This document shows, in pieces, positions 1-58,849 of a DNA stretch of 58,849 bases. Under the pieces are notes generated by a model that made no database searches, was not told the origin of the DNA, and saw nothing but the letters and a program-made list of their open reading frames with translations. The first letter of the stretch is position 1, and each line of letters opens with the position of its first letter. Both the position numbers and the translations under genes were made by a program. Location: assembly GCA_014762645.1 (NCBI GenBank), contig JABURP010000023.1, positions 1-58,849 on the forward strand, written 5' to 3'. The DNA is from Crocinitomicaceae bacterium (lineage in GTDB: Bacteria; Bacteroidota; Bacteroidia; Flavobacteriales_D; Crocinitomicaceae).

Positions 1-53
1 ATAAGATTACAATATCCAAAAACAACTTAAAATAGTACAGTAGTTATCAACAA

Positions 54-1619
54 ATGAACAGCCCTAATAATAATATAAATACATCTCTTCTTCTTAAAAA
101 AATTTATTGTTATTTATTATTTGGGTTTTGGGGGGTTTTAGTTTTTGGGCAGAATGAAGAGATCGATCCAAATGGCTATAATGTCTTTTATTATGAAAAT
201 GGTGAAGTAGCCAGTGAAGGATATTTTCAAGACGGACTTCCTCACGGAGTTTGGAAATCGTACTACCCTTATGGTACATTGAAATCAATAGGTAAGAAAG
301 ACCATGGACAATCGGACAGCTTGTGGAAATTTTTTGACAAGGAAGGAAAATTAACGTGGTCCTATGAATACGCAAACGACATGAAAAATGGTTGCGCCAC
401 GAAATATGATTCTCTGGGAAATGTTGAAAAAGAAGCATTTTATGTGGATGACGTTAAGCAAGGTGAAGAACAATGGTTTTATCCAGATGGGTCATTGAAA
501 AAAATTGTACACTATGAAAACGGTGATGAAGATGGATTGGCTGTCACTTATAACAAGGAAGGTATAATTATAGAAGAAGAAATTTACAATGATGGTTTTC
601 TCCGTAAAAAACAAACCTTTAACCAGTTAGATGAAAAAGGTGAAAAGACAGGAGTTTGGCGCACTTATTTTCCGAATGGAAACATAAAAACGGAAATTTC
701 TTATGATCGTGGAAAAATGGACGGGACCGCTAAAGAATTTGATAAAACAGGAAAGCTGGTTAACATTAATACAATGAAGGGTGATTCTGTTGCCTCTGAT
801 CCCGGTGGTGTAGTCATGATTGATCTTTACAAAGAATATCATCCAAATGGAAAAGTAAAATTGGTAGGAGGACTCAATAAAGGAATGCGTTCGGGGATTT
901 TTCGTGAATATGATCTGGAAGGGAATTTAGTACAGGGATACGTCTATATTCGTGACACGTTGGTTTCAGAAGGAATGATTTTGCCGGGTGGAATTTTTGA
1001 AGGAGAGTGGAAAACATATTACAAGAATGGCCAGATAAAAGCAAAGGGACCGTTTAAAAATGGTAAGAAACACGGTAAGTGGGTGTTTTATTACCCGGAT
1101 GGCAAAAAAGAACAAGAAGGTAGTTTCAATGAAAATGTTTTAAGTGGTCAATGGACGTGGTATTATCACAATGGGCAGATTAAACGCGAAGAATTTTTTA
1201 ATAGAAAAGGTTTACTGGAAGGCCTGGTGGTTGAATACGATTCATTAGGAAACGAGCTGGCAAAAGGTGAATATTTTAATGGTGAAAGAGAGGGTTCTTG
1301 GTTTTATCATGTTGGAGACTTCAAAGAAGTAGGGGCTTTTATCTTTGGAGAAAGGGATGGTGTGTGGACCCATTATTACAAAAATGGGAAAGTAGCATTT
1401 CAGGGTGAATTCCTGGAAGGAGAACCAAGGGGGAAACACGTCTATTACCATAAAAATGGCATTAAAAAACTCATTGGTAAATATTCGGGTGGTGAAAAAC
1501 ACGGTGTATGGAGAGAATTTAATAATCGGGGTGAAGAAATAGAAACCATACAATATAGACGTGGTGAAATCTATAAGATTAACGGCTTCCGGGTCAATCA
1601 AATTGAAACCGTAGAATGA
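54..1619 (+). CDS. MORN/YwqK-type repeat protein, secreted
   Basis: A 521-residue protein with a hydrophobic N-terminus ending near residue 33 (FGQ|NEE), read as a signal peptide. The rest is about 18 imperfect repeats of roughly 23 residues built on the pattern NG-x-(I/V)-K-x-E-x-x-(Y/F)-x-x-G-x-x-x-G-x-W-x-x-Y-Y, which is the MORN variant found in YwqK-like proteins. These repeats form extended beta-hairpin arrays; a specific partner cannot be read from the sequence. The stop codon overlaps the start of the downstream PAS histidine kinase (ATGA), so the two are almost certainly co-transcribed. That makes a surface or periplasmic accessory to the sensor kinase possible, but this is inference. 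No C-terminal T9SS sorting domain is visible. Confidence 0.85.
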   Translation: MNSPNNNINTSLLLKKIYCYLLFGFWGVLVFGQNEEIDPNGYNVFYYENGEVASEGYFQDGLPHGVWKSYYPYGTLKSIGKKDHGQSDSLWKFFDKEGKLTWSYEYANDMKNGCATKYDSLGNVEKEAFYVDDVKQGEEQWFYPDGSLKKIVHYENGDEDGLAVTYNKEGIIIEEEIYNDGFLRKKQTFNQLDEKGEKTGVWRTYFPNGNIKTEISYDRGKMDGTAKEFDKTGKLVNINTMKGDSVASDPGGVVMIDLYKEYHPNGKVKLVGGLNKGMRSGIFREYDLEGNLVQGYVYIRDTLVSEGMILPGGIFEGEWKTYYKNGQIKAKGPFKNGKKHGKWVFYYPDGKKEQEGSFNENVLSGQWTWYYHNGQIKREEFFNRKGLLEGLVVEYDSLGNELAKGEYFNGEREGSWFYHVGDFKEVGAFIFGERDGVWTHYYKNGKVAFQGEFLEGEPRGKHVYYHKNGIKKLIGKYSGGEKHGVWREFNNRGEEIETIQYRRGEIYKINGFRVNQIETVE

Positions 1620-4600
1620 ATAGGAAGGGGCAGAACAAAAATGATATTACCAGGGATAAGCATTTTGGACACCTAAAAACGTACAAAGTTTTGGCTATTA
1701 TTCTTGTTCCTCTATTTCTCGTATACTTACTACTGGAGAAAAAATTTGATATTGAAATAGATGTTTTCCAAAAAGCACTATTGATTTATGTTGCCGTTTT
1801 ACTTTTGATATTTTATATTTTTTCTCGGGTAGAAATATTCCGCAAAAATTTTTTGTTTGCCCATTATAGTTTCCTTTCCGGAGTGATGTTAATTAATCTT
1901 GTGTGGTACGCAAGTGATCCCGGAGTTATTCAGAGTACCAGCTTGGTTTTAAGTGCAAACCTTATTGGAATTGGAATTATGAACCCCAAAGTGACTTTGG
2001 GGTTCTTTGTGGCTGTCCTTCTCTCTTATGTTGGAATAGAGTTGGGAAACACACGATTTGGTATTGAGTTGGCCTTAATGCTTCTAGTTACTGCTTCTGT
2101 GGTGACTGGGGTAAATTTTTGGAGAGAACGGATTGTAAAAGAATTACAATCATCCCGAAAAACATTTAAGGGGATATTTGATTATGCGGATCAGCAAATC
2201 TATGTCTTATCCAAAGATTTTGTCATTTTGGATCTTTCCAAAGCAGCTGAAGAGTACTTGAAAGAACACGGCCTTACCAATGTTGAAAATAAGTTGTTTA
2301 ATGAAGTTTTTGTTCTTGAAACAGATGAGTGTAAAGAAAATTTTAATTCAGGAATTGAAAAATGTGAGAAGGAGGGGCGCGCCAGTTTTCTGACAAATTG
2401 TTCCGTTGTTGGTAATGGGGAGTTTATTCCGAAAGAGTTTCATTTACGAAAGGGTCGATATTTTAACTGGGAAGTGTATATCCTTAATGTGCGTATTGTT
2501 AAGGAACAAAAAGACTATGAGAGGGAGTTGTTAAAACACAAAGACAGTGTAACTCAAATACTGGAAAATATCAATCACTTTGTGTTTAATATCTCGTATG
2601 ATCTTAAGGAAAAGGATAAACATCAAGTAAATTTTGTCTCCTCAAAAGTGGAAGAGGTTTTTGGATATTCAGTAGACGAATACATCACTTTGGTGAAATC
2701 AGACCGACTTGATAAGGACAAGCATCCGGATGATCTGGTTGAATTAAAAGCCAAAAGAGAAGCATTATTTCAAAAAGGAGGGAAAGACTCCTGGCGCTTC
2801 AGAATGAAAGTTAATGGAGAATGGCGCTGGATAGAAGAGAAAGTATCCGTTGAAAAAATACCCGGCAGCACCCGAATTTCATTATTCGGTATGGTAAAAG
2901 ATGTTACGGATGAAATTTTAGCTGAAAAACTCTTAAAAGATTCAGAAAGACGCTACCGTCAAATATTTGAAACCAACCTGGCAGGTGTGTATAAAACAAA
3001 TTTAGACGGGGATTTATTGGATTGTAATCCTGCTTTTGCAAAAATCCTTGGCTATGATTCGGCGGAGGAATTAAAAAAGGTAAAAATCCACAACATCTAT
3101 TTTAATGAAAAAGATCGGGAAGCATATATCAAAGAACTAAAAGAGAAGAAACAACTCAACAACTATCAGTTACAGCTAAAACGAAAAGACGGAAGAACAC
3201 TTCTAGTCACAAACAATGTCTCCATTCAAAAAGATGAAACCGGTGAAGAAAACACCATTATAGGAACACTGGTTGATCTCACAGAACTACATGAAACCAG
3301 TTTAGCATTAAAACACAGTGAAGAAAAATACAGACTGCTTTTTGAAGAATCAAACAACGCGATTTTATTGGTTATGTTTTCTGAGGATGGAAGGTTCGTT
3401 GTTGATACAAACCAAATGGCCACAGAACTCTTTGGGCTTGATGAGAACTATCTGGTAGGAAAAGAGCTCTCTGATTTGCTTTCTGACCCTGAAGATCTCA
3501 TGGATGATTTCCTAGAAATTGAAAAGGCCCTGGCAAAAAACAAGAGGGTAGAAAAGGAATGGGTATTTAAAAATAAGGAGAACAATAAATTCTATGCTGA
3601 GGTTTCGTTTGCGTCTATCATGATGGATGAAGACAATGTGGTACAACTCGTTATAAAAGACATTTCTGATAGAAAACAATACGAAAAAGAAATTCTGGAA
3701 AGTAGGCTGAGCTTTAAAAATATTGTGGATAAATCACCGGCTAGTATTTTAATATTCTCAGAAAGTGGAGAGTTGGAGTATGTGAATCCGAATGGAGAGA
3801 ACCTGTTTCTAAATGTGCTGAATTCAAAAGAAAGAAACCTCTATAAAGTATTTCCTGATAACAAACATCATTTAATAGATGACCTCATAAAAGAAGCAGA
3901 AAATGATATTAATTCATATACCGAAATAGAACTGGGAACAGGAGATAACATCAAGCGGTACAGCATTAACGTGGTAAACACGGTTTATAATTTTGAGAAA
4001 GCAAACCTGTTTATGTTGCAGGATATTACCCTGCAAACCGAATATAACATTCAAAAGCTGCGAGCTGAAATGGCAGAAGAAGCCAATATCTCGCTTCAGG
4101 AGGAGATACGAAGACACAAACGAACCCAGTTGTCGTTATTGGAGTCAACGTCTCGCTTAAAGGCTCTATTTGAAAGCTCAGGCCATTTATACATCATTTC
4201 AATTGATCGGGATTTTAATCTGGTGGCATACAATTACAACTTTGTTGACATGGTAAAGGAGTTTTTAGGCATTGATGTTGAAATGGGGATGAATTTTATG
4301 GACATTTTCCCTATTGAGGATTATGCTTATGGCATAATTATAGAACGTTTCAACCAGGTGCTAGCGGGAGAACCTTCGAATCTTATCTCGCGTTTTCAAT
4401 CGAAAAAAGGAGAAGTATGGATGGAGTCTTTTATGAGCCCTATCCAAATTGAGGGCCAGGAGGTAACTGAGATATCTTTTATTTCACACAACATTACGGA
4501 ACAGGTTGAAAACAGAAGAAAAATACTGGAGAGTGAAGAGAACAACAGAGCACTCTTACTGGCCATTCCGGATATTTTATTCAAAGCAAATAATGAAGGA

Positions 4601-5536
4601 TATTTTACAGACTACAGGGCTTCTAGTGAATTAGAGAGAAAAGCTTTCCTTCGCTTTACGAAAACGGAAGAAATTAAAGATCATAAAATTGAAGATGTAC
4701 TGATTGATCAGACAGTAGCGCAGGAAATTAAACGGAATGTACTTCAGGCACTCAATGAAGATAAACTAATCACGCACAATTTTACTGTTGAAACAGAAGG
4801 TGAGGAGAGTGAGAAGGTTCACTACGAAAACCGTTATTCAAAAGTGAATGATGACGAAGTAGTAATTATTTCCAGAAATGTTACCAGTACTGTTGAATAT
4901 GAAGAGAAGCTCATTGAATCAGTGAAGGAAAAAGAAGTTCTTCTGAAAGAGGTACATCACCGGGTTAAAAACAACTTACAGGTAATTAACAGTATTTTGA
5001 ATTTACAATCATCCTATGTAAAGGATGATGAAACCCTTCAAATAATTATTGAAAGTCAAAACAGGATTCGATCTATGTCCTATATTCATGAAAGCCTTTA
5101 TCAAACCAAAGACTTTTCATCCATTGACTTTCAGGATTATATTACCAACCTTGTTCAAAATCTGGTGCATTCGTACGAAGTATACAGTGATAAAACAGAA
5201 CTTGACCTGAAAGTGGACAGTGTTGCATTGGCACTTGACCAGGCCATTCCCTGCGGCTTAATCCTCAACGAATTAATTACAAATGCACTGAAATATGCTT
5301 ACCCGGATCAGACGAGAGGTAAGATCACAATTGAGGTATATGAAAAGGCCAAAAAAGTATATATCAGAGTGCAGGATTTTGGTGTTGGCCTCCCAAAAGA
5401 TTTTGATATATCACAAACAGATTCGCTTGGTTTGAGTTTAGTAGACACATTAATCGATCAGTTAGATGGAGAGCTACAGCTTAAAACAGAGAGCGGAACA
5501 GAATTTTTAATTATCTTTGACAAGCAAGACATCTAA
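1616..5536 (+). CDS. Multi-PAS membrane sensor histidine kinase (HisKA_2 type)
   Basis: A 1306-residue kinase. Residues about 25-170 hold five or six hydrophobic membrane segments. Roughly seven PAS-like modules follow between about 180 and 1090; the clearest start at RYRQIFETNLAGVYKTN and at KYRLLFEESNNAILLV, and several end in PAC-type 'VKDVTD' or 'VIKDISDR' strands. The dimerisation/phosphoacceptor region is HisKA_2 (EVHHRVKNNLQV, His1114/His1115), followed by an HATPase_c domain with N box (LNELITNALKYA), G1 (DFGVGLP) and G2 (LGLSLV). The gene overlaps the MORN gene by 4 nt, and the LytTR regulator starts 8 nt after its stop, so the three form an operon and the regulator is the likely phosphotransfer partner. 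The ligand is unknown. Confidence 0.93.
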   Translation: MNRKGQNKNDITRDKHFGHLKTYKVLAIILVPLFLVYLLLEKKFDIEIDVFQKALLIYVAVLLLIFYIFSRVEIFRKNFLFAHYSFLSGVMLINLVWYASDPGVIQSTSLVLSANLIGIGIMNPKVTLGFFVAVLLSYVGIELGNTRFGIELALMLLVTASVVTGVNFWRERIVKELQSSRKTFKGIFDYADQQIYVLSKDFVILDLSKAAEEYLKEHGLTNVENKLFNEVFVLETDECKENFNSGIEKCEKEGRASFLTNCSVVGNGEFIPKEFHLRKGRYFNWEVYILNVRIVKEQKDYERELLKHKDSVTQILENINHFVFNISYDLKEKDKHQVNFVSSKVEEVFGYSVDEYITLVKSDRLDKDKHPDDLVELKAKREALFQKGGKDSWRFRMKVNGEWRWIEEKVSVEKIPGSTRISLFGMVKDVTDEILAEKLLKDSERRYRQIFETNLAGVYKTNLDGDLLDCNPAFAKILGYDSAEELKKVKIHNIYFNEKDREAYIKELKEKKQLNNYQLQLKRKDGRTLLVTNNVSIQKDETGEENTIIGTLVDLTELHETSLALKHSEEKYRLLFEESNNAILLVMFSEDGRFVVDTNQMATELFGLDENYLVGKELSDLLSDPEDLMDDFLEIEKALAKNKRVEKEWVFKNKENNKFYAEVSFASIMMDEDNVVQLVIKDISDRKQYEKEILESRLSFKNIVDKSPASILIFSESGELEYVNPNGENLFLNVLNSKERNLYKVFPDNKHHLIDDLIKEAENDINSYTEIELGTGDNIKRYSINVVNTVYNFEKANLFMLQDITLQTEYNIQKLRAEMAEEANISLQEEIRRHKRTQLSLLESTSRLKALFESSGHLYIISIDRDFNLVAYNYNFVDMVKEFLGIDVEMGMNFMDIFPIEDYAYGIIIERFNQVLAGEPSNLISRFQSKKGEVWMESFMSPIQIEGQEVTEISFISHNITEQVENRRKILESEENNRALLLAIPDILFKANNEGYFTDYRASSELERKAFLRFTKTEEIKDHKIEDVLIDQTVAQEIKRNVLQALNEDKLITHNFTVETEGEESEKVHYENRYSKVNDDEVVIISRNVTSTVEYEEKLIESVKEKEVLLKEVHHRVKNNLQVINSILNLQSSYVKDDETLQIIIESQNRIRSMSYIHESLYQTKDFSSIDFQDYITNLVQNLVHSYEVYSDKTELDLKVDSVALALDQAIPCGLILNELITNALKYAYPDQTRGKITIEVYEKAKKVYIRVQDFGVGLPKDFDISQTDSLGLSLVDTLIDQLDGELQLKTESGTEFLIIFDKQDI

Positions 5537-5544
5537 GCCAAGTT

Positions 5545-6297
5545 ATGCCAAAAACCAACGTCCTAGTAGTTGAAGACGAAAGTATAGTATCTAAAGATAT
5601 CCAACACAGCCTTAAGAAGTTAGGTTATAATGTGGTGGGAGCTGCCTCTACGGGTGAACGTGCGTTCGAGTTGGCAAGCAGTGAAAAACCAGACATCATC
5701 CTAATGGACATCATGCTCAAAGGAGAAATGAATGGTATTGATACAGCGCAAAAGGTTAAAGAAGAATTGCAGATACCTGTGATTTATCTTACAGCTTACG
5801 CAGATGAATCAACACTTGAAAAAGCAAAAGTAACCGAACCTTACGGATACATAATTAAGCCGTTTAAAGAAGTAGACTTGCACACTTCTATTGAAATGGC
5901 GCTTTACAAGTTTTCAAAAGAAAAAGAAGTTTTAAAAGCGAGGGACCTGTTTTATTCGTTAATCGAAAACAAAGATTCCAAAGATTTTATTTTCGTAAAA
6001 TCAAAAAGCAGACTGGTTAAGATTAAAACATCCGATATTTATTTCGTGGAGGCACTGAAAGATTATGTTGTGATCAATACACTTGATAGCCGCTATACTA
6101 TTCACTCTACCATGAAAGATATTGCTGCAAAACTTGAGCCGGACAACTTTATCAGGGTGCACCGATCATTTATCGTCAGGCTGGATAAAATTGCTTCTAT
6201 CGAGTATCCAAACCTTCACCTGGAAAATGATAAAAAGATTGTACCAATTGGAGGCTCCTTCAAAGATGACCTTATTAAAAAGTTGAACTTAATCTAG
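5545..6297 (+). CDS. LytTR-family response regulator
   Basis: A 250-residue protein. Residues 4-125 form a receiver domain with the acidic pair E10/D11, phosphoacceptor D55 (ILMDIML), T83 and K105 (IIKPF). Residues about 150-250 form a LytTR DNA-binding domain (DIYFVEALKDYVVI, FIRVHRSFIV). It lies 8 nt downstream of the multi-PAS kinase, which should phosphorylate it. Pairing a HisKA_2 kinase with a LytTR output is seen in Bacteroidota. Target promoters cannot be read from this window. Its 3' end overlaps the 3' end of the convergent SCO1-like gene by 9 nt. Confidence 0.94.
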   Translation: MPKTNVLVVEDESIVSKDIQHSLKKLGYNVVGAASTGERAFELASSEKPDIILMDIMLKGEMNGIDTAQKVKEELQIPVIYLTAYADESTLEKAKVTEPYGYIIKPFKEVDLHTSIEMALYKFSKEKEVLKARDLFYSLIENKDSKDFIFVKSKSRLVKIKTSDIYFVEALKDYVVINTLDSRYTIHSTMKDIAAKLEPDNFIRVHRSFIVRLDKIASIEYPNLHLENDKKIVPIGGSFKDDLIKKLNLI

Positions 6298-7002
6298 TTC
6301 ATACTCTTTTTTAAGATCATAAATATCCCGAATAATTTCATCTACTTCCATTGGTTTTGTGCCATCATACATCCCACGAATTCTTCCGTCAGGATCAATT
6401 AGTGCAAAATTTTCGGTGTGTAAAAAATCGGATTCACCACCGTGCTCAAAATCGGGATCAGCCTCATCCGGAACAACCAGGTAAGACTTTCTTGCCATGA
6501 GATATAAATCCTTTTTTGATCCTGTTAAAAACCACCACTTACTGGAATCAGCCTTAAAGCGATTGGCATATTTATAGAGTGTCTGTACTGTGTCTGTAGA
6601 TGGATTAACCGTATGGCTAAGAATCATCACGTTGGGGTCGTCAAGGAATTCAGCCTGGATTCGCGTTAATTGATGTGTCATTTTTGGACAAATACCACCA
6701 CAGGTGGTGAAAAAGAAGTCTGTAACATAGATTTTACCTTGTACATCTGCTTTTGTAATGGTATCCCCAAGTTGATTCAAAAAAGCAAAATCACTGATAG
6801 TATGATCCTTTGAAACGTCCTGCAAACTTGGATCTACCAATTTTGGATTGACATCTGAAGGATTGATAACGCGTAGCCGATTGTTCTTAGCTCTGTTTAC
6901 ACCTGACTCAGGATCTTCGCCGTAGTGCTGCATATTTAAAATCCCGGCGATTGTTATTCCAATGGCAGCAATTAACCCAAAAATTAAAAGCCTTTTCTGC
7001 AT
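6289..7002 (-). CDS. SCO1/SenC family copper-binding thioredoxin-fold protein
   Basis: A 237-residue protein with an N-terminal hydrophobic segment (residues 4-23) serving as a membrane anchor or uncleaved signal. The thioredoxin-like fold carries the SCO copper motif C101-GGI-C105-P and the distal ligand His195 (DFLHTENF). These three ligands match the family that delivers copper to the CuA site of cytochrome c oxidase or acts as an extracytoplasmic thiol reductase. No oxidase genes lie next to it here. The gene is convergent with the LytTR regulator and overlaps it by 9 nt. The 62-nt gap to the downstream PLP-enzyme gene contains no terminator that I can see. Confidence 0.9.
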   Translation of the reverse strand: MQKRLLIFGLIAAIGITIAGILNMQHYGEDPESGVNRAKNNRLRVINPSDVNPKLVDPSLQDVSKDHTISDFAFLNQLGDTITKADVQGKIYVTDFFFTTCGGICPKMTHQLTRIQAEFLDDPNVMILSHTVNPSTDTVQTLYKYANRFKADSSKWWFLTGSKKDLYLMARKSYLVVPDEADPDFEHGGESDFLHTENFALIDPDGRIRGMYDGTKPMEVDEIIRDIYDLKKEYELD

Positions 7003-7064
7003 TTATCTGTTGTGTTTTTGGCAAATTTCGGGATTAAAAGCGAAATAAAAACGAATAAGGATCA

Positions 7065-8312
7065 CTATATCTTTTGTAAGGCCTGGTCGAGGTCATGAAT
7101 AAGGTCATCACTATTTTCAACCCCAACAGACAACCGAATAAGTGAAGATGAAATATTTAATCGTTTTTTATCCTCATCTGAAACTCCCGCATGCGTCATG
7201 GTAGCAGGGTGTTGAATAAGTGATTCTGTAGAGCCCAAACTAACGGCCAACTTGACAAGCGTTAATGAGTTGATAAATTTAAATGCTTCTTTTTCTTTGC
7301 CTTTTACTTCAAAAGAAACCATTGCCCCTGCAGATTCACATTGACGATCAAATATCTTTTTGTCTTCTCCTTTTAAGAAACCTAAATAATGAACGTTTTT
7401 AACTTTATCATGAGACTGGAGGTATTTAGCCACTTTTTCAGCATTCGCAGCTTGTTTATCCATCCGAACTTTCAAGGTTTCCAAACTTCGCATTAACAAC
7501 CATCCTGTCCAGGGCCCGGCCATGTTACCCAAAAAGGTTCGCATGGTTTTTAACCGTGTAATTAATTCATTACTTCCCAAACACGCACCGGCAATGAGAT
7601 CACTATGACCTCCGATATACTTCGTTGCGGAATATAGGACCAGGTCAGCACCGTGTTTTAACGGGTGTTGCCAAAGCGGCCCCATGTAAGTATTATCCAC
7701 CGCTACCAGACACTTGTGCTCCGGGGTGGAGTAGGTGTCCGCTAATTCCTTGCACATTTGAATATCTATGATATCGTTCGTTGGGTTTGCCGGAGTTTCC
7801 ACGTAAACCATGGCAATTCTACTTCCTTTACCCGACTCCCGAACCATTTCTATGATTTCATCTTTTGTTTGATGTGGATAATAACCCAGTGCGTCAATAC
7901 CATATTTATCCAAAATATGTTTTATAAAGTGATCTGTTCCTCCATAAACCGGATTACTAAATAACAAGACATCTCCAGGGTGTAAAAACTCCAAAAAAAC
8001 AGTTGAAATAGCTGACATTCCACTTTCAAAAACAGCACACTCTTCGGCCTCATCCCATAAAGAAAGCCTGTTTTCCAGTATTTCAAGATCCGGATTATTG
8101 ATACGGCTGTAAATTAACCCCAGCTGTTCTTCTTCCTTTTTCTCTCTCAGGCCATATGCAACTTCAAAAAAAGCCTTTCCCTCTTCAGCAGATTTGAATA
8201 CAAATGTTGAAGTCTGAAAAATTGGGCATTTTATGGATCCTTCTGACCATTCAGGAGAATAGCCGTGTGACATCATTAAACTTTCCGGGGAGTATTTGTA
8301 TTTAGAGTCCAT
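7065..8312 (-). CDS. Cys/Met metabolism PLP-dependent enzyme, methionine gamma-lyase/cystathionine gamma-synthase type
   Basis: A 415-residue fold-type I PLP enzyme. Visible features are the YSRINNPD segment, the PLP ring aspartate D206 (AVDNTYM), and the Schiff-base lysine K231 in SATKYIGGHSD. The C-terminal SLGSTESLIQHPATMTH segment is typical of the family. Substrate specificity among methionine gamma-lyase, cystathionine gamma-lyase and gamma-synthase cannot be fixed by eye. The gene is transcribed divergently from an Lrp/AsnC regulator 145 nt away, a common arrangement for amino-acid-responsive control, so a catabolic role toward methionine or homocysteine is my preferred reading. A perfect TAnnTTTG element lies 11 nt upstream of the start. 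Confidence 0.88.
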   Translation of the reverse strand: MDSKYKYSPESLMMSHGYSPEWSEGSIKCPIFQTSTFVFKSAEEGKAFFEVAYGLREKKEEEQLGLIYSRINNPDLEILENRLSLWDEAEECAVFESGMSAISTVFLEFLHPGDVLLFSNPVYGGTDHFIKHILDKYGIDALGYYPHQTKDEIIEMVRESGKGSRIAMVYVETPANPTNDIIDIQMCKELADTYSTPEHKCLVAVDNTYMGPLWQHPLKHGADLVLYSATKYIGGHSDLIAGACLGSNELITRLKTMRTFLGNMAGPWTGWLLMRSLETLKVRMDKQAANAEKVAKYLQSHDKVKNVHYLGFLKGEDKKIFDRQCESAGAMVSFEVKGKEKEAFKFINSLTLVKLAVSLGSTESLIQHPATMTHAGVSDEDKKRLNISSSLIRLSVGVENSDDLIHDLDQALQKI

Positions 8313-8323
8313 GCTTTTTTATA

Positions 8324-8331
8324 CAAAAATA
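8324..8331 (-). promoter_or_regulatory. Bacteroidete -7 promoter element for the PLP-enzyme gene
   Basis: On the minus strand this reads TATTTTTG, a perfect match to the TAnnTTTG consensus, and it ends 11 nt before the ATG at 8312. No convincing -33 TTG was found at the usual spacing. Confidence 0.5.
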
Positions 8332-8352
8332 CGGAATGAAATGGCTATTATC

Positions 8353-8385
8353 CAGTATTATGACCAATTATAGAATTATATACTG
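8353..8385. promoter_or_regulatory. Candidate Lrp-type operator (spaced inverted repeat)
   Basis: The arms CAGTAT (8353-8358) and ATACTG (8380-8385) are perfect inverted repeats around a 21-nt AT-rich spacer, lying midway between the divergent PLP-enzyme and Lrp/AsnC genes. Lrp-family dimers often bind AT-rich imperfect palindromes in such divergent regions and control themselves. The assignment rests only on position and symmetry. Confidence 0.3.
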
Positions 8386-8457
8386 TAAAAACCATAAAAT
8401 GAAGAAAAAACAGGGCGTATTTTTTGTATTTTTAAGAATCAACAGAAAAAACAACTA

Positions 8458-8916
8458 ATGGAATTGGATGCTACAGACCGCAAACTATTGAATTTGCTAC
8501 AAAAAGATGCTTCATTAACGCACAAACAACTAGCAGAGCAGTTAAACCTTACTGTCACACCTGTATATGAACGTATAAAGAAATTAAAAAAAGAAGGCGT
8601 CATAGAAGGAATCAGAGCAACAGTGAACAGGACCAAAGTAGGTAAACCTGTATTGATATTTTGTGAAGTCTCGGTTACTAACCACAAAAAAGAAAACCTT
8701 GACCGTTTTGAAAAAGAGGTATTGGAGCTGGACGAAGTCGTTGAGTGTTTCCATGTTTCAGGAAAACACGATTACATGCTGAAAATAGTACAAACAAGCA
8801 TGGAGGAATACCGTGGCTTTTTAGTAGATAAGCTGGCAAAAATTGAAGGTGTAGGGAACGTCAATAGTGCCTTTGTTATGAAGGAACTTAAGCAAGGAAA
8901 TACGATCTCATTATAA
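8458..8916 (+). CDS. Lrp/AsnC family transcriptional regulator
   Basis: A 152-residue protein of normal family length. Residues 1-60 form the AsnC-type winged helix-turn-helix (LDATDRKLLNLLQ, LTVTPVYERIKKLKKEGVI). Residues about 65-150 form the RAM effector domain (FHVSGKHDYMLKI, VGNVNSAFVMKELK). It is divergent from the methionine gamma-lyase-type gene, which suggests that it senses an amino acid linked to that enzyme and regulates the pair; this is inferred from arrangement. Its stop lies 3 nt from the convergent end of aspS. Confidence 0.93.
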   Translation: MELDATDRKLLNLLQKDASLTHKQLAEQLNLTVTPVYERIKKLKKEGVIEGIRATVNRTKVGKPVLIFCEVSVTNHKKENLDRFEKEVLELDEVVECFHVSGKHDYMLKIVQTSMEEYRGFLVDKLAKIEGVGNVNSAFVMKELKQGNTISL

Positions 8917-8919
8917 GAC

Positions 8920-10680
8920 TTACTCAACTGGCGCCTTTACCGATAAGTGTAGTTCATCCAATTGCTCTTCATTCAAGGTGGACGGTGAATCAATCATCAC
9001 ATCTTTACCAGCATTGTTCTTAGGAAAAGCAATGTAATCACGGATAGATTCCGAACCTCCCATTGTTGCCACAAGTCGATCAAATCCGAAAGCAATTCCG
9101 CCGTGAGGAGGAGCTCCATATTCAAAAGCATTCATAAGAAAGCCAAATTGCTTCTTAGCTTCTTCTTCAGAAAAACCAAGAAGGTCAAACATTTTCGCTT
9201 GTAGTTGTTTATTGTGGATTCGAATAGAACCTCCGCCAAGCTCAACACCATTCATGGCTAAATCATATGCGTTTGCTCGAACTTTACCAGGATCAGTGTC
9301 AAGAAGCGCCATATCTTCTGATTTAGGAGATGTAAAAGGGTGATGCATGGCATGGTAGCGTTTTGTTTCTTCATCCCACTCTAAAAGCGGGAAATCTATA
9401 ACCCAAAGCGGTTTAAATTCGTTCGGGCTTCTTAGTCCAAGTTCATTGCCCATGTGCAAACGAAGCTCATTCATTTGCGAACGAACTGTATGAGTTTCAC
9501 CTGATAAAACGAGTAGTAAATCCCCCTTTTCTGCCTGGCACGCCTTAGCCCAATCAGCAAGGGCGTCCTGATCAAAAAATTTGTCAACCGAAGACTTATA
9601 AGTTCCGTCTTCGTTGCATTTACAATAAATCAGACCTTTGGCACCCACTTGTGGACGTTTTACCCAATCAACCAGGGCATCTAATTGTTTTCGGGTATAT
9701 CCGGCACAATCTTTTGCATTAATGGCCACAACCAGCTCTGCATTATCAAAAACACCAAAACCTTTTCCCTGTGCAACCGGGTTTAGGTTTACGAACTCCA
9801 TTCCAAACCGGATATCCGGTTTATCCGACCCGTATTTTTCCATAGCCTCAGCATACGTTATGCGGGGGAATTCGTAATCAAAAGAAACTCCTCTACACGT
9901 TTTGAATAAGTGTTTGATTAAGCCCTCAAAGGTGTTCAAAACATCTTCCTGCTCGACAAAAGCCATTTCACAGTCAATTTGTGTGAATTCTGGTTGTCGG
10001 TCTGCGCGAAGGTCTTCATCCCTAAAACATTTTACAATTTGGTAGTATCGGTCATAGCCAGACACCATTAACAATTGCTTAAATGTTTGGGGAGATTGTG
10101 GCAGTGCATAAAATTCACCCGGATGCATACGACTTGGCACCACAAAATCACGTGCACCTTCGGGAGTAGATTTAATCAAATACGGTGTTTCAACTTCAAC
10201 AAATCCTACTGAATCAAGGTATTTATGTGTTTCGTTTGACGCTTTATGTCTAAGTAGTAACTTCTCTTTTACCGGATTTCTTCTAAGATCAAGGTACCGA
10301 TACTTCATTCTTAACTCTTCGCCACCATCTGTTTCATTTTCTATTGTGAATGGTGGAACTTCAGATTTGTTCAAAACAACAACTTCCTGCGCCTTGATTT
10401 CAATTTCACCGGTAGGAATATTAGGGTTTTTCGAATGTCTTTCAGCCACAGTGCCGGTGATTTGAATGACAAACTCCCTTCCTAGATTCTTTAGCGCTTT
10501 CATGACACCCTCTGAAACATTATCTGCTTCTCCCACAACTTGCGTAATACCGTAACGATCACGGACATCCACCCAAATAAGGTTTCCCTTATCACGAATT
10601 GTTTGCACCCAGCCGGCAATTGTTACTGTTTCACCTGTATGTGAGGCATTGAGCTCTCCGCAAGTATGTGTTCTGTACAT
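8920..10680 (-). CDS. aspS: Aspartyl-tRNA synthetase
   Basis: A 586-residue class IIb aminoacyl-tRNA synthetase of normal bacterial AspRS length. The N-terminal OB-fold anticodon-binding domain (residues 1-~110) is followed by the catalytic core with the [12 protein letters not shown] segment, motif 2 ([19 protein letters not shown]) and motif 3 ([15 protein letters not shown]). The bacterial GAD insertion lies between about residues 290 and 410. AsnRS is also encoded in this window, so Asn-tRNA(Asn) can be made directly. The gene is divergent from tadA, 64 nt apart. Confidence 0.98.
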
Positions 10681-10729
10681 GATCTGAAATTTGGGGGATA
10701 AAGTTAATCAACTTGTTTGATGGAATCGA

Positions 10730-10737
10730 TAAATTTG
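10730..10737 (+). promoter_or_regulatory. Bacteroidete -7 promoter element for tadA
   Basis: TAAATTTG matches TAnnTTTG perfectly and ends only 7 nt before the ATG at 10745. If it is used, the mRNA leader is almost absent. Confidence 0.5.
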
Positions 10738-10744
10738 TTCAAGA

Positions 10745-11191
10745 ATGATCGAGATATACACAGACGAATTTTTCATGAAGGAGGCCCTAAAGGAGGCAAA
10801 TCAAGCATTTGAAAAAGATGAGGTGCCGGTAGGCGCGGTTGTTGTCCTAAAAGATCAAATAATAGGTCGTGGACATAATCTCACCGAACAATTTAATGAT
10901 GTTACGGCACACGCAGAAATTCAGGCTATATCTGCAGCAGCAGAGTTTTTAGGAGCAAAATACCTGGTGGATTGTACGCTTTATGTCACACTTGAGCCCT
11001 GTGTTATGTGTGCCGGAGCACTGTATTGGTCACAAATTGGTAAAGTAGTATTTGGTGCAGCTGATGAAAAAAGAGGAGCAGGAAGATTTGAGGGACTTTA
11101 TCATCCCAAAACGGAAATTCAAAGCGGCCTAATGGAAAAGGAATCAAGCCAATTGGTGAGAGCGTTCTTTGAAACTAGAAGAAAAGAATAA
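10745..11191 (+). CDS. tadA: tRNA-specific adenosine deaminase (TadA-type nucleoside deaminase)
   Basis: A 148-residue zinc deaminase. The active-site signature H56-A-E58 and P-C86-V-M-C89 supplies the zinc ligands His56, Cys86 and Cys89 and the proton-shuttling Glu58. Length and the VPVGAVVV and GRGHNLTE segments fit TadA, which converts A34 to inosine in tRNA-Arg(ACG). A guanine deaminase-like role is the main alternative but fits less well. It is a single gene, divergent from aspS, with its own -7 element. Confidence 0.92.
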   Translation: MIEIYTDEFFMKEALKEANQAFEKDEVPVGAVVVLKDQIIGRGHNLTEQFNDVTAHAEIQAISAAAEFLGAKYLVDCTLYVTLEPCVMCAGALYWSQIGKVVFGAADEKRGAGRFEGLYHPKTEIQSGLMEKESSQLVRAFFETRRKE

Positions 11192-11212
11192 ACCAGTTGA
11201 CGAATAATCCAA

Positions 11213-12340
11213 TTAGTCAGTTGTAATTACAACCCTTTTGGTGATACGTCCTTCAGAACTCGTAATTACAATCACGTAAACACCTGACTTAAGCCCCTCA
11301 GATGATAGCGTTACTAATCCGTCTTGGCTGGATTGAGATGCAATAACCCTGCCTTCCGGCGTCAACAAACGAGCCGTATAATCTTTAGCGTAAGAAATAT
11401 AAATCAGATCATTGGTTGTAGTAACGAATGGTTTTTCTTCAGGATTACAGGTTATCGCCAACATCCGTAGTTCGCGTCGCTTACCATTAAAATCAGTTTG
11501 AGATAATCGGTAGTACCAAATTTTCGAATTACAGTTATTTCTATCATGGTCATAGTAAGCATAATCTATAGGTTCAGATGAGTTGCCGTTACCATTAATT
11601 GTTGCCACTTCAATATAATTTATACCATCACATGAGCGTTCAATTGTGAAATAGTCATTATTCACTTCCGACTTTGTGGTCCATTCAATAGTTGGTACAA
11701 TCTCGCATTCAATGTTGAATTTCGTAAGATCTACTTCCAAAAGCACTGGGCATATAACCTCAATTGTGGCTGCTCCACAAGCCGCGCCTGCATATCCATC
11801 TATATAAACATAAGCACACTCTCCATCTGCAATAGTTACACCTGTAAAGCTGAATCCATCTGCATTTCCATTAGGGTTACTTCCATATTCCTGATACTCT
11901 GGGTTCGAGCAGTCAATAGTGGTACTGTTAAAGGCAGAACCAACAAATACAGCTCCCTGAAGGTTACAATCATTATTTGTTTCGTCAACAACAAAGTCAT
12001 AGTCTTGCGTAATCCCAGAGGTATTACAGAACTCGTACCAGGTACCATTTTCAGTTGAAAAAGATACATCCTGGTCACCGTCACCATCAAGGTCTGACCC
12101 TGCATAACAACATTGGCCACATGAGCCAGCAGCAGAAGTAGGGTCACTTCCTGTAGTACCACTTGAACCGAGTGAAAAAGCATCAGGAGTATCACAAGAT
12201 AAGCTGGTTCCTCCTCCACCTCCACCACCAGGCATGGTAAATCCAACCAATGGAGAAATGAGGAGCAGAATAAAAAGCAGCGTAGATTCGAGATGAATCT
12301 TTGGCTTTAGTTGGTGTGTTATGGAATGGAGCTTATTCAT
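11213..12340 (-). CDS. T9SS type A-sorted secreted protein
   Basis: A 375-residue protein. The N-terminus has a long basic stretch and then a hydrophobic segment (about residues 20-35) read as a signal peptide, followed by a Gly7 run near residue 40. The central region is rich in Cys, Asp, Gly and Ser (DLDGDGDQDV), possibly calcium binding. About residues 200-290 look like a fibronectin-like segment common in T9SS cargo (IEWTTKSEVNNDYFTIERS, WYYRLSQTDFNGK). The last 70 residues form a type A sorting domain (ARLLTPEGRVI, LKSGVYVIVI, KRVVIT). Its start overlaps the end of the upstream small secreted-protein gene by 8 nt, so the two are translationally linked. Function unknown. Confidence 0.85.
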   Translation of the reverse strand: MNKLHSITHQLKPKIHLESTLLFILLLISPLVGFTMPGGGGGGGTSLSCDTPDAFSLGSSGTTGSDPTSAAGSCGQCCYAGSDLDGDGDQDVSFSTENGTWYEFCNTSGITQDYDFVVDETNNDCNLQGAVFVGSAFNSTTIDCSNPEYQEYGSNPNGNADGFSFTGVTIADGECAYVYIDGYAGAACGAATIEVICPVLLEVDLTKFNIECEIVPTIEWTTKSEVNNDYFTIERSCDGINYIEVATINGNGNSSEPIDYAYYDHDRNNCNSKIWYYRLSQTDFNGKRRELRMLAITCNPEEKPFVTTTNDLIYISYAKDYTARLLTPEGRVIASQSSQDGLVTLSSEGLKSGVYVIVITSSEGRITKRVVITTD

Positions 12341-12680
12341 TGGGTAGAGTTTCGTTCGGAGTCAATTCAATATACAGGTCTATGAGGTCTAGAATACTTA
12401 AGGTCTGATCAAAATATGATCCTTCGGTATTTGTAATAGCAAGACGTGTGTAATCTCGTTTGAGTTGTGTAGTAAAGAATGCTTCAATAGCAGTTTTTAC
12501 ATCCGGGTATTGTGCATGTGCATTAGAAACATCAGTTGTGAACTCTACACTTCGGTGATCATCTAATCTTAGATCATATTGATCAACAATTTCTTGTTGT
12601 CTGGCTGTAAGTTCTTGAGCATGAACGCTAAATACGCCCGTTAAAAATAAAAGAGCCAATAATGAAATGACTTTTTTCAT
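12333..12680 (-). CDS. Small secreted protein of unknown function
   Basis: A 115-residue protein starting at the ATG at 12680. A longer reading from 12737 adds 19 residues ahead of an obvious signal peptide and is less likely. The signal peptide (MKKVISLLALLFLTGVFSVHAQ) precedes a mature region of about 93 residues that is acidic and probably helical, with one TRLAITNTEG strand. I do not recognise a family. It overlaps the start of the following T9SS gene by 8 nt and probably acts with it. Confidence 0.75.
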   Translation of the reverse strand: MKKVISLLALLFLTGVFSVHAQELTARQQEIVDQYDLRLDDHRSVEFTTDVSNAHAQYPDVKTAIEAFFTTQLKRDYTRLAITNTEGSYFDQTLSILDLIDLYIELTPNETLPNE

Positions 12681-13050
12681 GATGTTTTTGTTTTCCAAGT
12701 AAGTAATTCGCCTGTAAATTAACAGGTTATCAAACAAATATATGTAAAAACGAAGAAAAAACTAAGGAAATAGCGGACTCATTTTAGAGTAGTGAGAAAC
12801 ACAAGATGTGATTTATATAAAGAAACCCCATTAAATACGATAGAATTTTAACAGTTCTAAAAGGATTAAAATTAAGACGTATCAAGGATGATCAAAAGGG
12901 TTAACCTTCATTAACAAAGTTGACTTTCATCAGATATGAGAATAGTTTCAATGGCTAAATTTGAATTAAATCATTAATATCATGGATTATATAGATTTTA
13001 TAGAGTGTAACAGCTTTTGAAATCTCCAACTAACTTTTAAATTAAACTAT
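12681..13050. other. 370-nt intergenic region with a weak candidate promoter
   Basis: This AT-rich gap separates two divergent secreted-protein units. No open frame, tRNA or hairpin stands out. The best promoter-like pair on the plus strand is TTG at 12920-12922 and TAGTTTCA at 12943-12950, 20 nt apart, which resembles a degenerate -33/-7 pair. It would give the gene at 13051 a leader of about 95 nt. Confidence 0.3.
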
Positions 13051-14907
13051 ATGAAAAGAAAATTACTTCTTATTGGGATCGCCTTACTTTCTGCCACTTT
13101 TGGTATAAGTCAAACGTATACGTTTACTTCAGCTGGTGCAGTAGGAGAGAACGGTCCAACACAAACTGATGTCAATACTGCATACACATCAACAACACTT
13201 GATGGAGCAGTGACAGTTACTACCCAGGGAATTCAGGAATGGACCGTTCCTGCAAATGGGGTATATCAAATACAAGCCGTCGGTGCATCTGGAGGAAACT
13301 CTAACTGGTCGGGAACGGTATTTGGCGGTTCGGGAGCTGATCTTCAGGGAGAGTTTAATCTGACAGCGGGACAAGTATTGTTAATCGCCGTAGGACAACA
13401 GGGAGAAACTGATGCTATCGGAGGAGGTGGTGGAGGAACTTACGTAGTTACTGGTACTACTCCGCTAATTGTTGCCGGGGGTGGCGGAGGAGCTTCTTCT
13501 GACAATCCGGGACTATCCGCTGTTTCAGGAAATGACGGTACAACAGATACATATGCAATTATTGCTGGAGGAACTGGTGGAAACGGTGGAAATGCGTGTA
13601 TGACCAACCAAAACAATGGCGGCGGCGGCGGCGGTTTCTACACGGACGGAGCAACGCCTAACACTGGTGGAACCAACAACAACGGGTTTGGTGGTCTTAG
13701 TTTTATGAATGGTTGCGTTGGTGGCCAGCCGGGAAGAATGGATGGTGCATGCTTTAACGATCCTTATGGAGGTTTTGGTGGCGGTGGTTCAGGAACCTGT
13801 AATACTGTCGGCGGCGGCGGTGGCGGTGGCTACTCAGGTGGTGCCGGTGGTCCGCACATTGGAAACTGTGGTGTTTCACTTCGTTCCGGTGGCGGCGGCG
13901 GTGGGTCCTATAATTCCGGAACTAACCCAGTTTTTAACGGAGCCACAAACACAGGTGACGGAACTGTAGTGATTACTATGCTTTGTACACCAGGCACTAT
14001 TACACCAGATGTTGCAACTTTACCAACAGTTACAGCAGAATGTACATCAACTCCGGTTGCGCCAACAGCTTCAGATGATTGTGGTGGTACAATAACCGGA
14101 ACACCAGATGTTACTTTTCCTATAACAACTTTTGGAACAACTACAGTAACGTGGACCTATGATGCTGGTGGAGGTTTAACTTCAACGCAAACGCAGGATA
14201 TTGAAATTATCGATACTACTGCTGCAGTGCCAGATACCAATTCATTACCAGATGTAACAGGAAATTGTGAAATAACATCTATTCCTGCTCCAACAGCTAC
14301 CGATAACTGTGTGGGCAGCATTACTGGAACACCAGATGTTACCTTCCCTATAACTACATCCGGAACTACAGTTGTGACCTGGACATTTGACGACGGAAAT
14401 GGTAATACATCAACCATTACTCAGAATGCAATTGTTGATGGAGTAGATGCATCTGTATCATTGACCGGGGCAACACTAACTGCATTACAAGACAGTGCAA
14501 CTTACCAGTGGCTAGATTGTGATAATAGTTATGCGCCTATTGGAGGACAAACGAATCAGTCTTTTACGCCTACGCAAATAACAGGAACATACGCCGTTGA
14601 GGTAACATACAATGGATGTGTGGATACATCCATCTGTTATTTAGTAGATTATTCATCTGTAGGTGAGATCGGTAATATTGATGTGAAGATTTATCCAAAC
14701 CCATCTACTGATGGTGTGTTTAATATTAATACTTCAGAAGTTATCGAGTCAATTCAGTTGTTTGATATGACTGGAAGAAGCGTGAGTGCTAACATCAATT
14801 TAAGTGAAGGAATTGTTGATGGATCATTGCTTGAATCCGGAAAATATATTATTCAAATGAAAATTGGTGAAACGGTTGTTATCAAACACGTGGTGATTGC
14901 GCACTAA
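13051..14907 (+). CDS. Glycine-rich secreted protein with HYR-like domains and T9SS sorting domain
   Basis: A 618-residue protein. A signal peptide (residues 1-20) is followed by a glycine-rich domain to about residue 310 with four separate poly-Gly tracts, resembling glycine-rich beta-domain proteins with the GIQEWTVPANGVYQIQAVGASGG opening. Two tandem HYR-like modules of about 75 residues follow (TFGTTTVTWTYDAGGG; TSGTTVVTWTFDDGNGN). Then comes a Cys-containing Ig-like module (YQWLDCDNSY, CVDTSICYLVD) that is also present in the protein at 22616, and a type A T9SS sorting domain (IYPNPSTDGVF, SIQLFDMTGRSV, ESGKYIIQM). It is likely a cell-surface or extracellular adhesive protein. A strong terminator follows 35 nt after the stop. 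Confidence 0.88.
   Translation: MKRKLLLIGIALLSATFGISQTYTFTSAGAVGENGPTQTDVNTAYTSTTLDGAVTVTTQGIQEWTVPANGVYQIQAVGASGGNSNWSGTVFGGSGADLQGEFNLTAGQVLLIAVGQQGETDAIGGGGGGTYVVTGTTPLIVAGGGGGASSDNPGLSAVSGNDGTTDTYAIIAGGTGGNGGNACMTNQNNGGGGGGFYTDGATPNTGGTNNNGFGGLSFMNGCVGGQPGRMDGACFNDPYGGFGGGGSGTCNTVGGGGGGGYSGGAGGPHIGNCGVSLRSGGGGGGSYNSGTNPVFNGATNTGDGTVVITMLCTPGTITPDVATLPTVTAECTSTPVAPTASDDCGGTITGTPDVTFPITTFGTTTVTWTYDAGGGLTSTQTQDIEIIDTTAAVPDTNSLPDVTGNCEITSIPAPTATDNCVGSITGTPDVTFPITTSGTTVVTWTFDDGNGNTSTITQNAIVDGVDASVSLTGATLTALQDSATYQWLDCDNSYAPIGGQTNQSFTPTQITGTYAVEVTYNGCVDTSICYLVDYSSVGEIGNIDVKIYPNPSTDGVFNINTSEVIESIQLFDMTGRSVSANINLSEGIVDGSLLESGKYIIQMKIGETVVIKHVVIAH
13618..13830 (+). repeat. GGN trinucleotide tracts encoding poly-glycine
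   Basis: Within the glycine-rich domain, six consecutive Gly codons lie at 13618-13635 (five GGC, then GGT) and seven at 13810-13830. Shorter tracts lie at about 13421-13438 and 13891-13905. GGC runs stand out from the AT-rich surroundings and are prone to in-frame slippage. Confidence 0.7.
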
Positions 14908-14941
14908 ATAATATATTGAATAAAATATAATTAAAAAAAAA

Positions 14942-14967
14942 GGCCACCCGTCTCGGGTGGCCTTTTT
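14942..14967. terminator. Intrinsic terminator, probably bidirectional
   Basis: A perfect 9-bp stem, GGCCACCCG/CGGGTGGCC, with a TCT loop lies at 14942-14962. It is followed by five T on the plus strand and preceded by a run of A (14934-14941). It sits between the convergent ends of the glycine-rich gene and lysS, so it can stop transcription from both sides. Confidence 0.9.
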
Positions 14968-14988
14968 CAGTTTGTAAACGTCATTAAG

Positions 14989-16701
14989 TTATTCAACAAG
15001 GTCAACGATTAAAGCATCATCCGTTTTTGTGACCTTTGTCAAGCCCAATTTTCCGAGTGCTTTAATCCCCTTGTCCCACTTTTTATTACTAAGTCCTGTA
15101 CGCTCTTTGAGCTCATCCAATGCCATAGATTTTTCTTTGGAAATAATATCAAAGATGACCTTTTCATTGTCATTCAATTCTACTTTCTTCTCACCAAACT
15201 TCTCCGGTTTCATTTGCGGGAAGAATAATACTTCCTGGATAGATTGGTTGTTTGTTAAAAACATTACGAGTCTATCAATACCAATTCCCAAACCGGAAGT
15301 TGGTGGCATTCCATATTCCAGCGCCCTTAGAAAATCATAATCAATAAACTGAGAGGCTTCATCATCTCCTCTTTCTGCGAGTTTCAACTGCTCTTCAAAA
15401 CGCTCTCTTTGATCAATAGGATCATTAAGCTCTGAATAAGCATTGGCAATTTCTTTACCGCAAACCATTAACTCAAAACGCTCCGTTAATGAAGAATCTT
15501 CCCTGTGCTCTTTACACAACGGAGACATCTCTTTTGGATAGTCTATAATAAACGTAGGCTGGATGTAATTGCCCTCACACTTTTCACCAAAAATCTCATC
15601 AATTAATTTTCCTCTTCCCATGGTGTCGTCAACTTCTATTCCGTTACTCTCGCACCAACCCCTTAAATGTTCTTCTGATTTTCCTTCAATATCAAAACCG
15701 GTAAACTCTAAAATAGATTCGCGCATGGTCACCCTTGGGTAAGGGGCTTTGAAATCAATATTGTGTTCACCAAATGTTGCTTTCGTAGTTCCGTTCACCG
15801 CTTGTGCCGTATGCTCTAACAGCTGTTCGGTGAACTCCATCATCCAGTTGTAATCTTTGTAGGCCACATAAATCTCCATGGCGGTAAATTCCGGATTATG
15901 GGTTCGGTCCATGCCTTCATTCCTGAAGTTCTTGGAAAATTCATAAACTCCTTCAAACCCACCAACAATCAAACGCTTTAAATAAAGTTCATTAGCTATT
16001 CGCATATAAAGGGGAATATCCAATGCGTTGTGGTGTGTTTTAAAAGGACGGGCAGCTGCACCTCCTGCGATCGGCTGTAAAATGGGTGTTTCAACCTCTA
16101 TGTATTCGCGCGCGTTGAAAAACTCTCGCATGGCGTTGAACAATTTTGTTCGCTTGATAAAGATTTCTTTTACGTGTGGGTTTACCACTAAATCAGCATA
16201 CCGTTGACGATAGCGCAGCTCAGGATTTGTAAAGGCGTCATGCACATTTCCTTCAGCGTCTGTTTTTGGTAATGGAAGGGGTTTTAACGATTTGCTCAGC
16301 ATAGTAAAGGCATGAACACGAACTGTTATTTCTCCCATCTGAGTTTTGAATAATTCGCCCTCAATACCTATAAAATCTCCAAGATCAAGTAATTTTTTGA
16401 ATACCTCATTATACAGAGTTTTGTCCTCATCCGGACAGATTTCATCTCTGTTAAAGTATACCTGAATACGACCCTTTGAATCCAGAATTTCGCCAAAAGA
16501 TGCTTTACCCTGAATCTTTTTTCGCATTATCCTACCGGCAATCACAACCTTTTTGCCTTCTTCATAATTTTCTTTGATATCAGAAGAATAATGATCAACC
16601 GGATACAGTGCAGCTGGATATGGTTCAATACCTAAATCGCGCAGCCGGTTAAGTGCTTCTCGGCGCTGGACCTCTTGCTCGGAAAGTTCTGATGTACTCA
16701 T
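14989..16701 (-). CDS. lysS: Lysyl-tRNA synthetase, class II
   Basis: A 570-residue class IIb LysRS. An N-terminal OB-fold (about residues 50-160) precedes the catalytic domain with motif 2 (FRNEGMDRTHNPEFTAMEIY) and motif 3 (GLGIGIDRLVMFLTN). Compared with the roughly 500-residue enzymes of proteobacteria it has a C-terminal extension of about 65 residues (MALDELKERTGLSNKKWDKG) that resembles a small winged-helix module; to my knowledge such extensions are usual in Bacteroidota LysRS. It is divergent from the phosphosugar isomerase gene. A perfect -7 element lies 45 nt upstream. Confidence 0.97.
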   Translation of the reverse strand: MSTSELSEQEVQRREALNRLRDLGIEPYPAALYPVDHYSSDIKENYEEGKKVVIAGRIMRKKIQGKASFGEILDSKGRIQVYFNRDEICPDEDKTLYNEVFKKLLDLGDFIGIEGELFKTQMGEITVRVHAFTMLSKSLKPLPLPKTDAEGNVHDAFTNPELRYRQRYADLVVNPHVKEIFIKRTKLFNAMREFFNAREYIEVETPILQPIAGGAAARPFKTHHNALDIPLYMRIANELYLKRLIVGGFEGVYEFSKNFRNEGMDRTHNPEFTAMEIYVAYKDYNWMMEFTEQLLEHTAQAVNGTTKATFGEHNIDFKAPYPRVTMRESILEFTGFDIEGKSEEHLRGWCESNGIEVDDTMGRGKLIDEIFGEKCEGNYIQPTFIIDYPKEMSPLCKEHREDSSLTERFELMVCGKEIANAYSELNDPIDQRERFEEQLKLAERGDDEASQFIDYDFLRALEYGMPPTSGLGIGIDRLVMFLTNNQSIQEVLFFPQMKPEKFGEKKVELNDNEKVIFDIISKEKSMALDELKERTGLSNKKWDKGIKALGKLGLTKVTKTDDALIVDLVE

Positions 16702-16746
16702 AAGTCGTTTATTTCAAACAATGCAACAGCATTGAAAGATGGAGCA

Positions 16747-16754
16747 CAAAGATA
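16747..16754 (-). promoter_or_regulatory. Bacteroidete -7 promoter element for lysS
   Basis: The minus strand reads TATCTTTG, a perfect TAnnTTTG match, 45 nt upstream of the lysS ATG at 16701. Confidence 0.45.
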
Positions 16755-16855
16755 AAGCTTCTCTTTCTCCCTGCGTAAATTGCTGCTGTTTTTTAACGGT
16801 TATTCCAACATTTTCGGCTAATTTCACGTTGTTTTTGCACCATCACTTTTATAAA

Positions 16856-17839
16856 ATGAAGGATTTAATAGCCGGGATCAATGATCAAATAAAAGAAGCC
16901 GTTTCTATTGGAGAAGCTGTTTCTTTCAATGCTACTGATAAAAAAATCAGTAACATCTTAGTTTGCGGACTGGGTGGATCTGGTATTGGTGGGGTTATTG
17001 TATCACAATTATTGAAAGACGAGTTGTGCGTTCCTTTTGTTTGCGTAAATGATTACAATATTCCGGCCTTTGTTAATGAGAACACACTTGTAATTGGTTC
17101 TTCCTATTCTGGGAACACAGAAGAAACAATAGCAACTGTAGAGGAAAGTAAGCAAAGAGGTGCAGAAATATGTATTATAACATCTGGTGGAGAGCTTGGT
17201 AATATGGCAAAAACACATGGTTGGAATCACGCAATCGTACCGGGAGGTGAGCAACCAAGAGCCATGTTAGCATATTCTATTATCCAACAGCTATATATGC
17301 TGTATAATTATGGGTTAATTTCGGATAAACACATTAAAGACCTTTCAAAAGTGCCACCGCTAATCGATCAGCATGAGCTTGAGATACAAAAAGAGGCAAA
17401 TAAGGTGGCGGAAACACTCCACGGAAATGTGCCTGTAATATATGCTGATTCTGCATTTGGAGGTGTAGCAACACGTGTAAAACAGCAGATTAATGAAAAC
17501 AGTAAAGAGCTTTGTTGGGATCATGTTCTTCCTGAAATGACGCACAATGAACTAGTTGGATGGGCTGGAGGTAAACCGATCATAGCTCCGGTTTATCTGG
17601 CAACAGACTATGATCATCCCAGAACAACTCACCGCTGGAATATTTCAAAAGAAGTAATCTCGAAATATTCACCCAATATCAGTGAGATACGGGCTAAAGG
17701 AACAACTAGAATAGAACAGGTATTTTATCTTATTCACATCACAGACTGGGTGTCCTATTATTTATCAGAGTTAAAAGGGGTAGACCCTGTAGAAGTTGAA
17801 GTGATCGCCTATCTAAAAGGAGAAATGGCCAAGCGGTAA
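16856..17839 (+). CDS. Bifunctional phosphoglucose/phosphomannose isomerase family protein
   Basis: A 327-residue protein starting at the ATG at 16856; a longer frame from 16739 adds 39 residues unlike the family. The N-terminal SIS domain has the CGLGGSGIGG phosphosugar loop and GSSYSGNTEET. The C-terminal domain carries the acid-base region LPEMTHNELVGWAGG and a late VDPVEVEVIAYLKGEM segment, matching the archaeal/bacterial dual-specificity PGI/PMI family that interconverts Glc-6-P, Man-6-P and Fru-6-P. A near-consensus -7 element (TGTTTTTG, 16830-16837) precedes the chosen start. The gene ends 3 nt from the convergent peroxidase gene. Confidence 0.88.
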   Translation: MKDLIAGINDQIKEAVSIGEAVSFNATDKKISNILVCGLGGSGIGGVIVSQLLKDELCVPFVCVNDYNIPAFVNENTLVIGSSYSGNTEETIATVEESKQRGAEICIITSGGELGNMAKTHGWNHAIVPGGEQPRAMLAYSIIQQLYMLYNYGLISDKHIKDLSKVPPLIDQHELEIQKEANKVAETLHGNVPVIYADSAFGGVATRVKQQINENSKELCWDHVLPEMTHNELVGWAGGKPIIAPVYLATDYDHPRTTHRWNISKEVISKYSPNISEIRAKGTTRIEQVFYLIHITDWVSYYLSELKGVDPVEVEVIAYLKGEMAKR

Positions 17840-17842
17840 AGG

Positions 17843-18943
17843 CTACCAGGGATCTTGTACATCAGGATTATTCACAAAGGAGCTATCCGAGAGTGAGAGT
17901 AAGAACCATTTTAAAGCCGTTTGCTCCTGAAAGTTTAATTGTACTCCCCCCTGACTAACAGATTTCATTAGCGGATCTATTGTAGGTGAGTTTTGCAAAC
18001 CAAAACTGTAATGTTGAATTACTTCATCCAATGTTTCAAAACGACCGTCATGCATATATGGTGCGGTAAATGCAAGATTTCTCAATGTAGGCGTCTTGAA
18101 TTTTCCATTATCGGATGGGTTTCCCGTTACTGCTCCCAGGCCATTGTCGGAAAAACTGGCATCCAACCCGTTGTTGTGGTAGAGATTATCCGTCCATAAT
18201 GGGTTGTACAGATCACCATGACAGTGAAAACAATCACCCCTTGATTCGTCCATAAAAAGGGCAAAGCCCTGATAAGCGAGAAGTTCTTTATCCTGTGACC
18301 ATCCTGAGCTACCTGTAGCAAAGTTATTAGCCACAAATTTATCGAATGGTGCATTACCGGAAATAAGAGTCCGTTCAAATTGAGCAATAGCTTTGGCAAC
18401 AAGAACAGAATCTATTTTAGAAGTCCCAAATACTTGTTGAAAAAGCAACGGGTAATTCGGGTCCTGCTGTAATTTGGCAACAGCATCTGGCCAGGTTTCA
18501 TGCATCTCAACAGGGTTGGTTACCGGACCAAAAGCCTGGGCTTCAACGGAATTTGCCCTACCATCCCAGAAAAGGCCATTTTCCATCCACCCCACATTAA
18601 TTATTGGCATGGCATTCCTGTTTCCAGCTATCAGGTCAACACCAATACTGTATTGACTGGTGTCACTAAAAGAAGCTTCTGGCAAATGACAACTCCCGCA
18701 TGATTGTGAATTGTCCTCACTTAGCCGCTTGTCAAAAAATAACATCCTACCCAGCTCCACTCCTTCTTCAGTCGCTTCATTATCTTCGGGTTCGTTTATA
18801 GGAGGTAAATAAGCACTGAAATTTTCAGGGTAGTCATACTGATATTTTGTCGTTCCAACAACTGACAATTCTGGGTCTTTGCGACAAGACAGAAATAGTG
18901 TAACAAACAGTAAAAAAGCAATATGAGGCTTAAAAAAATACAT
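17843..18943 (-). CDS. Diheme cytochrome c peroxidase (MauG/CcpA family), lipoprotein
   Basis: A 366-residue protein from the ATG at 18943. An upstream in-frame TTG at 18967 lies inside the promoter element and is unlikely. The signal peptide ends in a lipobox (LFLSC, Cys20), so the protein should be lipid-anchored outside the inner membrane. Two c-heme sites are clear: C82-GS-C85-H86 and C238-FH-C241-H242. The PTLRNLAFTAPYMHDGRF segment near the C-terminus is typical of bacterial diheme peroxidases that reduce hydrogen peroxide with electrons from small cytochromes. MauG-like cofactor maturation is the alternative but no partner is near. It is divergent from lipB. Confidence 0.92.
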   Translation of the reverse strand: MYFFKPHIAFLLFVTLFLSCRKDPELSVVGTTKYQYDYPENFSAYLPPINEPEDNEATEEGVELGRMLFFDKRLSEDNSQSCGSCHLPEASFSDTSQYSIGVDLIAGNRNAMPIINVGWMENGLFWDGRANSVEAQAFGPVTNPVEMHETWPDAVAKLQQDPNYPLLFQQVFGTSKIDSVLVAKAIAQFERTLISGNAPFDKFVANNFATGSSGWSQDKELLAYQGFALFMDESRGDCFHCHGDLYNPLWTDNLYHNNGLDASFSDNGLGAVTGNPSDNGKFKTPTLRNLAFTAPYMHDGRFETLDEVIQHYSFGLQNSPTIDPLMKSVSQGGVQLNFQEQTALKWFLLSLSDSSFVNNPDVQDPW

Positions 18944-18964
18944 CCAGAATGGAAAGTTTGCACA

Positions 18965-18972
18965 CAAAATTA
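18965..18972 (-). promoter_or_regulatory. Bacteroidete -7 promoter element for the diheme peroxidase gene
   Basis: The minus strand reads TAATTTTG, a perfect TAnnTTTG match, 21 nt upstream of the ATG at 18943. It overlaps the alternative TTG start, which argues against that start. Confidence 0.5.
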
Positions 18973-19037
18973 CGCAAACTAATACATAATCGTTGTTAAG
19001 TCTAGTCGTTTAACGCGTCAATAGCTATCAATATTGT

Positions 19038-19045
19038 TATTTTTG
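19038..19045 (+). promoter_or_regulatory. Bacteroidete -7 promoter element for lipB
   Basis: TATTTTTG is a perfect TAnnTTTG match ending 12 nt before the ATG at 19058. It falls inside the longer lipB frame (from 19034), which supports the shorter start. Confidence 0.5.
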
Positions 19046-19057
19046 CAACACCTGATT

Positions 19058-19753
19058 ATGCAACGTGTTAACCTCATAGACAAAGGATTGATTGATTACA
19101 AGGAATGCTGGGATTTCCAGGAAACCTTGTTCAAACAAACCGTGGATAAGAAAATACTATTGCGGGATGGTAAAGCAGAAGGAAATACTGAAGACCACCT
19201 GATTTTTTGCCAGCATCCACACGTATATACTCTTGGCAAAAGCGGCAAACAGGAAAACCTTCTTATTGCTGAACAACTGTTGAATAACATTGACGCTAAA
19301 TACTATAAAATAAACAGGGGAGGGGACATAACCTATCACGGTCCGGGTCAATTAGTCATGTATCCGATCTTCGATCTCGATCATTACTTTACGGATATCC
19401 ATAAATACATGCGCTACCTGGAGGAAGCAGTTATTCTAACACTGGCTGAGTTTGGAATTACAGGGAACAGGGTAAAAGGTTTAACCGGCGTTTGGTTGGA
19501 TGCAGGAACACCGCAAGAGCGAAAAATATGTGCTATGGGGGTGAAATCTTCAAGATGGGTTACCATGCACGGAATTGCACTTAATGTCAACACAGACCTG
19601 TCTTATTTTAATCATATTGTTCCTTGTGGGATCCTGGATAAATCCGTAACTTCTATGGAGAAAGAATTAAAGGGTAAAGCGGACATTTCACTGGTCCAGA
19701 AAGCATTGCAAGAAAATATGGCTAATATCTTTAATTTTGACTACGTAATCTAA
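19058..19753 (+). CDS. lipB: Lipoyl(octanoyl) transferase
   Basis: A 231-residue LipB from the ATG at 19058. It moves the octanoyl group from acyl-carrier protein to lipoyl domains of 2-oxoacid dehydrogenases and the glycine cleavage H protein. Family signatures are RGGDITYHGPGQLVMYP, the catalytic lysine K163 (AMGVKSSRWVTMHG) and the acyl-thioester cysteine C190 (HIVPCGI). Length is normal. The next gene starts 3 nt after the stop, so the two are probably co-transcribed although their functions look unrelated. Confidence 0.97.
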   Translation: MQRVNLIDKGLIDYKECWDFQETLFKQTVDKKILLRDGKAEGNTEDHLIFCQHPHVYTLGKSGKQENLLIAEQLLNNIDAKYYKINRGGDITYHGPGQLVMYPIFDLDHYFTDIHKYMRYLEEAVILTLAEFGITGNRVKGLTGVWLDAGTPQERKICAMGVKSSRWVTMHGIALNVNTDLSYFNHIVPCGILDKSVTSMEKELKGKADISLVQKALQENMANIFNFDYVI

Positions 19754-19756
19754 AAC

Positions 19757-20980
19757 ATGAAAGCACTAAAGAAGCTCCTCAAGTGGATCGGGATTGTTAT
19801 CCTTACTCTTTTAATCATTGGCAATTTGGCCATTATTTTCACGGGCAGGTATTACATTTATAAAGGAATTGCTTCTACCTATTTGCGTGGGCACATTCGG
19901 CCACATATTTACGATCACGACGTGTTTATCAACCGAAAAGTTCCTGCGAATAAACCCCAGCCATGGGTGGATTCGCCATTTTTGGCCAAAGTGAATCTTG
20001 ATCAGAATGAACGCAAAAGAATTGAAGACCTCAACCCGGCTTCATTTCTAGTGGCTTGGGGAGATACAGTAATTTTTGAAGAGTACTGGGATGAACATGG
20101 CAAGAATATGACCAGTAATTCCTTTTCCATGGCAAAGTCAATAGTTTCACTCTTAGTTGGTGTAGCACTTGATGAAGGAAAAATTAACTCCCTGGATGAC
20201 CCTGTAGCCGATTATCTGGAAGAATTTAATGACGAGAAAAAAGACATTACACTCAGACATTTACTAACAATGAGCACTGGACTCTCGTGGTCTGAAAGTT
20301 ATGTTCACCCGTTCTGTGATGTGGCTGAATTGTATTACGACACGGATGCCAGAGATTTGTCATGTAACAGGCGTGAAGTATTAGAGGATCCCGGAATTAC
20401 CTGGAGATATAAAAGCGGAGACACACAAGTATTGACCTATGTCCTGGAAGAAGTCACAGGAATGACGATCTCTGAATATGCTTCTGAAAAACTTTGGAAA
20501 CCAATGGGTGCAGAAAGCAACGCTTTTTGGAGTTTAACGGGAGACGAGAATAGCACTGAAAAAGGATTTTGTTGTTTTTATTCTACGTCAAGGGATTTTA
20601 TTCGGCTCGGTAAACTCATAAATAATAACGGAAACTGGAATGGTAAACAATTAGTGAGTGAAGATTATGTAAAGGAATTTAAAACGCTTGCTCCTCTTCA
20701 AAAATCTAATGGAAAACCAAATAACTGTTATGGATTTCAATATTGGATATTTACAGGAATGCCTTATGAAGTTTCTTATTTCCGAGGAATGTCCGGTCAG
20801 TACATCATTTCAATTCCATCAATGGACCTGGTGATAGTAAGAACCGGTAACGGTACTGAAGGAAATGTGACGGATACACCTGCCGAGAAGGATGCCATAG
20901 AAAATCATTACGCCGAACTTCCGTTTTATATTGAAGTGGGCGTAAGATTATTGGAAGAACATCAAAGCCTGAACGAGTAG
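19757..20980 (+). CDS. Membrane-anchored serine hydrolase, class C beta-lactamase-related
   Basis: A 407-residue protein with one N-terminal membrane segment (residues 8-29) and a periplasmic beta-lactamase/transpeptidase-like domain. The nucleophile motif SxxK is S124-M-A-K127, and a Y-x-S/N-type motif is at Y218-K-S220 (WRYKSGDTQ). The C-terminal GMSGQYIISIPSMDLVIVRTGN segment resembles the KTG-strand region of 6-aminohexanoate-dimer hydrolase and esterase EstB-like enzymes. An esterase or peptidase activity is more likely than antibiotic resistance. It starts 3 nt after lipB. Confidence 0.88.
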   Translation: MKALKKLLKWIGIVILTLLIIGNLAIIFTGRYYIYKGIASTYLRGHIRPHIYDHDVFINRKVPANKPQPWVDSPFLAKVNLDQNERKRIEDLNPASFLVAWGDTVIFEEYWDEHGKNMTSNSFSMAKSIVSLLVGVALDEGKINSLDDPVADYLEEFNDEKKDITLRHLLTMSTGLSWSESYVHPFCDVAELYYDTDARDLSCNRREVLEDPGITWRYKSGDTQVLTYVLEEVTGMTISEYASEKLWKPMGAESNAFWSLTGDENSTEKGFCCFYSTSRDFIRLGKLINNNGNWNGKQLVSEDYVKEFKTLAPLQKSNGKPNNCYGFQYWIFTGMPYEVSYFRGMSGQYIISIPSMDLVIVRTGNGTEGNVTDTPAEKDAIENHYAELPFYIEVGVRLLEEHQSLNE

Positions 20981-20988
20981 TTCTATGG

Positions 20989-21225
20989 TTAAAGATGTTT
21001 ACAAATCTCTACGTGCAGACCAGGATAATCATAAATCCAGGCATAAGGTCTTTTTTTAAATTCCTGAATAGACTGAACACCACCCATTCCCTCATGACCA
21101 CGAGCAGTTGGATTTTCTGGGCCATCTTCGAAATGAATATTATTTCCCTCTACTGTAAAAATGACAAGACGCCCCTTTGAACGATATTCAAATTGGTTAT
21201 TATCTATTTTTCTAAACCCTTCCAT
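20989..21225 (-). CDS. Small protein of unknown function
   Basis: A 78-residue frame with no signal or membrane segment. It contains RSKGRLVIFTVEGNNIHFED and RPYAWIYDYPGLHVEI, which look like beta-strands with several aromatic residues and suggest a compact soluble fold. No family is recognised. It is divergent from the gene at 21268, 42 nt away, and nearly abuts the convergent hydrolase gene. Its plausible composition and fit in the gap support it as real, without direct proof. Confidence 0.6.
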   Translation of the reverse strand: MEGFRKIDNNQFEYRSKGRLVIFTVEGNNIHFEDGPENPTARGHEGMGGVQSIQEFKKRPYAWIYDYPGLHVEICKHL

Positions 21226-21250
21226 GATGTAATGTAATGAAGAGATTATG

Positions 21251-21258
21251 TAATTTTG
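21251..21258 (+). promoter_or_regulatory. Bacteroidete -7 promoter element for the gene at 21268
   Basis: TAATTTTG matches TAnnTTTG perfectly and ends 9 nt before the ATG at 21268. It overlaps a possible upstream TTG start (21256), supporting the ATG. Confidence 0.5.
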
Positions 21259-21267
21259 TACGAAGAA

Positions 21268-21681
21268 ATGAAAAAAGACATTAACATACCTAAAGTAGAG
21301 GACGTTTGTGTTGCAGTTGTTAAAGAAATGAACGACGAGAAGACGGAGGAAGTCTTTAATGTCTATCTAATTAATCAAAAAGATAACAAGATAAAAAACA
21401 CACTCGTCACGTCTAAAGGATATGGTGAAAATCAGAGTACCGGCGAAAAAGTGAACACCTCAATACTTCGGCATTTCATTGGTGATATTGAACCAGACTC
21501 TTTTGTAAAAATCGAACCTATTATTGAGGAAGTTTTCGGATTGAATAACGAATACTGGGTTTCTTTTTTTGAAGGCAATCAGATGTATGACAAAAAATTC
21601 ATTTTTCTTCCTGAAACAATCAAGGAAGAGAATATGATTACCGTTCCGTTGATAAATAAAAAAGGAGTCGTTATTCTTTGA
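21268..21681 (+). CDS. Conserved Bacteroidota protein of unknown function
   Basis: A 137-residue soluble protein beginning MKKDINIPKVEDVCVAVVKE. From memory it resembles a short family widespread in Flavobacteriia, with the pattern of an IP-x-V-x-D-V-x-(V/I)-A-(V/I)-V-K-E opening, a central LVTSKGYGE, SILRHFIGDIEP and a DKKFIFLPETI / PLINKKGVVIL ending. It is sometimes labelled 'phenylalanyl-tRNA synthetase subunit alpha' in databases; it has no class II synthetase motifs and that name should not be carried over. Molecular role unknown. It has its own promoter element and is followed by 120 nt without a feature that I can support. Confidence 0.85.
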   Translation: MKKDINIPKVEDVCVAVVKEMNDEKTEEVFNVYLINQKDNKIKNTLVTSKGYGENQSTGEKVNTSILRHFIGDIEPDSFVKIEPIIEEVFGLNNEYWVSFFEGNQMYDKKFIFLPETIKEENMITVPLINKKGVVIL

Positions 21682-21801
21682 GTTTAAACACTACAATTCA
21701 ACTCATTAATTCCAATAACGACAAAAGTTTTTCGTCAAATTAAGCAGTTATTTACCAAAGGATTGTAGATTTATTGTCTATCAAAAAATACCCGTTTAAT
21801 T

Positions 21802-22521
21802 ATGCGCCTCAACAAATTAGATATAGAAAAAATTCTCTTTCTTGATATTGAAACCGTCCCCCAGGTTTACAACTTTTCAGAGTTGGATGATAAAACGGCG
21901 CAACTTTACCTGGATAAGAATAGGTATATACAGGAACGCGATCAGTTAAGTAACGAAGAAGTGTATGAAAAAGCGGGTGTCTTTGCAGAATTCGGTAAAA
22001 TTGTTTGCATTTCTGTCGGGATCGTCATTGACAAATCAACCGGAAAAGAAATTCGTTTGAATTCATATTATGGTGATGACGAAAAACAACTACTGGAGGA
22101 GTTTGCCACCCTTTTAAATAAGCACTATAATGGTGCTAATCACATTTTATGTGGGCACAATGGCAAAGAGTTTGACTTTCCATATATTGCCAGAAGGATG
22201 CTGATTAATGGAATAGACCTTCCCAATGCTCTTGATATTGCCGGAAAAAAACCCTGGGAGATCAATCATTTGGACACCATGGAGCTATGGAAGTTTGGTG
22301 ATTTTAAACACTATTCTTCTTTAAGTTTACTGTGTCACATTTTTGGAATTCCAACACCTAAAGATGATATTTCCGGTGCTGATGTTGGTCGTGTGTATTA
22401 TGAAGAAAAAGACCTTGAGCGTATAGTCGCGTATTGCCATAAGGACGTTGTTGCGCTCATTCAATTGTTTTTAAAGTTTAGAAATGAGGAACTTGTGAAA
22501 GAAGAAAACATCAACCTTTAA
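21802..22521 (+). CDS. PolB-like 3'-5' exonuclease (DnaQ fold)
   Basis: A 239-residue protein with the three exonuclease motifs: Exo I FLD15-I-E17-TVPQ, Exo II CGHNGKEFDFPYI, and Exo III IVAYCHKDVVALIQLF (Y-x3-D). The GISGAD-like DDISGADVGRVYYEEKDL stretch is typical of the stand-alone family related to the proofreading domain of family B DNA polymerases. Two-metal 3'-5' exonuclease activity on DNA or RNA is expected; the substrate is unknown. It stands alone, with 94 nt before the next gene. Confidence 0.9.
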   Translation: MRLNKLDIEKILFLDIETVPQVYNFSELDDKTAQLYLDKNRYIQERDQLSNEEVYEKAGVFAEFGKIVCISVGIVIDKSTGKEIRLNSYYGDDEKQLLEEFATLLNKHYNGANHILCGHNGKEFDFPYIARRMLINGIDLPNALDIAGKKPWEINHLDTMELWKFGDFKHYSSLSLLCHIFGIPTPKDDISGADVGRVYYEEKDLERIVAYCHKDVVALIQLFLKFRNEELVKEENINL

Positions 22522-22615
22522 TAAAGTTTCTTCGTCATTCGTTAAGAAGATGTGCGGTTATTCATATAAAGAATAGCTAAATTCGCAAAAATCGTTTTAA
22601 ATCAGCACAGCACGC

Positions 22616-25600
22616 GTGATCTACATTAAGAAAGCGATCATATTACTACTACTTGCTCTGGCCAATCAGTTTGCGATCGGTCAAACGGTTGTTACTAACA
22701 TTAATGATAGTGGCGTGGGTTCATTACGAGCCGCAGTAAACGGAGCGTCTCCTGGTGAAGTGATCACATTTGATCCATCTCTTGCAGGTCAGACGATAAC
22801 ATTAACATCTGGAGAGTTATTGTTGGTGAACAGTATCACAGTAAATGGAGAGAATAATAATATTACTATTTCCGGTGGCGGTTTGTCCAGAATTTTTCAT
22901 GTAAACGGGAACTCGTACACACTTTTTCTTAAGAATATAACCCTTACGAATGGACAATCCAATAATGGCGGAGCGGTGTTTTCTGAAAACGGGGCTACAG
23001 TTGAAGCTGATAGAGTAAGGTTTATCGATAATAATTCAGGAGGTGACGGAGGAGCTGTAAGAGTTCAGGGTGGTACACATGCGTTTAGAAACTGTGAGTT
23101 TGTGGGAAATTCTTGCAGCTTCTTTGGAGGAGGATACTCTTCTTTATTTGCGTCTGCCAGTTTTGAAAATGTTCTCTTTTCGGGCAACCTGGCAGGGTCA
23201 GGAGGTGCCTTATATTTAAGAGGTTCCACTACTTTGGTGGGCTGTACGGTAAGCGGAAATAAGGCAAATGATTTTGGAGGGGCTATGTTTGTGTATTCAG
23301 GGACAGTGGTTAATGTAGATAATTCCATATTCTGGAAAAATGAAAAAAGCGGTACAATTGGAACGATAGCTTCTTTTTATGAAGTTGAAAATGGATCATT
23401 AATTGACCTTACTGCAAGAAGATGTATTATTGAAGGCTCAGGTGGTAGTGGTAGTTGGGTTCTTGCTTTTGGAACAGATGGTGGAGGAAACCTTGATGCT
23501 GATCCAAACTTTGCACTACAGGTATCCCCTTCAAGTGCTCCCACAACATCTGGCAATTACAGACCGCAGGTTTTTTCTCCGGCACATGACAATGGCGGAA
23601 ATTCATTCGCTACTTTGGGAACAGATTTAGACGGTCACGGAAGAATTATGTACGGAGTTATTGATAGAGGAGCGTATGAGTACTGCACTACTTATTCGTC
23701 AATGACACAGTCTGCTTGTTCCGAGTTTAACTCGCCAGCAGGAAATGTTTATACAGCTACAGGGGTTTACTATGATACATTGGTAAATGCATTGGGCTGT
23801 GATAGTGTTATTACAATCAACCTTACTATTCTAAACACCTATAATAGCATTGCAGAAACACACTGCGATAATATGGTATCTCCAAGTGGGCTATATACAT
23901 GGACCACGAGTGGTACTTATAACGATACCATTCCAAATGCAGTAGGATGCGACAGTATTATTACAGTGAATCTTACGATATTATATAGCACTACCAGTAC
24001 GGTGGTTGAAACAGCCTGCAATAGCTACACTGTCCCTAGCGGATCTGCAACATATACCTCATCCGGAGTTTATACGGACACCTTGACGAATAGTGTTGGA
24101 TGTGATAGTATAATTGTTATAGACCTGACAATTTTAAATAGTTCAGCCTCTACGATTAGTCAAACGGTTTGCGACAGTTATACAGTACCGAGTGGAGATG
24201 AAACATATACAGTTTCAGGTGTTTACACCGATACCATTCCGAATGTTGCGGGATGCGACAGTGTAATTAGTATTAGTCTTACAGTTAACTACAACAACTT
24301 TTCGTCTGTACCATTCACTGTTTGTGACAGCATGGTATCGCCAAGCGGTTTATATACATGGTCAACCAGTGGAACTTATAATGATACCATCCCAAATAGT
24401 GCCGGGTGCGATAGTGTAATTATTGCAACAGTGACTGTACTTAACAGTACTTCTTCAAGTGTTACAGAAACAGCATGTAATAGCTATACCGTTCCAAGCG
24501 GGGACGAGACTTATTTTGCGTCGGGTACTTATACGGACACCATCCCCAATACTGCTGGTTGTGATAGCTTAATAACTATTAATCTCACCGTGAATTATTC
24601 CAATTCGTCAAGTATAAGTCTCAGTAACTGTGACAGTATCGTTTCGCCCAGTGGTTTATATACCTGGTACACCTCAGGAACATACATAGATACGGTAACC
24701 AATGTTGCAGGCTGTGATAGTGTGATCACCATTCAGGCTACAGTGAATGACGCAACATCAGGCAATATAACAGACGCCGTCTGTTATTCATATACATCAC
24801 CAAGTGGAAATTATATCTATACTTCTACAGGCGTATATTATGATACCATTCCTAACACTGCTGGGTGTGATAGTATTATCACCATTGATCTAACGGTCTA
24901 CAATACTACTTTTGGTAACCTGTCGGTTTTTGACTGTGCAAGTTACACATCACCCAGTGGTAACCACATTTGGACAAGCTCAGGAACTTATTACGACACC
25001 ATTCCTAATATGTACGGTTGTGACAGTATTATCACAATAGACTTAACCATTCCAATGCCACAATCTACAATAGACACAACGGTTTGTGATAGTTATGTTT
25101 CTCCAAGCGGACAATATGAATGGACGACCTCTGGTGCGTACACGGATGTTGTGACAAGTTTTCAGGGATGTGACAGTATTATTACAATTAACTTGATTGT
25201 TAATTCTGCCGATAATTATATTTCGGTAAGTGGCACAGAGTTGAGCACAGGAGTATTCGCAGACAATTATAATTGGGTATATTGTGATTCAACCACCGTG
25301 TTGAGTACAGACGAGTATTTTAATCCGCAGTTTTCGGGAGATTATGCCGTAATTGTCATGAATGATAACTGTATAGACACGTCTGATTGTGTGTATGTTG
25401 AGGTTCCCATTGAAAAAATAACCGCATTTTCACCAAATGGTGATGGCATCAATGATGTGTTGAAGTTGGATATTCGGGATTTTGAAAATACAGTAATAAT
25501 CTATAACCGTTGGGGAGACATTGTAGCACAGTTTATAAATTACAACGATATGGATGTTGTCTGGGACGGTACTCAATCTACAACGGGACAGAAAATATCA

Positions 25601-25669
25601 GGCACCTATTTTTATATTATTGAAAACACAACAGGAAGCAGAACAGGATGGGTACAGTTGGTAGAATGA
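22616..25669 (+). CDS. Large T9SS type B-sorted surface protein: beta-helix plus ten Cys-rich tandem repeats
   Basis: A 1017-residue protein beginning at GTG; the signal peptide ends near residue 23 (AIGQ|TVV). Residues about 25-350 form a right-handed parallel beta-helix of the polymorphic outer-membrane/choice-of-anchor Q kind (GSLRAAVNGA, GAVFSENGA, DLDGHGRIMYGVIDRGAYEY). Ten repeats of about 50 residues follow (about residues 357-862), each with two cysteines and a GCDS-(I/V)-I-T-I-x-L-T-(I/V) ending. An Ig-like module (YNWVYCDST, CIDTSDCVYVE) comes next. The C-terminus is a gliding-motility-associated type B sorting domain (FSPNGDGINDVL, VIIYNRWGD, ISGTYFYII). An adhesin role is likely. 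The stop overlaps the start of a lipoprotein gene (ATGA). A TAAATTCG element (22578-22585) is a one-mismatch promoter candidate. Confidence 0.9.
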   Translation: MIYIKKAIILLLLALANQFAIGQTVVTNINDSGVGSLRAAVNGASPGEVITFDPSLAGQTITLTSGELLLVNSITVNGENNNITISGGGLSRIFHVNGNSYTLFLKNITLTNGQSNNGGAVFSENGATVEADRVRFIDNNSGGDGGAVRVQGGTHAFRNCEFVGNSCSFFGGGYSSLFASASFENVLFSGNLAGSGGALYLRGSTTLVGCTVSGNKANDFGGAMFVYSGTVVNVDNSIFWKNEKSGTIGTIASFYEVENGSLIDLTARRCIIEGSGGSGSWVLAFGTDGGGNLDADPNFALQVSPSSAPTTSGNYRPQVFSPAHDNGGNSFATLGTDLDGHGRIMYGVIDRGAYEYCTTYSSMTQSACSEFNSPAGNVYTATGVYYDTLVNALGCDSVITINLTILNTYNSIAETHCDNMVSPSGLYTWTTSGTYNDTIPNAVGCDSIITVNLTILYSTTSTVVETACNSYTVPSGSATYTSSGVYTDTLTNSVGCDSIIVIDLTILNSSASTISQTVCDSYTVPSGDETYTVSGVYTDTIPNVAGCDSVISISLTVNYNNFSSVPFTVCDSMVSPSGLYTWSTSGTYNDTIPNSAGCDSVIIATVTVLNSTSSSVTETACNSYTVPSGDETYFASGTYTDTIPNTAGCDSLITINLTVNYSNSSSISLSNCDSIVSPSGLYTWYTSGTYIDTVTNVAGCDSVITIQATVNDATSGNITDAVCYSYTSPSGNYIYTSTGVYYDTIPNTAGCDSIITIDLTVYNTTFGNLSVFDCASYTSPSGNHIWTSSGTYYDTIPNMYGCDSIITIDLTIPMPQSTIDTTVCDSYVSPSGQYEWTTSGAYTDVVTSFQGCDSIITINLIVNSADNYISVSGTELSTGVFADNYNWVYCDSTTVLSTDEYFNPQFSGDYAVIVMNDNCIDTSDCVYVEVPIEKITAFSPNGDGINDVLKLDIRDFENTVIIYNRWGDIVAQFINYNDMDVVWDGTQSTTGQKISGTYFYIIENTTGSRTGWVQLVE
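23686..25203 (+). repeat. Ten tandem ~150-nt coding repeats
   Basis: The encoded unit is C-(D/N)-S-(Y/M)-x-(V/S)-PSG, then Y-T-x-(T/S)-SG-(T/V)-Y-x-DT-(I/L)-x-N-x-x-GCDS. Units 2, 5 and 7 share the variant CDxxVSPSGLYTW, and units 3, 4 and 6 share CxSYTVPSG. The linkers before units 5 and 7 are alike (NYNNFSS, NYSNSSS). This suggests part of the array grew by duplicating two-unit blocks of about 300 nt. Confidence 0.9.
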
Positions 25670-26151
25670 AGCTAATTTTTTTATTGATTCCTGTAGTATT
25701 TCTTCTTTCGTGTTCATATGATGATGATCAGGAGGATCAGACGAAAAAAGAAGGAATCGTTGCAGATTATTTTCCAGACTTTCCAGTATATCATTTCGCA
25801 AACATTCAACTTGGACAACCTGTGGAAGACGCCAAAGAATCTTTGGGTACGCTCAATTATTCACGAAAAGAACCCCTGGACCATCACTTTGAAGGACCCA
25901 ATGATGTCGAGGTGATTTTTCCGGTAGAAGCGGAAACGCTGCATTCGTTCAAAATATTTTTATTTGCAGAGGAAGATTTGGAACGATCAGAAGAATTGCA
26001 CCGTTTTTTCTCGGTAAATGCTACAAAAAAGAACAGGTCTAAGAGTTTTGCGGTATATGAATTTGACAATGAAGCACAAGTATTTGAGGTGTCACAATTT
26101 GATCAACCTAAATTTATACGTTTAAATTTCAAACTAAAAACATCACGCTAA
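25666..26151 (+). CDS. Lipoprotein of unknown function
   Basis: A 161-residue protein from the ATG at 25666, which overlaps the stop of the T9SS type B gene; a longer start at 25648 would put six extra residues before the signal peptide. The lipobox is FLLSC (Cys16), followed by a very acidic stretch (DDDQEDQ) that would favour retention or surface export in this phylum. The mature region (QLGQPVEDAKESLG, DVEVIFPVEAETLHSFKIFLF) is not assigned. Its stop overlaps the start of the gamma-carbonic anhydrase by 1 nt (TAATG), placing all three in one operon. Confidence 0.82.
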   Translation: MKLIFLLIPVVFLLSCSYDDDQEDQTKKEGIVADYFPDFPVYHFANIQLGQPVEDAKESLGTLNYSRKEPLDHHFEGPNDVEVIFPVEAETLHSFKIFLFAEEDLERSEELHRFFSVNATKKNRSKSFAVYEFDNEAQVFEVSQFDQPKFIRLNFKLKTSR

Positions 26152-26666
26152 TGGCACTAATTAAATCATGTAGAGGGTTCACACCTGAAATACCTAAAAA
26201 CTGTTGGTTGGCAGATAACGCTACAATTATTGGGGACGTAAAAATGGGTGAAAATTGCAGCATTTGGTTTAATGCCGTGGTTCGAGGAGATGTTAATTCG
26301 ATTAGGCTAGGAGACAACGTAAACATTCAGGACGGTGCAGTGTTGCACTGTACGTATGAAAAAACCAAAACCATTCTTGGGAATAATGTTTCAGTGGGTC
26401 ACAATGCACTGGTACATGGGTGTACCGTAAAGGACAATGTACTTATCGGAATGGGAGCCATTGTTATGGACAATTGCGAGATAGAAGAAAACTGCATTAT
26501 TGCTGCAGGAGCAGTTTTATTGGAAGGAACTAAAGTGGAATCGGGATCTATCTATGCAGGTGTACCCGCTAAAAAAGTAAAAGACCTTTCACCTGAAATG
26601 TTTAAGGGAGAAGTTCAGCGTATTGCAAAGAATTATCGGATGTATGCGAGCTGGTTTGAGGAGTGA
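26151..26666 (+). CDS. Gamma-carbonic anhydrase family protein (left-handed beta-helix)
   Basis: A 171-residue hexapeptide-repeat protein. The three zinc-ligand positions of the gamma class are occupied by His66 (AVLHCTYE), His84 and His89 (VGHNALVHG). The GENCSIWFNAVVRGDVNSI segment is diagnostic of the YrdA/PaaY/Cam group. It may hydrate CO2, or act as a thioesterase-like or cofactor-binding member of this group; the proton-shuttle loop of Cam is short here, as in most bacterial members. It is the last gene of the operon that starts at 22616, and its stop abuts that of the convergent gene. Confidence 0.93.
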   Translation: MALIKSCRGFTPEIPKNCWLADNATIIGDVKMGENCSIWFNAVVRGDVNSIRLGDNVNIQDGAVLHCTYEKTKTILGNNVSVGHNALVHGCTVKDNVLIGMGAIVMDNCEIEENCIIAAGAVLLEGTKVESGSIYAGVPAKKVKDLSPEMFKGEVQRIAKNYRMYASWFEE

Positions 26667-28256
26667 CTAAACCTTAACAATTATTTGTCTTAAAGAGCCG
26701 GATGATGTTTGAATATATAGCACATAACTTCCGGGGCTCAAACAAGACATGTCTACGAGTAAGTAATTAGTTTCTTTGACCCTTTCCTGAAGAACAATTT
26801 TACCATCCAATGAAAGCAGGTACACCACTCCGGCATCAACATGTTGATCAAGCTGTATATTGATTTGATTTGAAACAGGGTTAGGGAATACTTCACCGGT
26901 GAGTTTAACAACCTCGGACAAAGCAGCATTATAACAGCCCCAAACTGTTGCGGTGTCTATATAGCCATACTCCTCATCCATAATTTGATTCCCTGTTGGA
27001 GAATAATCGCAAACGGTTAGTATTCCATCAATAACTCCAGTCGTATCATTAATACATTCTGCCACAATATTGATGTGACTTCTTTGTCCATATCCTGTTA
27101 TTAACCCCGTATTTTCAATTGATGTAACTTCAAATAATGCATCATCTGACAAATAAATTATAGAATCATTATGAAAGTCTGGAGGGTTAGGGCCGCTAAC
27201 CGGAAAACCTGTCATACAGTCTATGTAACCACCATTGCTGATGGTAATTATGCCATTATTATTAAAGTTCTCAGGACCAAAGTACATTTTACTAGGCCCA
27301 TCACAGAAAATGGTGCCGAAATTTTGCACTCCTCCTGACATAGGTAATTGGCAATAAGTTCCGCTTAAAATATTTAAATCACCATAGTTATTACAAGTAC
27401 TGGTGCTAATACTTATGGTGGATGTGTCTGTGGCCTCAAAAACCCCATAATTATAAAAAGTAGTAGCCCAACACTCTAATAAAGAATGATTAACATAAAC
27501 CGCGGAAGAATCATATATATCCAGACTAGAACATACCAAGGAGGCGTCATTCTCAATATGAATTTCAAATTGATCATAGACATTTATACTAGACGCACCA
27601 AATTTGCCTGAATTTCCAGAAATATTCAGCGTACCATTTCCAGTGGCAGTAAAACTAAACAGATAAGAAACAGTGTCAGCAATTGTGCTTTCAATTAAAG
27701 AATCACCTTGAAATAAGATATTAATACCACCAAAAGGATTACTTCCGTTTATATTGAGAACATTAAAACAAGTGTTGGTCAATACCAAGTTTCCAGTATT
27801 CAAATCATTTAATCCATCAAAATTAATGGTGTCGTTTTCAGACTGTATCAAGTCGGAATAAAGTGTTCCGGAATTGAAATGGAAAGTTGAATTTGTACTA
27901 AAAAAAACGGAGTTATTGCTATAAAGAGCGTTGGGGTTATTTTGTTGTATAAAGATGCAAGAATCAAACACCGATCCACCAGTTAGAACCCCTTCATTAA
28001 TTATGGTTGCATTTTGTATGCTCGGATTCACATATAAATTTAAAATACCAGTAGAATTAATAGTAACATTTGCTTTAATTGAAGACTCAAATGAATTTAC
28101 TTCATGATTAATTATTACAGCATCATATTCTGTGGGCACAACAGCCCCAACCCATGTTGCGGGATCCTGCCAATTACCATTCTGAGCAGAAATGATCTGT
28201 GCATGTAGCGGTGACGAAGAAGCAATAATTAAAAGGAATAATAGAAGATTTTTCAT
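26667..28256 (-). CDS. T9SS type A-sorted secreted protein, beta-helix-like
   Basis: A 529-residue protein. The signal peptide (residues 1-19, SSPLHAQ) is followed by NGNWQDPATWVGAVVP, the typical opening of G8-like or 'cell-wall-anchored' beta-helical cargo in Bacteroidota. The central region is rich in Asn, Ile, Thr and Ser with regularly spaced short strands (about residues 50-400), consistent with a parallel beta-helix. The last 75 residues form a type A sorting domain (EVFPNPVSNQINI, YLLSLDGKIV, LSPGSYVLYI). Ligand unknown. Stop codons of this gene and the gamma-carbonic anhydrase gene are directly adjacent. Confidence 0.85.
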   Translation of the reverse strand: MKNLLLFLLIIASSSPLHAQIISAQNGNWQDPATWVGAVVPTEYDAVIINHEVNSFESSIKANVTINSTGILNLYVNPSIQNATIINEGVLTGGSVFDSCIFIQQNNPNALYSNNSVFFSTNSTFHFNSGTLYSDLIQSENDTINFDGLNDLNTGNLVLTNTCFNVLNINGSNPFGGINILFQGDSLIESTIADTVSYLFSFTATGNGTLNISGNSGKFGASSINVYDQFEIHIENDASLVCSSLDIYDSSAVYVNHSLLECWATTFYNYGVFEATDTSTISISTSTCNNYGDLNILSGTYCQLPMSGGVQNFGTIFCDGPSKMYFGPENFNNNGIITISNGGYIDCMTGFPVSGPNPPDFHNDSIIYLSDDALFEVTSIENTGLITGYGQRSHINIVAECINDTTGVIDGILTVCDYSPTGNQIMDEEYGYIDTATVWGCYNAALSEVVKLTGEVFPNPVSNQINIQLDQHVDAGVVYLLSLDGKIVLQERVKETNYLLVDMSCLSPGSYVLYIQTSSGSLRQIIVKV

Positions 28257-28402
28257 GGAAGTAGTTTTGAGTAAGAGACTTATATTCAGGATAAAAGATA
28301 AACAGAATAATTAATAATTCAAAAGAAATTATAATACTCAAATGAGACGATTAGCATTACTGCCAAACATTTTCGTCTACCTTTATTGGACGTTAAGTAC
28401 AA

Positions 28403-30040
28403 ATGACACCATCTACATCTAACCGAAAGAGGGTGCGAAAAGCACTTAAAATTCTCAATAGGATTTTATTCAGTTATGTCACCTTGTTGTTCGGTAAAAA
28501 AATTTTCGGCAAAAAATATTACGAAAAAAGAATTCAAAAAAGGCATCAAAAAAATGCGACCAGAGTAAAAGAAGGAATCTCTGAATTGCAGGGCTTATTT
28601 ACAAAGGTTGGTCAACTGATGTCCATGATGTCTAATATCCTACCTGAAGCTTACGCAGACGTTTTGGAATCACTACAAGATCACGCCCCTGCAGGCCCGT
28701 TCGAAGACACCAGAGTTATTATAGAGGAAGATCTGGATGAAAGCGTTGAAAATATTTTTAAGTCAATTGACGAGCACCCCATTGCTTCAGCATCAATAGG
28801 GCAAGTATATAAGGCCAAACTGAAAACGGGAGAAGATGTAGCTGTAAAAGTGCAACACAAAAACATTAACGAACTTGCCACCGCCGACCTCGAGATAATC
28901 AGAAAATTGATTAAGCGGGTTTCGTTTTTTGTGGGAGTTTCCGGCCTTGAATATGTCTATGAACAGGTGAGAAAAATGATCATGGATGAACTGGATTTTA
29001 ACCAGGAAAGACATGCCATGGAAGCTTTATCTAAGAATCTGGAAAATGTAGAAGGGATTTCCGTTCCTGAAGTCTATTCTGAATATTCATCCTTCAGAAT
29101 AATTACAACAGCTTTTCAAAATGCGGTAAAAATCACCAATGTAGATAAACTGGATGAGTGGGGTCTTGACCGTGAAAAATTGGCGAGAAAACTCATTTTG
29201 GCGTACTGTAAAATGATCTTGGAAGATGGGTATTATCACGCGGATCCTCACCCTGGGAATGTGTTCGTCAAACCAAATGGTGAAATAGTATTGCTGGACT
29301 TTGGCGCAACTGCCGAATTGAATGAGGCTATGCGCAAGGAAATTCCCAGGCTTATCCAGGCCGCCGTTCGAAAAGATCATGAAAAAGTTGTACAGTCCCT
29401 ACAAAAAATGGGATTTATTGGAAATGATGGCGGTTCGGAAAAAGTGGCCAGAAAAATCGTAGAAACAATTAGTAATTTTTTAAGTAATGAAGTATCTATA
29501 AAGAACCTGAACATCAACTCCCTATCTATGGACGACATAAAAGGGTCAAGTATAGATCGTCTACGAAGAGACCTTAGTATTAAAGAGCTAACCAAATCGG
29601 TTCAGGTTCCCAAGGATTGGGTTTTACTGGACAGAACATTGATTTTAGTGAGTGGAATATGTTCAAAAATCGCACCTGATCTTGACCAGATTGAAGTCGT
29701 AAAACCCTACTTACAAAAACGGTTTATTAAAGATGGTGGTATACAGCAAATAATTATTGATGCTATCAAAGAACAATTCAATGCCATACTTTCATTACCA
29801 GGTCAGCTGGATAAGTTTTTGAAAAAGGCCAATGAAGGCCAGTTGGAGCTTGCAGTCAATAATGACACTAATCGTTTATATGCATTGGGTCAACAATTTT
29901 TAATGGTATTGGGCATCATAGCAACAGTGTTTTTATACTATATATCCACCCAAAAGGAATGGTTTGTTGGAACAGCTATCTTATCCGTATTACTACTTCG
30001 TTCGCTATGGGTGAATACTAAAAGCAGGCGAAGATCATAA
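28403..30040 (+). CDS. ABC1/UbiB (COQ8/AarF) family atypical kinase
   Basis: A 545-residue protein. The family-specific KxGQ motif is K68-VGQ (FTKVGQLMSMM). An alanine-rich nucleotide loop follows (IASASIGQVYKAKL), then the ATP-anchoring lysine K149 (VAVKVQH), the catalytic-like HADPHPGN and the metal-binding DFG (VLLDFGATAEL). Two hydrophobic segments at the C-terminus (about residues 490-535) anchor it to the membrane. Members support ubiquinone or menaquinone metabolism or lipid homeostasis through ATPase rather than classical kinase activity. No quinone-synthesis gene is adjacent. A near-consensus TACCTTTA element (28378-28385) lies 17 nt upstream. Confidence 0.93.
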   Translation: MTPSTSNRKRVRKALKILNRILFSYVTLLFGKKIFGKKYYEKRIQKRHQKNATRVKEGISELQGLFTKVGQLMSMMSNILPEAYADVLESLQDHAPAGPFEDTRVIIEEDLDESVENIFKSIDEHPIASASIGQVYKAKLKTGEDVAVKVQHKNINELATADLEIIRKLIKRVSFFVGVSGLEYVYEQVRKMIMDELDFNQERHAMEALSKNLENVEGISVPEVYSEYSSFRIITTAFQNAVKITNVDKLDEWGLDREKLARKLILAYCKMILEDGYYHADPHPGNVFVKPNGEIVLLDFGATAELNEAMRKEIPRLIQAAVRKDHEKVVQSLQKMGFIGNDGGSEKVARKIVETISNFLSNEVSIKNLNINSLSMDDIKGSSIDRLRRDLSIKELTKSVQVPKDWVLLDRTLILVSGICSKIAPDLDQIEVVKPYLQKRFIKDGGIQQIIIDAIKEQFNAILSLPGQLDKFLKKANEGQLELAVNNDTNRLYALGQQFLMVLGIIATVFLYYISTQKEWFVGTAILSVLLLRSLWVNTKSRRRS

Positions 30041-30098
30041 CATAATAGATTTCACATAAGAAACACTGAAACCGATCGTTAGTATTAAAAGCATAAAA

Positions 30099-31259
30099 AT
30101 GCGGACCGTAATTTTACTTTCTTTTCTTGGTGCTTTTTATTGTCAGGCCCAGAATTATGGATGGGATAGCAATGTTTACTTACCTGGATTAGGTAGAGAT
30201 GATGCTGTTTGTTTTACCCTGGATGAGATTGTATTTATTGGTACTGGAAATCATGGAGGATTTTCTGAAAGCAATGTTTTTTATGCACTCAATACACGAA
30301 ATAATCAATGGCAGAATGTGGCTCCATTTCCCGGAACCGCCAGGCAATATGCCCGAATTGAAGAGGTTGGATTTAAAGCGTATTTGATTGGAGGCATTGA
30401 TTGGAATAATACACCATTAAATGATGTGTGGGAGTATGATTATCAATCGGACAGTTGGAGTCAGATGAATGATTTTCCCGGCATGGCCAGGTGGAAAGCA
30501 TGCAGTTTTGTTGTGGGGGGTAAGATCTATTATGGAACGGGGCGTGATTGGAACCAATCATTCAACGATTTTTGGAAATACGATCCTGAAAAAGATGAAT
30601 GGAAACAGGCAGAAACTGCTCCTTTTATTCCGCGAGATGAAACTATTGGCTTTTCACTATACGAGCGTGGTTTTGTTGGTCTTGGGATGGACTGTACAGG
30701 TGTAATGCAAAGTGATATTTGGAAATATGACCCCTATAGTGATACGTGGGTTTATGAAACAGATTTCCCGGCGGGTCCAAGGTGGTACGCGGTTTCGGAA
30801 GTGCTCAATGGAAAGGCATTTATTGGGACGGGAGAAGACGAATCAGGAAATTTGTATAATGATTTTTGGATGTATGATCCTGCAACCCAATCATGGGAAC
30901 AAGCTGAAAACCTACCATCACCTGCCCGTAGAGGGGTGTCAGCGTGCTCTATTCCGTTTAAGGGGATATTTTTTGCCTGTGGTCTTTCGTCCTCATTTCA
31001 GCGGCTTACAGATGTTTCCAGGTATACAAACAGGAATCAAATTTTGCCCATCAACCTTAATTACAATGAGGAAGAGAAGAAAGTATATATCAACGACCTT
31101 CCGGGATATGGAACATTAAAAATAGTGAACCTGCAGGGGAAGTTGTTGTTTGAGTCAAGAGCACGGGTAGATCATGTCATTGTAGATGTTACAAACTGGT
31201 CCAGGGGGGTTTACATTGTTTGGGCGAGGGACCAGTCGAAAAAACTTTTGATCTACTAG
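30099..31259 (+). CDS. Kelch-repeat secreted protein with T9SS type A sorting domain
   Basis: A 386-residue protein. The signal peptide ends at AQ|NYG (about residue 18). Five or six Kelch-type blades of about 50 residues follow (for example FKAYLIGGIDWNNTPLNDVWEYD and WKACSFVVGGKIYYGTGRDW), predicting a beta-propeller. The final 65 residues (VYINDLPGYGTLKIVNLQGKLL, WSRGVYIVWA) fit a type A sorting domain. It is likely an extracellular binding protein; the ligand is unknown. It stands alone after the ABC1 gene, in the same direction with a 58-nt gap. Confidence 0.87.
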   Translation: MRTVILLSFLGAFYCQAQNYGWDSNVYLPGLGRDDAVCFTLDEIVFIGTGNHGGFSESNVFYALNTRNNQWQNVAPFPGTARQYARIEEVGFKAYLIGGIDWNNTPLNDVWEYDYQSDSWSQMNDFPGMARWKACSFVVGGKIYYGTGRDWNQSFNDFWKYDPEKDEWKQAETAPFIPRDETIGFSLYERGFVGLGMDCTGVMQSDIWKYDPYSDTWVYETDFPAGPRWYAVSEVLNGKAFIGTGEDESGNLYNDFWMYDPATQSWEQAENLPSPARRGVSACSIPFKGIFFACGLSSSFQRLTDVSRYTNRNQILPINLNYNEEEKKVYINDLPGYGTLKIVNLQGKLLFESRARVDHVIVDVTNWSRGVYIVWARDQSKKLLIY

Positions 31260-31331
31260 AAGGATCACTGTCAATTATTATCTGTGTTTGCAGTTTTATT
31301 ATTTGATAGGGACAAATGGACATTGTTCAGT

Positions 31332-31339
31332 TACCTTTG
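31332..31339 (+). promoter_or_regulatory. Bacteroidete -7 promoter element for the SIMPL gene
   Basis: TACCTTTG is a perfect TAnnTTTG match 21 nt upstream of the ATG at 31361. A TTTG at 31302-31305 is too far (26 nt) to be a convincing -33. Confidence 0.5.
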
Positions 31340-31360
31340 GTTTAAAACGCAGACATCATT

Positions 31361-32098
31361 ATGGAACTATCTAAAAACTTTTGGGGAACATTGGCTGTAT
31401 CAATTGCAGTTGTATGGGCAGCTTATAATCTGGGAAATGCCTATAAAGACAAAAACCGTGTAAATGATACGGTAGAAGTGACGGGGCTTGGAACCCAGGA
31501 TTTCACTTCTGACCTCATTGTTTGGAGTGGTTCGTTTTCCCGCCAGGAAATGGATTTACAGTCTGCAAACGCACAACTCATCAAAGACAGAAAATACATT
31601 AAAAAGTATCTGTCAGATCAAGGGATTCCAGAAGAGGAAATGGTTTTTAACGCCATAAATATCTCCAAGCAATTTGAGTACATCTATGATGAGGAGGGAA
31701 ACAGCCACCGTGAATTTGCCGGGTATCTGCTCTCACAAACCGTTAAGGTGGAATCTCAGGAAGTTGATAAAGTAGAGAAAGTTGCCCGAGAGGTCACGGA
31801 CCTTATAAACGCAGGAATCGAATTTAATTCTTACTCTCCGTCGTATTACTATACAGGGCTTGAAGAATTAAAAATTGAGATGATTGCATCTGCCACACAA
31901 AACGGAAGGGAACGGGCAGAAAAAATAGCTGAAAATTCCGGTGCAACACTGGGGGGGTTAAAAAGTGCAGACATGGGACTGTTTCATATTCTGGGTAGAA
32001 ATCAAAACGAATCCTATTCGTGGGGAGGAACATTCAATACCAGTTCTAAATACAAAACAGCCAGGGTTACTATGCACTTAAGCTTTAATATAGATTAG
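31361..32098 (+). CDS. SIMPL domain-containing protein (DUF541)
   Basis: A 245-residue protein with an N-terminal membrane segment or signal anchor (residues 8-27) and a SIMPL domain: VEVTGLGTQDFTSDLIVWSGSF, LLSQTVKVESQEVDKVEKVAREVTDLINAGIEF, and a conserved AxxNGRERAEKIAENSGATLG helix. SIMPL proteins are periplasmic or membrane-associated and oligomerise; their biochemical role is not settled. The gene stands alone; 146 nt without another feature separate it from the AsmA-like gene. Confidence 0.9.
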   Translation: MELSKNFWGTLAVSIAVVWAAYNLGNAYKDKNRVNDTVEVTGLGTQDFTSDLIVWSGSFSRQEMDLQSANAQLIKDRKYIKKYLSDQGIPEEEMVFNAINISKQFEYIYDEEGNSHREFAGYLLSQTVKVESQEVDKVEKVAREVTDLINAGIEFNSYSPSYYYTGLEELKIEMIASATQNGRERAEKIAENSGATLGGLKSADMGLFHILGRNQNESYSWGGTFNTSSKYKTARVTMHLSFNID

Positions 32099-32244
32099 TA
32101 AACTTAAAACAGATCTGCCCTCAGAATACTGAAAATAAGGATCAACGTACCATTTTAAAGCAATGTTGGTTACGTGCTAATATCTTCATGTCGTTGAAAT
32201 AGTGTATTTTTAAGTGCGCGAGTAAATGTCACCCCCTTAGGAGT

Positions 32245-35200
32245 ATGAAATTAAAGTTTTGGAGACGTTGGAAATTTTGGAGAAGGTTGTTGATCTGGTC
32301 AATACTCACACCCGTCTTTTTGTTTTTTGTAATTGTTGCAATTGTCTACTGGAAACAGGATGAAATTGTGCAGGAATTGGTTAGCACGCTCAATGAAGAC
32401 TTTGTGGGTGAAATTGAAATTGAAGACAGCCACGTTTCTCCTTTTGAAGCATTTCCTTACATTTCTATTGACCTGGATCATGTTAAAATTTTTGAGAGCA
32501 AAGAGAATCATGAAGCACCAATAGTTGATGTAGAAGATGTTTTCCTGGGCTTTAATATTTGGGATTTAATTAGTGGAAATTATGACATCAAACTCATAGA
32601 GTTGAAAAACGGATATATTCATGCTGTCCAGGATGAAGAAGGAGAATTAAATATTTCTAAAGCATTGTCTTCCGAAAAAGAGATTGAAGACCCAGAGGAA
32701 GAGTTCCACATACATCTCAAAGAAATAGACCTCATTAACATAGATGTGTACAAGCTCAATAAGGCCAATAACCTCATGGTTGAGTCGTTCATTGATGAAG
32801 CTACAATGAGTTTTAAAACAGATGAAGAACATGTTTTTGCGTTTGTAGACTCTAAAATGGAGATGAATATCATCAAAGACGGAGACACGACATTCTTTAA
32901 ACATAAGCATATTGATACACACCTTGAGGTTGATTATTCAAAATCGGATAAATATCTTTATATCAATCCGTCTACCATTATTCTGGAGCATGCCGAATTC
33001 AATGGAGAAGGTATGATTGATACAGAGGATGACTTCAATGTTAACCTGGCGTTGTACGGCAAAAAAAAGAGTTTTGACTTATTTCTTGCTTTTGCCCCGG
33101 AAGAACTTGAACCTGTTCTTGCTCGTTATGAAAACGCGGGGAATATTTTCTTTGACGCACAAATTTCTGGCAAGACAGCGAATGGCAACTTTCCTTTTAT
33201 CTATGCCACATTCGGCTGTGAGGACGCCTACTTTAATAACAAAACAAACCACAAGAAAGTTGATCAGCTGAACTTTCACGGATATTTTAGTAATAGCGGT
33301 GCACGAGACCTGTCTGAAATGGAATTTGCCCTTGAGGACTTTACGGCTCGACCCGAAGCGGGAACTTTTGCTGCTAACTTACACGTAAAAAACTTTGAAT
33401 CTCCGGACATTGAATTAGCACTTGACTCTGATTTTGACCTTGAATTCCTGGCCGCTTTTATCAATCAAACAACCTTCAGTCACCTGGACGGAAAAGTAGA
33501 GATGCACATGAAGTTTCATGACATTATTGACCTGTCTAGGCCGGAACGCAGTATTGAAAAGATGAATGAGGCCTACTTTACCCGGATTGATATTACAGAC
33601 TTGTCTTTCAAAACACCGGCGTACCACCTTCCTTTAAAAAGGCTAGATACCAGAATTATTGTAGAGGGACACGAAGCCATTGTAGAACACTTTAACCTTG
33701 AAATTGGTCAATCAGACCTGGAGTTTACAGGGCATATTAGTGATCTACCGGCAATACTACATCATACAGGTGATGAAGTGATTGCAGATCTGAATATTAA
33801 ATCCAAACTTTTGAATATTTATGAATTGACCGACACGAAAAAAGAAGGTAATGAGCCGGTAGACGAGAAAATCGACAACTTAAGCATGAAGCTCAAATTT
33901 GTTAGTTCTGCACGAAACTTTACTGAATCTCCTAATCTTCCTGTAGGGGAGTTTTTTATAGAAGATTTGTATGCCAAACTGGAACATTACCCACATACTT
34001 TCCACGATTTTCACGCCGATCTGTTTGTGGAAGACAGCAATTTCAGAGTAATTGATTTTTCAGGAATGATCGACCAAAGTGACTTTCATTTTAGTGGCCG
34101 ATTGCTGGATTATGAGCGCTGGTTGCAGGAGCATCCACACGGAGACACCAAAGTTGAGTTTGACCTGACATCCAAACACCTTGAATTAGACGATCTCTTT
34201 TCATATAAAGGGGAAAACTACGTGCCGGAAGATTATCGGCATGAAGTTTTAAGCGGGCTCAAATTGCACGGGGATGTGGCATTACATTTTAATGATGGTA
34301 TGAGGTCTGCTGATTTTGACCTGGTTAATGTAGGTGCTAAGATGAAAGTACACCCCATGCGTTTTGATGACTTTAACGGGCGTGTGCACTACGAAGACGA
34401 ACACCTGATGATCCAGAATTTGGCCGGACGAATAGGTAAGAGTGTTTTTAAGGTAGACATGAATTATTATTTAGGTGAAGATGAGGCCATCAAAAAGAGG
34501 GATAATCATTTGGGTATTATGGCAGATCGGCTGGACTTTGATGAGTTGTTTAACTATAACAAATCTCCCGTGGAGCTGGTTGATAATCCGGAAGAGCATG
34601 AGGATGTCTTTAACATTTATGAGTTGCCATTTACGGACATGACCTTTGATCTGGACATTAAACACCTGAATTATCACCGATTACTGTTTCACAATTTACA
34701 TGCACGCTTAAGGACAACTAAGGACCACTACATCCATATAGATACATTGCGCATGCTTGCCGCTGGAGGCAGGATGGAGTTAGCGGGTTATTTTAACGGG
34801 TCTGATAAAGACAAAATATACTTTAGCCCCAACATGAAACTTATAGGCGTTGACCTCGATAAATTACTTTTTAAGTTTGAGAATTTTGGTCAGGACCACC
34901 TGGTTTCTGAAAACTTACATGGTAAAATTACAGCTGATATCAAAGGCAAAATGCATGTGCACGCGGATATGGTTCCGATTTTGGATGATTCAGAACTTCA
35001 CATGGATGTTGAGATTTATAATGGTAGCCTTGTAGACTATAAGACCCTTCTCGCCTTAGAGCCTTATTTTGGTGATAAAAACTTACACAAGGTGCGTTTT
35101 GACACACTGCAGAACCACATTGATTTTACAAACGGTGTAATCACTATTCCGAACATGACAATTAATTCAACTTTGGGATTCATGCAAATTAGAGGGCAAC

Positions 35201-35433
35201 AAGATATGAATGGTAAAATGGATATGGAGTATTATATCAAGGTGCCGTTGAAATTAGTTGCAAAAGCCGGCTGGAAATCTCTTTTCGGAAAGGAAAAAGA
35301 AGAAACGGACCCTGATCAGGTTGATGAAATTGAGTATATGGATTCCGAGAAAAAAATTGCCTATGTGAACATCAAGGTGGTCGGTGATTCGGAAAATTAT
35401 ACAGTCACACTTGGGAAGGAAAAGAAAAAATAG
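32245..35433 (+). CDS. AsmA-like family protein
   Basis: A 1062-residue protein with a single N-terminal membrane helix (about residues 15-35) and a very long periplasmic region rich in alternating strands. It has the AsmA-type start (VSTLNEDFVGEIEIEDSHVSPFEAFPYISIDLDHVKI) and the C-terminal AsmA_2 region (DFTNGVITIPNMTINSTLGFMQIRGQ, GKMDMEYYIKVPLKLV). Such proteins form beta-taco bridges implicated in lipid transport between membranes. A near-consensus TATTTTTA lies at 32205-32212, and an AGGAG sits one nucleotide before the start, an odd spacing for a Shine-Dalgarno site. The gene ends 7 nt from the convergent glycosyltransferase-like gene. Confidence 0.87.
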   Translation: MKLKFWRRWKFWRRLLIWSILTPVFLFFVIVAIVYWKQDEIVQELVSTLNEDFVGEIEIEDSHVSPFEAFPYISIDLDHVKIFESKENHEAPIVDVEDVFLGFNIWDLISGNYDIKLIELKNGYIHAVQDEEGELNISKALSSEKEIEDPEEEFHIHLKEIDLINIDVYKLNKANNLMVESFIDEATMSFKTDEEHVFAFVDSKMEMNIIKDGDTTFFKHKHIDTHLEVDYSKSDKYLYINPSTIILEHAEFNGEGMIDTEDDFNVNLALYGKKKSFDLFLAFAPEELEPVLARYENAGNIFFDAQISGKTANGNFPFIYATFGCEDAYFNNKTNHKKVDQLNFHGYFSNSGARDLSEMEFALEDFTARPEAGTFAANLHVKNFESPDIELALDSDFDLEFLAAFINQTTFSHLDGKVEMHMKFHDIIDLSRPERSIEKMNEAYFTRIDITDLSFKTPAYHLPLKRLDTRIIVEGHEAIVEHFNLEIGQSDLEFTGHISDLPAILHHTGDEVIADLNIKSKLLNIYELTDTKKEGNEPVDEKIDNLSMKLKFVSSARNFTESPNLPVGEFFIEDLYAKLEHYPHTFHDFHADLFVEDSNFRVIDFSGMIDQSDFHFSGRLLDYERWLQEHPHGDTKVEFDLTSKHLELDDLFSYKGENYVPEDYRHEVLSGLKLHGDVALHFNDGMRSADFDLVNVGAKMKVHPMRFDDFNGRVHYEDEHLMIQNLAGRIGKSVFKVDMNYYLGEDEAIKKRDNHLGIMADRLDFDELFNYNKSPVELVDNPEEHEDVFNIYELPFTDMTFDLDIKHLNYHRLLFHNLHARLRTTKDHYIHIDTLRMLAAGGRMELAGYFNGSDKDKIYFSPNMKLIGVDLDKLLFKFENFGQDHLVSENLHGKITADIKGKMHVHADMVPILDDSELHMDVEIYNGSLVDYKTLLALEPYFGDKNLHKVRFDTLQNHIDFTNGVITIPNMTINSTLGFMQIRGQQDMNGKMDMEYYIKVPLKLVAKAGWKSLFGKEKEETDPDQVDEIEYMDSEKKIAYVNIKVVGDSENYTVTLGKEKKK

Positions 35434-35440
35434 CGGCAAT

Positions 35441-36823
35441 CTAATCGTCTCGTTCACCCCTTAATGCCGCCTCATAATCAGGCGTATTGTAATAAGGCAT
35501 CATTTCTTCACGGGTAATGTAAGGCTTTAGTTTTAAGAATATTTTAGTATAAGCTTCTCGCGTCATACCGTCGTGATGAATAAGCCCCTCATGAGCCTGA
35601 CGCATTTGAAAAATATTAAACAACATTAAAACGAATAATACAGATACACCTGAAATGCGCAGCCATTTTTTCTGAGCAAAAAGTTGCTGTATGAAAAATC
35701 CAAGCGCAACCGCCAGAATGGGGTAAAGATCAATCATGCTTCGGTAACCATAACTGCCGCCAAACCACCAGTTCCACCAACAACTCAACACATATAAATA
35801 AGGAACGATAAGAACCAATGTGGCCCAACCCCAGGGGTGCTTTTTACGGATCATCCAAACAATTCCTAGTAGAGAAAACACCATAATAGGCGTGTAAAGT
35901 AACCACCCATTTCTAAAACTAAATAACACCTCTAACAATTTAGGATCTGACCAGAAAAAGCCCTCTTCATTGTACGAATAGTACATGTAATCTCCAGTCG
36001 CCGCCTTCCAGTATAAAAACTGAGGAATCCACACAACCACTGCAAAAAACATTGCTAGTAGGACCTTTTGGTAGTGAGAAACAAAGAACGTAATTCGTGC
36101 TTGAAGTGACTTTCGATCTGCAACCCCCAAGAGCAAAATAAAAAGAACGAGCAATATCAGGGTTGGTCGAATCAACACAATTAAACCGAAGATGAAGCCC
36201 AGGCCAATACTCAACAAATAGTTGGGGTTCTTATACCATTTCAACAGCAAGAATATTCCCACTGCAATTAAGCAGAAAAGATAGTTGTGTGCATATCCCG
36301 GACCAATTACCACGTAGTGATAGAGGTTGGTTCCCAAACCAATAAGTAACAGCACCAGGGCCGATATTTTTTTGTCGTAAAACTGAAGGAGAATTTTTCT
36401 CAAAAACAGAAGCCCGATAATAAAGTAAAAAAGGCTGCTCATGGCAATTCCAAACTGGTAAGGAGAAGAAAAACCATTGTCCATACCTCCGGTAGCTTTT
36501 ACATAAGCATGGCTCGCAAGAAAAAAGGGTGAATACAGCACCGAAAGTCCCAATGAAGTTTTAAATACCTTTCGTCCGTCAGGAGTCTTGTTGTACCAAA
36601 AGGTATGTCGATAAGCATCATATTTTTCGTTCGGTTCTTGTAAAGTAACATCACCATAGATAAATGTGGCGGGCAAATAACCGTAGTACGAGATTACGTC
36701 ATAAGCTATAATCTTGTCCTGAATTTTCCAGTGCTGAAGATTGAAAACATTGTAAGTGGCGGTAAATACTAAAACAATGATCACCCACTTTTCAACTGAT
36801 ATCTTTTTAAGGAAATTGAGCAT
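35441..36823 (-). CDS. Polytopic membrane protein, GT-C glycosyltransferase-like
   Basis: A 460-residue protein from the ATG at 36823, 7 nt after the end of ispG; a start at 36841 would overlap ispG. It has about 11 hydrophobic segments. The first extracytoplasmic loop contains charged residues typical of GT-C enzymes (AYDVISYYGYLPATFIYGD), followed by a conserved-looking GLSVLYSPFFL and a mid-protein NGWLLYTPIMVF. GT-C enzymes transfer sugars from polyprenyl-phosphate donors. The donor, the acceptor and even catalysis are inference. It is the last gene of the metG-ispG run. Confidence 0.7.
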   Translation of the reverse strand: MLNFLKKISVEKWVIIVLVFTATYNVFNLQHWKIQDKIIAYDVISYYGYLPATFIYGDVTLQEPNEKYDAYRHTFWYNKTPDGRKVFKTSLGLSVLYSPFFLASHAYVKATGGMDNGFSSPYQFGIAMSSLFYFIIGLLFLRKILLQFYDKKISALVLLLIGLGTNLYHYVVIGPGYAHNYLFCLIAVGIFLLLKWYKNPNYLLSIGLGFIFGLIVLIRPTLILLVLFILLLGVADRKSLQARITFFVSHYQKVLLAMFFAVVVWIPQFLYWKAATGDYMYYSYNEEGFFWSDPKLLEVLFSFRNGWLLYTPIMVFSLLGIVWMIRKKHPWGWATLVLIVPYLYVLSCWWNWWFGGSYGYRSMIDLYPILAVALGFFIQQLFAQKKWLRISGVSVLFVLMLFNIFQMRQAHEGLIHHDGMTREAYTKIFLKLKPYITREEMMPYYNTPDYEAALRGERDD

Positions 36824-36830
36824 ATTAGAT

Positions 36831-38756
36831 TCACGGATCAATCCACTCCCCGTCTGATTTGATCAATTCAATCAATTCGTCTAAAGCATTCTCTTCCGGG
36901 ATATTTCGTTTCACAACGTCTTTTTCACGGTACAAGTTGATCTTTCCTTTTCCGGAGCCAACATAGCCATAGTCTGCGTCAGCCATTTCTCCCGGGCCGT
37001 TAACTATACACCCCATAATACCAATTTTCAAACCTTTCAGGTGGTTGGTTTTTTCGCGAATTTTTGCCGTAGTTTCCTGAAGATCAAATAAGGTTCGTCC
37101 GCAGGAAGGGCAGGAGATGTATTCTGTTTTTGAAATTCTTGACCGAGTAGCCTGTAAGATTCCGAATGCCGTGGAGGTAATCATTTGGGGAGACGCCACA
37201 TGCTGTGCGGAGATCATTACACCATCTCCCTTTCCATCTATCAAATGTGCACCAAAATCGGTGGATGAAAAAAGCTGAAATTGTTCCTCACCAACCTGCC
37301 TGTAATGGTAGTTCATAATGACAGGAATATCTACCCCTAAATGCATCAGTTCAATAAAAAACCGTCGCATGCCAAAAATACTGTTGCTGGCCTTGGCGTG
37401 AACCAGTAAAACGGCTGTTTTATCTGATTTTAAAACGCTTTCTAAACGATCAATTAAGTCTAGTTGCAACGCGTCAACCTCAATGAAATTAAGCTTTTCC
37501 GACTTATTGCTATTCTTTTCATAGTTTTTTGAGCTGTGAAGTGGATGAACACCTTGTTCACCATTCCATTTACTTGAATTACAGATGATTTTCAGGGTTC
37601 CTGGTAGTGCAAAATCAGGGATTAGATTTCCTGTGTATATATAATCGACGGCCTGTTCCCGAATGGTCCATTTATCTTCCTTTATGTGATAGACATACCC
37701 ATAAGCGTAAAGATGAGCGGGTTTAATTTCGTTGAGGTGGCTGAGGTCTGCTATTACAACAGGCACATTTGTACCACCTATATTTTCTATTTCCCGGGTT
37801 TTTCTCCGAACATAATCAAAAGGATTATAAGGAAGTTCAAAATCAAAGTCAGGCACTCTTATTTTGCGATCGTTATAGCGATCCACCAGCATTTGGGCCA
37901 CCGGAATCTCTGCTTCTGGTTCTTCAGTGAGTGAAACGCGGATGGTGTCACCAAGCCCATCTTCTAAAAGCGTACCTATGCCTACGGCGGATTTGATTCG
38001 CCCGTCTTCTCCTTCTCCGGCTTCAGTTACGCCCAGGTGTAATGGATATACCCGGCCGCGTTGAATCATTTTCGCCATTAGCAAGCGATAAGCCTGTACC
38101 ATAACCATTGGATTACTGGCTTTCATGGAGATAATAATGTCAAAAAAGTGGTGATCTTCACAGATGTCAACAAACTCAAGCGCCGACTCAACCATTCCGA
38201 GCGGAGTATCACCAAATCGGCTCATAATTCGGTCAGACAACGATCCGTGATTAGTTCCAATTCGCATGGACCGTCCCTTTTCTTTACACAAGAGCACCAA
38301 CGGAGTAAATTTGTCCCGAATAGCATCTAATTTTTCCTGGTAAGATTCATCTGTGTATTCGTGAACTTCAAATTTCTTTTTATCCGCATAATTTCCAGGA
38401 TTCACTCTTACTTTTTCCACATAATGCGCCGCAATTTCTGCAGCATTAGGCGTAAAATGAATATCTGCGACCAAAGGATTGTCATAGCCCGCTTCCAATA
38501 ATTTTTGCTTTATGACTTTAAGATTTTCAGCGTCTTTTACGGATGGGGCAGTAAAGCGAACAATTTCACAACCTTCCTCTATCATTCGTATGGCCTGTTC
38601 AACAGATGCTTCGGTATCCAAAGTATTTGTTGTGGTCATGGACTGTATCCGAATAGGGTTCTTACCACCAACACCGACATTTCCCACCATCACCTCTAGC
38701 GTCTCAATGCGTTTGTAAGCAGAGAGGCTCTCGCAATATTTGAGAGGGGCAGTCAT
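36831..38756 (-). CDS. ispG: 4-hydroxy-3-methylbut-2-en-1-yl diphosphate synthase (GcpE), long form
   Basis: A 641-residue enzyme from the ATG at 38756, which overlaps the upstream stop by 1 nt (TAATG). It performs the penultimate step of the MEP isoprenoid pathway, reducing MEcPP to HMBPP. The N-terminal TIM barrel (VGGKNPIRIQSMTTTNT, GCEIVRFTAPS, RIGTNHGSLSDRI) is followed by an insertion of roughly 200 residues (about 300-500), then the 4Fe-4S domain with CPSCGRTLFDL and IGIMGCIVNGPGEMADADYGY. The insert is characteristic of the Bacteroidota, Chlamydia and plant IspG forms, compared with about 370 residues in E. coli. Its membrane-protein and hydrolase neighbours are not MEP enzymes. Confidence 0.97.
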   Translation of the reverse strand: MTAPLKYCESLSAYKRIETLEVMVGNVGVGGKNPIRIQSMTTTNTLDTEASVEQAIRMIEEGCEIVRFTAPSVKDAENLKVIKQKLLEAGYDNPLVADIHFTPNAAEIAAHYVEKVRVNPGNYADKKKFEVHEYTDESYQEKLDAIRDKFTPLVLLCKEKGRSMRIGTNHGSLSDRIMSRFGDTPLGMVESALEFVDICEDHHFFDIIISMKASNPMVMVQAYRLLMAKMIQRGRVYPLHLGVTEAGEGEDGRIKSAVGIGTLLEDGLGDTIRVSLTEEPEAEIPVAQMLVDRYNDRKIRVPDFDFELPYNPFDYVRRKTREIENIGGTNVPVVIADLSHLNEIKPAHLYAYGYVYHIKEDKWTIREQAVDYIYTGNLIPDFALPGTLKIICNSSKWNGEQGVHPLHSSKNYEKNSNKSEKLNFIEVDALQLDLIDRLESVLKSDKTAVLLVHAKASNSIFGMRRFFIELMHLGVDIPVIMNYHYRQVGEEQFQLFSSTDFGAHLIDGKGDGVMISAQHVASPQMITSTAFGILQATRSRISKTEYISCPSCGRTLFDLQETTAKIREKTNHLKGLKIGIMGCIVNGPGEMADADYGYVGSGKGKINLYREKDVVKRNIPEENALDELIELIKSDGEWIDP

Positions 38757-39703
38757 TATTTCAGTGTTTCCAGCCATTTAAGTATAACCTTTGGTAATTT
38801 TTTGTGTAATGGTAGATCCGGGTCGCCGTAAACTTCCAGTTGTTCCAGACCTGATTTGAGCTTGGTGAATTTTAAAACATGGTTCATGTTTCTAATAATC
38901 TTCAATTCGGCATCCGGATTGGCTTCTTTGAGCATTTTTGCTTGTTCTACAGAAACCTGCGCATCTCTGTTTCCATTGACAATTAACAGAGGAACATTCA
39001 ATTTTTTTGCTTGTTCGGCAGGGTCGTACTTCATCCATGAAATGAGGAAGGGTTGAATGCTGGGATGAAATAAACTCATCATATAATCGGGTACTTGTTG
39101 TAATGTATCACCTGCGGCAAGTGTATCGAGCTTTGCGTCTACAACCCCTTGAATTTCGGGTGAGAGAGTTTGTGCCAGTTGCCATTTTAGTACTTCATGA
39201 ATGGGCTCACCCGCTCCGGCCAATGAAATTACGGCGCCCACATTTTCATTTTGATTGGCGGCACATAAGGCAACCAATGACCCCTGGCTATGTCCCGCTA
39301 AAATTATTTGATGAAAACGAATATCGGCCGCATATTGATTTACCCATGCGATAGCATCTTCTATGAATGAATCAAATGAAATGTTTACATGACTAAACTC
39401 TGTGACTTCGCTTTCTCCTATCGCCCTTTTGTCATACCTCAAGCAGGCATACCCGTTCTCAACGAACATATCCGAAAGGTATTTGAGAGAGTTATTGGAC
39501 ATTTGCGGATTATTACCGTTTCTATCCGTTGGTCCGGACCCCGCAATCAGGATTACGAGCGGTGTAGATTGTGAAACATCATCCTGTGTTACCAGCGTGC
39601 CCTTAAGCGTACAGCCTTTTGCTTTTAACGACACTTCTTCTTGCTGATAAGAAAGAGCAAAAACCGTTAAGCAGCTGAAAAATATTAGTGAGATGACCTT
39701 CAT
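38756..39703 (-). CDS. Secreted alpha/beta hydrolase (serine aminopeptidase-like)
   Basis: A 315-residue protein from the ATG at 39703, giving a clean signal peptide (MKVISLIFFSCLTVFALS); an upstream in-frame TTG at 39733 is disfavoured. Visible features are the oxyanion region LIAGSGPTDRNGNNP, the nucleophile elbow GHSQGS, the acid in NGNRDAQV and the base in MNHVLK. This is the arrangement of S9/S33-like serine aminopeptidases and acyl esterases. Export to the periplasm is likely; the substrate is unknown. It is part of the minus-strand run between fkbM and ispG. Confidence 0.9.
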   Translation of the reverse strand: MKVISLIFFSCLTVFALSYQQEEVSLKAKGCTLKGTLVTQDDVSQSTPLVILIAGSGPTDRNGNNPQMSNNSLKYLSDMFVENGYACLRYDKRAIGESEVTEFSHVNISFDSFIEDAIAWVNQYAADIRFHQIILAGHSQGSLVALCAANQNENVGAVISLAGAGEPIHEVLKWQLAQTLSPEIQGVVDAKLDTLAAGDTLQQVPDYMMSLFHPSIQPFLISWMKYDPAEQAKKLNVPLLIVNGNRDAQVSVEQAKMLKEANPDAELKIIRNMNHVLKFTKLKSGLEQLEVYGDPDLPLHKKLPKVILKWLETLK

Positions 39704-39729
39704 ATTGCGAATATTAAGAGCTAGTTTAA

Positions 39730-40581
39730 TCAATTCCTAACAGGCAGACAAATAATGTTGTCGTGTGTAGGTAAATTATCCATTGAAGCGTTAATTTTTA
39801 TAATACCTGATTTACGTTCTTTTCCCCTTTTTAGTTGATAAAATTCATAGTTGCCCAAATCGCTTAACCACTCCATTAGCTCGGTAGGTTTTCCCACATT
39901 TTCACGCTCTGTGCTGTGTTCAACGATTAGAATGGGCCAATCTTTTCGGATGAGCTGCTCACCGCCCTTGAGAACCTCCAGTTCGAACCCTTCAACATCT
40001 ACTTTAATCATTTTAACGTGTTGATCAAAGATCATTTCATCTAAGGCAACAACCTCTATTTGTATACCTTCAGCCGAGTGTTTATTGACAATAGAAGCGC
40101 CTCCACGGTTTTGGTTTTCCTGAAAGATAGTTCTGTGTTCGTTGACACTACCCAATGCAAATGGTTGTGGATGTAACTGATTGAAATTGTTGAGTTGTTT
40201 ATTTTCAACCAACAAATGATAGGTTGAAGGAACAGGCTCAAAAGCAATTACCTCTCCTTCTTCTCCCACTTGAGCAGCACCGACAAGAGATAAAAAGCCA
40301 ATATTGGCGCCGACATCAATAAAGAGATCACCTTTTTTCAAATAATGCGTGAGTAATGAAACAGTGCCGAGTTCATAAACCCCACGCTCGTAAATCACGT
40401 GCTCAATGTTCGCATCAAATGTAGGATCAACAAAAATTTTAAAACCAAAACGCGTCTGTATTTCAACCTTTTTGGATGGTTTTTTAAGAAACCACTTCGG
40501 CATTTTGACAATGAGATAATCCCTCCCTGGAAATTTGGGACATGCCAATAGTAGCTGTACAAACCAGTGTATAAATTTCAT
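39730..40581 (-). CDS. FkbM family methyltransferase
   Basis: A 283-residue SAM-dependent methyltransferase. The SAM-binding motif I is LFIDVGANIGFLSLVG, followed by the acidic loop VIAFEPVPSTYHLLVENKQLN and the FkbM motif VKMIKVDVEGFELEVLKGGEQLI. Family members O-methylate sugars, polyketides or other small molecules. The first roughly 45 residues are hydrophobic and basic and may sit at the membrane. The gene begins 1 nt after metG ends. Nearby glycosyltransferase-like genes make a glycan substrate plausible, but that is inference. Confidence 0.9.
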   Translation of the reverse strand: MKFIHWFVQLLLACPKFPGRDYLIVKMPKWFLKKPSKKVEIQTRFGFKIFVDPTFDANIEHVIYERGVYELGTVSLLTHYLKKGDLFIDVGANIGFLSLVGAAQVGEEGEVIAFEPVPSTYHLLVENKQLNNFNQLHPQPFALGSVNEHRTIFQENQNRGGASIVNKHSAEGIQIEVVALDEMIFDQHVKMIKVDVEGFELEVLKGGEQLIRKDWPILIVEHSTERENVGKPTELMEWLSDLGNYEFYQLKRGKERKSGIIKINASMDNLPTHDNIICLPVRN

Positions 40582-40582
40582 A

Positions 40583-42640
40583 TTACCTCACCTCTGCACC
40601 GGTATCAAAATCGGTGTCGGGTGATACAAAGCTAAGCTTTCCTTCCTCATTTTCAGCCATTAAGATCATTCCCTGGCTTTCAACTCCCCGTATTTTTCTT
40701 GGTGCAAGGTTGAGCAATACGCTCACTTTCTTGCCGATAATTTCATCCGGATTAAAAAATTCTGCAATTCCGGAAACAACTGTTCTTTTATCTAACCCAG
40801 TATTTACAGTAAGTTTAAGCAGTTTATCAGCTTTCGGAACCTTTTCTGCTGCAATGATTTCTCCCACGCGGATATCCATCTTCATGAAATCATCAAAAGC
40901 TATAGTTTCTTTTTGTGGAGGGAAAGTAGATTGGTTCATAGCTGCACTTGCTTTTAATTGTTCGATTTGTTCGTCAACATACTTATCTTCAACCTTGGAT
41001 ATAAGTATAGATGCTTTGTTTAACTGATGGTCTGTTTTTAACAGATCTGGTTTTCCGGCAAACTCCCAAGAATGCGCATCAATATTTAAAAATTCAGCAA
41101 TTTTTCCGGATTTCTTGGGTAAAAACGGCGCAAAAACGATTGAAAGGTTAGCCGTGATCTGTAAGGCAATGTTCATAATGGTTTTTACCCGTTCCATATC
41201 TGTTTTAGCCAACTTCCAGGGTTCTGTATCTGCCAGATACCGATTTCCTAAACGCGCCAGATTCATAGCCTCAGCTTGTGCCTCTCTCAAACGATACCTT
41301 TTGATAAGGTCAGCAATTTTTTCCGGCGCCTGCTCCAACTGCTCCAACACGTCCTGGTCTACAGCGGTTACAGCCCCTCTTTCAGGAACTTTTCCTTCAA
41401 AATATTTATGCGTCAAAACAACAGCACGGTTTACGAAATTCCCCAATATATCTGCCAGTTCATTATTTATGCGTGACTGAAATTCTTTCCAGGTAAATTC
41501 ACTGTCTTTACTTTCTGGCGCAATAGCGGTGAGCACATACTTTAGTTCATCCACTTTATCTGGGTTTTCAGCCAGAAATTCATGAAGCCAAACGGCCCAG
41601 TTTCTTGAGGTGGAAAATTTGCCGCCCTCCAGGTTTAGAAATTCGTAAGCAGGAACATTATAAGGCAAAACGAAGTCGCCATGTTCTTTTAATAAAATGG
41701 GGAATATAATGGCGTGGAAAACAATATTGTCCTTGCCGATAAAATGCACCAATTTTCTGTCTCCGGTCCAGTAATCCTTCCAGTCCTTACCATTTTTTTC
41801 TGCCCACTCTTTTGTTGCCGAGATATATCCAATTGGTGCGTCCAACCAAACATATAGCACCTTTCCATCAGCACCCGCTACAGGCACCGGAACACCCCAA
41901 TCAAGGTCCCTGGTCATGGCTCGTGGTTTAAGCCCACCATCTATCCAACTCATACACTGTCCTACCACTTGATTCCTCCAGTCTTTTGGATTATGGTGCC
42001 GTTCACCATTTAACCGACCTTCCTTTATCCATTCTTTCAACCAGTCCTCATGCTTTTCCATTGGTAAAAACCAGTGGGATGTTTCTCTAAGTTCAGGAGT
42101 TTTACCACTCAAAGTTGAAACAGGGTTTTTAAGGTCCGTTGGACTTAAGGCTGAACCGCAATTTTCACATTGATCTCCGTAAGCATTTTCAGACCCACAG
42201 TTAGGGCAGGTTCCTGTTATGTATCTATCAGCAAGGAATTGATTGTACTCTGTATCGTAATACTGTTCGGTTGTTTTTTCTATAAAACTTCCCTTTTCAT
42301 TTAATTTCTTGAAATATTCGGAGGCCGTTTCATGGTGTGTTTTGTTGGATGTACGAGAGTAAATATCGAAGGAGATATCAAAATCATCAAAGGCCTGTTG
42401 GTTAATTGCGTGATATTTATCTACAATTTCCTGAGGGGAAACACCTTCTTTCTTAGCTCGTAATGTAATGGCGGCCCCATGTTCATCTGATCCACACACA
42501 AACAAAACTTCTTCCTTGTTCATTCTTAGAAATCGCACAAAAATATCTGCTGGCAAATACACGCCAGCAATATGACCCAAATGTAGAGGGCCGTTGGCAT
42601 AAGGAAGCGCTGCAGTAATTGTGTATTTATTCTCAGACAT
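40583..42640 (-). CDS. metG: Methionyl-tRNA synthetase with C-terminal tRNA-binding domain
   Basis: A 685-residue class I synthetase. The HIGH-type motif is PYANGPLHLGHIAGVY. The zinc knuckle has two Cys pairs (CPNCGSENAYGDQCENCGSAL). The KMSKS loop is replaced by KFSTSR (GGKFSTSRNWAV), a variant I associate with MetRS of this clade rather than a defect. A C-terminal EMAPII-like OB-fold (about residues 580-685: DDFMKMDIRVGEIIAAEKVPKADKLLKL) binds tRNA. It heads a minus-strand run with fkbM 1 nt downstream. A perfect -7 element lies 21 nt upstream. Confidence 0.98.
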   Translation of the reverse strand: MSENKYTITAALPYANGPLHLGHIAGVYLPADIFVRFLRMNKEEVLFVCGSDEHGAAITLRAKKEGVSPQEIVDKYHAINQQAFDDFDISFDIYSRTSNKTHHETASEYFKKLNEKGSFIEKTTEQYYDTEYNQFLADRYITGTCPNCGSENAYGDQCENCGSALSPTDLKNPVSTLSGKTPELRETSHWFLPMEKHEDWLKEWIKEGRLNGERHHNPKDWRNQVVGQCMSWIDGGLKPRAMTRDLDWGVPVPVAGADGKVLYVWLDAPIGYISATKEWAEKNGKDWKDYWTGDRKLVHFIGKDNIVFHAIIFPILLKEHGDFVLPYNVPAYEFLNLEGGKFSTSRNWAVWLHEFLAENPDKVDELKYVLTAIAPESKDSEFTWKEFQSRINNELADILGNFVNRAVVLTHKYFEGKVPERGAVTAVDQDVLEQLEQAPEKIADLIKRYRLREAQAEAMNLARLGNRYLADTEPWKLAKTDMERVKTIMNIALQITANLSIVFAPFLPKKSGKIAEFLNIDAHSWEFAGKPDLLKTDHQLNKASILISKVEDKYVDEQIEQLKASAAMNQSTFPPQKETIAFDDFMKMDIRVGEIIAAEKVPKADKLLKLTVNTGLDKRTVVSGIAEFFNPDEIIGKKVSVLLNLAPRKIRGVESQGMILMAENEEGKLSFVSPDTDFDTGAEVR

Positions 42641-42661
42641 GAACTTGTGTTAAAAGTTCAG

Positions 42662-42669
42662 CAAAGATA
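42662..42669 (-). promoter_or_regulatory. Bacteroidete -7 promoter element for the metG run
   Basis: The minus strand reads TATCTTTG, a perfect TAnnTTTG match, 21 nt upstream of the metG ATG at 42640. It sits in the 72-nt gap shared with the divergent S66 peptidase gene. Confidence 0.5.
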
Positions 42670-42712
42670 AGTTTTGTTTCTATATTCGAATGGTAAACCA
42701 AGTGTTAGAGTT

Positions 42713-43582
42713 GTGAAAAAGATAAGGATCGTATCCCCGGGGAAAGCTATAGAATCAAAGCATATTGACTTTGCAGAAGGATATTTGCGTAGTAAAGGCT
42801 TTGATGTGTCCGTTGGTATCTATGCAAAAGGATCCTACAACTATTTTTCAGGGACGGATGCCGAAAGACACCTGGACATGCAGGAGGCACTGGATGCGCA
42901 GGACGTTGATGCGATAATATGTTCTCGTGGAGGTTATGGGGCAGTGAGGATTGTAGATAAATTAGACTTTAGACGGTTTTTGCGCTATCCTAAATTATTG
43001 TTTGGGTTTTCAGACATTACGGTTTTTCATAACCGCATGAACCGAATGGGTTATGAATCTGTACACTCCACAGCTCCGCTTAATTTTGAAGAGAACACAG
43101 AAGAAGCGTTGCAGTCATTAGTAAATGTGGTAGAAGGAATTGAAAACGCTTACAAAATCCCGGCGCATTCGTTAAATAAATCTGGAGAAGTAAAGGAGAA
43201 GATTGTTGGCGGAAATCTGTCGGTTTTGTGTTCATTATTGGGCACAGATGATGAACTGAAAACCAAGGGGAAAATATTGTTTATTGAAGATATTGGCGAG
43301 GCTGTTTATTCAGTGGATAGAATGATGTGGCAGCTAAAAAAAGCTGGGAAACTGAAGGGTTTAAGTGGACTAATAGTTGGCTCATTCACGAATGTAAAAG
43401 ACTCAGAAAAGCCATTTGGAAAATCAGCTGAAGAGGTGATTAGTGATGCAGTAGAAGAATACGACTACCCGATTTGTTTTAATTTTCCTGCAGGTCACCT
43501 CAATGATAATCGGGCAATAATTTTAGGCAAGGATGCTCAACTATCAGTAACAGATAGCGGATCTTCGTTTACACAGAAGTGA
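42713..43582 (+). CDS. LD-carboxypeptidase family protein (peptidase S66), cytoplasmic form
   Basis: A 289-residue protein if it starts at the GTG at 42713 (VKKIRIVSPGKAIESK). A TTG at 42674 would add 13 unlikely residues that overlap a TATATTCG promoter-like element (42681-42688). S66 features are ICSRGGYGAVRIVDKLD, the nucleophile region FGFSDITVFH, GGNLSVLCSLLGT, the catalytic Glu in FIEDIGEAVYSVDRM and the His in AGHLNDN. LdcA enzymes trim the terminal D-Ala of murein tetrapeptides; MccF relatives cleave acyl-nucleotides. No signal peptide is present. A paralogue lies at 46723 on the other strand. Confidence 0.88.
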   Translation: MKKIRIVSPGKAIESKHIDFAEGYLRSKGFDVSVGIYAKGSYNYFSGTDAERHLDMQEALDAQDVDAIICSRGGYGAVRIVDKLDFRRFLRYPKLLFGFSDITVFHNRMNRMGYESVHSTAPLNFEENTEEALQSLVNVVEGIENAYKIPAHSLNKSGEVKEKIVGGNLSVLCSLLGTDDELKTKGKILFIEDIGEAVYSVDRMMWQLKKAGKLKGLSGLIVGSFTNVKDSEKPFGKSAEEVISDAVEEYDYPICFNFPAGHLNDNRAIILGKDAQLSVTDSGSSFTQK

Positions 43583-43591
43583 ATGTAATAC

Positions 43592-44350
43592 TCAAGAGGG
43601 CTTGCTCTCCTTTTTCACATAACGCCCTCTCCACTGATTCCTTTTGATTTTGAAAAGATCAACAACCATTCCCAAACCATGTAGAAATACTCTCACGCTT
43701 GATCCTTCTTGTCTTCGTAGCTGGACTGGCAACTTTTTGATGGTGTAGTTTCGCTTAAGCCCCATGTAAAGCACTTCAACATCAAATGCAAAACTTGGAA
43801 TTCTACAATAGCTGAAAATATCTTCAGCAACTTCTTTTCTAAACCCCTTCATTCCACATTGCGTATCGGCAAAATGTCCACCTACAACAAATCTTCCAAC
43901 AATAAATGAAAAGATATTTGAACCGAACTTTCTCAACCTGCTGATTTCTGTATAATATTTTGAGTCGGGAAGTGTTCTGTCACCAACGACAATGTCAAAT
44001 TCTTTTTCAGAGAGGTGTTGTACGAACAAATCGAAATTCTCATATTCAAAAGGGATATCTGCATCTGTAAAAACCCTAAAATCTTCTTTGGCAGCCAACA
44101 TGCCCGCCTTTACCGCAGCACCTTTCCCGCCATGTTTTTCCAAACCGATATACCGACAATTTAACTGCTCAGCAACTTTTTGTGTTTCTTCAGGGGAAGT
44201 GGAGCCATCATCTACAATAATCACTTCGAAATTGTAGTTTTTCTTTTTCAAATAATCTAAAAAATCGGGGAGGTTGTTTGCAACAGTTTCTGAGCCGTTA
44301 TAGCACGGAATAACAAGACTAACGTTTATATGGTTTTCCGATAAGGACAT
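43592..44350 (-). CDS. Family 2 glycosyltransferase (polyprenyl-phosphate sugar transferase-like)
   Basis: A 252-residue GT-A enzyme: VSLVIPCYNGSETV, the nucleotide-binding VIIVDDGS, the metal motif TDADIPFEYEN, then DTQCGMKGFRKEVAEDIFSY, which is typical of dolichol/undecaprenyl-phosphate mannosyl- or glucosyltransferases. There is no C-terminal membrane segment, so it resembles soluble DPM1-type enzymes. It could supply polyprenyl-linked sugar to the GT-C-like proteins at 44401 and 35441; this is inferred from pathway logic and proximity. It has its own -7 element in the 50-nt gap after the upstream gene. Confidence 0.9.
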   Translation of the reverse strand: MSLSENHINVSLVIPCYNGSETVANNLPDFLDYLKKKNYNFEVIIVDDGSTSPEETQKVAEQLNCRYIGLEKHGGKGAAVKAGMLAAKEDFRVFTDADIPFEYENFDLFVQHLSEKEFDIVVGDRTLPDSKYYTEISRLRKFGSNIFSFIVGRFVVGGHFADTQCGMKGFRKEVAEDIFSYCRIPSFAFDVEVLYMGLKRNYTIKKLPVQLRRQEGSSVRVFLHGLGMVVDLFKIKRNQWRGRYVKKESKPS

Positions 44351-44380
44351 GCGCGCTTAGCAGGGCTGTTTCAAATTGCG

Positions 44381-44388
44381 CAAATATA
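44381..44388 (-). promoter_or_regulatory. Bacteroidete -7 promoter element for the family 2 glycosyltransferase
   Basis: The minus strand reads TATATTTG, a perfect TAnnTTTG match, 30 nt upstream of the ATG at 44350 and just downstream of the end of the gene at 44401. Confidence 0.45.
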
Positions 44389-44400
44389 GGCAATCGGGAC

Positions 44401-46692
44401 CTATTTATTTCTAAACGCGTCGTCCTTTAGCCAGAAGTTGTTGTAGATTATGTATTCCTGACCACCAATTTTTCCCGTACTGAAGAGATCTGCGCCGGTT
44501 GCCTTCCTAACAAGTAGCTCATCAACGGCATAGGGTTTACGACTTTCGTTGCCCAACACAAACACTTTTACCGAGTCCACATTTTGATTAACTGTAAATT
44601 CCATTTCTGCCCGCAGCCATTGCCTTAGAACAACATTACTTTCTTTGAGTTCGTATGTATCAACCCAACCGGGATGTTGGTCATCTTTATAGTACAATTC
44701 GGTGATGGTTAACAAATCTGCCCTGTCTAAAGCATGATTGAACCAAAAACTCACTTCGTATTTACCGGTGTCCATATTTTCTGTAGAAGATTCCCAAATA
44801 AGGTCGAAGCCACGTTTTGTGCTATTATAACCACCTTTTCCCTTGAGTCCTTCGCTGAGCTTGTCGTTCCACGAGTTGTAGTAAAACCAAACATTTGGAT
44901 CGGAGCTCTTCCAATTCTCTGTGATTTTATGTCTGGCCGAGTCTCTTTTTCTAAGTACTTCCTGATAAGATGATGGATTATTCCATGCTTCTGTATCAAA
45001 GGGATAAAGCGTGTAAGTTTCATTCCCAAATTCTTTGGTATGGACACTCACCATTCTAGTTTCGTTGTCATTTAAGGGATCCTGATTTGTGATAAGGGCA
45101 ATTTTATGATTTGTTGGTAAGTCATAGACAATTTCCTTCTCCATAAAGGCTGGGCTAAACAAATTGTTGAATTTGATCGATTCAGTTAGCGAAAGTCGAG
45201 ACGCCATACAGTTCATCATGGGCAAGCCGCTGTGATAACTCAACATATAGGCATCAAAAACAGACTGATCTTCACCGAGAATCATAATGCTCTCACTAGA
45301 GTAATGAAAGAAGGGGAGAAAGATAAATGCATCATAGTCGTTTTCTTCTACGTACTGAACTAATTCCTTCATGTCTTTTGACAGATGCTCTTCTTTAAAT
45401 GAATTGTGTTGGGCCGTGATCTTTTCCTGTACATCTCCAATATCTTCATGACCCTCAATTAAAGTGAATGCCACCCCCACAAAGAAAAAAGTAGCAATTA
45501 GCGTTCGTTTACCCTCTCGTTTATATATATGAAATAAAGTAACAATTGATCCTAGTGTAAAGACGTAATAAAAGATCCAGGCAAACCTTCCCAGCGCTCT
45601 GAATTGTTTTAAGGTACCTACATAATCAGTAATCCATCTCATCCACTCGTATTTAAAGGGAAAACAAAATGAAAAGAGCAGCATAGCGAATGCGGCAATA
45701 AAAAACATAAAGAGTTCATGCTTGAAGATGAGTTTAACAGGAAGCGCTTTTCTGTCATAAATGAGATACCCTAAACTGTAGAGAAAGAACAAAATGCTGG
45801 CAAAACCAACATAAGCCCAGGACTCCCAGGCGGGCATTTCAAGACCCATTGCTGGCCCTAAACCACTCAATGGTCCGGAGTGGGGAACAAGCACAGATTT
45901 CCAGTTTCCGTAAAGAAGGAAAAACCCTGAAGGATCATCTATTCGGTTGACATGCGTATCCGTTATAAAAACCATCACCCTAAAAATTACAAGAGGCAGC
46001 ACTACTTGCATAGCAACAAATCCTGCGGAAGTTTTCCAGGAAGAACGGTTGTATAAATACGCAATAAACCAGAACAATAAACACAACATTACCAGGATCA
46101 TACCCAGGTATGGATGCGTCATAAAAAAGCAACTGAGATAGAGGAAACTTATAATTGCCCAAAGTTGGCTGTTTCCGTGCCGGCATTTTAGCAACAACCA
46201 CCACATTCCGGGAATGGCAAAAGCATAGGCGAGTGAAAAGTGGCCCATAAGTCTACCAAGTTGAGGGCTTAAATATGTAATTGCAATAGCGGCTGCAACA
46301 GCCCAAACAACTGAAACTTTATAATGACGAAGAATCAGATATAAAAAAACAGAGGCTACGGGATATGAAAGAAGCATTAAAAAATTTAAAATGCCAATTC
46401 CAAACTGTTGCAGCCCCAGAAATTTAATAACGTATGATAACAAGGGGTGAGCGTCCGTATACACGATATGCTCATAATACGGATAGTTCATCCCGGTAAA
46501 ATTCCAGAATTCTGTATCATGTTTCGCATGGAAAAGGTACGTGTAGTAATTTTTAATACCGTCCCCGCCTGGCGCAAAGAGGTAATCATTCGGAGCCAAT
46601 AATACGGTATGGAAAAAGTAAAACAGGACTGCAAAAGACAGCAAGAAGGTTAACCCCGGGTACTTAGCTCTGAGAAAGATGTTCCGCATCAT
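44401..46692 (-). CDS. Large polytopic membrane protein, probable GT-C glycosyltransferase-like
   Basis: A 763-residue protein. Residues 1-~400 contain about 11-12 hydrophobic segments, and residues about 420-763 form a soluble, presumably extracytoplasmic domain. The first loop carries an acidic patch (LFAPGGDGIKNYYTYLFHAKHD, then PYYEHIVYTDAHP) in the position of the catalytic Asp of GT-C enzymes. The C-terminal 140 residues have strand-rich, carbohydrate-binding-like features (GKYEVSFWFNHALDRADL, WLRAEMEFTVNQNVDSVKVFV). No family name can be fixed by eye. The neighbouring polyprenyl-sugar transferase supports a role in glycan or protein glycosylation. The start could also be the second ATG at 46689. 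Confidence 0.75.
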   Translation of the reverse strand: MMRNIFLRAKYPGLTFLLSFAVLFYFFHTVLLAPNDYLFAPGGDGIKNYYTYLFHAKHDTEFWNFTGMNYPYYEHIVYTDAHPLLSYVIKFLGLQQFGIGILNFLMLLSYPVASVFLYLILRHYKVSVVWAVAAAIAITYLSPQLGRLMGHFSLAYAFAIPGMWWLLLKCRHGNSQLWAIISFLYLSCFFMTHPYLGMILVMLCLLFWFIAYLYNRSSWKTSAGFVAMQVVLPLVIFRVMVFITDTHVNRIDDPSGFFLLYGNWKSVLVPHSGPLSGLGPAMGLEMPAWESWAYVGFASILFFLYSLGYLIYDRKALPVKLIFKHELFMFFIAAFAMLLFSFCFPFKYEWMRWITDYVGTLKQFRALGRFAWIFYYVFTLGSIVTLFHIYKREGKRTLIATFFFVGVAFTLIEGHEDIGDVQEKITAQHNSFKEEHLSKDMKELVQYVEENDYDAFIFLPFFHYSSESIMILGEDQSVFDAYMLSYHSGLPMMNCMASRLSLTESIKFNNLFSPAFMEKEIVYDLPTNHKIALITNQDPLNDNETRMVSVHTKEFGNETYTLYPFDTEAWNNPSSYQEVLRKRDSARHKITENWKSSDPNVWFYYNSWNDKLSEGLKGKGGYNSTKRGFDLIWESSTENMDTGKYEVSFWFNHALDRADLLTITELYYKDDQHPGWVDTYELKESNVVLRQWLRAEMEFTVNQNVDSVKVFVLGNESRKPYAVDELLVRKATGADLFSTGKIGGQEYIIYNNFWLKDDAFRNK

Positions 46693-46705
46693 GTTTGAAT
46701 CGGAG

Positions 46706-46713
46706 CAAAGGTA
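46706..46713 (-). promoter_or_regulatory. Bacteroidete -7 promoter element for the gene at 44401
   Basis: The minus strand reads TACCTTTG, a perfect TAnnTTTG match, 13 nt upstream of the ATG at 46692. Confidence 0.5.
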
Positions 46714-46722
46714 AATATTTCA

Positions 46723-47736
46723 CTAAATAACAGACTTTTCCAGTGTTGTGATTGTGTATGCGTCTGCATCCATTTCAGCCATCACACCAATTGGCAAGGT
46801 AAATTTAGGGGTGATATGACCAAAACTTGCTCCCTGATACACCGGGAAGGGAACGTTTTTGAAGTGCTGTTCAAAAATCTCCTCCAGGGAAAATGATTTC
46901 TCCGGCTCTTCGGGGACACACTTTCTGAACGAACCGAGCACGATACCACTAACTTTCTGGTACACTCCCGCTTGCTTTAGCTGCCACAGCATTCTATCAA
47001 CGCGGTAAGGCTCTTCCTTAATTTCTTCCAGAAATAAAATCTTATCATTCCAGTTTGGTTCAAAGGATGTGCCTACCATAGAAGAAATAACGGTCAGGTT
47101 TCCTCCAATGAGTTTCCCTGTTGCTTTACCGGATGACCAGGTTTTAAGATCTTCAGTATAATCCGTCGGATTTTTCATGGTGTAGGGCTTTCCAATAACC
47201 ACTGAGTTAATCACCTGGCTTGTGGTAAAATCACCCCAGGAAGAATAACCACATGGGCCATGGTAAGTAACAAGTCCTGTTTTCGTTTGAATGGCGTTGA
47301 CAAGAGATGTGATATCACTAAACCCCATAATTATTTTAGGGTTTTTAGCAATAACCTCATAGTCCAAACGATCAAGGATGCGTGCACAACCCCAACCGCC
47401 GCGCATGGTGAGTATAGCGCGAACAGAGGTGTCTTCAATCATTTCCATGAATTCATTGGCTCGCATTTCGTCATTGCCGGCAAGAAAGCCATCTTGCTCA
47501 TATAGGGTTTGACCAAGCCTGGTTGCAAAACCCAGTTCGGACATCTTATTTTCAATTTTAGTAATGTGTGCTTTATTCCAGATTGATCCGGCAGGACCGG
47601 TAATACCAATTAAATCGCCTTTGATCAACCCCTTGGGTTTTTTGCTGGGCTCTGTAAGTTCTGGCTGTAAGGACGTCAAAGCGTATGAACCAATAGCTAG
47701 TCCGGCGGTATTATATATAAATCGGCGTCTGTTCAT
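46723..47736 (-). CDS. LD-carboxypeptidase family protein (peptidase S66), exported form
   Basis: A 337-residue protein with a twin-arginine-like N-terminus (MNRRRFIYNTAGLAIGSYAL), suggesting export, possibly by Tat. S66 features are TMRGGWGCARILDRLDYE, IMGFSDITSLVNA, GGNLTVISSMVGTSF, the catalytic Glu segment FLEEIKEEPYRVDRMLWQLK and a His in SFGHITPKFTLPIG. It is a distinct paralogue of the cytoplasmic-looking protein at 42713; the two differ in leader and length. Murein tetrapeptide trimming in the periplasm is the default expectation. It is divergent from the Nfu-type gene, 79 nt apart. Confidence 0.9.
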   Translation of the reverse strand: MNRRRFIYNTAGLAIGSYALTSLQPELTEPSKKPKGLIKGDLIGITGPAGSIWNKAHITKIENKMSELGFATRLGQTLYEQDGFLAGNDEMRANEFMEMIEDTSVRAILTMRGGWGCARILDRLDYEVIAKNPKIIMGFSDITSLVNAIQTKTGLVTYHGPCGYSSWGDFTTSQVINSVVIGKPYTMKNPTDYTEDLKTWSSGKATGKLIGGNLTVISSMVGTSFEPNWNDKILFLEEIKEEPYRVDRMLWQLKQAGVYQKVSGIVLGSFRKCVPEEPEKSFSLEEIFEQHFKNVPFPVYQGASFGHITPKFTLPIGVMAEMDADAYTITTLEKSVI

Positions 47737-47792
47737 GTTTTGAAAATAACGAATTCTATGCCATTGGTGAACAGCAGGATAATATTTTGAGT

Positions 47793-47800
47793 TAATTTTG
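47793..47800 (+). promoter_or_regulatory. Bacteroidete -7 promoter element for the Nfu-type gene
   Basis: TAATTTTG is a perfect TAnnTTTG match 15 nt upstream of the ATG at 47816. Confidence 0.5.
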
Positions 47801-47815
47801 TAAAAAATTTGTGTG

Positions 47816-48415
47816 ATGGAAGAAACAAAAGTACCCGTAACGATTTATGCAGAGATGACACCAAATCCGTTGACCATGAAATTTGTGGCCAATAAGTATT
47901 TGCTGCTCAATGACGCAACTGTAGAGTTCAGCAGTTTGCAGGAAGCTAGGGGGTTTTCTCCACTGGCAGAAGCATTGTTCAACTTTCCATTTGTAGATGG
48001 GGTTTTTATCGCGTCTAACTTTGTTACTGTAACAAAAACGGATAATGTTGACTGGGATTTTATTGTAATGGAGTTACGTGACTTTATAAAAGAGTGGATT
48101 GCAGAAGGTAAGGACGTGTTGATTATGATGCCAAACACGTCAAGTGAAAATAAAGACACCCCGAAAAAAGAAATTGCGCCATCAGAGTATGATGAAGTTA
48201 TTGTTGGTCTTTTAAATGAGTACGTGAAACCAGCAGTTGAAAATGATGGAGGAGCGATTGATTATGTGGGATACGAAGACGGTGTGGTTACTGTTGAAAT
48301 GAAAGGATCCTGTGCAGGATGTCCTTCGTCAACGGCAACATTGAAAAACGGAATAGAGCAATTGCTCAAATCCAACATTGAGTCTGTAAAAGAAGTTGTG
48401 GCGCTCAGTGTTTAA
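47816..48415 (+). CDS. Nfu-type iron-sulfur cluster carrier protein
   Basis: A 199-residue protein from the ATG at 47816 (a GTG directly before it is possible). Residues 8-95 form the Nfu N-terminal domain (YAEMTPNPLTMKFVANKYLL, SPLAEALFNFPFVDGVFIASNFVTV). Residues about 125-199 form the NifU C-terminal domain with the cluster-binding C166-AG-C169 (MKGSCAGCPSSTATLKNGIEQLL). It should assemble and transfer a 4Fe-4S cluster to client proteins; IspG in this window would be such a client. It ends 2 nt from the convergent saccharopine dehydrogenase gene. Confidence 0.94.
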   Translation: MEETKVPVTIYAEMTPNPLTMKFVANKYLLLNDATVEFSSLQEARGFSPLAEALFNFPFVDGVFIASNFVTVTKTDNVDWDFIVMELRDFIKEWIAEGKDVLIMMPNTSSENKDTPKKEIAPSEYDEVIVGLLNEYVKPAVENDGGAIDYVGYEDGVVTVEMKGSCAGCPSSTATLKNGIEQLLKSNIESVKEVVALSV

Positions 48416-48417
48416 CC

Positions 48418-49788
48418 TTAAGCCATAGACGGGTCAAGATACATGATCGGTGGATGCACTGCCTTTTCAATAAATTTTATACCGTAATTTTCCAGGTCGT
48501 TTAATATAGGTTCATACACCTCTTTGTGTATAGGGATGTGAACACCTTTTAGACCGATTGTTCCGTTTAGGATCATTTTGGCGCAAATGGCACAAGGTAA
48601 CCCAACAGTGTTACTCATTGCGGTATACGTTTGATCCTCCCCAATAACCACCATGTGTGAATTGATTTCTTCAAAGTGATCGTTCATCTTGTAGACAAAT
48701 TTATGCCACATGACGATCATGTCTTTGTCATCTGGTTTGAGGGTCCATTTTTCTTCCAGAATTTTTTGAAGAAAGTAGGCGGGGGTGACGTCTTCTTCAA
48801 AGCCCATGGTTTTCTTTTCAAAAATCCCCAACCATACAAGTTTATCCCAAATAATATCATCCATATCAATTTTCAGATAATGTCTGAGTTTTAACTCAAC
48901 CGAATCATTTGGATTATAAGGTAGAAATGAATTGATAAAGTCCCTTTTTGTCATATCTTTACTTCCTTCGAGGATGTAAGAATCATCTGTTGCCCCTAAT
49001 TGGACAAAGGTGTCCCATGCTTTGGAAAAACCTTTTCGCCTGAAAGTTCCCCGATAAATTGTTGGGATATCATCCAGCCCGTATTTAGCACGGTATTTTA
49101 GTGAATCCCTGTTTGCATATCCTTCAAAATCGCCATAACCATCAATCGGAATTATTTCGGTTCTTCTGAATAATTTGTTGTAGGGAATATATTTATACTG
49201 ACCTTCCTGGATAAATTTTGCAGCTGATCCCTGACCGGCGAGAACGACATTTCGCGGGTTCCAAGTAAACTTATAATTCCAGGGGTTATCATCACTTTCA
49301 GGTGCTATGAGACCTCCGGTGAAAGACTCAAAAATGTGCATGACCCCGCCTCTTTCTTCTATTTCGTCCAGTACTTTTTTTGCAGACATGTGATCGATAC
49401 CGGGGTCTACCCCGATCTCGTTCATAATCAAAATCCCAGCATCCTTGGCAGCCTGATCTAAAGCCAGCATCTCTTTTGAAATGTATGAAGGGGTGATCAG
49501 ATTTGTTTTGTACGTCACGCAATCCTTGGCTACCTCAACGTGAAATTGCGCTGGCAGCATAGAAATAACAAGATCTGCCCATTCTATTAGTGGTCGTCTT
49601 TCATTTGGATCCAAAGCATTAATAGCAAACCCCTCTGCGCGATCACAGTTAGCAACCTTTGCTTTGGCAAGTTTATCATCTCTGTCTACTACTTTTATAG
49701 ACCAATTTTCTTTTTCTGCGTGTTGTGTGAAGTATCGAAGCATTGATGATGCCGACAAACCTGCCCCGATCACTAGAATATTTTTCAT
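48418..49788 (-). CDS. Saccharopine dehydrogenase family protein, LYS9 type (glutamate-forming)
   Basis: A 456-residue oxidoreductase. The N-terminal Rossmann fold has ILVIGAGLSASSMLRYF and VVDRDD; the substrate-binding domain includes NEIGVDPGIDHMSAKK, ESFTGGLIAPESDDNPWNYKFTWNPRNVVLAGQG and, late in the protein, CAICAKMILNGTI. This is the saccharopine reductase/LYS9 family, which in lysine metabolism converts saccharopine to allysine and glutamate or the reverse. No lysine-ketoglutarate reductase is adjacent, so the direction or even the substrate is open. Confidence 0.92.
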   Translation of the reverse strand: MKNILVIGAGLSASSMLRYFTQHAEKENWSIKVVDRDDKLAKAKVANCDRAEGFAINALDPNERRPLIEWADLVISMLPAQFHVEVAKDCVTYKTNLITPSYISKEMLALDQAAKDAGILIMNEIGVDPGIDHMSAKKVLDEIEERGGVMHIFESFTGGLIAPESDDNPWNYKFTWNPRNVVLAGQGSAAKFIQEGQYKYIPYNKLFRRTEIIPIDGYGDFEGYANRDSLKYRAKYGLDDIPTIYRGTFRRKGFSKAWDTFVQLGATDDSYILEGSKDMTKRDFINSFLPYNPNDSVELKLRHYLKIDMDDIIWDKLVWLGIFEKKTMGFEEDVTPAYFLQKILEEKWTLKPDDKDMIVMWHKFVYKMNDHFEEINSHMVVIGEDQTYTAMSNTVGLPCAICAKMILNGTIGLKGVHIPIHKEVYEPILNDLENYGIKFIEKAVHPPIMYLDPSMA

Positions 49789-49929
49789 TTTGGATGCTGT
49801 TTATTGGAAGACTAATTTACAGTAAATAGGTTGCACCAAGGTGAATTTTTCCAAGGTTTTTTCCACGAATTTTCAGATCGTAAATTGATTACGTTCTGCT
49901 GCCCTAACATTGTATCAAATCTTAAGACA

Positions 49930-50256
49930 ATGGATACAATATTTTCAGTTTACAAACAGCTCAAGGTAAAAGAGGTTACTTATGAAAAGGGAGATTACTA
50001 TATCATGGCCACCTGTGAAATAATTCAGGGAGACAAGATAACAGAAACGAAGATACAGATGACACATACTGACTTAAACCGCATTATCGCCAGAATAGCG
50101 GCTATGGGGTACGAATTTAAGATTGAACATGTCAACTGTTTAGACTTTGGCAATGGCACAGAGATTATTGATTACAAGTTTGAAAATGTTTTTGGGGAGC
50201 TGATCACTTTAGAGGAGTTTAATTTTAATCAACGAATCAGACAAATACGCGCATAA
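49930..50256 (+). CDS. Small protein of unknown function, first of an overlapping pair
   Basis: A 108-residue protein from the ATG at 49930; the longer frame from 49831 adds 33 residues over the promoter region of the divergent gene. It contains QLKVKEVTYEKGDYYIMATCEI, KIQMTHTDLNRIIARIAAMGYEF and FENVFGELITLEEFNFNQRIRQ, an alpha/beta pattern with no signal peptide or membrane segment. No family is recognised. Its stop overlaps the start of the next gene by 1 nt (TAATG), so the two proteins are probably made together. Confidence 0.75.
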   Translation: MDTIFSVYKQLKVKEVTYEKGDYYIMATCEIIQGDKITETKIQMTHTDLNRIIARIAAMGYEFKIEHVNCLDFGNGTEIIDYKFENVFGELITLEEFNFNQRIRQIRA

Positions 50257-50609
50257 TGAATAGACTAATTAAGAATTTAGGTATAGGCCAGGAGATGTCT
50301 ATCAAAGCTACAATTGCTGTAGAAGAGCTCATGAATCACGATATGATTTATATCTACCATCATTTAAAAAACGGCTCTGTTGTTCAACTGGAGCAAAGCG
50401 GAATTAACTTGAAAGGTGAGCCAAGATACGCGGTTAAATTTAGAGGGTTTTTGATTGGATATGCAACAATTGCAGGTATAATGCGAACGTTTTTTGAAGA
50501 TCAAAAAGAAGCAGAAGCCCTTGTTGTTTCTGTATCAAAGCAAAAATTTATGCCGATTAACGGCCTGGATATTCAGATTGGTGTACAGGCCATGAAAAAA
50601 GTGGGTTAA
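50256..50609 (+). CDS. Small protein of unknown function, second of an overlapping pair
   Basis: A 117-residue soluble protein. Features visible are EELMNHDMIYIYHHLKNGSVVQLEQSG, then NLKGEPRYAVKFRGFLIGYATIAGIM, and EALVVSVSKQKFMPINGLDI. The middle strand-turn-strand resembles small beta-barrel modules, but no family can be named. It is translationally coupled to the 108-residue protein before it. The 169 nt after it contain only a weak promoter-like TATCTTTA (50686-50693) for the next gene. Confidence 0.75.
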   Translation: MNRLIKNLGIGQEMSIKATIAVEELMNHDMIYIYHHLKNGSVVQLEQSGINLKGEPRYAVKFRGFLIGYATIAGIMRTFFEDQKEAEALVVSVSKQKFMPINGLDIQIGVQAMKKVG

Positions 50610-50778
50610 CTCATATAGTCCTCTAAAAGACTCCGGAAACTTCGCAACCATTAGGGTTTCACTTTCGTATATGGTAAAAATTGCCTATCTTTACAGGTAC
50701 ATGCGTCAAATTTACAACAGGATGTAACAAATTGAGGCGTGTATTTGTTTTACTTGGGCATATTAAATACATTTTCAG

Positions 50779-51399
50779 ATGAAAAAGACACTTACGATTG
50801 GGGTAATTGCGGGGTTAGTATTCTTAGTTTCGTGTACAGATCACGAAGTTATTCCACCTCCAGTTCCTTTAGTTGATCTGGATTGTCTATGCGAAGGGAC
50901 CGTTACTACTCAAAACGGTGACAGTACCATTTCCTATAGTGATACCTGTACGTATAGTTCAACAAAAACCATTAATACCGGGTCACTTTCTAATGCAGAA
51001 TACAATACGCAGGTATGGAACTCAGGAATGAACCAAAAAGTTGAACTTGAAATGCGTTCGCTGTATTGGAGTGATGATGGTTCAAATAATCCAACATCTA
51101 CCGATTGGCAAGCCTATTTTAATGGAAACATGAATCCAAATTACGCACCTACAGCAGGTGATGATGGAGTTGTAGTGAGATGGACAGATCCTAACGGAAG
51201 AGTTTGGACTTCTGATACCGGACAGGTTTGTTTGAGCAGTTTTACCTATAACCTGTTTACGTATGATTCAGATACAACAGGAGAATATATGGAGTTTGAT
51301 GCTGTATTCCATGCAAGACTTTTAAACTCAGACATTACTCCGGATAGTTCTATTTGCATTAAAAACTTCCACATGAAGTCGGCATTTAGACGTGAATAA
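50779..51399 (+). CDS. Lipoprotein of unknown function
   Basis: A 206-residue protein with a lipoprotein signal peptide (lipobox LVSC, Cys19). The mature region begins DHEVIPPPVPLVDLDCLCEG and is rich in Ser, Thr, Asn and Asp, with a CxC pair near residue 37 and other single cysteines. It lacks a T9SS sorting domain. It stands alone and ends in an intrinsic terminator. No family recognised. Confidence 0.82.
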   Translation: MKKTLTIGVIAGLVFLVSCTDHEVIPPPVPLVDLDCLCEGTVTTQNGDSTISYSDTCTYSSTKTINTGSLSNAEYNTQVWNSGMNQKVELEMRSLYWSDDGSNNPTSTDWQAYFNGNMNPNYAPTAGDDGVVVRWTDPNGRVWTSDTGQVCLSSFTYNLFTYDSDTTGEYMEFDAVFHARLLNSDITPDSSICIKNFHMKSAFRRE

Positions 51400-51427
51400 G
51401 AAATTTTCAGTACTTTAGTTACTAGGA

Positions 51428-51457
51428 GGGAGGTTCTTTCGAATCTCCCTTTTTTTT
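51428..51457 (+). terminator. Intrinsic terminator after the lipoprotein gene
   Basis: A 9-bp stem (GGGAGGTTC/GAATCTCCC, one G-U pair) with a TTTC loop lies at 51428-51449, directly followed by eight T (51450-51457). Confidence 0.88.
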
Positions 51458-51489
51458 ATTAATTTGGACTATTAGCACGGTCACTGATC

Positions 51490-52182
51490 ATGGATGAAGT
51501 ACTAAGAATCGCTATAATTGGCGATTATAATTTCGCGTATAATTCGCATAATGCGACCAACCAGGCTCTTCAACACGTAGAAGAGGTGCTTGACCAACCC
51601 CTTAACTTTTATTGGTTAAACGAAAAAGAGTGCTGCGAGCAAAACGAAGACTTTTATGATAATTATGACGGCATTATTATCGCTCCAGGACCCTATCGCC
51701 AACCTTTTTACTTCAATTCTATCATTACAAGGCTGCTTGAAAAAAATGTGCCGGTGCTGGGAACAGGAGATTGTTTCAAACTTCTCGTTGAAACATACTT
51801 TTCTCAAAAAGGATACGATTTGGGAAGAGAAAAAATCATCTCAGAAAATTTAATAGAGGGAAATCAATTTACAGGAGTTAATTTGGAAAAGCTAACGGAT
51901 GAGTTTGAGAAAATTTATCTCAATAAAAGCACAGTAGAATATAGCTCCTCAAGATATTCCATTTTACCACAATACTCCGATTTTTTAACGGAGGATTTTG
52001 AGATTTGCGCACGGAATCAATACTTTGATCCGGAGATTCTAAAATCAAAGAATCACGACTTCTTTCTATTTACAATGTTCTGTCCGCAGGTACTTTCAAC
52101 TTCAGATATGCCACACCCTATCTTCACCTACTTCGTGAAGTCAGTTCGAAGAATATTTGACATCAAGGCAAGTACTTCTTAG
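51490..52182 (+). CDS. CTP-synthase-like class I glutamine amidotransferase domain protein with degenerate active site
   Basis: A 230-residue stand-alone protein resembling the C-terminal GATase domain of CTP synthase: LRIAIIGDYNFAYNSHNATNQALQHV at the start, YDGIIIAPGPYRQ for the oxyanion region, and PHPIFTYFVKSV at the end. Aligned by eye to PyrG, the nucleophile Cys position (LGICLG) is Gly93 in LGTGDCFK, with a cysteine two residues later (Cys95). The catalytic His-x-Glu is Cys198-P-Gln200 (FCPQ). All three catalytic residues are therefore replaced. I recall a RefSeq family named 'CTP synthase C-terminal region-related (seleno)protein', which fits. A redox or regulatory role is possible. 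It overlaps the convergent biotin-carrier gene by 4 nt. Confidence 0.8.
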   Translation: MDEVLRIAIIGDYNFAYNSHNATNQALQHVEEVLDQPLNFYWLNEKECCEQNEDFYDNYDGIIIAPGPYRQPFYFNSIITRLLEKNVPVLGTGDCFKLLVETYFSQKGYDLGREKIISENLIEGNQFTGVNLEKLTDEFEKIYLNKSTVEYSSSRYSILPQYSDFLTEDFEICARNQYFDPEILKSKNHDFFLFTMFCPQVLSTSDMPHPIFTYFVKSVRRIFDIKASTS

Positions 52183-52646
52183 ATGGCGTCCAATTCAACT
52201 AAAACCTGGTTCTTTTCAACACTGTCAGATGAAGTGACATGAACTTTCTTAATACTGCAATCATTCTCAGCCTTTAAGACATTTTCCATCTTCATAGCTT
52301 CCAGAATTAATATTGGGCCTCCTTTTGGAACCTTATCACCTTCTTTAACAACAACGTCAATAACTTTTCCGGGCATTGGAGCTTTGATATCAGTATTAAG
52401 TATTTCGGAAGATCGCTTAATACCCATTTTGTCCAACACAATATCCAGCTCATTTTTGAAAGCAAGCTCATACGTGCGGTGGTTGTACCGAATAGACATC
52501 ATTTTGGTCTCCAGATCAACAGAGAGCACCTCTAAGTAAACTTCTGTTTTTCCATCTACTATCCGATACACACCTTTTTCCAGGTGTTGAATATTAAGTT
52601 CAGACTTCTTTTTGTCAAGTTCAATTGTTTTGATGAGGCTTATCAT
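52179..52646 (-). CDS. Biotin carboxyl carrier-type protein
   Basis: A 155-residue protein. The C-terminal 70 residues form a biotinyl/lipoyl domain with the biotinylation motif EAMK119M and preceding APMPGKVIDVVVKEGDKVPKG. The first 80 residues (YRIVDGKTEVYLEVLSVD, YNHRTYELAFKNELD) resemble the linker domain of propionyl/methylcrotonyl-CoA carboxylase alpha chains or their stand-alone carriers in Bacteroidota. No biotin carboxylase or carboxyltransferase gene is adjacent in this window, so its partner is elsewhere. Confidence 0.9.
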   Translation of the reverse strand: MISLIKTIELDKKKSELNIQHLEKGVYRIVDGKTEVYLEVLSVDLETKMMSIRYNHRTYELAFKNELDIVLDKMGIKRSSEILNTDIKAPMPGKVIDVVVKEGDKVPKGGPILILEAMKMENVLKAENDCSIKKVHVTSSDSVEKNQVLVELDAI

Positions 52647-52897
52647 GAACGATCATTTAATGCACAGCTAAATTAGGTATTATCCTCCAGTTTGCTTAAC
52701 TTACGGTAACGGAAATTGATGGCCCCAATTATTATTTTCCTTATTAACCTTACAACTCAGTTTGTAGATTCCCCCATTTATTTGTTATTGGCTATTAACC
52801 CGGTGAGTTAAAAAATTAGTTTTTTGAAGACCACAAGGTGATTTTTTTTGCACTTTTGCATTTCTATTTTTAAGGGAGCCATCTTCCTGATAATAAG
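52647..52897. other. 251-nt divergent intergenic region
   Basis: This AT-rich gap separates the biotin-carrier gene and the V4R-kinase gene. A T-rich segment at about 52842-52873 (with TTTTGCATTTCTATTTTTAA) is the likely promoter zone of the kinase, without a perfect TAnnTTTG. A 30-codon hydrophobic frame at 52719-52811 has no ribosome-binding signal and is not called. Confidence 0.4.
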
Positions 52898-54319
52898 ATG
52901 AGTACAAAAGAGTACATAGCAAAGCTGGAAGCTGAACTTAAGCAGTTAAACCAGGAAAATGAAAGGCTAAAAGAAAGGCTTGATCTTTCGGGTATCACAA
53001 CAACAGTTTTTGTTCCGGAACATTTTCAGGAGATTTTTGCGAATGCCGAAAAAAATGTACGTGACTATTTCAAAGAGACCATTAAAAGTGCAGAAAATGG
53101 CGAAATACTTATAAACGGAGAGCGCTACCTACTTATTCGAAGCGCAGCCCTGTCCTACGAGTTTATGGACGTTTTTCGGGAGTTTTATAGCAACCGACCA
53201 GAAGATGAAGCAATTCAAATCGGAAATAATTTTTTGTTTGATATTGCTCATGTCTTGGGAAAAGAAGACGCCAAAGCCTTTCATAAAAAAATGAACCTGA
53301 AGGATCCGGTTGAAAAATTGTCTGCCGGCCCGGTACATTTTGCTTTTACTGGATGGGCCAACGTTGAAATATTACCAGAAAGTAACCCAGCTCCAGATGA
53401 CACGTTTTTTCTGAAATATGTCCATCACAATTCTTTTGAAGCGCAGTCCTGGATCAGTGCAGGCAGAAAATCCGATATTCCCGTATGTACTATGAATTCT
53501 GGATATTCATCCGGCTGGTGTGAAGAAAGCTTTGGTATTCCGCTTACGGCAGTTGAGCTGGAATGTGAGGCACATGGTGCAGAAAACTGCACATTCATTA
53601 TGGCACCGCCGCACAAAATCAAAGAATATCTGGAAAAGGAAAAAACATTTAGGAAAACTGAAGAATATGATGTTCCGGTATTTTTTGAACGGAAATATTC
53701 AGAAGATAAATTAAAGGACTCGCTTCGTCAAAAAGAAACATTATTACAGGAAGTTCATCACCGGGTAAAAAACAACCTTCAGGTTATATCGAGCTTATTA
53801 AATCTACAGAAAGCCAATATTAGCGACCCTAAACTTCGAGCTGAGTTTGACACCAGCATAAGTAGAGTAAACACCATGGCACGTGTACAGGAGATGATTT
53901 ATGGAAACAAGAATGTTTCATCTATTAATATTGAAAAATACTTTTCAAAACTTATCCATTCTCTGTATCAGATGTATGCCCGACCAAATGCGGACCTTAA
54001 ATTTGAAGTGAATATTGATGTAGAGGAGGTTATATTCGATCCGGACTTTGCAATTCCGCTTGGGCTTATCATTAATGAAATAGCATGTAATTCAATGAAA
54101 CATGCGTTTGAAGAAGACGGATTATTTTATCTCAACCTTACCCAGGATCAAAAGGGGAAATATACCATGATTGCAGGGGATAATGGAAAGGGAATTGAGC
54201 AAGCAACTGCAGAAGAAACCCTGGGAATGTCATTAATTGAAATTCTTTGTGATCAAATAGAAGCCGATCTGGAATTAAATAATTCTTCTGAAGGATTAGA
54301 GTATGTCATTCGCTTTTAA
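52898..54319 (+). CDS. Sensor histidine kinase with XylR_N/V4R effector-binding domain (HisKA_2 type)
   Basis: A 473-residue soluble kinase. Residues 4-30 form a short coiled coil. Residues about 36-160 resemble the XylR_N activator domain (NGEILINGERYLLIRSAALSY; LSAGPVHFAFTGWANVEI), and residues about 175-240 the V4R domain (HHNSFEAQSW, PVCTMNSGYSSGWCEESFG). The Cys223-x7-Cys231 pair recalls the zinc-binding cysteines of DmpR/XylR. HisKA_2 follows (EVHHRVKNNLQV, His287/His288), then HATPase_c (LIINEIACNSMKHA, DNGKGIEQA, LGMSLIEIL). In XylR and DmpR this sensory module binds aromatic effectors and is attached to a sigma-54 ATPase; here it is attached to a kinase. No response regulator is adjacent. 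It overlaps the convergent EamA gene by 14 nt. Confidence 0.87.
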   Translation: MSTKEYIAKLEAELKQLNQENERLKERLDLSGITTTVFVPEHFQEIFANAEKNVRDYFKETIKSAENGEILINGERYLLIRSAALSYEFMDVFREFYSNRPEDEAIQIGNNFLFDIAHVLGKEDAKAFHKKMNLKDPVEKLSAGPVHFAFTGWANVEILPESNPAPDDTFFLKYVHHNSFEAQSWISAGRKSDIPVCTMNSGYSSGWCEESFGIPLTAVELECEAHGAENCTFIMAPPHKIKEYLEKEKTFRKTEEYDVPVFFERKYSEDKLKDSLRQKETLLQEVHHRVKNNLQVISSLLNLQKANISDPKLRAEFDTSISRVNTMARVQEMIYGNKNVSSINIEKYFSKLIHSLYQMYARPNADLKFEVNIDVEEVIFDPDFAIPLGLIINEIACNSMKHAFEEDGLFYLNLTQDQKGKYTMIAGDNGKGIEQATAEETLGMSLIEILCDQIEADLELNNSSEGLEYVIRF

Positions 54320-55235
54320 GGGTATTCTTTTTCTTGAATGTATCCGGACGAATAACCAAATAGACTCCAAGGAACACCAATAACGCGCAAAGTGCTTTTC
54401 CCACAGTCATATCTCCAGTGTAATCTTTTAATTTCAGCATAGAGTACAGATACACAAATGCAGCAGCCATTACGGGTTGTAAATAAATATATACCGCAGC
54501 GACGGAAGGGCTAACGCGCTTCATGGCATAAACATTCAACAGATAGGGCACAAAAGTGACGCCAATAACTACAAATAAAATCTGTGCAACTTCAAAACCA
54601 CTCAAAGCTGTCCAGTGTACCTGAGCCGCTTCTTGACTACTTGGCCACCACAATAAAACATATATCAACCCGAATGTAAACACCCAGGTAATTACTGTAA
54701 TTGGTCTGTACCTTAACATCAAAGGCTTTACAAGAACCAGGTATAAGGAGTATGACGCAGCGTTAATTAGGATATAAACATCCCCGGTGTCAGATGCAAA
54801 CCCTTTTTCTTTGTTTAAAAGGATAAAGAATACGGAGCCCACGGCACCGATTAAAACCCCAAGCACCTGCATAGATTTAACCCGCTCCTTAAGAACAATA
54901 GCTGATAAAATTAACACCAAAATAGGAGTGGTTGTCATGATTACCGGAGCATTGAGAGGAGAGGTAAGCATGAGTCCGTTAAAGAACATTAATTGATTGA
55001 TTGCCACACCAAAGAGGCCGCAAATTGCCATCCGAACGTAATCATTTCTCGTGATTTTCTCGCGTTGAAAAGAAAGAACCGTCCAAAATAGAATGACCGC
55101 CCCAATACCCCTAATAAGTATAAAGCCATTTGGGCCAACAACATTTGGCATGAGGCCTTTGGCAACCACGTAGTTTGCACCGTACATAATCTGTACAACA
55201 ATAAGTGCCAGGTGAGATTTTAAAAGACCTTGCAT
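54306..55235 (-). CDS. EamA/DMT family transporter
   Basis: A 309-residue protein from the ATG at 55235; an in-frame TTG at 55250 would overlap the upstream gene. It has ten predicted membrane helices arranged as two EamA repeats (first: GANYVVAKGLMPN to VLIGAVGSVFFIL; second: AASYSLYLVLVKPLM to ALLVFLGVYLVI). The family exports metabolites such as amino acids; the substrate is not visible. It starts 1 nt after the stop of the ArsC-like gene, so the asnS, ArsC-like and EamA genes are probably one transcript. Its 3' end overlaps that of the V4R-kinase gene by 14 nt. Confidence 0.92.
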   Translation of the reverse strand: MQGLLKSHLALIVVQIMYGANYVVAKGLMPNVVGPNGFILIRGIGAVILFWTVLSFQREKITRNDYVRMAICGLFGVAINQLMFFNGLMLTSPLNAPVIMTTTPILVLILSAIVLKERVKSMQVLGVLIGAVGSVFFILLNKEKGFASDTGDVYILINAASYSLYLVLVKPLMLRYRPITVITWVFTFGLIYVLLWWPSSQEAAQVHWTALSGFEVAQILFVVIGVTFVPYLLNVYAMKRVSPSVAAVYIYLQPVMAAAFVYLYSMLKLKDYTGDMTVGKALCALLVFLGVYLVIRPDTFKKKNTLKSE

Positions 55236-55236
55236 G

Positions 55237-55593
55237 TCATGCCTCTTCAAGGGCTGATTTTGCTGAAGCCACTATTTTCTTTGAATTACCTACAAACAGT
55301 TCATCATCCAAAACAAGTACAGGTCTTTTCAAGAAAGTATATTCATCCAGGATCAACTGACGATAATCTGATTCGGAAAGATTTTTATCTGCCAGCCCCA
55401 TAGATTTGTACTTCATGGCTCTTCTTGAAAAAAGTGCTTCAGCTGAACCGGACATTTCAATCATCTGATCAATTTGGTCTTCTGTGATCGGCTCAGTTTT
55501 GATATCCTGTAGCACAAATGAATCATCCACTCCCCATTCCTTCATTATGCGTTGACAGGTTGAACAAGTTGAAAGATGATAGATTTTTTTCAT
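55237..55593 (-). CDS. ArsC/Spx family thioredoxin-fold protein
   Basis: A 118-residue protein. The N-terminal CSTCQR motif ([20 protein letters not shown]) supplies the redox cysteine, followed by VLQDIKTEPITEDQIDQMI and the late RPVLVLDDELFVGNSKK segment. The fold matches ArsC/YffB/Spx-like proteins. The CxxC and the lack of a clear Arg triad make a true arsenate reductase uncertain; a glutathione-independent oxidoreductase is equally possible. The start overlaps the asnS stop by 1 nt (TAATG). Confidence 0.88.
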   Translation of the reverse strand: MKKIYHLSTCSTCQRIMKEWGVDDSFVLQDIKTEPITEDQIDQMIEMSGSAEALFSRRAMKYKSMGLADKNLSESDYRQLILDEYTFLKRPVLVLDDELFVGNSKKIVASAKSALEEA

Positions 55594-57032
55594 TAGAATT
55601 CAGCTTTTTTAGGCGTTCTAGGAAATGGAATAACGTCACGAATATTGGTCATCCCCGTAACAAACATAACCATTCGCTCAAAGCCAAGGCCAAAACCGGC
55701 ATGCGGAACTGTTCCGAACTTTCGGGTTTCTAAATACCACCATAGCTCTTCCTGAGGGATATTAAATTCATCTATTTTCTTTTTCAGGACATCATATCGT
55801 TCCTCTCGTTGAGAACCACCAATGATTTCACCTATACCCGGGAACAATATGTCCATGGCTGCAACGGTTTTTCCGTCTTCATTTAGTCGCATATAAAATG
55901 CTTTAAAAGATGCCGGATAATCCACAATGATTACGGGCTTTTTAAAGTGCTTTTCAACTAAAAAACGCTCGTGTTCCGATTGCAGATCCAGACCCCATTC
56001 TACCGGGAACTTGAACTTCTTCTTTTTGTATGGCTTTGAGTTTTGCAAGATTTCAATGGCCTCTGTATATGTAATTCGAGCAAAATCATTGTCTACCACA
56101 AACTTCAAGCGGTCCATCAATGGCATTTCATTTCTTTCCGCCTGTGGTTTTTGACTATCCTCTTTTACTTCACGATCATGTAGAAACTGAAGATCTTCTG
56201 CGTTGTTCTCCATCACATATTTGCAGATATAACTTAAAAAGTCTTCTGCTAAATCCATATTGTCATGGATATCTGCAAACGCTACCTCCGGCTCTATCAT
56301 CCAAAATTCAGCCAGGTGGCGTGCCGTGTTTGAATTTTCAGCCCTGAAAGTCGGACCAAACGTATATACTTTACCCAATGCCAAAGCTGCCAGCTCAGCC
56401 TCCAATTGTCCGGAAACAGTTAGGTTGGTTTCTTTACCAAAGAAATCTTCTTCCCAGTTCACTGATCCATCCTCCTTTAAAGGTGGATTCTTGGGGTCAA
56501 GGGTGGATACACGAAACATCTCTCCCGCGCCTTCTGCATCTGAACCTGTTATAATAGGAGTGTGGATATAGTAGTATCCGTTATCGTTAAAATACTTATG
56601 AATGGCATAAGAAACCGCATGACGAATTCTGAATACAGCACCACCAAGATTTGTTCTAAACCGCAAATGCGCCTGTTCTCTCAAAAACTCCAGCGAGTGC
56701 TTCTTGGGTTGAAGAATTGTCTTGCTTACCTCATCCGGGTGTGCATCCCCAATAATTTCAATTGTTTCTACCTCCACTTCAATGGATTGTCCACTGCCCT
56801 GGGAAGCAACAACGGCTCCGGAAATAGACACAGCAGAACCAATTGTAACACGGTCCAAAACTGCTTTATCCATAGACTCAAAGTCAACAACACATTGTAT
56901 GTGATTGATCGTGGAACCATCATTTAACTGAATAAACCGATTGGCCCTAAATGCTTTTACCCAACCTTTAATGGTAACCTTTTCACCAACTTTTTCTTCG
57001 GTGAGCAATTGTTTGATCTCTGTTCTTTTCAT
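55593..57032 (-). CDS. asnS: Asparaginyl-tRNA synthetase
   Basis: A 479-residue class IIb synthetase from the ATG at 57032 ([10 protein letters not shown]), of normal AsnRS length; a frame from 57131 adds 33 residues across the promoter. The OB-fold anticodon-binding domain ([24 protein letters not shown]) precedes the catalytic core with [13 protein letters not shown], motif 2 ([21 protein letters not shown]) and motif 3 ([15 protein letters not shown]). Its presence indicates direct asparaginylation of tRNA-Asn. It heads the asnS, ArsC-like and EamA run. Confidence 0.98.
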
Positions 57033-57062
57033 TCTCCGAATTGAAGTGAATTTTAAAGTTGA

Positions 57063-57070
57063 CAAAGGTA
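57063..57070 (-). promoter_or_regulatory. Bacteroidete -7 promoter element for asnS
   Basis: The minus strand reads TACCTTTG, a perfect TAnnTTTG match, 30 nt upstream of the ATG at 57032. It lies within the longer asnS frame and supports the shorter start. Confidence 0.5.
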
Positions 57071-57181
57071 GGATTCTTGATGCAATTAGCGTGCTAAGTG
57101 GATGAATTTTCAACGGGTAATAAGACAACAACTTTTCTAGGTTATGTAATGAATGTTACACACGAACGGACTTAGGTGTGA

Positions 57182-57189
57182 TATCTTTG
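57182..57189 (+). promoter_or_regulatory. Bacteroidete -7 promoter element for the thioredoxin gene
   Basis: TATCTTTG is a perfect TAnnTTTG match 15 nt upstream of the ATG at 57205. It follows the alternative GTG start (57178) by one base, which argues for the ATG. Confidence 0.55.
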
Positions 57190-57204
57190 CAAAAAAGAAC
57201 AGTT

Positions 57205-57564
57205 ATGAGCACAGTAAACTTAACAGCTCAAAAGTTTCGGGATGAAGTTTTTGATTATACCACTGATAAAGAGTGGAAATTTAAAGGGGATAAACCTGCA
57301 ATCATAGATTTTTATGCAGATTGGTGCGGTCCGTGTAAGATGGTAGCGCCTATATTGGAGGAGCTATCTACTGAATACAAAGATTCCGTGACCATTTATA
57401 AAGTGGACACAGAAGTTGAACAGGAGTTATCCGCAATATTTGGAATTCGTAGTATACCCTCACTTTTGTTTATTCCTATGGACAAACAGCCTATGATGCA
57501 AGCAGGGGCTTTACCAAAACCCACCTTGAAAAAGGTTATTGAAGAAGAACTTTTGGGGAACTAA
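57205..57564 (+). CDS. trxA: Thioredoxin
   Basis: A 119-residue protein from the ATG at 57205. The active site W40-C41-GP-C44-K is intact, with the buried Asp in IIDFYADW and the cis-proline loop IRSIPSLLFI. The N-terminal segment is about ten residues longer than E. coli thioredoxin (TDKEWKFKGDKP). No signal peptide, so it is cytoplasmic. It is divergent from asnS and overlaps the end of the convergent symporter gene by 4 nt. Confidence 0.93.
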   Translation: MSTVNLTAQKFRDEVFDYTTDKEWKFKGDKPAIIDFYADWCGPCKMVAPILEELSTEYKDSVTIYKVDTEVEQELSAIFGIRSIPSLLFIPMDKQPMMQAGALPKPTLKKVIEEELLGN

Positions 57565-58849
57565 GTTTTTGCATTTTCTTTTTTCATCATGCGATTGAGC
57601 AGGATAAAACTTCCAACAGACAGCACTAAATTTAAAATGCCCAACCCGGGTTTAAGCATTAAGAAATAGCCAATACAGAAAAGCCCGCTGAAGCTAACGG
57701 TTAATCCGAGAATCCACATGGTTAAAGAATGTAAAAAGCTTTCAAGGGCCACTTTGGTGGTTCCGGCACCCTTCCACAAGCCTACCGGCTTACATTTTTC
57801 AATGAAATCTTTGAGTCGTTCTTCACTAACGGGTCTGGTTAGCAGTGTGACGATTACGGAGACCACGATACAAAATAAAGTTATGCCTACTAATGCATAG
57901 GTATCAAAGTTAGGGTTGTCAGCATATTCATTAAATAAACTTGGATAGAGGATGGTGCCCAGTAGTGCTGCCAACATAGATGATATTTCTGTCCATGCAT
58001 TTGCGCGCCACCAAAACCACCGCATTAACTGTGCTACACCAAGTCCGGATGCTGCATTAATAAAGAACTTCCAGGCTCCTGCTATGGAGTCCATCTGACT
58101 GGCAACGATCACTGCTAATAATGTAATTACGACCACATTCATACGGCTAAATCGCACCAGTTTTTTTTGTTTGGCATCCGGGTTAATAAACCTTCGGTAG
58201 ATATCATTGGTGAGGTAACTTGCACCCCAGTTTAAGTGAGTATCTACGGTTGACATAAAAGCAGCCATTAAACTCGTAAAAGCCAATCCCACAAGACCAA
58301 CAGGGAGTAAAAGGCTCATCAGTTCAGGGTAAGCAGCTTCCCGGTCACCCCCAACAACCAGTCCGGCCTCATGGTATACAGCTGTGGGATCATCCATTGG
58401 AAATAAAATCAATGAGACAAGTGCAACAATGATCCAGGGCCATGTTCTCACCGCAATGAACGCAATTGCAAATAGTAATGATCCTTTCTGAGCATCTTTT
58501 TCAGACTTGGCGGTATTTATCCGTTGTGCAATATATCCTGACCCATCCGAATCATAGCGTACCCACCACTGAATAAAAACAAAAATTAAGAACACCTCAA
58601 AAGGAATTAAGGGGTTATCCATTGAAGGGATAATTTCAGTAAGGTGGCCCGCTTTTGCCGGGCCGTAAATTTGTGCGAGTTTCAGGTGCATTTCATCCAA
58701 CCCACCTACGGCATCTACGGCATAAAAAGCAAAAATTATAGATACAACCATGGCAATGACAAATTGAAACAGGTCCGTCAAAATTACACCGCGAATTCCA
58801 CCGAGAGAACTGTATATCATTACAATTAAGAGTAGGGCTAAAATGGTTA
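57561..58849 (-). CDS. Sodium:solute symporter family protein, partial (5' end beyond window)
   Basis: The frame is open to the window edge, giving at least 428 C-terminal residues. The visible ATG at 58820 is internal, because the codons before it continue the helix leading into MIYSSLGGIRGVILTDLFQF, the characteristic SSS-family motif in the middle of TM helix 5 or 6. Later SSS segments include AFTSLMAAFMSTVDTHLNWGASYLTNDIY (sodium-site region) and several more hydrophobic helices to KENAKT. Full-length relatives have about 550-600 residues, so roughly 150 N-terminal residues are missing. Substrate unknown. Confidence 0.92.
   Translation of the reverse strand, partial: TILALLLIVMIYSSLGGIRGVILTDLFQFVIAMVVSIIFAFYAVDAVGGLDEMHLKLAQIYGPAKAGHLTEIIPSMDNPLIPFEVFLIFVFIQWWVRYDSDGSGYIAQRINTAKSEKDAQKGSLLFAIAFIAVRTWPWIIVALVSLILFPMDDPTAVYHEAGLVVGGDREAAYPELMSLLLPVGLVGLAFTSLMAAFMSTVDTHLNWGASYLTNDIYRRFINPDAKQKKLVRFSRMNVVVITLLAVIVASQMDSIAGAWKFFINAASGLGVAQLMRWFWWRANAWTEISSMLAALLGTILYPSLFNEYADNPNFDTYALVGITLFCIVVSVIVTLLTRPVSEERLKDFIEKCKPVGLWKGAGTTKVALESFLHSLTMWILGLTVSFSGLFCIGYFLMLKPGLGILNLVLSVGSFILLNRMMKKENAKT

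Follow-up and report, generated by a model that had tools for sequence, protein, structure and literature searches.

Two neighbouring genes on the plus strand of the window (the whole analysed stretch of DNA, 58,849 nucleotides) are considered here. The upstream gene (50779..51399), characterized by a lipobox and by comparison of loci, encodes an exported lipoprotein of 206 amino acids from an unknown family. The gene directly downstream (51490..52182) has an ATG start and no internal stop. It encodes a GATase-fold protein of 230 amino acids, apparently non-catalytic, that is related to NF004836 (PRK06186) and to the glutaminase domain of CTP synthase (PyrG). A hairpin scan revealed an intrinsic-terminator-like structure between the two genes (51424..51457, plus strand). 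Further upstream, the region 49831-50609 encodes two small proteins without Pfam matches; of the 78 loci compared, 38 and 16, respectively, have relatives of them close to the gene pair.

The best family match of the GATase-like protein is NF004836, the model named 'CTP synthase C-terminal region-related (seleno)protein' (90.4 bits, E 9.1e-26, curated cut-off 260). This link had been made correctly in the sequence-only reading. PyrG models score about 48 bits, and the Pfam GATase domain PF00117 matches residues 25-216 with 22.6 bits (E 9.2e-5), narrowly missing the gathering score of 22.8. In an hmmsearch, the profile of the family finds PyrG of E. coli (1s1m) with E 7.2e-16. The AF2 model, based on 77 homologues, has mean pLDDT 91.2. 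Its nearest solved structures in Foldseek are CTP synthases, among them the glutaminase domain of human CTPS2 (E 4.9e-16), and its alignment to E. coli CTPS has Z 25.9 over 222 residues with rmsd 2.5. Thus the predicted model has the class I GATase fold, and the homology to the CTP-synthase GATase domain, initially suggested by eye, is confirmed by the NF004836 match, the profile search, Foldseek and the Z score of the predicted fold. No signal peptide was seen by eye. The N-terminal synthase domain is absent, as the ORF has only 230 codons for amino acids; a full-length PyrG is encoded elsewhere in the genome, on another contig (L008).

The former active site

In total, 78 distinct homologous proteins were considered. 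The family comprises 73 of them, 65 from genomes placed in Crocinitomicaceae and 8 assigned by similarity, including the proteins of Crocinitomix catalasitica (L064) and C. algicola (L073). The other five (L109-L113) are distant homologues from the same order. The PyrG comparison set consists of those 23 of 30 PyrG loci that match the window protein at E <= 1e-5; the other seven were left out.

All three catalytic residues had been thought to be replaced, and this is indeed the case: Gly93, Cys198 and Gln200 stand opposite the PyrG Cys, His and Glu, each of which is present in 23/23 PyrG. The former nucleophile elbow is formed by residues 91-97, GTGDCFK (51760..51780, plus strand). Apart from the Cys to Gly93 replacement, it has the variable Cys95 at the position of the elbow Gly (23/23 PyrG) and Lys97 instead of the elbow Gln. 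The triplet Cys198-Pro199-Gln200 (52081..52089, plus strand) occupies the place of the catalytic His-Pro-Glu; in the alignment to 1s1m, Cys198 and Gln200 correspond to His515 and Glu517. The window protein thus has neither the Cys nucleophile nor the His-Glu dyad of active GATases. Since the nucleophile, His and Glu are all lost, no glutamine hydrolysis is expected, and we infer that the protein is inactive as a glutaminase.

Gly93 and Gln200 are found in 73/73 family members, and the same is true for each of His20, Thr23, Glu150, Arg155, Pro199, Ser203 and His209. Arg155 (51952..51954, plus strand) is opposite Arg470 of E. coli PyrG, presumably a glutamine-binding residue. Column 94 contains Glu (53), Asp (18), Leu (1) and Gly (1), and column 97 contains Lys (63), Arg (8), Ser (1) and Pro (1). 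The two cysteine columns are more diverse: column 95 is Gly in 31, Cys in 19, Ala in 13 and Ser in 10 members, and column 198 is Cys in 56, Tyr in 7, Leu in 5, Thr in 2, Ile in 2, Val in one and His in none. Column 154 has Cys in 0/73 members. In the 72-row family alignment, 42 positions reach 95% identity or more. The mean column entropy of the 57 residues assigned to the former active site is 0.79 bits versus 1.63 elsewhere up to residue 219 (72 rows), a contrast biased toward the reading preferred here, as the active-site segments were chosen after the conserved columns had been seen. The new invariant residues argue for rebuilding as opposed to random loss, and the former active site, as far as can be judged from the alignments, looks rebuilt rather than decayed.

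One possibility is that the rebuilt site has acquired new chemistry, with His20, Glu/Asp94, Lys97, Gln200 and Ser203 catalysing another reaction. Indeed, His20, Gln200 and Ser203 are as invariant as catalytic residues usually are, and His20 is common to 8/8 NF004836 proteins and absent from PyrG, where this position is Tyr in 23/23. However, columns 94 and 97 vary, and catalysis without a nucleophile at this position is not known to us from any relative of the class I GATases. We consider this explanation rather unlikely.

Distribution, selection and the upstream lipoprotein gene

The order search covered 199 genomes, 66 from Crocinitomicaceae (as counted by hand) and 133 others. The GATase-like protein is present in 66/66 Crocinitomicaceae genomes, and its matches have no internal stops. 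The genomes without a match (20 of the 77 are listed) begin with members of the order outside the family, and hence no Crocinitomicaceae genome is taken to be without the gene. In the class search (295 genomes, E <= 1e-12), the non-family matches listed are frames of at least 485 amino acids, as expected for PyrG, with the exception of four shorter ones of 171, 182, 196 and 411 amino acids (G721, G583, G522 and G550, respectively). These perhaps represent PyrG cut at contig ends.

The five distant homologues also have no Cys in column 93 (Asp in three, Gly in one, Ser in one), and one of them, L113, retains His in column 198. The L113 protein (L113:4959-5696) scores 184.6 bits against NF004836 and contains the motifs GTSSGCQ and HPQ, that is, Cys is lost, His is kept and Glu is replaced by Gln. 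Judging from these motifs, it appears to represent a midway step in the loss of the triad. In the tree (52 of 109 rows), 30 family members are on one starred branch, and NF004836, PyrG and L113 are on the opposite side. The placement of four rows with long branches, namely L112, L113 and two from NF004836, is uncertain.

Of 12 hand-picked pairs, eight gave dN/dS values for the GATase-like gene, all between 0.002 and 0.046. The other four pairs are saturated, and in four of the remaining eight Ks exceeds 1.6, so these figures are rough. Nevertheless, by these comparisons the gene is under strong purifying selection in Crocinitomicaceae. The loss of all three catalytic residues could in principle be the mark of a decaying glutaminase relic. 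This reading was rejected, as it is contradicted by the dN/dS figures and the open frames in 66/66 genomes; the 42 nearly identical positions also argue against it, and its probability is negligible.

A relative of the lipoprotein gene is located directly upstream on the same strand in 73/73 family loci and in 0/5 distant loci. In L109, one of the distant loci, the upstream product begins like a lipoprotein but is outside the cluster of the window lipoprotein. All other neighbour clusters are less frequent, the next commonest occurring in 38/78 loci and the commonest downstream one in 22/78, where 23 loci were represented with 1.5 kb flanks only. The lipoprotein profile scores above 197 bits in 66/66 Crocinitomicaceae genomes and in 0/133 other genomes. 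Weak matches were found in 3/133 other genomes (E 1.7e-5 to 8.8e-4), none of which hosts the five distant homologues. At G474:C1:98889-99113, G460:C12:59870-60022 and G411:C1:263628-263786, other, longer frames of 314-323 amino acids are similar to the N-terminal part of the profile only.

The lipobox residue Cys19 is invariant in the 72 aligned lipoproteins, and the lipoprotein model is beta-rich with pLDDT 91.3. Pfam matches of the lipoproteins are weak (at most 4/72 members per family, best E 0.0073); names such as DUF5016 and POLO_box were taken as chance matches and rejected. The window member has no match in NCBIfam, and none in Foldseek at E <= 0.001. The lipoprotein Ka exceeds that of the GATase-like gene in 10/12 pairs, and the lipoprotein dN/dS is 0.027-0.243 in 11/12.

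The spacing between the two genes ranges from 8 to 135 bases, and is 323 bases in C. catalasitica. A terminator-like hairpin lies between them in 42/73 family loci by our own criterion, applied without a shuffled control; the terminator scan of the window region 50500-52700 yielded one hairpin versus 1.4 in shuffles. The intergenic hairpins differ in sequence between clades. Their presence in 42/73 loci argues against simple co-transcription there, and in the hairpin-bearing species the GATase-like gene may have its own promoter or be reached by weak read-through. The promoter scan produced 7 sites with 6.2 expected.

The constant neighbour also bears on a different explanation, in which the GATase-like protein is a subunit that docks on a partner such as PyrG or a different synthase, and its conserved loops form an interface and not a ligand pocket. 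GATase domains are built for docking on a synthase partner, and the full-length PyrG encoded separately in the same genome leaves the GATase-like protein free to act in trans. Moreover, conservation extends over long stretches, including GDYNF..SHxATN and PHP. However, the constant neighbour encodes an exported lipoprotein and is not a synthase-type gene. Further, the polar or charged Arg155, Glu150 and His20, each in 73/73 members, belong to segments that we take to line the pocket of the PyrG fold. Docking is thus a possible role, although not a likely one.

Cysteines and selenocysteine

The sequence-only reading had suggested that Cys95 and Cys198 form a redox or metal pair in the former active site. 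Of these two residues, on whose conservation the suggestion depended, Cys198 is largely conserved (56/73) and Cys95 is not, being Cys in 19/73 members only; thus the proposed pair does not hold for the family. Column 95 is Gly, Ala or Ser in 54/73 members, and it is Ser in L033, from the same genus as the window. A redox or metal role could still be sought in the pair where it exists or in Cys198 alone. Indeed, both cysteines co-occur in 19/73 members, and Cys95 is never found without Cys198. However, Cys198 is replaced by Tyr, Leu, Thr, Ile or Val in 17/73 members, and even the best Cys column of the 72-row alignment reaches only 56/72. Such a redox or metal role therefore seems highly improbable; Cys198 may still have some role of its own.

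The sequence-only reading had proposed looking for alternation of Cys and Sec at positions 95 and 198; no such alternation was seen. Selenoproteins of the related NF004836 would be consistent with redox function; in a review, NF004836 is listed as a selenoprotein family with the motif GxUxG (PMC13188914). As GxUxG is the nucleophile elbow, the Sec column of NF004836 aligns with Gly93 and not with Cys95 or Cys198, which argues against transferring the redox role to the window family. A COG0504 selenoprotein with Cys homologues is reported for Desulfosediminicola ganghwensis in another paper (PMC12013277).

The window ORF has no in-frame TGA. In the window genome (a draft, 98.99% complete), the best SelB candidate scores 184 bits against the cut-off of 242.25, which is passed by 2/14 control genomes, and the best tRNA-Sec candidate scores 42.7 against the threshold of 47, passed by 5/14 controls. 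The three best tRNA-Sec candidates were called tRNA-Ser, tRNA-Leu and tRNA-Ser. Selenocysteine in the window family was rejected in view of the stop-free ORFs and, in the window genome, the lack of SelB and tRNA-Sec above the thresholds.

Proposed role and comparison with known systems

The explanation that we prefer, at a probability of about 0.45, is that the product of the GATase-like gene has no catalytic role and acts together with the lipoprotein, either by binding a ligand or as an adaptor. It would be a pseudo-glutaminase, that is, a standalone CTP-synthase glutaminase fold that does not hydrolyse glutamine. The old pocket would have been rebuilt with Asp12, His20, Thr23, Thr92-Gly93-Glu/Asp94, Lys/Arg97 and Gln200, all invariant or nearly so, and would retain Glu150, Arg155, Pro199 and Ser203 of PyrG. 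The protein, presumably cytosolic, might bind in this pocket a small carboxylate or an amino-acid-like ligand and take part, as a sensor or adaptor, in the process that the upstream-encoded lipoprotein serves. Direct contact of the two products is unlikely, since the lipoprotein is exported and the GATase-like protein probably is not.

The features on which this proposal is built, namely the predicted fold, the triad loss, the strong constraint, the family-wide presence and the gene pairing, all come from comparison of proteins and loci. Against it, the conservation of the pocket could reflect catalysis of a different reaction; besides, the five distant homologues have no lipoprotein gene and only two of the five have Arg155. 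A more specific version is a two-gene module of Crocinitomicaceae, where the non-catalytic pocket senses a nitrogen or carboxylate metabolite and, acting with the surface lipoprotein, links cytosolic nitrogen status to the envelope. This version is speculative, and we regard it as doubtful.

The full-text literature searched, which takes in few subscription journals and no preprints, yielded nothing on the window family itself and no account of any pseudoenzyme built on the CTP-synthase glutaminase fold. The GATase-fold pseudoenzyme proposed here by comparison, which is fixed in the sampled Crocinitomicaceae and tied to a single lipoprotein gene, provides a defined pair to test.

For the lipoprotein, the best structural likeness in VIA-align is mycobacterial LpqH (4zjm), also a lipoprotein rich in beta structure (Z 8.1, 107 residues, rmsd 3.5). 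The identity is 8%, and the Z score is borderline, as values below 8 can reflect a common arrangement only.

The GATase-like protein resembles the glutaminase domain of PyrG in its predicted fold and in Glu150, Arg155, Pro199 and Ser203. Further, the family-wide His209 is present in 21/23 PyrG, and Gly67 is found in 71/73 family members. Unlike the window protein, PyrG has the Cys-His-Glu triad and the synthase domain. The catalytic residues of the Pfam GATase family PF00117 are likewise missing in the window protein.

The closest named relative is NF004836, also standalone and about 230 amino acids long. It is matched at some score by 77/77 members scanned, and its cut-off of 260 bits is missed by the family (apart from the window protein, L072 scores 89.4 and L103 84.7). 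No protein exceeds this cut-off in 296 Bacteroidota genomes, nor in the 14 control genomes, so there is no positive control in that sample; the same model does recognize 7/8 proteins from plasmid records, the exception, L163, scoring 259.1 versus 260. These eight proteins (L129:4004-4696, L130:2270-2959, L131:728-1432, and L162-L166 near 3001-3690) come from 8 of the 11 plasmid records, L129 included, whose identity to L129 is 39% or higher among the 60 of 89 records listed. In the Klebsiella (L130:1272-2962) and Enterobacter (L131:282-1435) plasmid records, the NF004836 gene carries the annotation CTP synthase and adjoins a DUF488 gene, and in the Klebsiella record only, a DUF523 gene is also adjacent. 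DUF523 too appears among the selenoprotein families listed in the review (PMC13188914).

The window family shares with NF004836 His20 and Thr92 (each in 8/8), as well as Phe96 and Asp12 (6/8), whereas the corresponding PyrG residues are Tyr, Ile, mostly Met, and Lys, respectively. On the other hand, all eight NF004836 proteins keep Cys93 and have Cys154, which is located opposite E. coli His469, the neighbour of Arg470, whereas the window family has Gly93 and no Cys154. The eight proteins have no His198 (Gln in seven, Val in one), Glu200 is present in seven, and none contains Sec. Thus they are probably not glutaminases by their residues, and NF004836 may be a redox protein, with the Cys/Sec93-Cys154 pair as a redox candidate; this role suits NF004836 better than the window family. 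The window family itself is, by the model cut-off and the Cys/Sec position, outside NF004836. Since NF004836 keeps the nucleophile Cys/Sec, and its eight proteins lack His and share a second Cys, it is probably a mistake to call either NF004836 or the window family 'CTP synthase' or glutaminase. The selenocysteine question is thereby relocated from the window family, in which no Sec member was seen, to NF004836, a named family that does have them.
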